Shown piece by piece: positions 1 to 33,096 of a DNA stretch of 33,096 bases; within the stretch, counting starts at the first letter, position 1; the number at the start of each line of letters is the position of its first letter. The stretch comes from Alistipes sp. (GTDB taxonomy: Bacteria > Bacteroidota > Bacteroidia > Bacteroidales > Rikenellaceae), in assembly GCA_017481925.1 (NCBI GenBank), contig JAFUOK010000039.1:1-33096 (forward strand), given 5' to 3'. The notes beneath the pieces are model-generated. The model was not told the origin of the DNA. It searched no databases and was given only the letters and a program-made list of their open reading frames with translations. A program made the translations under genes and the position numbers.

Positions 1-131
1 GCAAAGAAAGACCTGAGGTAGAAGGTGCATACCTTGTTGGAGGAAAGCATTATCGTCTGCCTGAAATTAAAGCAGAAAATATTGCCACAGGAACTGCTTG
101 GGTTGATGATAAATGGATTCAGTTGCCCTAA
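1..131 (+). CDS. 3' end of a second fimbrillin-like lipoprotein gene (partial)
   Basis: Only the last 42 codons and the TAA stop are inside the window; the reading frame starts at base 3 and the rest of the gene lies to the left. The visible protein is identical to the C-terminus of the fimbrillin-like lipoprotein encoded on the opposite strand at 3397-4353, ending in DDKWIQLP. At DNA level the two copies differ at one visible base, a synonymous proline codon change at base 62. This is therefore a recent duplicate or gene-converted paralog, not a chance match. I cannot tell whether the whole gene is intact. The terminator at 149-177 follows 17 bp after the stop. Confidence 0.8.
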   Translation, partial: KERPEVEGAYLVGGKHYRLPEIKAENIATGTAWVDDKWIQLP

Positions 132-157
132 GTTACTTATAATAAAACAATCCCGAA
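1..157 (+). repeat. Left arm of long inverted repeat
   Basis: Bases 1-157 match the reverse complement of 3371-3527 at 156 of 157 positions (position i pairs with 3528-i; the only mismatch is at 62/3466). Homology ends inside the rising arm of the terminator hairpin at 149-177. The left end of the arm is outside the window, so its true length is unknown. The arms enclose about 3.2 kb of unrelated genes. Confidence 0.92.
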
Positions 158-177
158 GCCTTTGTGGCCTCGGGATT
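149..177. terminator. Bidirectional intrinsic terminator between lipoprotein copy and SGNH hydrolase gene
   Basis: A 12-bp stem (149-160 with 166-177, loop TTTGT) is followed by T-rich sequence on both strands. The one internal mismatch (A157/C169) becomes a U-G pair when read leftward, so it serves the minus-strand hydrolase gene well. It can also end the plus-strand lipoprotein gene. Confidence 0.8.
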
Positions 178-196
178 TTTATTTTGCGTGCGCCTG

Positions 197-916
197 CTAC
201 TTGACGGGCATAGGCTTATGCAACTTCTTCTTCGGGGTCTTGAGCACCTTGTCGATAGCCTCGCAAACCATAGGCTCCATAACGGTGCGATAGCACTCCA
301 GGTTGGGGTGGCAGGTATCACGGCTCCACTTCGCGGGAAGACCACCCTTATCGTCCGTCAGGGCAGGGTAGTAGTTCAGGAAGTGAATACCGGCCTCCTT
401 GGCGTATGCCTCCAGCATCTTGTTCAAATCACGGATAGGCTGTGCGGGCGAGATCTCCTTGCGCCAGCCAAACACAGACGTAGGCGTAACAGAGCAAAGC
501 ACTACCTCAATACCGTTAGCGCGCGCCAACTCGCACATCGAGATGATGTTACCCACCGTATTCTCGGGTGCTATATAGCCATTGTTCTGCGCCACATCGT
601 TCGTACCCGACAGGATCACAACACAACGGGGATTCAGATCAATAACATCACGGCGGAAGCGAACAAGCATCTCCGACGAGGTCTGACCGCTGATACCTCG
701 ACCCACGAAGTTATTCTGCTTGAAGAACTCGGGATCCTGCGACGCCCAGCCGTCGGTGATTGAGTTACCCATAAATACCGCATCGGGGCGGGTGGTGACC
801 GTCTTATTAGCCTCGGCATAGCGATAGAACTGCGCCCAATCGGTCTTCTTGTCATTCTGCGCCACGGCGACAACCGCTGCCAAGCAGAGCGAAAGTGTAG
901 ATAATAGTCGTTTCAT
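197..916 (-). CDS. Secreted SGNH/GDSL-family hydrolase (esterase)
   Basis: This 239-residue protein has a signal peptide (residues 1-19, ending in AVA) and the four SGNH blocks: Ser52 in MGNSITDGW (block I), Gly74 in GRGISGQ (block II), Asn106 in GTND (block III), and Asp200/His203 in DTCHPN (block V). The catalytic triad Ser-Asp-His is therefore complete. The family includes carbohydrate O-acetylesterases and lysophospholipases. The version close to platelet-activating-factor acetylhydrolase, seen here, is common in Bacteroidetes and often removes acetyl groups from glycans; the substrate cannot be read from sequence. The protein is probably periplasmic or exported. It is transcribed alone, divergently from the cysteate synthase-like gene, and ends at the terminator at 149-177. 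Confidence 0.85.
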   Translation of the reverse strand: MKRLLSTLSLCLAAVVAVAQNDKKTDWAQFYRYAEANKTVTTRPDAVFMGNSITDGWASQDPEFFKQNNFVGRGISGQTSSEMLVRFRRDVIDLNPRCVVILSGTNDVAQNNGYIAPENTVGNIISMCELARANGIEVVLCSVTPTSVFGWRKEISPAQPIRDLNKMLEAYAKEAGIHFLNYYPALTDDKGGLPAKWSRDTCHPNLECYRTVMEPMVCEAIDKVLKTPKKKLHKPMPVK

Positions 917-952
917 AGCAATAATATTTGATTAATTTGTTTTCGCGTTACG

Positions 953-968
953 CAAATGTACAAATTTA
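953..968 (-). promoter_or_regulatory. Promoter -7 elements for the SGNH hydrolase gene
   Basis: On the minus strand two adjacent octamers match the Bacteroidetes -7 consensus TAnnTTTG: TACATTTG (953-960) and TAAATTTG (961-968). They lie 37-52 bp upstream of the ATG at 916. No clear -33 TTTG is seen. Confidence 0.5.
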
Positions 969-982
969 TAGTGCAATATCCT

Positions 983-1010
983 TATCTTTGGCCGAATTTT
1001 ATTAATTTTG
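983..1010 (+). promoter_or_regulatory. Promoter -7 elements for the cysteate synthase-like/manA operon
   Basis: TATCTTTG (983-990) and TAATTTTG (1003-1010) both match TAnnTTTG and lie 32-60 bp upstream of the ATG at 1043. Which one is used cannot be decided from sequence. Confidence 0.5.
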
Positions 1011-1042
1011 CACGTCAAGAATATAACAAAAACCAAATATAA

Positions 1043-2341
1043 ATGAAAGATTTCAAACCTACGGCATACACGCTCCAATGCGTGGCCACAGAGCGCACAT
1101 TTGAGGATACAGGCTGGGTACTCGAGGATAAGGAGTGCTCGGAGCCCTCGCTCGTGCGTGCCATCTACGACAAGAAAGAGTTGGAACTCAAAGGCGAGGA
1201 GTGGGGATTCTACACCTTCTGCGACTGGTTGCCCATCAGCCGTGTGCTGAAAGGCTCGGCAGCGCCCGTGACATATCGCAGCGAGGGTCTGGCAAAGCAC
1301 CTCGGACTGGAGAACCTCTACATCACGCTGAATGGCTACTCGCCCCGCCACGGCGCCAAGATGACCACAGGCTCATTCAAGGAGACCGAGGCATACAGCG
1401 TCTGCGGCCGCATCAACCCCGACGAGAAGCGCATCCTCGTAGTGGCCTCGGCTGGTAACACGGCACGTGCCTTTGCGAAGGTATGCTCGGAGAATAATAT
1501 CCCCTTGCTGCTGTCCGTTCCCGCCGACAACCTCTCGGCTATGTGGTTCGAGAAGCCTATCAACCCCTGCGTGAAACTCATCTCGTGCGAGAAGGGTGGC
1601 GACTACTTCGACGCTATCCACCTGAGCGATATGGCACTCAAGTCGCCCCGTTTCTATGCCGAGGGTGGCGCAAAGAATGTTGCACGTCGTGACGGTATGG
1701 CTACGACGGTGCTCTCGGCCGCAACGACCATCGGTCGTATTCCCGACTACTACTTCCAGGCTGTGGGTAGCGGCACGGGTGCTATCGCCGCATGGGAGGC
1801 AAATATGCGCCTTATCGAGGATGGCAAGTATGGCAACACGACGATGAAACTCATGGTGTCGCAGAACGCGCCGTTCGTGCCGATGTACGACGCCTGGCGT
1901 GCCGACTCACGTGCTATGCTGCCGTACGATGCCGACAAGGCACGTCGCGACGTGATGATCATCGACGCAAAGGTACTCTCAAACCGCAAGCCCCCATACG
2001 GCATCAAGGGCGGTCTGTACGATGCGTTGAAGGCTACCAATGGTGAGATACTCGTAGCGACCAACGCACAGGCTCGCAAGGCGGCGAAGTTGTTCGAGGA
2101 GCTGGAGGGCGTAGATATTCACCCTGCAGCGGCTGTGGCTACGGCTACGCTGATCAAGGCTGTGCAGGATGGCAAGGTGGAGAAGGACGCCACCATTATG
2201 CTCAACATCACGGGTGCGGGTGAGCAGACTTTCAAGCGCGAGCACGAGACCTACTCGTTGGAGCCCGCGAAGGTATTCCCGTTGGATGTTACGGCTGACG
2301 AGGTTGTAGAGTTTGTAGAAGGTCTTTTTGCGGAGGAGTAA
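1043..2341 (+). CDS. Cysteate synthase-like PLP enzyme (threonine synthase family)
   Basis: This 432-residue fold-type II PLP enzyme has the cofactor lysine in SFKE (Lys113) and a phosphate/carboxylate-binding loop ASAGNTARA (135-143). Its N-terminus is not that of ordinary ThrC. It carries a short Cys-containing start and an FCDWLP segment (59-64), as I recall for the cysteate synthase family (TIGR03844), in which phosphoserine plus sulfite gives cysteate. In Alistipes and relatives, cysteate is the head-group precursor of sulfonolipids, so that role is likely. Authentic threonine synthase is the main alternative; the homoserine dehydrogenase gene at the right edge is 30 kb away and not linked. 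The gene is followed after 1 bp by manA, whose ribosome-binding site lies inside its last codons. Confidence 0.7.
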   Translation: MKDFKPTAYTLQCVATERTFEDTGWVLEDKECSEPSLVRAIYDKKELELKGEEWGFYTFCDWLPISRVLKGSAAPVTYRSEGLAKHLGLENLYITLNGYSPRHGAKMTTGSFKETEAYSVCGRINPDEKRILVVASAGNTARAFAKVCSENNIPLLLSVPADNLSAMWFEKPINPCVKLISCEKGGDYFDAIHLSDMALKSPRFYAEGGAKNVARRDGMATTVLSAATTIGRIPDYYFQAVGSGTGAIAAWEANMRLIEDGKYGNTTMKLMVSQNAPFVPMYDAWRADSRAMLPYDADKARRDVMIIDAKVLSNRKPPYGIKGGLYDALKATNGEILVATNAQARKAAKLFEELEGVDIHPAAAVATATLIKAVQDGKVEKDATIMLNITGAGEQTFKREHETYSLEPAKVFPLDVTADEVVEFVEGLFAEE

Positions 2342-2342
2342 C

Positions 2343-3329
2343 ATGTTGTACCCTATAAAGTTTATCCCTCGCCTTAAGGAGCGTCTGTGGGGTGGCACCG
2401 AGCTGCTCTCTCGCGTCAAGCAGGGCAAGGGCGCAAAGATTGACCCCACGAAGTCGTATGGCGAGTGCTGGGATCTGTCGGCTGTGGAGGGCGACGAGTC
2501 GGTGGTGGCTAACGGCTTTTTGAAGCGCAACACCATCGAGGAGATTGTGGAGGTCTATATGGGCTCGCTCGTAGGCGAGAAGAACTACGACCGCTACGGA
2601 CTTACGTTCCCCCTGCTGATCAAGAGCCTCGAGTGTCACGACACACTGTCGGTGCAGGTGCATCCCGACGACGAGTTGGCGGCCGAGCGTCACAACTCAT
2701 ATGGCAAGACCGAGATGTGGTACATAGCCTCGTGCGAGGAGGGTGCTACGATATATATCGGCTTCAAGGATCGCAACATCACACGCGAAGAGTATCTGGC
2801 AGCGGTGAATGAGGATCGTCTGGCCGAGATTATGAACCGTGTGGAGGTCAAGGCGGGCGATGTATATTTTATCCCTGCGGGCACTATCCACGCGCTGGGT
2901 CGAGGCGTTAATGTGATTGAGATTCAGCAGACGTCAGACATTACCTATCGCATCTACGACTGGAACCGCACCGACGCCAACGGCAAGGCTCGCGAACTTC
3001 ATACTGCTTTGGCTGTCGATGCTATCGACTTCTCGAGCGATGCCGAGGCGTGCCATAAGCACTATACGCTCAAAACAAATCAGGCCGTCACGACGGTCGA
3101 TTGTCCCTACTTCACAACCAACCTCATAGCACTCGATGGCGAGAAGGAGTTTGACTATGCGTCGCTCGACTCGTTTGTGTTATACATCTGCGCCGAGGGC
3201 GAGGCGGATGTGACGGTGGGGGATACCACGGAGCATATCACGCCCTACGAATTGGTGATGATACCCGCCGAGGCCGATGCGGTAACGCTCCACGGCACGG
3301 CAACACTGCTGGAGGTATATATCAAGTAA
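2343..3329 (+). CDS. manA: Mannose-6-phosphate isomerase, class I
   Basis: ManA interconverts fructose-6-phosphate and mannose-6-phosphate in the cytoplasm, feeding GDP-mannose synthesis (manC is at 12047-13120) or mannose catabolism. The 328-residue protein has the zinc ligands Gln105 and His107 in VQVHPDDE, Glu124 in GKTEMWYI and His183 in PAGTIHALG, and a later active-site stretch containing RTDANGKARELH. The ATG at 2343 is chosen because GGAGG (2331-2335) precedes it by 7 bp. An in-frame TTG at 2328 would overlap the upstream gene and add only five residues. It forms a tight operon with the cysteate synthase-like gene and ends at a strong hairpin at 3347-3383. Confidence 0.93.
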   Translation: MLYPIKFIPRLKERLWGGTELLSRVKQGKGAKIDPTKSYGECWDLSAVEGDESVVANGFLKRNTIEEIVEVYMGSLVGEKNYDRYGLTFPLLIKSLECHDTLSVQVHPDDELAAERHNSYGKTEMWYIASCEEGATIYIGFKDRNITREEYLAAVNEDRLAEIMNRVEVKAGDVYFIPAGTIHALGRGVNVIEIQQTSDITYRIYDWNRTDANGKARELHTALAVDAIDFSSDAEACHKHYTLKTNQAVTTVDCPYFTTNLIALDGEKEFDYASLDSFVLYICAEGEADVTVGDTTEHITPYELVMIPAEADAVTLHGTATLLEVYIK

Positions 3330-3346
3330 TCACGCACACATAAAAT

Positions 3347-3383
3347 AAACAATCCCGAAGCCTTACCGGTTTCGGGATTGTTT
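3347..3383. terminator. Bidirectional intrinsic terminator between manA and the lipoprotein gene
   Basis: A 16-bp stem (3347-3362 with 3368-3383, one G-T pair) with T tracts on both sides ends manA on the plus strand and the lipoprotein gene on the minus strand. The inverted-repeat homology ends inside its right arm at 3371. Confidence 0.88.
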
Positions 3384-3527
3384 TATTATAAGTAACTTAG
3401 GGCAACTGAATCCATTTATCATCAACCCAAGCAGTTCCTGTGGCAATATTTTCTGCTTTAATTTCGGGCAGACGATAATGCTTTCCTCCAACAAGGTATG
3501 CACCTTCTACCTCAGGTCTTTCTTTGC
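3371..3527 (-). repeat. Right arm of long inverted repeat
   Basis: This is the reverse complement of 1-157 with one mismatch. It covers the last 131 bp of the lipoprotein gene plus 26 bp downstream into the terminator stem. Homology may continue further into the gene, because the left arm is cut by the window edge. Confidence 0.92.
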
Positions 3528-4353
3528 AGTACATATATTTAGTAGTACCATCTGTAATATAGAAAGCAAAATTCAACTGATTAATAACATCACCATCTTC
3601 TTGTAAAACCCAGAAAGAAACATCACCGTCACTGTTATTAACACCTGTAGAAACATAATTTGTGGGACTTGTGCTATTTCCTCCACGATTAACTACATCA
3701 TATACGCCACTCGTTAAATCTATATACACTTTATTTTTTGCGAAATAATTAAATGCAACACCATATCCTTCAGAACCTTCATTGCCATTATTATTCAATA
3801 CAGTCAAGTTCCATTCTTTAGTTTGGTCTAAACCTTTTACCGAAATCTGCAATGCACTTGGATAAAATTTCATATTGATTGGACTAAGTGTCATTGTTCT
3901 ATCCGATTGTTTATAAGTATAAGTGCCGTCACAAACCAAGAAGTCACCTCCTGCATAATTGGAAAAATAATGTATAGTCGAAGAAGAGTTATCTAAGCCA
4001 ACATCACCACGATAATGGAACGCCTTATAATTACCATTAAAATCGTCATTATAACCATCAAAAATTTCGTCAGTGAGAACATCAGACATCTCGCTTGAAG
4101 TCCAAGTGCCACTATTATAAGTCAAAGTCAAAGATTTTGTAGAATAGTAGCTATCATCAATGTTAAACACTACCATAATCTTGTCATCATTAGCCCACGC
4201 CGACTTTGTGGCACGTGTATCATCAAAACTCGGCTTATCTGCCACCGTAAAGTTTACCTTTACCTCATTATTAACTGTTGCATTGTCATCCTTTGAGCAC
4301 GCAACAAATCCCATTACAGCCAATGCACAGGCTGCCATAAAAAACTTTTTCAT
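3397..4353 (-). CDS. Fimbrillin-like (Mfa/FimA-type) surface lipoprotein
   Basis: This 318-residue protein has a lipoprotein signal (MKKFFMAACALAVMGFVAC, lipid-modified Cys19). A segment typical of fimbrillin-like proteins follows: a TRAT sequence, then a short Ser/Trp stretch and DDKIMVVF (residues 46-62), where the arginine is commonly the maturation site for Arg-specific cleavage. The body is rich in Asn, Asp, Ser, Thr and Tyr, as in beta-sandwich pilus subunits of Bacteroidales. It is probably exported to the outer surface as a pilin or pilus accessory; the exact subunit role is unknown. The coding sequence is visibly more AT-rich than its neighbours, which suggests accessory or transferred DNA. 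It lies 27 bp downstream of a 42-codon gene, probably in one transcript. A second copy of its 3' end lies at 1-131. Confidence 0.75.
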   Translation of the reverse strand: MKKFFMAACALAVMGFVACSKDDNATVNNEVKVNFTVADKPSFDDTRATKSAWANDDKIMVVFNIDDSYYSTKSLTLTYNSGTWTSSEMSDVLTDEIFDGYNDDFNGNYKAFHYRGDVGLDNSSSTIHYFSNYAGGDFLVCDGTYTYKQSDRTMTLSPINMKFYPSALQISVKGLDQTKEWNLTVLNNNGNEGSEGYGVAFNYFAKNKVYIDLTSGVYDVVNRGGNSTSPTNYVSTGVNNSDGDVSFWVLQEDGDVINQLNFAFYITDGTTKYMYCKERPEVEGAYLVGGKHYRLPEIKAENIATGTAWVDDKWIQLP

Positions 4354-4380
4354 TCTCTTTAGTCTTTTGATTGTTAATTA

Positions 4381-4509
4381 CTACAAAGGAATCTCATCAC
4401 CCCACGCGGGATATTCGCCTCCAGACTGAGCAAAACCCTGCTCTACGGCTACTTCGAGAACCTCCAACTCGGGCGCCTCGTAAGTCATCTTCTCGTTAAG
4501 TTTTTCCAT
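4381..4509 (-). CDS. Small 42-aa peptide gene upstream of the fimbrillin-like gene
   Basis: The short ORF encodes 42 residues beginning MEKLNEKMTYEAPELEVLEV and continuing with VEQGFAQSGGEYPAWGDEIP. It has no signal peptide or membrane segment. The pattern of a Tyr-x-x-Pro start, an acidic Val/Glu/Leu middle, then a Gly/Ser turn and a Gly/Trp/Asp-rich tail is one I recall from many unnamed small proteins in Bacteroidales, often beside fimbrillin or other lipoprotein genes. Their function is not known to me; a secreted signal peptide or RiPP-like precursor is possible but no maturation enzyme is nearby. Placement just before the lipoprotein gene, in the same direction and behind a structured leader, supports it as real. 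Confidence 0.62.
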   Translation of the reverse strand: MEKLNEKMTYEAPELEVLEVAVEQGFAQSGGEYPAWGDEIPL

Positions 4510-4560
4510 ATTACTTAAAGTTTTAATGCCTCACAGTTCCCAAGAGTCGGCGGATAAACA

Positions 4561-4647
4561 CAAAAAAATAAGTGTGGGAACTTATTGCTTTATCCTTAGA
4601 TTAGGCCTTCGCATTGCCTTTGCAGTAGATAAAACAATAGCCCACAC
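4561..4647 (-). terminator. Intrinsic terminator / attenuator hairpin in the leader
   Basis: GTGTGGG (4572-4578) pairs with CCCACAC (4641-4647), and TATTGCTTTATC (4583-4594) with GATAAAACAATA (4628-4639). The single mismatch is C-A on the plus strand but a U-G pair in the leftward transcript, so the stem is continuous only in minus-strand RNA. On that strand it is followed by TTATTTTTTTGTG. A smaller inner stem (4603-4606 with 4615-4618) closes the loop. Confidence 0.65.
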
Positions 4648-4823
4648 CGTCAGTGACACTATTATTAAGCATCGCCACAAAAACGGTGCTACAATAGGTA
4701 TCAAATACGATGTGGTGCTACTGCCATCATCTTCACTGCGAATTAAAGTTGCGAAGTTTAATCTAAGAAGATAATTTCAATAACACCTAATATGTAATAC
4801 GCTGACCACTACGCAGTCGCGAT
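4562..4823 (-). ncRNA. Candidate leader RNA / small RNA ahead of the 42-aa gene
   Basis: The gene-free stretch 4510-4954 holds, on the minus strand, a promoter (-7 at 4829-4836), about 260 nt of structured sequence, and an intrinsic terminator (4561-4647) before the small ORF at 4509. This could be a leader with an attenuator or an independent small RNA. A 23-codon ORF (4601-4672, minus) runs into the terminator's 5' arm and could be a leader peptide, but this is weak. No known riboswitch class is recognised. Confidence 0.45.
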
Positions 4824-4828
4824 TATTG

Positions 4829-4858
4829 CAAAGTTATGGTAAAAAAGTGCAAAATCCA
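4829..4858 (-). promoter_or_regulatory. Promoter for the leader / small peptide / fimbrillin transcript
   Basis: On the minus strand TAACTTTG (4829-4836) is a perfect TAnnTTTG -7 element. TTGG (4855-4858), 18 bp upstream, is a possible -33 element. Transcription would start near 4823 and give a leader of about 310 nt before the ATG at 4509. Confidence 0.55.
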
Positions 4859-4895
4859 ATAAAAAACGGCTATTTTTTATTTCCAAAGCAAAACA

Positions 4896-4932
4896 AATGC
4901 CCTCAAAAGTCATAAAAACCTTTGAAGGCATT
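4896..4932 (-). terminator. Terminator of the OPT-pepT-nadE-DUF4923 operon
   Basis: A 15-bp stem (4896-4910 with 4918-4932, loop 4911-4917) is interrupted by two C-A mismatches on the plus strand, both of which become U-G pairs in leftward RNA. It is followed on the minus strand by TTGTTTTGCTTT. It lies 22 bp after the last gene of the operon. Confidence 0.75.
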
Positions 4933-4954
4933 AATAATCTATACTACAGACGCT

Positions 4955-5572
4955 CTACTTTCGTAGCACCGCACCCACGCAAATACCTGGGTAGGCGTCA
5001 ATCACACCCTTGGCCATCTGCAGGGTGGTGTTCTCCTCAAATTTCGAGTAGTGCTTGGCCATCAGAGCAAAGAGTTCGGTAGCGTCGAACAGCACACGAT
5101 AGCCACCATCGGCCTTGATGACCGTAGCCACAATACGAATGGTCTGCTCATCCACCTGCATCATTATCGAGGCGCGTCCCGTCTGCTCATCATACGACGA
5201 GCAGTAGGCCGTAGCACGCTTGCCATCACGCACGATGTGCATCGTACCATCATCAGCAACCTCCATATAATCACGACCCGCAACAAAACCCGCCTTCTCG
5301 GCAATCAGAGGCAGCTGGCTCTCCAGCGTCGCCACAGCCAACGAAGCCAACGTGCTGTCGCCCTTATAATCTATCGTCAGCGCATCGTAGCGCAGACGAC
5401 CGAGCAACTCCGTAGTGGCAGGATGCACCTCCGCCACAGGCTCCTTCGCAGCCGGTTCCGACGAGAAGAGCGAAGTGAGCCCCTTCATCAGATCGTCCAG
5501 CGACTGCGCCTGCGACGAGTGTGTGCCGAGCAGCGCCGCACACAGCAGGGCAGTATATAGAAATCGTTTCAT
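4955..5572 (-). CDS. Exported protein, divergent DUF4923-like paralog
   Basis: This 205-residue protein has a cleavable signal peptide (MKRFLYTALLCAALLGTHSSQAQ). The mature part starts with an amphipathic segment (SLDDLMKGLTSLF), then an Ala/Glu/Pro linker, then a compact alpha/beta region of about 150 residues. It resembles its upstream neighbour in overall plan: signal, amphipathic start, a central segment on residual activity or structure, and a C-terminal part containing LFALMAKHY. The two are probably diverged paralogs of the Bacteroidetes DUF4923 family, whose function is unknown. It is the last gene of the operon, 6 bp after its neighbour. Confidence 0.6.
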   Translation of the reverse strand: MKRFLYTALLCAALLGTHSSQAQSLDDLMKGLTSLFSSEPAAKEPVAEVHPATTELLGRLRYDALTIDYKGDSTLASLAVATLESQLPLIAEKAGFVAGRDYMEVADDGTMHIVRDGKRATAYCSSYDEQTGRASIMMQVDEQTIRIVATVIKADGGYRVLFDATELFALMAKHYSKFEENTTLQMAKGVIDAYPGICVGAVLRK

Positions 5573-5578
5573 CGCAGG

Positions 5579-6181
5579 TTATTTTGAAAACTCAAAACCA
5601 ATCTTAATGCTGTCGTAGCTCTTCAGCAGCGACGTAATAGTCGAGAGCGTACCACTCGCCGAACCCAGCGACGTCAGCACCTTGAGCAGGTTATCCATCG
5701 GGAAGAGGATCTGCAAATCGCCACCCGACATATAAGCAAAGGCATTGATTGCACCCAACTTCAGAAGGCCCGTCTCGTACTTCAGAACCAGCTGATTGCT
5801 CTCGGCATTGAAAGTAAACGTTCCGCCCGAGGTGCGCTGACCAAAGGTAGAGGTAAAGGTACCATCCTCCTTAAAGACAAATGAGCAGGCACCCGGCTTG
5901 ATACCCACCTTCTCGTAATAGGTAGCCATCTTCTGCTGAATAGATGTCGTTGCCGCCGATGCAGCAATATCCGAGAGGGCATTGTCGCTCGACGAGAGTT
6001 TGATACCAGGCTCCGCATAGCGCCACGTGCCATAAATCGTTGCGGCCGTGAGCTTACCACCCGTAACCTTATCCACGGCCGTAGTAGCGGCATTCTTCAG
6101 GGCATCGAGCCAATTCTGGGCCTGCACCTCGGCAGCGCCCATAACCATAGCCACAAGGGCAAGGATAAAAAGTCTCTTCAT
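5579..6181 (-). CDS. DUF4923 family exported protein
   Basis: This 200-residue protein has a signal peptide ending in VQAQ at residue 22. The mature protein starts with NWLDALKNAATTAVDKVTGG followed by an IYGTWRYAEPGIKL segment, which I recognise as typical of Bacteroidetes DUF4923 proteins (lipocalin-like small exported proteins). A beta-rich region with FVFKEDGTFTSTFGQ follows, then LQILFPMDNLLKVLTSLG. Function is unknown; the fold could bind a small hydrophobic ligand. It sits 11 bp downstream of nadE in the same operon. Confidence 0.72.
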   Translation of the reverse strand: MKRLFILALVAMVMGAAEVQAQNWLDALKNAATTAVDKVTGGKLTAATIYGTWRYAEPGIKLSSSDNALSDIAASAATTSIQQKMATYYEKVGIKPGACSFVFKEDGTFTSTFGQRTSGGTFTFNAESNQLVLKYETGLLKLGAINAFAYMSGGDLQILFPMDNLLKVLTSLGSASGTLSTITSLLKSYDSIKIGFEFSK

Positions 6182-6192
6182 ATTATCACATT

Positions 6193-8121
6193 TTATAATT
6201 TTTCACACTCAGCCATCCACACCGCCGACGATGCATCCGAAGGCATCATCCAATCACCACGCGGCGAGAGTGAAACACTGCCTACCTTCACGCCGTCGGG
6301 CATCGCCGAGCGCTTGAACTGCTGGGCAAAGAAACGACGGAAGAAGGTCTTGATCCAATGTTTGATAGTAGCGTCATCGTATCTGCCATTAAACGCCTGC
6401 TGTGCCATAAAAAGTATCTTGGCAGGCGAGAAACCGTAACGCACAAAGTTATAGAGAAAGAAGTCGTGTAACTCGTAGGGGCCTACCAAATCCTCGGTCT
6501 TCTGCGCTATGTTACCCTGCTCGTCGGCGGGCAGCAGCTCGGGACTCACGGGCGTAGCCACCACATCGTGCAGGGCACGTGCCACAAGGGTGTTGTTCTC
6601 GTTGTTGGCCGCCCACGTCACGATATGACGCACCAAGGTCTTGGGCACCGAACCATTGACGCCATACATCGACATCTGGTCGCCGTTATACGTTGCCCAA
6701 CCCAAAGCCAACTCGCTCAAGTCGCCCGTACCGATAACCATACCGCCCGTCATATTGGCAACGTCCATCAAAATCTGCGTACGCTCGCGCGCCTGTGCAT
6801 TCTCGTAGGTCACCGAACGGTCACCCTCGGGCAGACCTATATCGGCAAAGTGCTGACGGCACGCCGCAGCGATAGGGATCTCCTTAAAGGTAACACCCAA
6901 CTCCTTGATAAGTGTCACGGCATTTTGATAGGTGCGATCCGTGGTACCAAAGCCGGGCATTGTCACGCCCACGATACCCGAGCGGTCGTAGCCCAGCACA
7001 TCGAACGTGCGCACAGCCACCAACAGAGCCAGCGTAGAGTCCAGACCACCCGAAATACCAATCACAGCACTACGACATGAGGTGTGCTTCAAACGCTTTG
7101 CAAGGCCGAAGACCTGCATCATAAAGACCTCCTCGCAACGGTAATTAAGCGACGCATCGTCCGAGGGGACAAAGGGCATAGGATCAACGTAGCGATCCAC
7201 GGCATCGGTTGCATTTGATTTCAGGTCAATGCTCTCGATAGAGTATCGGCGCACATCGTAGCCCATATCGAAGGTATTGCGGCGCTGACGCTCCGCCAAA
7301 ATTAGTTCCACATCGACATCCGCAACGATGAGTTGCTCATCCATCGAGAAACGCTGGCTATAAGCCAACATATATCCATTCTCGGCTACGAACGCATTGC
7401 CCGCGTAGGCAAGATCCGTTGTGGATTCTCCGAAACCTGCCGAGGCATATACATAGGCACCCACCATGCGAGAGGACTGCTCGCACACAAGGCCACTCAG
7501 ATAGCCATACTTACCCACCATTTCGGCCTCGGCCGAGAGGTTAAAGATAATGCGTGCGCCGTGCTGTGCCATATCCACCGAAGGTGGGGTAGCAACCTGT
7601 AAATCGGTACCTATCTCCACACCAAAGCATACGCCATCAACTACGAACAACTGATCGCAACCCAGGCTCACACTCTGCGAGCCAGCAAACTCTGCCATAA
7701 CGCACTGTTCGAGCTCCGCTCCCGAAGCAAACCAGCGACCATCGTGCCACTCACCGAAGTTGGGGATATGCTGCTTGGGCACAATACCCACAACACGGCC
7801 ATCGGCAACAACGGCGGCGCAGTTGAATATACGCTCACCGGCAGCCACGGGCAGACCCACGATAGCCACCAAGCCCAACTCCTTGCTCGCCTCAGCCACA
7901 CGCTCCAGAGCGCGCTCGGCAGCAGCAAGCAACATCGGCTGACGCACCAGATCACCACACGAAGCACCCGTAAGGCTCAGCTCGGGAAATACGACAACCC
8001 TCACGCCACGCTCCACCGAGCGACGCATCATCGAGATGATATGCTCGGCGTTATAGTCGCAGTCGGCCACACGCACCGATGGCACTGCCGCTGCGACCTT
8101 TATATAACCATATTTATTCAT
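6193..8121 (-). CDS. nadE: NAD(+) synthase, glutamine-dependent type with altered glutaminase site
   Basis: NadE makes NAD from deamido-NAD, ATP and ammonia; two-domain forms release ammonia from glutamine in an N-terminal nitrilase-like domain. This 642-residue protein (ATG at 8121, 1 bp after the upstream stop) has both domains. The synthetase half has the ATP-pyrophosphatase loop GISGGLDST. In the glutaminase half Glu47 (FPELSLTG) and Lys116 (VPKQHIPN) are present. The nucleophile position, normally EICEDLW, reads EIGTDLQ, so Gly171 replaces the catalytic Cys. Spacing matches the E52/K121/C176 triad of the M. tuberculosis enzyme with a constant offset of 5. The enzyme may therefore depend on free ammonia. 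It is the fourth gene of the operon. Confidence 0.93.
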   Translation of the reverse strand: MNKYGYIKVAAAVPSVRVADCDYNAEHIISMMRRSVERGVRVVVFPELSLTGASCGDLVRQPMLLAAAERALERVAEASKELGLVAIVGLPVAAGERIFNCAAVVADGRVVGIVPKQHIPNFGEWHDGRWFASGAELEQCVMAEFAGSQSVSLGCDQLFVVDGVCFGVEIGTDLQVATPPSVDMAQHGARIIFNLSAEAEMVGKYGYLSGLVCEQSSRMVGAYVYASAGFGESTTDLAYAGNAFVAENGYMLAYSQRFSMDEQLIVADVDVELILAERQRRNTFDMGYDVRRYSIESIDLKSNATDAVDRYVDPMPFVPSDDASLNYRCEEVFMMQVFGLAKRLKHTSCRSAVIGISGGLDSTLALLVAVRTFDVLGYDRSGIVGVTMPGFGTTDRTYQNAVTLIKELGVTFKEIPIAAACRQHFADIGLPEGDRSVTYENAQARERTQILMDVANMTGGMVIGTGDLSELALGWATYNGDQMSMYGVNGSVPKTLVRHIVTWAANNENNTLVARALHDVVATPVSPELLPADEQGNIAQKTEDLVGPYELHDFFLYNFVRYGFSPAKILFMAQQAFNGRYDDATIKHWIKTFFRRFFAQQFKRSAMPDGVKVGSVSLSPRGDWMMPSDASSAVWMAECEKL

Positions 8122-8122
8122 C

Positions 8123-8635
8123 TTACTCCTTGATATAAGCACGGACAATCTCCATAACATACATCATATGGTAATCGCCCTCGGGATACCAGCGTTCAAC
8201 CAGCTCCTTGTCGATAAAATTCTCCTCACGTAACATACTTGAGTACATCTTGCGGCACTCCAACACCAGACGAGCCTGCGTAATAGCGGGCACCTCGTTA
8301 TCGGTGAAGGACACCGACAAACCTGCCGCACGAATCTTCTCCTCGCCACGTCCCGTACGTGAACCACAATACATCATCGCATCGCGATACTGCTCGGGCA
8401 GGAACGACAGGGTCATCATAGACTCTCGCTCGGTAAACTCAAAGGTGTATCGCTGCGGGCGTATCATAGCCACAGCGGCATACTTATTCCACACGTAACC
8501 GGCAAAGCCCCACGAGGCTGTCATCGTATTGTGCGACACGTGGTCACCTGCGGTGATAAGCATCCAATCCGCACCGATCGACTTGATGAAGTTATCGGTA
8601 ATCTGCGCGGGATCAATCTCCTTAAATCCGTTCAT
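8123..8635 (-). CDS. Flavin reductase family protein (FMN-binding)
   Basis: This 170-residue cytoplasmic protein belongs to the flavin reductase/DIM6-NTAB split-barrel group. The N-terminal part contains SIGADWMLITAGD and NTMTASWGFAGYVWNKYAAV, which matches the usual flavin-binding region (a small-residue stretch followed by an aromatic), then RPQRYTFEF and a SFLPEQYRDAM segment. Such proteins reduce flavins or use bound FMN to reduce other substrates; the substrate here is not known. It lies between pepT (30 bp) and nadE (1 bp) and is co-transcribed. Confidence 0.82.
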   Translation of the reverse strand: MNGFKEIDPAQITDNFIKSIGADWMLITAGDHVSHNTMTASWGFAGYVWNKYAAVAMIRPQRYTFEFTERESMMTLSFLPEQYRDAMMYCGSRTGRGEEKIRAAGLSVSFTDNEVPAITQARLVLECRKMYSSMLREENFIDKELVERWYPEGDYHMMYVMEIVRAYIKE

Positions 8636-8666
8636 CTCAATAAGTTTTATGTGTTAAAGCAGTGTT

Positions 8667-9884
8667 TTACTTCGCCCACAGCTGAGCCAGGTTCACAATC
8701 ACCTGCTCGGCCTTGCGCATCACGTCAAGCGAGCAATACTCGAACTTGCCGTGGAAGTTCATACCGCCCGCAAAGATATTGGGGCAGGGCAGACCCATAA
8801 ACGACAGACGTGCACCATCCGTGCCGCCACGAATAGGCTTGATCCTGGGCTCCACGCCAGCATCACGCATAGCCTGCTCGGCCTTGGCGATAACCTGCGG
8901 ATGTGGCTCCACCATCTTGCGCATGTTGTAATACTGATCCTTGAGCGTAAGAGTCAGAACCTCGTCGCCATACTTCTTCTTGAGAAGATCAACGCACGAC
9001 CACATATAGACCTTCTTCTGCTCGAACTTCTCGCTGCAATGGTCACGGATGATGTACGAGATCTTTGCATTCTCAACCGTACCGTTAAAGCCTACGCAGT
9101 GGTAGAAGCCCTCGTAACCTTCGGTATGTTCGGGACGCTCAACGGCAGGGATCAGCGAATTGAGCTCGCAAGCCACCTGGATGGCGTTAATCATCTTATT
9201 CTTGGCATAGCCCGGGTGTACGTTGCGACCCTGCACCTCCACAACAGCCGAGGCGGCGTTAAAGTTTTCGTACTCCAACTCTCCCTCCGAGCTACCGTCC
9301 ATCGTGTAGGCGAAATCGGCACCAAAGGCTGCCACATCGAAGTAATCCACTCCGCGACCAATCTCCTCGTCGGGCGTGAAGCCGATACGAATCTTACCGT
9401 GCTTAATCTCGGGATGAGCCATAAGATACTCCGCCGCCGACATAATCTCGGCACAGCCAGCCTTATCGTCAGCACCCAGAAGGGTAGTGCCATCGGTGTG
9501 AATCAGCGTATGGCCTACAAAGTCCTTTAGTTCGGGGAAATCAGCAACACGCATCGTAAGCGAGCCGTTGAGCATAATATCGCCACCGTCGTACTCGTCT
9601 ATAATGTGTGGCTTGACATCCTTACCTCTCATATCGGGCGAAGTATCCACGTGAGCGATAAAGCCAATGACGGGAGCCGTCTCGCAACCCTCAGATGCGG
9701 GGATAGTACCCATCGTGTAGCCATACTTATCTACTACGACATCCTGCAAGCCCAATGCTCGCATCTCGTCAGCCAGGTAGTTCAGCAACACCAGCTGTTT
9801 ATCCGTAGAGGGGAATGACTCGCTCTCCTCGCTTGACTGCGTGTCGAACGCAACATATTTCAAAAATCTATCTTTCAGTTCCAT
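8667..9884 (-). CDS. pepT: Peptidase T (aminotripeptidase)
   Basis: PepT is a cytoplasmic di-zinc M20 peptidase that removes the N-terminal residue from tripeptides. The 405-residue protein has the usual length and motifs: His78/Asp80 in FIAHVDTSPD, bridging Asp140 in LLGADDKAG, the catalytic Glu pair 173-174 in FTPDEEIGRG, Asp196 in YTMDGSSEGE, and a C-terminal ligand His in GGMNFHGKFEY. The RGGTDGARLS segment binds substrate. It lies 20 bp downstream of the OPT peptide transporter, which suggests import and cytosolic cleavage of small peptides as one function. Confidence 0.95.
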   Translation of the reverse strand: MELKDRFLKYVAFDTQSSEESESFPSTDKQLVLLNYLADEMRALGLQDVVVDKYGYTMGTIPASEGCETAPVIGFIAHVDTSPDMRGKDVKPHIIDEYDGGDIMLNGSLTMRVADFPELKDFVGHTLIHTDGTTLLGADDKAGCAEIMSAAEYLMAHPEIKHGKIRIGFTPDEEIGRGVDYFDVAAFGADFAYTMDGSSEGELEYENFNAASAVVEVQGRNVHPGYAKNKMINAIQVACELNSLIPAVERPEHTEGYEGFYHCVGFNGTVENAKISYIIRDHCSEKFEQKKVYMWSCVDLLKKKYGDEVLTLTLKDQYYNMRKMVEPHPQVIAKAEQAMRDAGVEPRIKPIRGGTDGARLSFMGLPCPNIFAGGMNFHGKFEYCSLDVMRKAEQVIVNLAQLWAK

Positions 9885-9904
9885 AATATTCTATTGTTAA
9901 AGTT

Positions 9905-11848
9905 TTACTCCTCTTTCTTTGCACGCATCGTATGCCAAGCCATATAAGCGATGAGCACGATGTACATTACAAGCCCCAGCCACTCGGCGCTCTTCGACGC
10001 TGCCCAGTCGGCCATAAACCACTCAACGCCCACGAACTTCAGCACCGCCGACACAACGCCCATCAGCGCACCACCGGCGATAAAGCCCGAAGCAATCAGC
10101 GTACCACGGTCGAAACGAGCCTTATTCAGAGCCTCATCCTTCGAGCGTGAAGATACAAACCACGCAATAAGACCACCCACAACGAGCGGAGCATTAAGAT
10201 ACATCGGGATAAACATACCCAGCGAGAATGCCAATGCGGGCACACCGATAGCGGTCAATACCAACGCCAACGCAGCACCCATAAAGTAGAGAATCCACGG
10301 CGTAGAGCCACCCGTCATCAGGGGCTGAATAACGGCCGCCATAGCGTTAGCCTGCGGAGCAACCAATGCATCCTCACCCGTGAAGCCATATGTATCATTC
10401 AGCACGATCATCACACCTGCTACGGTCGCAGCCGATACGAACGTTCCGAGGAACTTCCATCCCTCCTGCTTCTTGGGCGTTGTTCCGAGCCAATAGCCAA
10501 TCTTAAGGTCGGTAATAAAGCCACCAGCCATCGACAAAGCGGTACATACCACACCACCGATAATCAGCGCAGCAGTCATACCAGCCGAGCCGTTAAGACC
10601 GATGCTAACCAATACCAACGATGAAAGGATAAGCGTCATAAGGGTCATACCCGACACGGGGTTTGTGCCCACGATAGCAATAGCATTAGCCGCCACGGTA
10701 GTGAACAAGAAGGCAATCACAAAGACGATAAGCAGCGCCACAATGCTCTGCACACCATTACCCAACAGACCAAACTGGAAGAATACGAAGCAAGCCACCA
10801 GCGCCGCAATCAACACCGAAAGTATAAGCTTCATCGGCAGATCCTGCTGTGTACGCTCTACGGCCACAGCCGCGCCGCCCTTCTTTGAAGAGAGCTCACC
10901 AACGGCCAAGCCCACAGCCTGACGGATGATGCCTGCCTGACGGATAATACCAATCAAACCAGCCATAGCGATACCACCGATACCGATAGGACGACCATAG
11001 TCGGTAAAGATAGTCTCGGGCGTCAGCGCCGCAGCATCAGGGGCAACAGAGCCGATCAAGGGTACAATCAGGAACCATACAAGGCACGAACCTGCGGTGA
11101 TAATCACGGCATACTTCAAACCGATGATATAACCCAGACCCAGCACGGCGGCACCCGTATTGAGCGAGAAAACAACCTTAAACTTATCGGCACACATCTC
11201 GCCAAAAGCCGTAAGACGTGTCGAAACGACCTCGGTCCACGCACCAAACGTGCTCACAGCGAAGTCGTAAAGACCACCGACCAGACCAGCAACAGCCAGC
11301 AACTTAGCCTGGTTGCCACCCTTCTCACCCGATACCAATACCTCGGTGGTAGCCGTAGCCTCGGGGAAGGGGTATTTTCCGTGCATATCCTTCACGAAAT
11401 ACTTTCTGAACGGTATGAGCAGCACGATACCCAACACACCTCCCAGCAGTGACGAAAGGAAAATCTGATAGAACTGCGCATCCAAATCGAGGATATACAA
11501 TGCGGGCAGCGTGAAGATAGCACCTGCAACGATAACACCCGACGAAGCACCAATCGACTGGATGATGATATTCTGGCCGAGCATATTCTTCTTACCCAAC
11601 GCAGTACCCATACCTACGGCGATAATTGCGATAGGGATGGCCGCCTCGAACACCTGACCAACCTTCAAGCCGAGGAAGGCCGCTGCAGCCGAGAAGATGA
11701 TTGCCATAACGATACCCATAGCAACCGAGTAGGGTGTAACTTCCGCCGGAGTCTCCGTTGCCGGCATCAAGGGCTTGTACTCTTCACCCTCCTTAAGCTC
11801 GCGATAAGCGTTGTCGGGCAGAGCAATCTTTTGTTTTTGTTGTTCCAT
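9905..11848 (-). CDS. OPT family oligopeptide transporter
   Basis: This 647-residue integral inner-membrane protein has about 14-16 hydrophobic segments separated by short loops, starting near residue 45 (GIVMAIIFSAAAAFLGLKVG). The Gly/Ala-rich helices, the conserved IQSIGASSGVIVAGAIFTLPALY stretch near residue 95, and the PFRKYFV and GKYPFPEATATTEVL segments (near 145-170) are typical of bacterial OPT/YSL secondary transporters. Relatives import oligopeptides, and some take metal chelates. The linked pepT favours peptides. It is the first gene of a six-gene operon and has an unusual leader with three inverted repeats (11872-11922). Confidence 0.9.
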   Translation of the reverse strand: MEQQKQKIALPDNAYRELKEGEEYKPLMPATETPAEVTPYSVAMGIVMAIIFSAAAAFLGLKVGQVFEAAIPIAIIAVGMGTALGKKNMLGQNIIIQSIGASSGVIVAGAIFTLPALYILDLDAQFYQIFLSSLLGGVLGIVLLIPFRKYFVKDMHGKYPFPEATATTEVLVSGEKGGNQAKLLAVAGLVGGLYDFAVSTFGAWTEVVSTRLTAFGEMCADKFKVVFSLNTGAAVLGLGYIIGLKYAVIITAGSCLVWFLIVPLIGSVAPDAAALTPETIFTDYGRPIGIGGIAMAGLIGIIRQAGIIRQAVGLAVGELSSKKGGAAVAVERTQQDLPMKLILSVLIAALVACFVFFQFGLLGNGVQSIVALLIVFVIAFLFTTVAANAIAIVGTNPVSGMTLMTLILSSLVLVSIGLNGSAGMTAALIIGGVVCTALSMAGGFITDLKIGYWLGTTPKKQEGWKFLGTFVSAATVAGVMIVLNDTYGFTGEDALVAPQANAMAAVIQPLMTGGSTPWILYFMGAALALVLTAIGVPALAFSLGMFIPMYLNAPLVVGGLIAWFVSSRSKDEALNKARFDRGTLIASGFIAGGALMGVVSAVLKFVGVEWFMADWAASKSAEWLGLVMYIVLIAYMAWHTMRAKKEE

Positions 11849-11871
11849 AATCTCTTATTTTTGTTATATAT

Positions 11872-11922
11872 TTTCCCTGGGAAAAACACCCTTTGGGTGT
11901 ACATTCTTACAAATGTAAGAAT
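11872..11922 (-). promoter_or_regulatory. Promoter and stacked inverted repeats upstream of the OPT operon
   Basis: Three adjacent inverted repeats are present: TTTTCCCTGGGAAAA (11872-11886), ACACCCTTTGGGTGT (about 11886-11900) and ATTCTTACAAATGTAAGAAT (11903-11922). The last contains, on the minus strand, TACATTTG (11910-11917), a TAnnTTTG -7 element 62 bp from the ATG. The palindrome over the promoter is a candidate operator; the other two would form hairpins in the leader RNA. Confidence 0.55.
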
Positions 11923-11958
11923 TTTTACGCAAATTTGTAGAATATTATGGCAAAAAAA

Positions 11959-11986
11959 TCCCGTCCGACCTCGGTGTCAGACGGGA
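11959..11986 (-). terminator. Intrinsic terminator of manC
   Basis: TCCCGTCCGAC (11959-11969) pairs with GTCAGACGGGA (11976-11986). The single C-A mismatch becomes G-U in leftward RNA. A run of seven T follows on the minus strand. Confidence 0.85.
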
Positions 11987-12046
11987 AATTTTCTTTCAGG
12001 CATCCCATTCTCGTTAAAATGGCATAACAAGAGCGGGGAATTATTG

Positions 12047-13120
12047 CTAAACGTACTTTTCGCCCTTATCGAATCGCACGTCGTCGATATACTTCTTGAT
12101 ACTCTGTTCGTCGCTGCGCGGGCAGATCAAAAGCACATCCGCAGTATCAACCACAATGTAATCCTGCAATCCCTTGACAACAGCCACTTTACCATCGGGT
12201 ACCGAAACTATTGATTGATGTGTATCGTAGGTGTAACAACCGTCGTGCGAACGCATATTCTGGTTGCGGTCTTTATCCGACAACTGATACATCGAACCCC
12301 ACGTACCCACGTCGCTCCAACCGAAGTCGCTGCAACGCACATATACATTGTCGGCCTTCTCCATAATTCCGTAATCAATCGAGATTGATCGGCTCTCGAC
12401 AAAGACCTGCTCCATAACCTCCGCCTCTCGCTCCGTACCCAGCGCATCGTCAGCCGCAGTGAAGAGTGCGTGGTGCTCGGGAAGGTAGGTCTCAAAGGCC
12501 TTCATAATAGAGTCTATGCTCCACACAAAAAGTCCTGAATTCCAGACAAATTCGCCACAATCAACAAATGCCTGTGCAATCTCCAACGCGGGCTTCTCGG
12601 TAAAGCACTTCACGCGCGAAATGACATTCGTGTCCGACTTTTGCAGATAGCCATATCCCGTGTCGGGACGGCTGGGCTCAATACCTACGGTCATCAGCGC
12701 ATCGTTCTCTGCCACAAACTCCAGACAATCCTTTATAGCCACCTGAAAATCAGCCTCATTCAGAATAAGATGATCCGACGGAGTAACAACCATCAGCGCA
12801 TCCTTGCAACGCTTGCGCAGAGTGTGGGCAGCGTATGCGATAGCGGGGGCGGTATTACGACCGATAGGTTCGCAGAGAATCTGGTCGGGTGTAAGTTCGG
12901 GGATATGCTCCTGCACCAGCGAACGATATGCCTGATTTGTCACCACAAGGAAATTCTCACGCGGTACCAATGGCAGGAAGCGCTCGTAGGTCGAGCGGAT
13001 GAAAGATTTGCCCGTGCCGAGGATGTCGAGGAACTGTTTTGGGAGGTTTCGGCGGCTCATAGGCCAAAATCGAGTGCCTACACCACCCGCCATAATGACA
13101 CAAAACGTATTATTATTCAT
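12047..13120 (-). CDS. manC: Mannose-1-phosphate guanylyltransferase (GDP-mannose synthesis)
   Basis: The enzyme makes GDP-mannose from mannose-1-phosphate and GTP for surface polysaccharide or glycoprotein sugars. The 357-residue protein opens with the nucleotidyltransferase signature GGVGTRFWPMSRRNLPKQF (12-30), and has the sugar-nucleotide motifs CEPIGRNTAPAIA, VTPSDHLI, the FTEKP segment, and WNSGLFVW. It lacks the C-terminal isomerase domain of bifunctional forms, consistent with a separate manA at 2343. The ATG at 13120 is chosen because upstream in-frame sequence is AT-rich promoter DNA with a -7 element at 13152-13159. It is transcribed divergently from pssA. Confidence 0.92.
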   Translation of the reverse strand: MNNNTFCVIMAGGVGTRFWPMSRRNLPKQFLDILGTGKSFIRSTYERFLPLVPRENFLVVTNQAYRSLVQEHIPELTPDQILCEPIGRNTAPAIAYAAHTLRKRCKDALMVVTPSDHLILNEADFQVAIKDCLEFVAENDALMTVGIEPSRPDTGYGYLQKSDTNVISRVKCFTEKPALEIAQAFVDCGEFVWNSGLFVWSIDSIMKAFETYLPEHHALFTAADDALGTEREAEVMEQVFVESRSISIDYGIMEKADNVYVRCSDFGWSDVGTWGSMYQLSDKDRNQNMRSHDGCYTYDTHQSIVSVPDGKVAVVKGLQDYIVVDTADVLLICPRSDEQSIKKYIDDVRFDKGEKYV

Positions 13121-13151
13121 ATTTATATAGCAAGTTTTTTTATTAATCATA

Positions 13152-13159
13152 CAAAGATA
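13152..13159 (-). promoter_or_regulatory. Promoter -7 element for manC
   Basis: On the minus strand TATCTTTG fits TAnnTTTG, 32 bp upstream of the manC ATG. It lies only 12 bp from the divergent pssA -7 element, so the two promoters overlap and may compete. Confidence 0.55.
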
Positions 13160-13171
13160 AAAAATTATTCG

Positions 13172-13179
13172 TAACTTTG
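13172..13179 (+). promoter_or_regulatory. Promoter -7 element for pssA
   Basis: TAACTTTG fits TAnnTTTG. Transcription would start near 13186, which argues for the ATG at 13210 as the pssA start rather than codons further upstream. Confidence 0.55.
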
Positions 13180-13209
13180 CCGATTATTATGGGTTTTATT
13201 ATCAAAAAG

Positions 13210-13914
13210 ATGAAGATTAGACTATTTACTATACCAAATATGCTGACGCTGGGCAATCTGGTGTGCGGTTCTTGCGCCGTAATTGCATTGCTCACACGCG
13301 CCGATTTCGAGTTGGCCTTCTGGCTCATTGTAGCATCGGCCGTATGCGACTTCTTCGATGGTTTCGCTGCACGCCTTTTGAAGTGTTCGTCACCCCTGGG
13401 CGTAGAGCTTGACTCGCTGGCCGATATGGTATCATTCGGACTGGTTCCTGCGGTGGCTATGTACTGTCTGTGGGATGTAGCTCCCGCGTCGGAGACCCTA
13501 CCCGAATGGGCACGCTACCTGACGCTCATCATCGTGGCCTTCTCGGCTTTGCGTCTGGCGAAGTTCAATATTGACGACACGCAGACCACCGAGTTCTGCG
13601 GTCTGCCCACACCTGCCAACGGCTTGTTCTGTCTCTCATTGGCTATGCTTATGGCCGCAGGGGATATCTCGCTCTGCCGCTGGGCTATCGTTGCCATCTC
13701 GGTTGGTATGGCATATATGCTTATCTCGCCCGTGAGAATGTTTGCACTGAAGTTCAAGGGCTTCGGCTGGCAGGGCAACGAGATACGCTACTCGTTTATC
13801 GCACTCTGCGTAGTGCTTATTGTAGCGTTCACACGCTATGCCGTTCCGGCCATCATCCTGCTCTATATGGTCATTTCGGCCATCCGATGGGCAATAAACT
13901 TACGTAAAAATTAG
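13210..13914 (+). CDS. pssA: CDP-diacylglycerol-serine O-phosphatidyltransferase
   Basis: PssA condenses CDP-diacylglycerol with serine to make phosphatidylserine, the precursor of phosphatidylethanolamine. The 234-residue multi-pass membrane protein contains the CDP-alcohol phosphatidyltransferase signature with exact spacing: Asp50-Gly51, Ala54-Arg55, Gly64, Asp68 and Asp72. About seven hydrophobic helices follow, and the start RLFTIPNMLTLGNLVCG is typical of PssA. An in-frame ATG at 13189 lies almost on the predicted transcription start, so 13210 is preferred. It is the first gene of an operon with the porin (14 bp downstream) and lytic transglycosylase. Confidence 0.92.
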   Translation: MKIRLFTIPNMLTLGNLVCGSCAVIALLTRADFELAFWLIVASAVCDFFDGFAARLLKCSSPLGVELDSLADMVSFGLVPAVAMYCLWDVAPASETLPEWARYLTLIIVAFSALRLAKFNIDDTQTTEFCGLPTPANGLFCLSLAMLMAAGDISLCRWAIVAISVGMAYMLISPVRMFALKFKGFGWQGNEIRYSFIALCVVLIVAFTRYAVPAIILLYMVISAIRWAINLRKN

Positions 13915-13928
13915 TTTTCTCAGCACGA

Positions 13929-16061
13929 ATGAAACTCTCAGCACGCATACTGACAGCGATGGCGATAGCGATTTTCTCGCTCTTGCCCGTTACGTCATTT
14001 GCGCAGTTGGATGCCCGAGCCTTATCGCGCGCACAGCAGCGTGGCGAGAATGTAGGTCTGGGAGGTGCCAATCCGTTCGATACACGTGACGAGGAGGAGC
14101 AGGATCAGGAGCAGGACTCTACCCGCACACGACGCATCCGCAAGCCGCTGGAGTCATACTACTTCAACGATTCGATTCGCGCCCTGCCCAACTTTATGTG
14201 GAACGTGAGCCGCGAAATGAACGACGTGGATATTATGCCGTTGGACACCACGCTCAACAATTGGCGCATCGACTACCCCTACCAATTAGTCGGCACGGGC
14301 GATATGACTCTCGGCGGTTTGGGTCAATCGACACTGCCGTTCAACTATTTCTACCGTCCCACAAGCCCCGACTTTACGTTTGCACAGTCGTACGATGCCT
14401 ATACCTACCGTATGGAGAATGTGCCCTTCTATAACTCGAAGACCCCTTACCTGAACTTTATGTATCTGGAGTCGGGTCAGAAGCGTTACCGCGAGGAGCA
14501 CTTCGAGATCACCACGGCACACAACATCTCGCCAACAACGGGCTTCAACGTGAGTTATAAGGCTCGTGGCACGAAGGGTCTGTACGATTGGCAGCGCACG
14601 TCGAACCACAACCTCGCCGTAGCCTTTTCGCATACGGGCAAGCGCTACTCCATACATGCGGCATTTGTGAACAACCGCATCAAGCAGCGCGAAAATGGTG
14701 GAGCCGTAGGCATCTGGGCCGTAGCCGACACCACGTACGAGCATCCGTCGGGTGTCCCGATGAAGCTGGCCGCTGCCGAGGCCGAGAACTCGTATCGCAA
14801 CAACTCGTTCTTCGTAAAGCAGGCCTTCGCAATACCCTTGCAGCCCGTCACGGACTACGATTTCTCGCTTGCCGACCTTTCGGCCATCTACATTGGCCAC
14901 ATTTTTGAGTATAACGCCTGGAGCAAACTCTATACCGACCACTATGCCGAGTTCACCGACGAGCGCGGCTCGGTGGATGACAAAGGAGAGTTTGTTCCCA
15001 CAAAAGATGTATATTATAAAGATTGGTACATATCGCCCCTCGAATCGCGTGACTCGATCCGCGAGAGGGTAGTGTCAAACCGCTTCTTCGTCGAGGCGCA
15101 GCCGTGGGACCGTAATGGTGCCGTGGGTCGCCTGGGTGGCGGAGTGGGTATAGATATGTACGCCTATTCGCAGTTTGCCTTCGAGGATTACCTCTCGGGT
15201 AAGCAGGGCAAACACAAGGAGACGGCTTGGTATGCCTACGGAGCCGTGAGCGGAAAGGTTAAAAAAGTAGCCGACTGGGGTGCGGACGCCAAGTTCTACC
15301 CGTCGGGATATAGGAGCGGAGACTTTGCTCTGAATGCGCACATTGCGCTGACGGCACGCCTCCGGGGTCATCCGGTTACTCTCTCGGGCCGATTCTCACA
15401 GACACGCAGATCGCCCTCATATTGGGAGAATAACCTATTCTCGAACCACTATGTGTGGTCCAACTCCTTTGATCAGGAGGATGAAACTCGTTTCGAGGTA
15501 TCACTCGAAGTGCCCGACTGGGCTTTCGAGGTGGGTGTATGGCAGGGTGTAGTAAGTAACAAGATATACTACGATGCCAACAGCCGCGTAGCTCAACACA
15601 GCGACGCGATCTCTCTGACGAGTGTGTATGCTCGCAAAGATTTCCGCATTGGCGGACTTCATCTTGACCACAGGGCATTGTTGCAGTGGAGTACAAATCA
15701 AGAGGTTATTCCCGTACCGTTGCTCAGCGCTTACCTCTCTTACTACTACGAATTCTGGGTAGAGAAGAAGAAGGTTCTGCGTGTACAGTTCGGTGTCGAT
15801 GGACGCTTCAATACGTCGTATTATGCGCCCTCGTACAACCCGGCATTGGCAACGTTCTACAACCAGAGAGACTACGAGTTGGGCAATTACCCCTACCTCG
15901 ATGTGTTCTTGACGGCTAAGTGGAAGAGAATGCGCATTTTCTTGAAATACCAGCACGTGAACTACGATCTGTTTGGCAACAAGGAGTATTTCACCGTTGC
16001 AGGCTACCCGCAGAATCCGGGTATGTTCAAGATGGGCATCTCGTGGGGTTTCTATGATTAA
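13929..16061 (+). CDS. Putative outer-membrane porin (Porin_10 type)
   Basis: This 710-residue protein has a signal peptide (residues 1-25, ending SFAQ). A charged, Asp/Glu/Arg-rich linker (about 48-75) leads to a long region of alternating aromatic and polar residues, ending in the aromatic residue pattern GISWGFYD typical of outer-membrane beta-barrels. The order LPNFMWNVSREMND, DYPYQLVGTGDMTLGGLGQ and the later YYYEFWVEKKKVLRVQFGVD matches the Bacteroidetes putative porin family as I know it. Cargo is unknown. Its place between pssA and a murein lytic transglycosylase suggests an envelope-biogenesis operon. Confidence 0.78.
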   Translation: MKLSARILTAMAIAIFSLLPVTSFAQLDARALSRAQQRGENVGLGGANPFDTRDEEEQDQEQDSTRTRRIRKPLESYYFNDSIRALPNFMWNVSREMNDVDIMPLDTTLNNWRIDYPYQLVGTGDMTLGGLGQSTLPFNYFYRPTSPDFTFAQSYDAYTYRMENVPFYNSKTPYLNFMYLESGQKRYREEHFEITTAHNISPTTGFNVSYKARGTKGLYDWQRTSNHNLAVAFSHTGKRYSIHAAFVNNRIKQRENGGAVGIWAVADTTYEHPSGVPMKLAAAEAENSYRNNSFFVKQAFAIPLQPVTDYDFSLADLSAIYIGHIFEYNAWSKLYTDHYAEFTDERGSVDDKGEFVPTKDVYYKDWYISPLESRDSIRERVVSNRFFVEAQPWDRNGAVGRLGGGVGIDMYAYSQFAFEDYLSGKQGKHKETAWYAYGAVSGKVKKVADWGADAKFYPSGYRSGDFALNAHIALTARLRGHPVTLSGRFSQTRRSPSYWENNLFSNHYVWSNSFDQEDETRFEVSLEVPDWAFEVGVWQGVVSNKIYYDANSRVAQHSDAISLTSVYARKDFRIGGLHLDHRALLQWSTNQEVIPVPLLSAYLSYYYEFWVEKKKVLRVQFGVDGRFNTSYYAPSYNPALATFYNQRDYELGNYPYLDVFLTAKWKRMRIFLKYQHVNYDLFGNKEYFTVAGYPQNPGMFKMGISWGFYD

Positions 16062-16103
16062 AGCTCTTCGGCACGACATAAGCCGCCCGCAAAACACACA
16101 TTT

Positions 16104-16826
16104 ATGTCAAAAAAGACAGCATTTTTATCGATCGTTCTTATTATTGTAGCGACATTTATCGGGTCGGATCTCCTCACCAAGGATATCAAGACAGACAACA
16201 TCGTACCCGAGCAGACCAACCTCATCGCTGAGATAGCGACCGAACAGGAGGAGTGGATCATTTCGTCGTATGACGCAATGATGCGTCGCATTGGAGAAGA
16301 GGAGGGGCAGGATTGGCTCCTGATGAGCGCCATCGCTTACAACGAGTCTCGTTTCAAGGAGGATCTCACATCGAAGCAAGGCGCCATCGGCCTGATGCAG
16401 ATTATGCCCATCGTAGGACGTCAGTTCAACGTCGATAAGGAGTCGATAGCCGACCCTGAGACCAACATCCGTCTGGCAGGCAAGCTGCTGCGCCAGATAG
16501 AGAAGACGCTGAAGATGAGTCCCAGCGTTCCCGCGAACGATCGCATTAGTATTATTCTTGCTTGCTACAACGGCGGCATAGGTCACGTATGTGATGCACG
16601 ACGTTTAGCAAAGAGCAACGGCGAGAACCATAACTCGTGGGAGGTAGTAGCCCGTTATCTGAAACTCAAGGCTGACCCTACGGTATATGAGAGCGAGTTG
16701 GTTCGTTATGGCAAGTTCACCGGCAGCCGCCAGACGGAAGCCTACGTAAGAGAGGTGATGCACCGCTATGACATCTATCGCAATCTGGTTGACAATGGAG
16801 CAGATATGGTTGCTCAAGTAAAGTAA
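16104..16826 (+). CDS. Membrane-anchored lytic transglycosylase (SLT/MltF-like)
   Basis: This 240-residue protein has one N-terminal hydrophobic segment (6-20) that anchors or exports it, and a lysozyme-like SLT domain. The catalytic Glu81 is in AIAYNESRF, followed by QGAIGLMQIMP (92-102) and the later ACYNGGIGHV motif. It cleaves peptidoglycan glycan strands to 1,6-anhydro ends in the periplasm. The domain resembles the C-terminal part of MltF without the solute-binding domain. It is the last gene of the pssA operon and overlaps the start of its terminator. Confidence 0.87.
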   Translation: MSKKTAFLSIVLIIVATFIGSDLLTKDIKTDNIVPEQTNLIAEIATEQEEWIISSYDAMMRRIGEEEGQDWLLMSAIAYNESRFKEDLTSKQGAIGLMQIMPIVGRQFNVDKESIADPETNIRLAGKLLRQIEKTLKMSPSVPANDRISIILACYNGGIGHVCDARRLAKSNGENHNSWEVVARYLKLKADPTVYESELVRYGKFTGSRQTEAYVREVMHRYDIYRNLVDNGADMVAQVK

Positions 16827-16864
16827 AAAAAGAGCCTGACCCGACGGGGTTAGGCTCTTTTTTT
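16825..16864. terminator. Bidirectional terminator between convergent genes
   Basis: An 18-bp stem (16825-16842 with 16847-16864, loop GACG) carries A/T tracts at its base on both sides. It ends the pssA operon and the convergent acyl-CoA synthetase gene. Confidence 0.93.
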
Positions 16865-16879
16865 TGACTATTGCAGTCG

Positions 16880-18541
16880 TTATTTCTTATCCTCCTTCTT
16901 TTGGGTGTAGAGGAATCGGCGAATCTTCTTCGAGGGTGTCTTCTCGAACTCCTCGCCATTATCCACCACCTCGGAGATGCGAGAGAAACGGTTAACCTTC
17001 GAGTTGACATACTTGATCACCTCCTGCTTAACCTCTTCCATCTGCTTGTTCCACTCCTCCTTCTTCTGGTTCCACTCATCGCGTGTAATCTCCAGGCGGG
17101 TCATAAACTCATCCTTGAGTTTCTCGATAGCCTCCGTATCGAAGTAAACAAGTGCCACCAGACGGCCGTCATAATCCGTAACCACAGACTCCGACACCAG
17201 ACTATGTGAATTGAGTACGTTCTCAATCTCCTCGGGATAGATATTTTCTCCACTGGGGCCGAGAATCATATTCTTCAGACGGCCCTTGATGAAGATATAG
17301 CCATCCTCGTCAATATAACCCAGGTCGCCCGTACGAAACCAGCCATCCTCGGTAAATACTGCCGCTGTAGCCTCGGGATTTTTGTAATAGCCCTGCATAA
17401 CGCACTTGCTGGTAGTAACAATCTCACCGTGACCCGTCTCGGGATTCACATTATCAAGGCGCACAGTCACTCCCTCCATAGCGGGACCCGTAGCACCCAA
17501 CTTCACAGCGGGAGAGATCTGACCTGCGATAAGTGGAGCTGTCTCGGTAAGACCATAGCCGATAGCATAAGGAATCTTTGCCTCCAGAAGGAACTGCTCC
17601 ACACGCTCGTCGAGTTTCGAACCGCCGATAAACAGACGCGCCTGACCACCAAATGCTGTGATCAGTTTCTTACCCGCAATGCGATGCAACAGGCGACGCA
17701 CCGGACCCATACCATAGAGCGTAGCCATAAACTTATTGGCGGTAAACTTACCAAGAATCTGCGAGTTGTAGATCTTCTCGATAATCAACGGAACGATCAG
17801 GAAACACGTAGGACGCACCTTACGCAATGCCGGCAACAGAACCGACGGGGTAGGCGGCTTCTCCAAATATGTGGTTCTGGCACCCGTAGCCAGCACATAC
17901 AACATGCCGAGCGAGCACTCGTAGGTGTGCGACATAGGCAACACCGAAAGCATAGAATCATTCTCGCCGATGGGGTAGAGTTTGTAGATATAGTTAATCT
18001 GCTGTGCCAGGTTTGAGTGGGTCAGCATTACGCCCTTAGGCTGAGATGTTGTACCCGACGTATAGATAATAGCAGCCAGATCCTCGGGCTTGGGGATAAC
18101 TACAGAGCCCTTGCGATCCTTAACCGTCTGCGAGATGATGCCGAGGTTCTTTGTGCGGATGACGATGTTGAGCTTTGCTACAACATCCTTCGACAGTTTG
18201 GTGAAGAGTTTATCCGACACAAGCAACGCCTTAGCCTCCGAGTGATTGATCAAAAGGTCGAGCTCGGCGCTTGTAAAGTCATTCATAATAGGTACAGCGA
18301 CCATACCGGCCGTTACAACTGCCATATAACACACACCCCAATTGGGCATACTGCTACTGAGCAACGCCACCTTGTCACCAGCCACCAGACCGGCATCCAG
18401 CAACATCTCCTGCACCTGTTCTACACGACGACCGACCTCGCTATAAGTAACATCCTCCGAGCCAAACATCGAAAATGCTACCTTGTCAGAGAACTTCTCC
18501 AGGCTATTATGGAGAAGGTCATAAAGTGTATTCAGATTCAT
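16880..18541 (-). CDS. Long-chain acyl-CoA synthetase / AMP-binding protein
   Basis: This 553-residue cytoplasmic or membrane-associated adenylating enzyme activates a fatty acid with ATP and CoA. Motifs: the P-loop YTSGTTSQPKG (160-170), GYGLTETAP, the hinge/adenosine region DGYIFIKGRLKNMI, and the C-terminal catalytic lysine region TPSKKIRR. Acyl chain specificity cannot be read. In an organism that makes sulfonolipids it could supply acyl donors, but nothing in the context shows this. It stands alone, convergent with the lytic transglycosylase and divergent from queG. Confidence 0.88.
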   Translation of the reverse strand: MNLNTLYDLLHNSLEKFSDKVAFSMFGSEDVTYSEVGRRVEQVQEMLLDAGLVAGDKVALLSSSMPNWGVCYMAVVTAGMVAVPIMNDFTSAELDLLINHSEAKALLVSDKLFTKLSKDVVAKLNIVIRTKNLGIISQTVKDRKGSVVIPKPEDLAAIIYTSGTTSQPKGVMLTHSNLAQQINYIYKLYPIGENDSMLSVLPMSHTYECSLGMLYVLATGARTTYLEKPPTPSVLLPALRKVRPTCFLIVPLIIEKIYNSQILGKFTANKFMATLYGMGPVRRLLHRIAGKKLITAFGGQARLFIGGSKLDERVEQFLLEAKIPYAIGYGLTETAPLIAGQISPAVKLGATGPAMEGVTVRLDNVNPETGHGEIVTTSKCVMQGYYKNPEATAAVFTEDGWFRTGDLGYIDEDGYIFIKGRLKNMILGPSGENIYPEEIENVLNSHSLVSESVVTDYDGRLVALVYFDTEAIEKLKDEFMTRLEITRDEWNQKKEEWNKQMEEVKQEVIKYVNSKVNRFSRISEVVDNGEEFEKTPSKKIRRFLYTQKKEDKK

Positions 18542-18602
18542 AGTTAAAGAAGTATTCTTAAATAAATTTTGACGAAGATAGTGAAAAAATATTAAAAATC
18601 GG

Positions 18603-18610
18603 TAATTTTG
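18603..18610 (+). promoter_or_regulatory. Promoter -7 element for queG
   Basis: TAATTTTG fits TAnnTTTG, 27 bp upstream of the ATG at 18638. It rules out the upstream in-frame GTG-like start near 18608. Confidence 0.55.
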
Positions 18611-18637
18611 TGTCTAAATCGGCTAATAAATAGGGAT

Positions 18638-19537
18638 ATGTTAAGTCACGACGAGATAAAAGACACCGCTTACGGCATAGGTTTCGACCTCTGTGGTGTT
18701 GCTCGCGCTCGCACATTTCTAAAAAATGCAGAGGCCTTCGACCTTTGGCTCGACAGGGGTTATGACTCCTCGCTGGAGTATATGCGCCGCAACTGCGACA
18801 AGCGTATGGATGTCAAGCAACTTGTGGAGGGGGCGCAGACTATCGTGGTATGTGCTGTGAGTTACAAATCCTCGATCAGCGGAGGCTACCAGAGTACCGA
18901 CCGCTGCAAGATAGCCTCCTACGCCTGCAACCGCGACTACCACAAGACTCTGAAGAAGATGTTGCAGCAACTCCTTCGTGCGCTTCAGGAGCGTCACCCA
19001 TCGCTCGAAGGGCGCGCATTTGTAGATTCTGCACCTATATTAGAAAAGCAATACGCCGTAGAGGCCGGTTTGGGCTGGATAGGACGACAGTCGCTGCTCA
19101 TTACACCCAAATATGGCTCGTATGTGCTGTTAGGCGAGTTGGTTCTCAACACCGAATCAGATGCATATGATAAGCCGATGCAAACGGTAGGGTGCGGCGA
19201 GTGCCGTCGTTGCATCGAGGCGTGTCCCACGGGGGCAATAGTAGAGGAGATGACAATCGACACCTCGCGCTGCATATCGTGCCGTACTATCGAGAGCGAC
19301 AACACCTCGGCCATAGACCTACACGGCTGGATATTTGGTTGCGACGAGTGTCAGAACTGCTGCCCCTACAACAGCCAGGCCAAGCGACAACGTAACCCAT
19401 CGTTCGATCCGCTATTTGACCCACGCGACATTTCGTCAGAAGAGTGGCAGGCGATGAGCGAGGAGGATTTTTCTTTGCGGTTTGGCTCTACACCCTTGAA
19501 ACGTAGCGGCCTGGAGCGAATAAAGAAGAATATATAA
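18638..19537 (+). CDS. queG: Epoxyqueuosine reductase
   Basis: QueG reduces epoxyqueuosine to queuosine in tRNA anticodon position 34, using cobalamin and two [4Fe-4S] clusters. The 299-residue protein has the catalytic Asp130 in VDSAPILEK and the AGLGWIGRQSLLI segment of the cobalamin pocket. Cluster ligands are C186-x2-C189-x2-C192-x3-C196P, C212/C215, and C235-x2-C238-x2-C241-C242P. Length and motif order are those of bacterial QueG without the C-terminal HEAT extension. It is a single-gene transcript with its own promoter. Confidence 0.94.
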   Translation: MLSHDEIKDTAYGIGFDLCGVARARTFLKNAEAFDLWLDRGYDSSLEYMRRNCDKRMDVKQLVEGAQTIVVCAVSYKSSISGGYQSTDRCKIASYACNRDYHKTLKKMLQQLLRALQERHPSLEGRAFVDSAPILEKQYAVEAGLGWIGRQSLLITPKYGSYVLLGELVLNTESDAYDKPMQTVGCGECRRCIEACPTGAIVEEMTIDTSRCISCRTIESDNTSAIDLHGWIFGCDECQNCCPYNSQAKRQRNPSFDPLFDPRDISSEEWQAMSEEDFSLRFGSTPLKRSGLERIKKNI

Positions 19538-19583
19538 CGCAGGCTATAAGCCACGCAAAACGACAGTCAAAGCAGGGTGAGCG

Positions 19584-19615
19584 TTTGGGAATTTAATTAC
19601 ATATCATTATATTTG
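19584..19615 (+). promoter_or_regulatory. Promoter of the GH140-like gene
   Basis: TTTG (19584-19587), 20 bp, then TATATTTG (19608-19615): a complete Bacteroidetes -33/-7 promoter with ideal spacing, 21 bp before the ATG. It is the clearest promoter in the window. Confidence 0.75.
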
Positions 19616-19636
19616 TAAATAAACTACTTACCCACC

Positions 19637-21067
19637 ATGAAACATACTCTCCTTTCACGCCACACGCTCTTGGCGCTCCTCGCAGGATTACTCCTTATCA
19701 CTTCGCCGACACAGGCGCAACACCTGCCTAAACTATCTGTATCTGAGAATGGGCACTACCTGCAAACAAGCGACGGACAACCCTTCTTCTATCAAGGAGA
19801 CACAGCGTGGGAGTTGTTCCATCGCCTCACACGCGAAGAGGCCGACCTATACCTTCGCGATAGAGCCGAGAAGGGATACAATGTCATTCAAGCAGTCGCA
19901 TTAGCGGAGTTGGAGGGCATAGATACGGAGAATGCCTACGGCCATCTACCACTCATCAACCGTAACCCCGCACAGCCCGCCACTAAGGATGGCGAGCAGA
20001 ACGACTATTGGGATAATGTCGATTACATCATCTCACGCGCCAACTCACTGGGCATGTATGTTGGTTTGCTACCCACATGGGGCAGATGGTGGAGGGATGA
20101 GAATCCTATATTCAACGAGCAAAATGCCGAGGCGTACGGTCGCTGGATAGCAGAGCGATATTCTCGCTATAACATCATCTGGATTCTCGGTGGCGACCGC
20201 AATCCCGACAGTGAGGAGTTAAAAAATATCATCGACGCTATGGCTCGCGGTATTCTCAGCGTGGACAAGGAGCACCTGATTACATTCCACCCTACGGGCT
20301 GGCAGACTTCATCGCTATGGTTTCACAACCACGAATGGCTCGACTTTAACGGTCGTCAGAGTGGGCACACGCAACGCTACAACTCCAACCAGCAGATTGC
20401 AAGCGACTTTAACCGCTCACCGTCAAAGCCAATCATCGAATTAGAGCCTCTCTACGAAGACCACCCACTCGAATTTAAGCCCGACGAGGACGGCCACTCC
20501 AACGCGTGGGATGTACGACGTGGGCTATATTGGAGTGTATTCTACGGCTCGGCAGGCGTGACATACGGCCATCACTCGGTATGGCAAATGTACGACATAA
20601 AGAAGGGCAGGGAGCCCATCAACCGCCCCATGATGGCGTGGCATGAGGCCATACACCAACCAGCAGCCGACCAAGTGCAATATCTCAAACAACTCATGCT
20701 CTCACGTCCATACTTCTCGCGCATACCTACCGAGGAGTTTATCATAGCGAGCGATGTTGAATCGGCCATGCCCGGAGCAGGTCGTTACCGTTTCGTGGCG
20801 ACCATCGACAGCGAGGGTAGTTACGCTATGGTATATGCGCCAATATCAAGACCTTTTGCAGTTCGTGGCCAGATGCTTAAAGCCGAGAAGATTGTTGCAT
20901 GGTGGTTCTCGCCTCGCACGGCACAGACAATAAAGATAGGCACACTACGCAACCAGCCATCACTCACATTCACGCCTCCCTCAAATGGCGAGGCAGAGGA
21001 CTGGGTATTAGTCTTAGACGATGCCGCAAAGCATTATCCCGCCCCCAGCAAACGATACAAACATTAA
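19637..21067 (+). CDS. Exported GH140-like glycoside hydrolase (DUF4038 plus C-terminal beta domain)
   Basis: This 476-residue protein has a signal peptide (1-28, ending TQAQ). The main domain is a DUF4038-type (beta/alpha)8 barrel opening with NGHYLQTSDGQPFFYQGDTAWELFHRLT split over residues 39-66; the likely catalytic acids are Asp187 in ILGGDRN and Glu268 or Glu270 in KPIIELEPLYED. The C-terminal 90 residues form the small beta domain called putative collagen-binding in this family. GH140 members hydrolyse apiosyl linkages of rhamnogalacturonan II, but DUF4038 proteins are broader, so the substrate is uncertain. No SusC/D pair is nearby. It has its own strong promoter. Confidence 0.82.
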   Translation: MKHTLLSRHTLLALLAGLLLITSPTQAQHLPKLSVSENGHYLQTSDGQPFFYQGDTAWELFHRLTREEADLYLRDRAEKGYNVIQAVALAELEGIDTENAYGHLPLINRNPAQPATKDGEQNDYWDNVDYIISRANSLGMYVGLLPTWGRWWRDENPIFNEQNAEAYGRWIAERYSRYNIIWILGGDRNPDSEELKNIIDAMARGILSVDKEHLITFHPTGWQTSSLWFHNHEWLDFNGRQSGHTQRYNSNQQIASDFNRSPSKPIIELEPLYEDHPLEFKPDEDGHSNAWDVRRGLYWSVFYGSAGVTYGHHSVWQMYDIKKGREPINRPMMAWHEAIHQPAADQVQYLKQLMLSRPYFSRIPTEEFIIASDVESAMPGAGRYRFVATIDSEGSYAMVYAPISRPFAVRGQMLKAEKIVAWWFSPRTAQTIKIGTLRNQPSLTFTPPSNGEAEDWVLVLDDAAKHYPAPSKRYKH

Positions 21068-21073
21068 AAGACA

Positions 21074-21109
21074 CCAGAGGCTGCCAACCCACATAGGTTA
21101 GCAGCCTCT
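21074..21109 (-). terminator. Intrinsic terminator of prs
   Basis: A 15-bp stem (21074-21088 with 21095-21109) has its only mismatch becoming G-U in leftward RNA, and TGTCTTTTAA follows on the minus strand. It also lies just after the convergent GH140-like stop and may serve both. Confidence 0.83.
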
Positions 21110-21132
21110 GATATAATGTCCTCGTACTACTA

Positions 21133-22074
21133 TTATTTGTAGAACAAAGAGCTGATCTCCTTATAGTTGTGAACGTGCTCGATAACCTCTGCGAAGATAT
21201 CAGCAACTGACAACACGGTGAACTTATGCAGATCCTTCTCCGGATTCAAGGGGATGGTATCCGTAACTATAACCTCCTGCAACTGGCTCTCGTTGATACG
21301 CTCGTAAGCGGCACCTGACAGCACGGGGTGGGTAATCACAGCACGAACGCTCTTTGCACCCTTCTCCATAAGCATATTTGCTGCCATACAGATAGTACCA
21401 GCCGTATCGATCATATCATCCACGATGATGATGTTGCGACCCTCGACATCACCGATAGCGGTCATGCTGCCCACAACGTTAGCCTTTGCACGCTCCTTGT
21501 GAGAGATGATGATGGGTGCCTGCAGATGCTTTGCGTATGAGTGAGCACGCTTTGCGCCACCCATATCGGGCGAAGCGATTGAGAGGTCCTCCATATTGAG
21601 GCTCTTAATATAAGGTACGAAAATGCCACTTGCATAGAGTGCATCTACGGGAACATCGAAGAAGCCCTGAATCTGGTCAGCGTGCAGATCCATAGTCATG
21701 ATACGGTCGGCACCTGCGGCAACCAATAGGTTAGCAACCAACTTTGCACCGATGGGTACACGGGGACGATCCTTGCGATCCTGACGCGCCCAGCCGAAGT
21801 AGGGCATTACAGCAATAACCTTGTAAGCCGAAGCACGGCGTGCAGCGTCGATCATCATCAAAAGCTCCATCAGGTTATCTGATGAGGGGAATGTTGACTG
21901 GATGATAAACACGGTGCAACCACGAATAGACTCGTTGTAAAAGGGCTGAAACTCGCCATCGCTAAACTGGAGTACCTCCGAATCGCCAAGTGTAGAGCCA
22001 TAGCTTGCTACGATCTTCTCGGCCAAATAACGCGAATTACGACCCGCGAAAAACTTAATCTTATGAATAGCCAT
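21133..22074 (-). CDS. prs: Ribose-phosphate pyrophosphokinase
   Basis: Prs makes PRPP from ribose-5-phosphate and ATP for purine, pyrimidine, histidine, tryptophan and NAD synthesis. The 313-residue cytoplasmic protein has the class I motifs: FSDGEFQPFYNESIRG, YFGWARQDRKDRPRVPIGAK (flexible loop and ATP site), MDLHADQIQGFF, and the PRPP loop IIIVDDMIDTAGTI near residues 213-226. Length is normal. It is a single gene with a TATATTTG -7 element upstream. Confidence 0.97.
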   Translation of the reverse strand: MAIHKIKFFAGRNSRYLAEKIVASYGSTLGDSEVLQFSDGEFQPFYNESIRGCTVFIIQSTFPSSDNLMELLMMIDAARRASAYKVIAVMPYFGWARQDRKDRPRVPIGAKLVANLLVAAGADRIMTMDLHADQIQGFFDVPVDALYASGIFVPYIKSLNMEDLSIASPDMGGAKRAHSYAKHLQAPIIISHKERAKANVVGSMTAIGDVEGRNIIIVDDMIDTAGTICMAANMLMEKGAKSVRAVITHPVLSGAAYERINESQLQEVIVTDTIPLNPEKDLHKFTVLSVADIFAEVIEHVHNYKEISSLFYK

Positions 22075-22110
22075 TTTCGTAATATTTTTGTTGGTATAGT
22101 ATTAATGCTA

Positions 22111-22118
22111 CAAATATA
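22111..22118 (-). promoter_or_regulatory. Promoter -7 element for prs
   Basis: On the minus strand TATATTTG fits TAnnTTTG, 37 bp upstream of the prs ATG. Confidence 0.5.
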
Positions 22119-22134
22119 TACAATTAACGCAACA

Positions 22135-22161
22135 AAAAGTCACATTTCGGATGTGACTTTT
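22135..22161 (-). terminator. Hairpin terminator downstream of engB
   Basis: AAAAGTCACATT pairs with GATGTGACTTTT (12 pairs with one T-G, loop TCG). It lies 8 bp after the engB stop. The U tract is short (TTTTTG). Confidence 0.65.
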
Positions 22162-22168
22162 CAAATAA

Positions 22169-22756
22169 TTATAAACATTTTTCGATAAAATCGAGTATTT
22201 CTTCTCGACCTGTTCCTTTTTCGCTCGACGAGCAGAACATCGGCGGCAACTCCTCCCACTGTTCGCTCAACGTTTTGCAATAATTCTCCACGCTCTTTTT
22301 GCGTTGTGTGGCCGACAACTTATCCGTTTTGGTAAAGATTATGCCAAACGGCACACCATTCTCGCCCAGCATCTCTATAAAGCGCAGATCAATAGCCTGC
22401 GGCTCAAGACGCGAATCCACCAACACAAAGAGGAAGTGCATCTTCTCGCACTTGAGCACATAATCCATAATAATCTTGGCAAACTCGCCACGCTTATTCT
22501 TCGACACACGGGCGTAGCCATAGCCGGGCAGATCGACCAGATACCAGTTACCGTTGATGCAGAAGTGGTTGATAAGACGTGTCTTGCCGGGTGTTGCCGA
22601 GACCTTGGCCAGGCCCTTGCGACCCGTGAGCATATTAATGAGCGACGACTTACCCACATTACTACGACCGATAAAGGCCACATCGCGCAAATCGTCCTTG
22701 GGGACTTGCGAAATCTTCTCTGAACTGCACTTGAACTCGGCTCGTGTAATCTGCAT
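22169..22756 (-). CDS. engB: Ribosome biogenesis GTP-binding protein YsxC/EngB
   Basis: EngB is an essential TRAFAC GTPase that acts in assembly of the 50S ribosomal subunit. The 195-residue protein has G1 GRSNVGKS (30-37), the G2 threonine in the SATPGKTR switch, G3 DLPGYG (75-80), G4 TKTD (142-145) and G5 CSSSE. Length and motifs are standard. It is transcribed divergently from araB, with a -7 element TACTTTTG at 22780-22787 on the minus strand. Confidence 0.96.
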   Translation of the reverse strand: MQITRAEFKCSSEKISQVPKDDLRDVAFIGRSNVGKSSLINMLTGRKGLAKVSATPGKTRLINHFCINGNWYLVDLPGYGYARVSKNKRGEFAKIIMDYVLKCEKMHFLFVLVDSRLEPQAIDLRFIEMLGENGVPFGIIFTKTDKLSATQRKKSVENYCKTLSEQWEELPPMFCSSSEKGTGREEILDFIEKCL

Positions 22757-22779
22757 AACTAAAGTTGATTAATCGAGCG

Positions 22780-22787
22780 CAAAAGTA
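22780..22787 (-). promoter_or_regulatory. Promoter -7 element for engB
   Basis: On the minus strand TACTTTTG fits TAnnTTTG, 24 bp upstream of the ATG. TTGG at 22807-22810 is a possible -33 element with 19 bp spacing. Confidence 0.5.
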
Positions 22788-22838
22788 CATAAAAAAAACC
22801 AAACAGCCAACCACAAAGTCCCGACCCAGCAGAGAAGA

Positions 22839-22869
22839 TTGCTATTTTAGAAAAAAATTTTTATCTTTG
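22839..22869 (+). promoter_or_regulatory. Promoter of araB
   Basis: TTGC (22839-22842), 19 bp, then TATCTTTG (22862-22869) gives a near-consensus Bacteroidetes promoter 28 bp upstream of the ATG. Confidence 0.6.
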
Positions 22870-22897
22870 AGATTATAAAAAACTAACCTATCTGACA

Positions 22898-24514
22898 ATG
22901 AATCGAAAATATGTTATCGGCATCGACTTCGGAACCGACTCGGTGCGAGCCCTCATAGTGGCAACCGACAATGGCGAGGAGTTGGCCTCAGCCGTTTCGG
23001 CATATCCACGCTGGAGCAAGGGACTATACTGCAATCCCAAAGTAAACCAATATCGTCAGCACCCACAGGACTACATCGACTCGCTCACCGAGGCGGTGCG
23101 TGAGGCCGTGGGGCAGTGCAGCGATGAGGTACGCCTCGGCATCGTGGGTCTTTCGTTCGACTGCACCGCATCGACACCCGTGCTGACCGACAAGGATGGT
23201 ACGCCGTTGGCAATGCTGCCAGAATTTCAGGAGCACCCCGACGCAATGTTTATCCTATGGAAGGACCACACCGCCATTGCAGAGTCGGACAAGATAAACG
23301 AAGTGGCCAAACGCTGGCACACCGACTACACCCGTTACGGTGGCGGCAACCACTCGTGCGAGTGGGTATGGGCAAAGATGTTGCACTCGCTGCGCGTAGC
23401 ACCCGAGCTACGTGAGAAGGCCTACTCGTGGATGGAGCATTGCGACTGGATCAGCGCCTTGCTTTCGGGCGACACCACACCCGAACGTATTGCCCGCAGT
23501 CGCTGTGCGGCAGGTCATAAGGCTATGTGGCACGCCGATTGGGGCGGTATGCCCGAGTGGGAGTTCTGGGACGAGGTAGATCCTTTGCTTCAGGTATTTA
23601 AGGGGCATCTGTTCGAGCAAACCTTCACCAGCGATAAGAGCGCAGGAGGACTCTGCCGCGAGTGGGCCGAGCGTCTTGGCTTGAACGAAGGCATAGCCGT
23701 TGGCGTAGGTGCTATCGACTGCCATGTGGGAGCGGTAGGAGCCGGCGTACGGGATAATGTATTGGTAAAGGTTATGGGCACCTCGACGTGCGATATTACC
23801 ACAGCCGCCTACGACGTTATCGGCTCGCACACCGTACGTGGAATATGTGGTCAGGTGGATGGCTCGGTGCTTCCCAACCGCATAGGTTTTGAGGCCGGAC
23901 AGGCCGCCTTTGGCGATATATATGCGTGGTACAAGCGACTGTTGGGTTGGAGTCTGAAACATGTTGCCAACGCCCCCGAGTTGGAGGACAAAATCCTTGC
24001 ATCACTCACCGCCGAGGCCGAGCAACTCCCCTTGAGCGAAGATGATATGATAGCCGTCGATTGGTTCAACGGTCGTCGCTCTCCCGACGATGATCCGTTG
24101 GCTACGGGCTCGCTACTCAACCTTACGCTTGCCACATCAGCACCCGAGATTTTCAAGGCTCTGGTCGAGGCTACGGCCTTCGGCTCTCGAGCCATCAACG
24201 AGCGTTTGGCTGACGAGGGCTTGCGCATCGACACTATCCTTGCCGTGGGTGGCATATCGAAGAAATCGCGTTTTGTGATGCAGACTATGGCCGACGTTAT
24301 AGGTCTGCCCATCCGCGTGGTGCGTAGCACGCAGGCGTGCGCCCTGGGCTCTGCGATGAATGCCTCTGTAGCAGCTGGAGCACACCCCTCGGTCGAGGCG
24401 GCACAGGATGCTATGTCGTCGGGCTTTGATGGGGAATATACGCCCAATGCCGAGCGTCACGCCATATATAATAAGTTGTACGCCCGCTACCGCCGAGCAG
24501 CCTACGGAGAGTAG
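22898..24514 (+). CDS. araB: Ribulokinase (FGGY family)
   Basis: AraB phosphorylates L-ribulose to L-ribulose-5-phosphate in arabinose catabolism. The 538-residue protein has the N-terminal phosphate-binding motif GIDFGTDSVRALIV, the AraB-like YPRWSKGLYCNPKVNQYRQH segment split over residues 37-56, the substrate region CTAS and ARSRCAAGHKAMWH, and the second-domain ATP motif AVGGISKKSRFVMQ. Length fits AraB. No araA, araD, transporter or regulator is adjacent, so it is an orphan here with its own promoter. Another FGGY pentulokinase is the alternative but less likely. Confidence 0.9.
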   Translation: MNRKYVIGIDFGTDSVRALIVATDNGEELASAVSAYPRWSKGLYCNPKVNQYRQHPQDYIDSLTEAVREAVGQCSDEVRLGIVGLSFDCTASTPVLTDKDGTPLAMLPEFQEHPDAMFILWKDHTAIAESDKINEVAKRWHTDYTRYGGGNHSCEWVWAKMLHSLRVAPELREKAYSWMEHCDWISALLSGDTTPERIARSRCAAGHKAMWHADWGGMPEWEFWDEVDPLLQVFKGHLFEQTFTSDKSAGGLCREWAERLGLNEGIAVGVGAIDCHVGAVGAGVRDNVLVKVMGTSTCDITTAAYDVIGSHTVRGICGQVDGSVLPNRIGFEAGQAAFGDIYAWYKRLLGWSLKHVANAPELEDKILASLTAEAEQLPLSEDDMIAVDWFNGRRSPDDDPLATGSLLNLTLATSAPEIFKALVEATAFGSRAINERLADEGLRIDTILAVGGISKKSRFVMQTMADVIGLPIRVVRSTQACALGSAMNASVAAGAHPSVEAAQDAMSSGFDGEYTPNAERHAIYNKLYARYRRAAYGE

Positions 24515-24545
24515 TATAGTCAATCGCCGAAAAGCTATAAAACAG

Positions 24546-24582
24546 AAAATTTTCGTCTTTAATCAAAAATTTTCGTTTTAAT
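24546..24582 (+). repeat. Two direct repeats upstream of the redox operon promoter
   Basis: AAAATTTTCGTCTTTAAT (24546-24563) and AAAATTTTCGTTTTAAT (24566-24582) are near-identical copies spaced by 20 bp, about two helical turns, just upstream of the -33 region. They are candidate binding sites for a regulator. Confidence 0.5.
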
Positions 24583-24595
24583 ACTCTTTAGATGC

Positions 24596-24624
24596 TTTGC
24601 GTATCAAAATAATTACTATATTTG
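24596..24624 (+). promoter_or_regulatory. Promoter of the iron-sulfur redox operon
   Basis: TTTG (24596-24599), 17 bp, then TATATTTG (24617-24624). The -7 element is a perfect match; the spacing is slightly short. The leader to the ATG at 24687 is about 55 nt. Confidence 0.55.
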
Positions 24625-24686
24625 TAAGCGAGAGGGGATGCGTCCGTGTGCGCTAACCCACATAAATTCATAAAACTAACAAACTT

Positions 24687-26168
24687 ATGTTACGAAAACT
24701 GCGAATCATCGCCGCCACAATCTTCTTTGCGCTGATCACGCTCCTGTTCCTCGACTTCTCGGGAACACTGCATGCGTGGTTTGGCTGGCTGGCAAAAATC
24801 CAATTCCTTCCGGCTGTAATGGCCCTCAATGTAGGAGTCATTGTGTTACTCGTTGCCCTGACGCTCCTCTTCGGACGTGTCTATTGTTCTGTCATCTGCC
24901 CCTTGGGTGTGATGCAGGATGTGATTGCATGGATGGGCAAGAAGAGCAAGAAGAATCGTTACACCTACTCTCCTGCGAAGACCTACCTTCGCTACGGAGT
25001 GCTGGCGTTGTTCGTAGTTCTGATGGTTGCAGGTTTTGCTTCGATTGCAATACTCGTTGCTCCGTACAGCGCATTTGGTCGTATCGCACAGAACCTCTTT
25101 GCGCCCCTCTACGCCTGGGGTAACAACCTGCTGGCTTACTTTGCCGAGCGTGCCGACAGCTACACATTCTACTCAACCGACGTAGTGATTGGCAGCATTG
25201 GCACATTTGCCGTGGCAGCCGTAACGTTTGTTGTAGTAGCCGTATTGGCTTGGCGCAATGGTCGTACATATTGTAACACGATCTGCCCCGTAGGTACTGT
25301 TCTGGGTGCATTGTCACGCTTCTCATTGCTAAAGCCCGTGATCGACACCGACAAGTGTATCAACTGCAACATCTGCTCGAAGAACTGCAAGGCCGCTTGT
25401 ATCGATATTCCCAACCACGCAATCGACTATAGCCGTTGCGTGACATGTATGAATTGTATCGAGAAGTGCCCCAAGAACGCTATCTCTTATACCCGTCGCT
25501 CGACCGTGAAGACAGCAGAGGCAAAGCCCGCTGCAGAGACCAACACCGCACGTCGCAACTTCCTCATCGGCGCAGGTCTGGTAGCCGCCGAGGCTGTTCG
25601 CGCACAGGAGATGCGTGGTGATGGCGGTTTTGCCGTTATCCTGGATAAGCAGGCTCCCGACCGTGAGAATCCTCTCACACCTCCGGGTTCACGCAGCTTC
25701 CGCAACCTTACACAGCACTGCACGGGCTGTCAGTTGTGTGTAGCCGTATGTCCTACGAAGGTTCTGCGTCCGTCGGCTGACCTGAAGTCGTTTATGCAGC
25801 CTACGATGTCGTACGAGCAGGGCTACTGCCGTCCCGAGTGTAACAAGTGCTCGCAGGTATGTCCCGCAGGTGCTATCAAGCCTATCACGGTGGAGGAGAA
25901 GTCGTCAATTCAGATTGGCCACGCCGTATGGGTTAAGAAGAACTGTATCGTTGTTGCCGACGATGTAGATTGTGGCAACTGCGAGCGTCACTGTCCCACA
26001 AAGGCCATCACCATGGTACCGCTCGATCCCGCGAACCCCGAGTCTCGCAAGATTCCTACCGTGAACGACAGCCTCTGCATCGGTTGCGGTGCGTGTGAGA
26101 ACCTCTGTCCCTCACGACCTTTCAGTGCAATATATGTAAAGGGTTATCAGAGTCACCTTCGTTACTAA
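24687..26168 (+). CDS. NapH-NapG-like fused membrane iron-sulfur protein
   Basis: This 493-residue protein appears to join two electron carriers. Residues 1-215 are a NapH/NosR-type membrane part with about four helices and two Cys-x3-Cys-Pro motifs (C67/C71 and C196/C200). Next is a double [4Fe-4S] ferredoxin domain (C224-C227-C230-C234, C251-C254-C257-C261). At 288-307 there is an internal twin-arginine signal, ARRNFLIGAGLVAAEAVRAQ. The C-terminal part resembles Tat-exported NapG/MauM ferredoxins with four cluster motifs (C345-C355, C381-C392, C420-C436, C464-C474). NapGH-type pairs pass electrons from menaquinol to the periplasm. The fusion and cluster count are read from sequence; the role is inferred. 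It is the first gene of an operon, 10 bp before the aldo/keto reductase. Confidence 0.85.
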   Translation: MLRKLRIIAATIFFALITLLFLDFSGTLHAWFGWLAKIQFLPAVMALNVGVIVLLVALTLLFGRVYCSVICPLGVMQDVIAWMGKKSKKNRYTYSPAKTYLRYGVLALFVVLMVAGFASIAILVAPYSAFGRIAQNLFAPLYAWGNNLLAYFAERADSYTFYSTDVVIGSIGTFAVAAVTFVVVAVLAWRNGRTYCNTICPVGTVLGALSRFSLLKPVIDTDKCINCNICSKNCKAACIDIPNHAIDYSRCVTCMNCIEKCPKNAISYTRRSTVKTAEAKPAAETNTARRNFLIGAGLVAAEAVRAQEMRGDGGFAVILDKQAPDRENPLTPPGSRSFRNLTQHCTGCQLCVAVCPTKVLRPSADLKSFMQPTMSYEQGYCRPECNKCSQVCPAGAIKPITVEEKSSIQIGHAVWVKKNCIVVADDVDCGNCERHCPTKAITMVPLDPANPESRKIPTVNDSLCIGCGACENLCPSRPFSAIYVKGYQSHLRY

Positions 26169-26178
26169 ACTTACAGCT

Positions 26179-27549
26179 ATGAAAAAGACAAACAACAATA
26201 TAGATCGTCGCGAGTTCCTCAAGCGCATGGGCGCAGGCTCGCTCCTTACGGCTGCTGCCTTTACAGGCTGTAAGCCCAATGATTTGAAGATTGACCCCTC
26301 GGTCGTTCACGGCGAGATTCCCACCGACAAGATGACCTACCGAATGAATGAGCGCGTAGGCGACAAGGTATCTATCTTGGGTTACGGATGTATGCGCTGG
26401 CCCTTCCTCGAGGATGGCACAACGCTCGATCAGGAGACTATCAATGAGTTGGTAGATTATGCTATCGCTCATGGTGTCAATTACTTCGACACCTCACCCG
26501 TATATTGCCAGACCAAGTCGGAGGAGGCTACTGGTATAGCACTGAGCCGCTATCCGAGAAATAGCTACTACCTGGCAACCAAGATGTCGAACTTCTCGAA
26601 TTGGACCTTCGAGAACTCGAAGCTCATGTACGAGCGTTCGATGCGTCTGTTGCAGACCGATTATTTCGACTACTACCTGCTACACAACATCTCATCTATC
26701 GAGATGTTTAACGCCCGCTTTATCGACAACGGCATCCTCGACTACCTGATCAAGGAGCGTGAGGCAGGCCGCATCCGCAACCTCGGATGGTCGTTCCACG
26801 GTGTGCAGGAGGTCTTCGACCACGTACTCACATATCACGACAAGGTGCATTGGGACTTCGTGCAGATTCAGATGAACTACCAGGATTGGCGCAACGCCAG
26901 CCAGGGACGTAACGTGAATGCCGAGTACCTCTACGCCGAGTTGGAGAAGCGCAATATCCCCGTAGTGATCATGGAGCCTCTGCTGGGTGGTCGTCTGTCG
27001 AACGTTCCCAACCATATCTCGGCTCGTCTGAAGCAGCAGGAGCCCGAGCGCAGCGTTGCTTCGTGGGCTTTCCGCTTTGTGGGTTCTTATCCCAGAGTGC
27101 TTACCGCACTAAGTGGCATGACCTACATGGAGCACTTGCAGGATAACATCCACACGTTCGCACCATTGAAGGAGCTGACGCAGGAGGAGAAGGAGTTCTT
27201 GTTCGAAACAGCCGACCTTATGGCTCACTATCCCACGGTGCCGTGCAACGACTGTAAGTATTGTATGCCTTGTCCCTACGGTGTGGATATTCCGGGTGTA
27301 TTGTTGCACTACAACAAGTGTGTCAATGAGGGTAACCTCTCGGACTCTTCGCGCGACGAGAACTACGTCAAGGCACGCCGTGCGTTCCTCGAGGGTTACG
27401 ACCGTGCGGTGGAGAAGGAGCGTCAGGCGTCGCACTGTACGGGCTGTAAGGAGTGTAACTCTCACTGCCCGCAGCGCATCAACATTCCGCGGGAGTTGCA
27501 GCGCATCGACAAGTACATCGAGGACCTGAAGCAGGGACGTGAGTTTTAA
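26179..27549 (+). CDS. Tat-exported aldo/keto reductase with C-terminal iron-sulfur domain
   Basis: This 456-residue protein starts with a twin-arginine signal (DRREFLKRMGAGS, 9-21), hydrophobic stretch and a possible lipobox ending at Cys31. Residues 60-330 form an aldo/keto reductase barrel with the complete tetrad Asp104, Tyr109, Lys135 and His169. The C-terminal domain has two ferredoxin motifs (C356-C359-C362-C365 with C381 nearby, and C420-C423-C426-C430P). Aldo/keto reductases normally use cytosolic NADPH. Export by Tat in folded form and the attached clusters suggest electrons come from the fused NapHG-like partner encoded upstream. The physiological carbonyl substrate is unknown. It is followed 3 bp later by the DUF1893 gene. 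Confidence 0.87.
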   Translation: MKKTNNNIDRREFLKRMGAGSLLTAAAFTGCKPNDLKIDPSVVHGEIPTDKMTYRMNERVGDKVSILGYGCMRWPFLEDGTTLDQETINELVDYAIAHGVNYFDTSPVYCQTKSEEATGIALSRYPRNSYYLATKMSNFSNWTFENSKLMYERSMRLLQTDYFDYYLLHNISSIEMFNARFIDNGILDYLIKEREAGRIRNLGWSFHGVQEVFDHVLTYHDKVHWDFVQIQMNYQDWRNASQGRNVNAEYLYAELEKRNIPVVIMEPLLGGRLSNVPNHISARLKQQEPERSVASWAFRFVGSYPRVLTALSGMTYMEHLQDNIHTFAPLKELTQEEKEFLFETADLMAHYPTVPCNDCKYCMPCPYGVDIPGVLLHYNKCVNEGNLSDSSRDENYVKARRAFLEGYDRAVEKERQASHCTGCKECNSHCPQRINIPRELQRIDKYIEDLKQGREF

Positions 27550-27552
27550 GAT

Positions 27553-27972
27553 ATGACGCGCGAGCAAGCAATAGAACTCCTGCACTCATCGCACTGTTCG
27601 TGTGTGATAGTAAACTCCACGCGCGTGGAGCAATTCCACGCGCGTGGAGTGAAGGACCTGCATCGCCTGCTACACGACGATAGGGCTCTGCTCGACGGAG
27701 CCTTCATCGCCGACAAGGTGGTAGGCAAGGGCGCCGCAGCGCTGATGGTTGCAGGTGGAGTACGAGAGGTCTATACCGACGTGATAAGTCGGGGGGCGCT
27801 CTCACTCTTCACGCAAAGCGGGGTAGAGGTGGAGTTTGGTCTGCTTGTAGAGAATATCATCAACCGCACGGGCACGGATATATGCCCCGTCGAGAAGTTG
27901 TGCCTACAGTGCCTCACGGCCGAGGAGTGCCTGCCGCTGATTGACGATTTTATAGAACAAATGAACAGATGA
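27553..27972 (+). CDS. DUF1893 domain protein
   Basis: This 139-residue cytoplasmic protein has no signal or membrane segment. Features I associate with DUF1893 are the CVIV strand near residue 17, the RGVKDLHRLL segment (34-43), the LDGAFIADKVVGKGAAALMVAGGV core (52-75), and a C-terminal CPVEKLC motif followed by EECLPLIDDFI. The family has a cytidine deaminase-like fold but no proven reaction known to me; Cys residues near the end could bind metal. It lies within the redox operon, 3 bp after the aldo/keto reductase and overlapping the next gene by 4 bp. A striking double palindrome lies in its 5' part (27614-27650). Confidence 0.8.
   Translation: MTREQAIELLHSSHCSCVIVNSTRVEQFHARGVKDLHRLLHDDRALLDGAFIADKVVGKGAAALMVAGGVREVYTDVISRGALSLFTQSGVEVEFGLLVENIINRTGTDICPVEKLCLQCLTAEECLPLIDDFIEQMNR
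27614..27650. repeat. Double GC-rich palindrome inside the DUF1893 gene
   Basis: CTCCACGCGCGTGGAG (27615-27630) is a perfect 16-bp palindrome. The core CCACGCGCGTGG recurs at 27636-27647, and the 37-bp unit is itself an inverted repeat (15-bp arms 27614-27628 and 27636-27650, 7-bp spacer). It codes for STRVEQFHARGV without breaking the frame. It could form alternative hairpins or a protein site. Confidence 0.9.
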
Positions 27973-28592
27973 CAAGGATTGCAACATACCTCACCGCCGT
28001 GGCGCTGCTTGTTGTTGCAACAGCCTGCACGGGCGACAGCACGCGAGAGCGCATACGTCAATCGGTGGAGCGTCAGATGGATCGCTATCCGCACTCGACA
28101 CTTCGCGACCTGTACAAGAACTACTTTCAGGATCGCTTCGGGCCCGGACACATCATCGCCGACGAGAAAGCTGCCGATAACTACCTGCGCTACGAGTTGG
28201 AGAATGCGGCCACGATGGAGGGCGACGACTACGAACCTACGGGCTACGAGGAGCGCTTTATGCGAGTAAACCTCAGCGTAATAGCCGACGGCAGAGTGCC
28301 TTACGACAAGTACCTCAGCGCATTTGTGCGTAGCGTGAATGGCATTGAGCCTATCACCATCGAGCAATGGCGCGAGGAGTGGAAGGTAATCGACGAGGTC
28401 ATAAATGAGATGAATCTCAACCTGCCCGACTATGAGGCCGACCGCGCGGAGATATGGGCATTGTTGGAGCGAGGGGAGTATGTTATGCACCACAGCAAAC
28501 TCTTTGAGCAGCACTACGATCCGCACTATCGCATCATCGAGCGAGAGATATTCCAGCGAGAGATACTACCGCTCATAGAGCAAAAAAGATAA
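27969..28592 (+). CDS. Conserved Bacteroidetes lipoprotein of unknown function
   Basis: This 207-residue protein has a lipoprotein signal (MTRIATYLTAVALLVVATAC, lipid Cys20). The mature part is alpha-helical and charged, with the segments YPHSTLRDLYKNYFQDRFGPGHI (57-ish onward), DDYEPTGYEERFMRVNLSV, AFVRSVNGIEP and YDPHYRIIEREIF. I recognise this as a conserved but unnamed family in Bacteroidetes; no reaction is known to me. His, Asp and Glu are frequent and could bind metal. The ATG overlaps the DUF1893 stop (ATGA), so it is translationally coupled and belongs to the redox operon. It would act in the periplasm, as the aldo/keto reductase probably does. Confidence 0.72.
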   Translation: MTRIATYLTAVALLVVATACTGDSTRERIRQSVERQMDRYPHSTLRDLYKNYFQDRFGPGHIIADEKAADNYLRYELENAATMEGDDYEPTGYEERFMRVNLSVIADGRVPYDKYLSAFVRSVNGIEPITIEQWREEWKVIDEVINEMNLNLPDYEADRAEIWALLERGEYVMHHSKLFEQHYDPHYRIIEREIFQREILPLIEQKR

Positions 28593-28613
28593 CGTTCTTA
28601 TCAAAATCGGCAA

Positions 28614-28621
28614 TATTTTTG
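28614..28621 (+). promoter_or_regulatory. Promoter -7 element for the superoxide dismutase gene
   Basis: TATTTTTG fits TAnnTTTG, 32 bp before the ATG, giving a leader of about 25 nt. No good -33 element is seen. Confidence 0.45.
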
Positions 28622-28630
28622 AAAGGTAAG

Positions 28631-28656
28631 CATCGTAATTTAATTTTTTTACGATG
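28631..28656 (+). promoter_or_regulatory. Hairpin covering the superoxide dismutase start codon
   Basis: CATCGTAA (28631-28638) pairs perfectly with TTACGATG (28649-28656), whose last three bases are the ATG. The start codon would be buried in an 8-bp stem with a 10-nt AT-rich loop, which could limit translation. Confidence 0.5.
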
Positions 28657-29304
28657 AAAATACTTATCTTTACAATGTTATTGCTCGGCACGTCCGCCTC
28701 GTGGGCGCAGGAGAGGGTCACAGAGTATGAGTATATCACTCTGCCTTATGCGCTCGACGCTTTGGAGCCTGCGATAAGCCGCCGCACGATGGCACTGCAC
28801 TACGGCGAGCATCTGCGCTCGTATGTGGAGAACCTGAACAGGCTTATCAAGGGTACGGCTATGGAGGGCGAGACGTTGGAGGATGTGGTGCTGATGGCCG
28901 AGGGCCCGCTACTTAACAATGCGGGGCAGACGCTGAACCACAACCTCTACTTCCTGCAATTCTCACCTTCGGGTGGGGGTGAGCCGTCGGGAGCACTCCG
29001 CAGGGCGATCGTCCGCCGTTGGGGCTCGGTCGATAACTTCCGGCTGGCTATGGAGGAGGCCGCCCGCACGCTCTTCGGATCGGGATGGGTGTGGCTCACG
29101 GCTGATGGGGCTGGCAACCTATACATCCTGCAGGAGGCAGGCGGACTGAACCCCGTGCGACGCGAGTTAAGACCTCTGTTGGGTTTTGATGTGTGGGAGC
29201 ACGCCTACTATTTGGATTATGAGAATCGACGTAAGGACCATGTGAATGCCTTGTGGCAGATAGTGAGTTGGCCCGTCGTGGAGAAAAGATTTGAGAATAA
29301 TTAA
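28654..29304 (+). CDS. Exported Fe-type superoxide dismutase
   Basis: This enzyme dismutates superoxide to oxygen and peroxide. The 216-residue protein has a signal peptide (MKILIFTMLLLGTSASWAQ), so it acts in the periplasm. Metal ligands are all present: His49 (ALHYGEHL), His96 (GQTLNHNLYF), Asp179 and His183 (DVWEHAYYLDY). Gln92, four residues before His96, occupies the Fe-type (or cambialistic) position. Most bacterial Fe/Mn enzymes are cytosolic, so export is unusual, and one active-site-region His is replaced (HYGEHL where HYGKHH is usual). It follows the redox operon by 61 bp and precedes the ECF gene by 19 bp. Confidence 0.9.
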   Translation: MKILIFTMLLLGTSASWAQERVTEYEYITLPYALDALEPAISRRTMALHYGEHLRSYVENLNRLIKGTAMEGETLEDVVLMAEGPLLNNAGQTLNHNLYFLQFSPSGGGEPSGALRRAIVRRWGSVDNFRLAMEEAARTLFGSGWVWLTADGAGNLYILQEAGGLNPVRRELRPLLGFDVWEHAYYLDYENRRKDHVNALWQIVSWPVVEKRFENN

Positions 29305-29323
29305 CACATAAAGTATTTGTATT

Positions 29324-29836
29324 ATGCAGACAACAAGCATTAAACTCTACTCGTTGAACTACAACGAAACAAAGACCTACATCACTGCAGCGCTCTTTAT
29401 TTTGGGCAATATCGCTCTGCCGCAGATTTGCCACCTTGTACCCCAGGGCGGTATGATTTTGTTGCCCATCTACTTCTTTACGCTTATTGGCGCATATAAG
29501 TATGGATGGAAGGTTGGTCTTTTGACTGCCGTACTCTCACCCGTTGTGAACCACCTGCTCTTCGGTATGCCCGCAGCAGCCGTATTGGTTCCCATCTTGG
29601 CTAAATCTACAATCTTGGCCATTACAGCAGGCTATGTAGCATCACACTATCGCAAGGTATCACTCTCACTCATCGCCACTGTTGTGTTTGCATATCAGAC
29701 CATAGGCGGTCTGTTCGAGTGGGCCTGGACGGGTAGCATCGACGCCGCATTGCAGGACTTCAGCCTGGGTATCCCTGGTATGTTGTTGCAGATCGTTGGC
29801 GGTTACCTCTTCATCAAGTATCTGTTGAAGAAGTAA
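29324..29836 (+). CDS. ECF transporter S component
   Basis: This 170-residue integral membrane protein has five or six hydrophobic helices, with YITAALFILGNIALPQICHL near residue 19, then GMILLPIYFFTLIGAYKYGW and VLVPILAKSTILAITAGYVA. This matches substrate-binding S components of energy-coupling factor vitamin/cofactor transporters; which ligand is bound cannot be read. EcfA/EcfT genes are not adjacent, as in group II systems. It follows the dismutase gene by 19 bp and ends at a terminator. Confidence 0.83.
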   Translation: MQTTSIKLYSLNYNETKTYITAALFILGNIALPQICHLVPQGGMILLPIYFFTLIGAYKYGWKVGLLTAVLSPVVNHLLFGMPAAAVLVPILAKSTILAITAGYVASHYRKVSLSLIATVVFAYQTIGGLFEWAWTGSIDAALQDFSLGIPGMLLQIVGGYLFIKYLLKK

Positions 29837-29856
29837 CGACAACACCATAAATAGAA

Positions 29857-29887
29857 AAAGAGGTTATCCCCAAAGGATAACCTCTTT
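29857..29887 (+). terminator. Intrinsic terminator after the ECF gene
   Basis: AAAGAGGTTATCC (29857-29869) pairs with GGATAACCTCTTT (29875-29887), 13 bp with a 5-nt loop, 20 bp after the stop. The downstream T tract is short. Confidence 0.8.
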
Positions 29888-29912
29888 CTCTGTAAAGTCG
29901 TATAACAAGAGG

Positions 29913-29993
29913 GATTTCAAGGCCTACGCAGCACGAAAACCGCAGTTTACTCGTCGTAAATGAGGATTTGAGTGCGAGTAAAACGCCGAAATC
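29913..29993. other. Structured intergenic element
   Basis: Between the terminator and the glycoside hydrolase stop, GATTTCAAGGC (29913-29923) pairs with GCCGAAATC (29985-29993), and GCAGTTTACTCG (29942-29953) pairs with CGAGTAAAACGC (29975-29986) with one mismatch. These nested arms look like a repeat element or a second terminator-like structure. No second copy is in the window. Confidence 0.45.
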
Positions 29994-30010
29994 ACCTTGT
30001 TAGGCGGCTT

Positions 30011-31294
30011 TTACTTCACCTGCACGGGGGAATTGACGGTCGAAACGTAGCCCGTGCCATCCTTGACATAGGCATAGACACGATAGTTACCAGCCTCCGA
30101 AATCTTTATCTCGGCCGTAGGAGCAGTGGTAGTGAAGACCTCGCCATAACGCTCGGGGCGTGGCTCATACGAACCGCCAAAACCCAACACCGTAGCCTCG
30201 TGCAGCACCTCCCAAATATAGGTCAGATTCTCCTGCTCACGATCCGTGGCCGCGACATCCACTTTGAAGGCCTTGCCCGCCTCTACGGTAGGGCTCTCCA
30301 CGGGCGCCTTGCCGTCAATCTTAATGCCCGTAACTACGGGTGCGGTCTGAGTAGGCTCTGTGCCACTCCACACACGCTGCATAGCCTCCACCATAGGTGT
30401 CTTCTCGCCATCGAGGGGCAGACCCTCCACCTCACGCTCGACGAACATGCTGAACCACGTTGGCGTGCGCTCCTCCTTCTGTCCCCAGAGGAATACGAAC
30501 GAGCCGATGCAACGCTCATCGCCCAGCACAGCGCCATTGTAGCGGCTCTCATATACCTGACGCTTCTCCTCGCTGGTCTGCTCGATTGAGGCCTCCCACG
30601 TGGTCTTGTCGGTCTCCCACCAACCCGTAGGACCCCACTCGGTAATCATATAAGGGCCTTCGTAATCGGACTCGGCAACCATATCCTTCACCTCGAGGAT
30701 AGGGCCATAACTATTGATTCCCACAACGTCGAGCGACGGCGCATAGCGTGCGATAGAGTCCAGCGCACTCTTGTCGTGCGAGATGACGGTAGATACCAAC
30801 TGACGTGGTGCAATCTCCTTGATGGCCACGGCCAACTCCTCGATAAAGCCCCACACGGCTGCACCGTTAGCACCACTCAACTGCACCTCGTTACCGATGC
30901 CCCAACAGAAGATATTGGGATCGTCCTTGAAGGTGGTAGCCAACTCACGGCACTGCTCGAGCGTCTTTGCCTTCCACTCCTCATCGACATACTTCTCGCC
31001 ATCCTTCGGCAACGATATGCCCTGCATCACACGCATACCATTCTCGGCCGCCAAAGCCGATGTGCGCTTCACGCTCTCGATGTTTCCGCCCCACGTGCGG
31101 CAGGCATTGGCACTTGCCGATGAGGCCACTTCCAGGCGATTGGTGCCACCCACACCCTTGATGAACGTAGGCTCGCCATCAATACGCAGCTCGAAACCTG
31201 CGCCTCGTTTCGTAATCACAGCACCCTGCTCAGGCGCACAAGCCACAACGCCCATTAAAGTAACAGCAACAAAAAAGGTATTTATAAATTTCAT
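30011..31294 (-). CDS. Lipoprotein glycoside hydrolase with (beta/alpha)8 barrel
   Basis: This 427-residue protein has a lipoprotein signal (MKFINTFFVAVTLMGVVAC, lipid Cys19). The barrel resembles the TIM-barrel domain of GH2/GH5-type clan A enzymes. Likely acid/base is Glu136 in CWGIGNEV, and the nucleophile is Glu219 in MITEWGPTGWW, both at the ends of the expected strands 4 and 7. The C-terminal region (about 315-427) is an Ig/PKD-like beta domain. Substrate is unknown; a surface or periplasmic beta-glucanase-like role is possible. It stands alone, with no SusC/D nearby. A hairpin terminator of the neighbouring lipoprotein lies upstream. Confidence 0.78.
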   Translation of the reverse strand: MKFINTFFVAVTLMGVVACAPEQGAVITKRGAGFELRIDGEPTFIKGVGGTNRLEVASSASANACRTWGGNIESVKRTSALAAENGMRVMQGISLPKDGEKYVDEEWKAKTLEQCRELATTFKDDPNIFCWGIGNEVQLSGANGAAVWGFIEELAVAIKEIAPRQLVSTVISHDKSALDSIARYAPSLDVVGINSYGPILEVKDMVAESDYEGPYMITEWGPTGWWETDKTTWEASIEQTSEEKRQVYESRYNGAVLGDERCIGSFVFLWGQKEERTPTWFSMFVEREVEGLPLDGEKTPMVEAMQRVWSGTEPTQTAPVVTGIKIDGKAPVESPTVEAGKAFKVDVAATDREQENLTYIWEVLHEATVLGFGGSYEPRPERYGEVFTTTAPTAEIKISEAGNYRVYAYVKDGTGYVSTVNSPVQVK

Positions 31295-31339
31295 AATTAC
31301 ATAGAATTTAGTTAGTTCTAATTACAATTATACAAAAAA

Positions 31340-31363
31340 GAGCAGAATATCAACATCCTGCTC
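31340..31363 (-). terminator. Intrinsic terminator of the LRR lipoprotein
   Basis: GAGCAGAAT (31340-31348) pairs with the region 31355-31363 ending CTGCTC. In leftward RNA it is followed by CTTTTTTGTATAA. It lies 18 bp after the stop. Confidence 0.78.
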
Positions 31364-31381
31364 AGTGTTATATAAATTGTA

Positions 31382-32176
31382 TTATTCAAAGTTATACCCT
31401 TGTATATAATATGAATAATGCGACCACCCCGCAGCTTTTCTATATGCTGCCACACTCTCCATTGGAACGTATATCGTACATCCGATAGGCACATATGGGG
31501 GATAATAGCCAGAATCATACTTATCCAAGAAATAACGGTAATTCGTTTTCATACCATCTGGCATTTCTACAGCTGGAGGTGTTGCTGGAGGTGTCAAAGC
31601 CTTACAATATATCTCACGAAGATTGGTCATATTATAAAAACTACCCACAGTCTCAGTTGTAGCAGGCATTACTATGCTCTCAAGAATATCTTCTCCTTGA
31701 TAACCGACAGTTGTAACTGGATGATCGAAAGTTAAAACACCTTGACCATTTTCATACACGTTTGTATATGTATTTGTAGCGCCCCAGTTAATCTTTTTAT
31801 CATTTATCGTGGTATAATATATCTTGTAAGTTTCATCTACCACATACTTCTTAAAAGTAAGAACAGTACCATCATCCAATGTGATATACACCAAATCACC
31901 ATCGACATCTACTCCTGTAATAGGAGAACTTTCATTCTTTATTTGATCAATTGTGATCGTTGAGTTATTAGAAAAGGTAATGGTAATGCTTTCTTCAGTT
32001 TCGGTAATACCAACTATCGTTAGATTATTGGCAGAAGCTTTGAGCAATGCCTCAATAGCGCTAATACGCTCCTCGAGTCCATTTATCTTCTGTCGTAATT
32101 CTGTATCATCATACTTATCACACGATGATATAACTACTACTGACAAAAGTGCAAAAATAGTTAATAGCCTTTTCAT
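31382..32176 (-). CDS. DUF4988/BspA-like surface lipoprotein
   Basis: This 264-residue protein has a lipoprotein signal (MKRLLTIFALLSVVVISSC, lipid Cys19). A short coiled coil (about 25-46, DDTELRQKINGLEERISAIE) follows and is typical of the DUF4988 N-terminal stalk. Beta-rich repeats follow (NSTITIDQI, GDLVYITLDDGTVLTF). The C-terminus has a BspA-type leucine-rich repeat (SIVMPATTETVGSFYNMTNL) and the closing CTIYVPMESVAAYRKAAGW. These proteins are surface exposed; some bind host or matrix proteins, but this one's ligand is unknown. Like the fimbrillin-like gene it is AT-rich. It lies 30 bp behind hom with no terminator or clear promoter between, so it may be co-transcribed. Confidence 0.75.
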   Translation of the reverse strand: MKRLLTIFALLSVVVISSCDKYDDTELRQKINGLEERISAIEALLKASANNLTIVGITETEESITITFSNNSTITIDQIKNESSPITGVDVDGDLVYITLDDGTVLTFKKYVVDETYKIYYTTINDKKINWGATNTYTNVYENGQGVLTFDHPVTTVGYQGEDILESIVMPATTETVGSFYNMTNLREIYCKALTPPATPPAVEMPDGMKTNYRYFLDKYDSGYYPPYVPIGCTIYVPMESVAAYRKAAGWSHYSYYIQGYNFE

Positions 32177-32206
32177 AGGATAGATTATTGATACATGATA
32201 TAAAAA

Positions 32207-33096
32207 TTAGTCGTTAGGGTAGGCGGCAATAAATACATTGCGGCGACGCAACTCGTCCTGAATCTTATGCAACTCGCGCAACGACACCTTACCAACAACA
32301 TACTTGAAGTCGTCCGAAATATAGTTCTCGCTAACGCTCTCAAACTTGATAAGGTCGAGGTCGGCGTAATCCAGATAGCGGTAATATACGCGGAACGAGT
32401 GGTCGGTAGTATAGCGGGGCAGCTGCGAGTCGTTACGCTTCTTATACTCGTACTTATAGTCGTACAGACAAGCCGTAATATCGCTCAATACGGCCGAACC
32501 CGTGGGGTAGGCACCCGCACCACGACCAAACATAAACTGCTTGTCGTAGAACAGACCCTTGATAACCACGCCATTGAACTCATCCTCGACGCTATAGATG
32601 TATTTATTACGTGAGATAAGCTGAGGCATAACACTCATAATGAGTTTGTTATCAATCTTCTCAACATGTGCTACAAGCTTAAAGCGGCGCTCCTTCTCGT
32701 TGGCAAAGCGAATATCGTCGTCGTTCATATTCGAGATACCGAACGTGAAAATATCCTGCGGCGGAACGTACAGACCAAAGGCGTGGATTGTGATGATGAT
32801 AAGCTTGAAGAGCGAATCCCAGCCATCGATATCGAGCGTAGGGTTGCTCTCGGCAAAGCCCAGATCCTGCGCCAGCTTCAGGGCATCGGCATACGACATC
32901 TTCTCGTTGAAAATCTTCGAGAGGATGAAGTTCGATGAACCATTCAAGATACCCTTCACCGAGGTCAAGAGGTCGTTATCGTAGTACTCCTCGAGGTTAC
33001 GGATTACGGGGATACTACCGCACGCCGAGGCATCATACAAAAGAGCCACGTTATAGCGTGCCTGCAACTCGATAAGTTCCTCGATGTGGTGCGCCA
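32207..33096 (-). CDS. hom: Homoserine dehydrogenase, 3' part (runs off the window)
   Basis: The last 295 residues of homoserine dehydrogenase are visible; the frame stays open to base 33096, so the N-terminal NAD(P)-binding fold or a possible aspartokinase fusion lies outside. The enzyme reduces aspartate semialdehyde to homoserine for threonine and methionine synthesis. Visible are the catalytic-domain motifs CGSIPVIRNLEEYY, GILNGSSNFILSK, DLGFAESNPTLDIDG and the active Lys region WDSLFKL. GRGAGAYPTGSAVLSDI and a C-terminal ACT-like tail then follow. This is the monofunctional type layout at its C-terminus. A TTG at 33067 is not a real start, because the frame continues upstream with matching residues. 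Confidence 0.9.
   Translation of the reverse strand, partial: AHHIEELIELQARYNVALLYDASACGSIPVIRNLEEYYDNDLLTSVKGILNGSSNFILSKIFNEKMSYADALKLAQDLGFAESNPTLDIDGWDSLFKLIIITIHAFGLYVPPQDIFTFGISNMNDDDIRFANEKERRFKLVAHVEKIDNKLIMSVMPQLISRNKYIYSVEDEFNGVVIKGLFYDKQFMFGRGAGAYPTGSAVLSDITACLYDYKYEYKKRNDSQLPRYTTDHSFRVYYRYLDYADLDLIKFESVSENYISDDFKYVVGKVSLRELHKIQDELRRRNVFIAAYPND

Follow-up and report, generated by a model that had tools for sequence, protein, structure and literature searches.

A NapH-NapG fusion polyferredoxin paired with a putatively exported iron-sulfur aldo/keto reductase in Bacteroidales

Here we describe two neighbouring genes in a 33,096-nucleotide stretch of Alistipes sp. DNA (the window), encoding a NapH-NapG fusion polyferredoxin (PFD) and an aldo/keto reductase (AKR) with its own iron-sulfur domain and predicted export signal, whose recurrence across gut Bacteroidales supports a conserved, dedicated unit. 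We propose that the two proteins act as a trans-membrane electron-transfer pair, in which electrons would pass from quinol through the PFD and the AKR clusters to a carbonyl compound at the AKR barrel, a reading to which we assign even odds (a probability of about 0.5). Aldo/keto reductases are normally cytoplasmic, with NAD(P)H as carrier. If the proposal is true, gut Bacteroidales have a quinone-linked periplasmic redox enzyme that has gone unrecognised, and with it a member of the aldo/keto reductase family that works away from the cytoplasm and its NAD(P)H.

An earlier note on this DNA considered the composition of the locus to be undescribed. Literature searches on exported, ferredoxin-dependent, Tat, 4Fe-4S or periplasmic aldo/keto reductases, in which the spelling 'aldo/keto' was itself unsearchable, returned no study of the PFD-AKR pair, and no experiment on it was found in the literature. 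The fusion itself is not new, its architecture being already known from Tooke et al. (2017, eLife 6:e26577).

Table 1. Features of the same-strand gene run
Feature	Position in window	Strand	Remarks
PFD, NapH-NapG fusion polyferredoxin (gene 1)	24687-26168	+	493 aa ORF
PFD segment with the internal twin-arginine (residues 289-307)	25551-25607	+	
AKR, aldo/keto reductase with Tat-lipoprotein signal and C-terminal two-cluster 4Fe-4S domain (gene 2)	26179-27549	+	456 aa ORF
Predicted Tat signal and lipobox of AKR (R10, R11; C31)	26179-26271	+	RREF in the window protein
DUF1893 / TM1506-family protein	27553-27972	+	139 aa ORF; without visible export signal
Small lipoprotein without known family	27969-28592	+	207 aa ORF
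Fe/Mn-type superoxide dismutase	28654-29304	+	N-terminal signal-peptide-like stretch (by eye)
ECF-S-like membrane protein	29324-29836	+	weak PF12822 match, below cut-off

Anatomy of the two iron-sulfur proteins

The PFD is laid out as four hydrophobic segments, two CX3CP motifs (C67/C71 and C196/C200) and an internal twin-arginine (RR) at residues 289-290. Its 29 cysteines comprise the two CX3CP motifs, C238 and six four-Cys sets, two of them before the RR (C224/227/230/234 and C251/254/257/261) and four after it (C345/348/351/355, C381/385/388/392, C420/429/432/436 and C464/467/470/474). All 29 columns hold Cys in 27/27 or 28/28 of the homologs with a letter at the column, which bears out the up to six [4Fe-4S] and two Cys-x3-Cys-Pro motifs reported earlier. 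Reading the cluster number from these motifs, we predict two cytoplasmic and four periplasmic clusters. The NCBIfam models of the NapH side (TIGR02163/PRK09477) match residues 167-275 and those of the NapG side (PRK09476/TIGR00397) fall within 284-475, with the N-terminus of the NapG profile aligning at residue 284, so that RR289 is flanked by matches to the two families, although the scores stay below the curated equivalog cut-offs (78.1 vs 234 for NapH, 63.1 vs 269 for NapG). R289 is Arg in 37/38 and R290 in 38/38 rows of alignment A4, and the claim of a fusion with an internal twin-arginine therefore holds.

The segment behind the RR is weakly hydrophobic, with a mean KD value of 1.62 over 14 residues against peaks of 2.32-2.87 (19-residue) for the four earlier segments, and Lys or Arg occupies position 305 in 28/38 and position 310 in 29/38 A4 rows. 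It ends in A306 (37/38) and Q307 (34/38), in keeping with the Q-rule, which calls for a small residue at -1 and Gln next to it. In a control, this pattern occurred in 45/126 putative signal peptides vs 5/126 mature stretches. A306-Q307 thus looks like a site for Bacteroidota signal peptidase I, and, given the conservation of this Ala-Gln, the fusion may be cut there after export; against this, A/S-Q was absent in 5/11 PFDs from AKR-free loci.

Tooke et al. (2017) report "polytopic polyferredoxins" that need both Sec and Tat for assembly and carry three clusters inside and four outside. The window PFD is like theirs in fusing a NapH-like to a NapG-like half, in placing the RR directly ahead of the last, weakly hydrophobic segment with positive charges behind it, and in having clusters, here predicted, on both sides of the membrane. 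As for their cluster numbers, the window motifs that precede the RR are two four-Cys sets and the two CX3CP pairs, which add another four Cys, and those that follow it are four sets. Differences are the A-Q, a possible cleavage site, that closes the segment in most Bacteroidota versions examined, and the partner, here an AKR or a DUF362 protein; 'aldo' occurs 0 times in their text. With NapGH, which the same source gives as the quinol dehydrogenase complex of periplasmic nitrate reductase, the PFD shares domain order, CX3CP pairs and cluster motifs, whereas it is a single polypeptide, falls well short of the cut-offs of both models and has an AKR as neighbour.

The AKR belongs to the aldo/keto reductase barrel family (Aldo_ket_red, PF00248; 114.7 bits vs a cut-off of 24), and the Asp-Tyr-Lys-His tetrad typical of that family is intact, as claimed before: D104, Y109, K135 and H169 are conserved in 22/22 relatives and invariant across the 46 rows of alignment A3. 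It differs from the known members in its Tat-lipoprotein signal and in the 4Fe-4S domain with two clusters at its C-terminus; alignments to the 20 PDB sequences found at E<=1e-8 are confined to profile positions 40-347, and the nearest solved chains include L-galactose dehydrogenases and bacterial AKRs. The cluster cysteines (356/359/362/365 and 420/423/426/430) are conserved in 21/21, the first set being spaced x2-x2-x2 rather than the classical x2-x2-x3. The iron-sulfur domains of the window protein (P0002) score slightly under the Pfam cut-offs, and Fer4_9 and Fer4_17 are matched by 46/46 A3 rows, P0002 included, at E<=0.01, in agreement with the two ferredoxin motifs seen earlier. Invariance equal to that of the tetrad is also seen at S205, Q231, G313 and N323, where aldo/keto reductases usually hold the dinucleotide, which points to a possibly bound nucleotide. 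No flavin or other two-electron/one-electron converter was recognised, a point against the electron route proposed below.

An RRxF motif, a hydrophobic stretch and a lipobox Cys point to a Tat-exported lipoprotein. Among the 78 named relatives with a readable signal, RR is present in 77 and the lipobox Cys, by a loose pattern, in all 78; the earlier note had recognised the Tat signal and overlooked the lipobox. In a set of 22 relatives the signal has RR (17), RG (3; L007, L008 and L009, of the same genus), RK (1; L023) or RA (1; the paralog L025); among the 78 named relatives, RG was seen in L067. Pfam TAT_signal matches 18/46 A3 rows, P0002 not among them. Four signal-less AKRs from the same loci share 23-25% identity with the window AKR. 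In three of these (L066, L107 and L214) the tetrad Lys is absent in the alignment with the window protein, the L107 row of which carries a false N-terminus from an over-extended start; the fourth, L080, looks like a different kind of fusion.

Pairing, tat genes and the DUF362 partner

The AKR gene adjoins the PFD gene in 73/80 named loci, and in the remaining seven genomes the PFD is located elsewhere. Across 61 relatives' genomes, a strong PFD is found in 23/23 of those with a strong AKR, and the two are adjacent in 22. The pair spans gut genera of the order Bacteroidales, including Bacteroides, Phocaeicola, Parabacteroides, Alistipes, Odoribacter and Barnesiella. In 13/80 named loci, tatA-tatC follow downstream on the same strand, pointing to an important Tat client in Bacteroidales carriers of the pair. 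Within the genus, TatC occurs in 16/17 PFD genomes vs 10/20 PFD-free ones (Fisher p=0.004, phylogeny being ignored and the genomes incomplete); its retention in half of the PFD-free genomes suggests that Tat has other clients.

In most other Bacteroidota sampled, the PFD has a different neighbour: in 27/29 loci a same-strand DUF362 (PF04015) gene is found no more than 0.7 kb away. DUF362 is in the same Pfam clan as LarA/DUF2088, and one DUF362 protein gave no match among solved structures at the thresholds used. The DUF362 partner is like the AKR in its N-terminal RR signal and its place next to the PFD, but belongs to another family. An alternative partner is as expected if the PFD is a modular donor. 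In a tree, the AKR-linked PFDs fall to the same side of a branch, which makes a single swap of partner probable and leaves two systems on one donor for comparison. Adjacency, co-occurrence, tat genes in some runs and this probable single switch together argue for a dedicated PFD-AKR pair.

Proposed electron route and competing readings

We infer that the NapH-like half of the PFD would enter the membrane by way of Sec, its two ends staying inside, and would exchange electrons with the menaquinone pool, whilst the NapG-like half would cross to the periplasm via Tat at the internal RR segment, possibly to be released by a cut after A306. The AKR would fold with its clusters in the cytoplasm before Tat export and then be tethered through its lipid to the periplasmic face of a membrane. 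Electrons could then run from quinol through the NapH-like clusters, the NapG-like clusters and the two AKR clusters to the barrel, where a carbonyl compound would be reduced. The direction and the substrate are guesses, as is the choice between a hydride relay by tightly bound NAD(P) in the barrel and none. A fuller version is more tentative: that the AKR is free of dependence on free NAD(P)H, fed from the membrane by an iron-sulfur chain, and that it replaced DUF362 as partner in a single recruitment in Bacteroidales, the donor being made as one chain from which signal peptidase releases the NapG-like ferredoxin, leaving the NapH-like part in the membrane.

By standard potentials, transfer from menaquinol to an ordinary carbonyl is uphill and sugar oxidation by menaquinone downhill. 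These potentials favour the opposite direction, as do the closest solved structures of the AKR family, which include L-galactose dehydrogenases, sugar oxidisers by name. The AKR would then be a periplasmic alcohol or sugar dehydrogenase whose electrons pass through its clusters and the PFD to menaquinone, fumarate respiration being one conceivable use. However, NapGH, the nearest characterised relative, is described as a quinol dehydrogenase in nitrate respiration with outward flow, and no substrate gene was identified; we regard this reversal as doubtful, though deserving real weight. The energetic difficulty would also vanish if a cytoplasmic low-potential ferredoxin, not quinol, fed the PFD at its two conserved four-Cys clusters, which are predicted to be cytoplasmic. 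Yet clusters on the cytoplasmic side are also a feature of NapH, which is described as belonging to a quinol dehydrogenase, and we consider such a feed unlikely; a small linked ferredoxin gene could escape our neighbourhood clustering, which covered ORFs of at least 70 aa.

The invariant dinucleotide-site residues would also suit a periplasmic AKR that works alone as a two-substrate enzyme with non-exchanging NAD(P), like glucose-fructose oxidoreductase, the clusters and the PFD being accessory; proteins with bound cofactor can indeed be exported by Tat. The invariance of the AKR cluster cysteines and the presence of a PFD in every strong-AKR genome checked (23/23 and 80/80) make this improbable. 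Least credible is an ordinary cytoplasmic NAD(P)H-dependent AKR with a coincidental RR and lipobox. It could appeal to the four relatives with RG, but it is opposed by the RR in 77/78 and lipobox Cys in 78/78 named relatives, by the Pfam TAT_signal matches in A3 and by tatAC within the same gene run.

Companion genes

The ORFs of the four-gene run are separated by 10 nt and 3 nt and then overlap by 4 nt, and the same-strand run continues past its previously given end at 28592 with the superoxide dismutase and ECF-S-like genes. The co-occurrence proposed earlier for the four genes held for the PFD and AKR but not for the other two: DUF1893 (PF08973, 160.7 bits) is present in 34/72 named loci with room for it, and the lipoprotein gene in 0/80 named loci and 4/20 relative regions, among fetched regions in only part of the genus. 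DUF1893 is also present in genomes without an AKR (L225-L227), between genes labelled by eye as symporter-like and nitroreductase-like; it is therefore a frequent companion and not a subunit or core member, and we rejected all four genes as one unit. Its structure matches are TM1506 (1vk9) and 9e9a, whose names give no function, and a literature search by the name DUF1893 found no paper. The lipoprotein is lineage-specific, with no Pfam family at E<=0.01; neither it nor the ECF-S-like protein had a solved-structure match at the thresholds used. The superoxide dismutase, for which the nearest model is SOD [Fe], below its cut-off, is likewise a lineage-specific companion. The ECF-S-like gene recurs in the company of the AKR and accompanies a DUF362-type PFD in L181.

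Conservation of the pair and of its companions

A profile scan of genome contigs for the aldo/keto reductase (AKR) matched at least 594 stretches, 593 of them confirmed, and our pairing counts rest on the best 80 of these at least 593 confirmed stretches. The proposed co-occurrence with the polyferredoxin (PFD) was borne out, as a PFD gene adjoins the AKR gene on the same strand in 73/80 loci (71 before it, 2 after), and the seven genomes without adjacency each carry a PFD elsewhere (E <= 2.0e-248). Among 61 relatives, a strong PFD match (E <= 1e-80) was found in 29 and a strong AKR match (E <= 1e-200) in 23, all of them among the 29; the two genes are adjacent in 22 of the 23 and on separate contigs in genome G054. 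Genome G016 has a PFD plus a divergent AKR (3.8e-132), and five PFD genomes (G038, G042, G049, G050 and G059) gave no AKR match at E <= 1e-20. The PFD-AKR pair is real, conserved and specific. Contig L112, whose title assigns it to a Paenibacillus sp. MAG, also carries a typical Bacteroidales pair; this organism label is probably wrong.

Reading of ORFs confirmed four on one strand at 24687-28592, as the earlier note described, and the gene run extends beyond them to 29836. As a four-gene unit, the set stood for the pair but not for its companions: a DUF1893 gene follows the AKR within 1.5 kb in 34/72 loci with room, and the lipoprotein gene occurs in 0/80. An ECF-S gene lies within 3.5 kb in 19 of the 65 AKR loci with room. 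Several loci (L126, L116, L113, L119, L209, L215) link DUF1893, and often an ECF-S-like gene too, to a gene for a TonB-dependent receptor, an arrangement that hints at import of some small, cofactor-like compound; for the L126 receptor the best NCBIfam name is TonB-B12, far below cut-off. At L225, L226 and L227 the DUF1893 gene sits between symporter-like and nitroreductase-like genes (labelled by eye), and a profile search of these genomes gave no AKR match. The superoxide dismutase of the run is of Fe/Mn type and is probably periplasmic, as it starts with a signal-peptide-like stretch that ends in Ala-Gln; one also lies 3' of the pair at L195 and L196 (2/20 relative regions).

Features in the window and in related loci
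Feature	Locus	Coordinates	Strand	Remark
Sugar kinase gene	window	22898-24514		172 nt upstream of the PFD gene; Pfam
Superoxide dismutase, signal-peptide-like stretch at start	window	28654-29304	+	within gene run
ECF-S-like membrane protein	window	run end at 29836	+	within gene run
Long ORF	window	30011-31294	-	first beyond gene run; ORF reading
Signal-less ferredoxin-type AKR	L066	3653-4777
Signal-less ferredoxin-type AKR	L107	9021-10136
Signal-less ferredoxin-type AKR	L214	6032-7156
TatC of the window's genome	L194	5687-6943

A probable change of partner for a known kind of polyferredoxin

The reading of PFD as a NapH-NapG fusion holds, with NapH-type models matching within residues 167-275 and NapG-type models within 284-475 (NCBIfam-type profile comparison). 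All scores fall far below the curated cut-offs, so PFD is not an equivalog of either. Each of its 29 Cys positions is Cys in every homolog that the alignment covers at that position. The fusion had been thought to be undescribed, but polytopic polyferredoxins of this architecture, including the MLMS-1 protein with NapH fused to NapG, are already known, and such a polyferredoxin is reported to require two translocases for its assembly (Tooke et al. 2017, PMC5449189); the word 'aldo' is absent from that text. The proposed electron donor is of a known kind. A literature search, in which the spelling 'aldo/keto' was not searchable, found no description of a partner AKR that has Fe-S clusters and an export signal.

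In 296 genomes sampled across the phylum (three of the 50 listed, the window's own among them, belong to its order), PFD was found at E <= 1e-40 in 30, the window's own included; AKR at E <= 1e-30 was found in the window's own only, with up to five candidates per genome scored among the rows listed. In 27 of the 29 other loci, PFD has a same-strand DUF362 gene no more than 0.7 kb away, the exceptions being L057, with a different neighbour, and L063, at a contig end. Pfam confirmed DUF362 in three (L175, L181, L190), the L181 protein passes the NCBIfam Tat-signal model, and all ten DUF362 genes among those listed begin with an RR motif. A PFD tree of 74 rows shows a single change of partner, the AKR group lying on one side of a branch with support 100/90. 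The tree leaves out two thirds of the named loci, most of the window's near relatives and the row of the window itself, but includes the L195 PFD (87% identical to the window's); three rows have no group, L025 and L192 are identical, L057, L025, L056, L211 and L050 have long branches, and midpoint rooting merely serves the display. AKR-type rows nest among rows of DUF362 type from their own order, which would make DUF362 the older partner. DUF362 shares a Pfam clan with DUF2088, the lactate racemase family, according to PMC11770544; speculatively, both alternative partners may therefore be of hydride-handling folds.

Predicted export, possible cleavage and electron direction

The AKR N-terminus bears the proposed Tat signal, here read as that of a Tat lipoprotein. 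Among the 78 of 80 named relatives with a readable N-terminus (the other two were unreadable), 77 have RR and all 78 a lipobox Cys by a loose pattern. RR was present in 17 of another set of 22 homologs, which counts against this reading: in that set L007, L008 and L009, all of the window's genus, have RG, L023 has RK and the paralog L025 RA. Among the named relatives, L067 likewise has RG. A second, divergent AKR-PFD pair occurs at L192 and L193 (same genus), its AKR 38-41% identical to the window's and with TR or SR in the signal. At three loci a signal-less ferredoxin-type AKR lies directly 3' of the AKR that has an export signal.

In 13/80 AKR loci, tatA and tatC follow further downstream, on the strand of the AKR, 63 of the 80 having at least 5 kb of downstream sequence; Pfam confirmed TatC in two of the 13, and in the window's draft genome tatC is on another contig. 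At genus level, TatC was found in 16/17 PFD genomes versus 10/20 others (Fisher p=0.004, uncorrected for kinship and genome completeness), and Tat must serve other clients as well, since these 10 genomes have it but no PFD. The window genome's TatC has 418 aa, with a long extension beyond a domain ending at residue 248; G001, G014 and G036 have open frames of similar length.

Hydropathy gives PFD hydrophobic segments at about 1-32, 34-76, 96-131 and 161-192. Since Lys/Arg abound in the loop after segment 2 and not after segment 3, the positive-inside rule predicts an inside location for the two CX3CP pairs as well as for clusters one and two. The internal twin-arginine is conserved (R289 in 37/38 rows, R290 in 38/38); a motif search of 105 rows, with four genomes present twice, gave RR 93, KR 7, RK 4 and none 1. 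The short segment after it has Ala-Gln as its last two residues (A306 37/38, Q307 34/38), resembling Bacteroidota signal peptidase I substrates, in which Gln follows the cleavage site (the Q-rule, as given in PMC5837995, whose text contains neither 'Tat' nor 'twin-arginine'). This Ala-Gln end is a new detail on the known architecture. As a control, the pattern occurs in 45/126 putative signal peptides versus 5/126 mature stretches of the same loci. A/S-Q is kept in 87/104 rows of the wider PFD set and missing in 5/11 rows from loci without AKR, which speaks against a general rule; it is thus for PFD linked to the AKR that cutting into two proteins is plausible, the alternative being a fifth segment that stays uncleaved.

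Chemistry is the least certain step of the proposed electron transfer from quinol to a periplasmic AKR. The Asp-Tyr-Lys-His tetrad is intact, in register with solved AKRs and invariant among homologs, and the two-cluster domain was matched in 46/46 alignment rows. Across these rows S205, Q231, G313 and N323 are invariant, which makes bound NAD(P) quite possible; we take them to lie at the usual dinucleotide site, from AKR structures and alignments to solved AKRs. Standard potentials are about -74 mV for menaquinone, -197 mV for acetaldehyde/ethanol and -360 mV for gluconolactone/glucose. Reduction of simple carbonyls by menaquinol would thus run uphill and sugar oxidation downhill, which makes electron flow through the pair in the reverse direction a serious rival.
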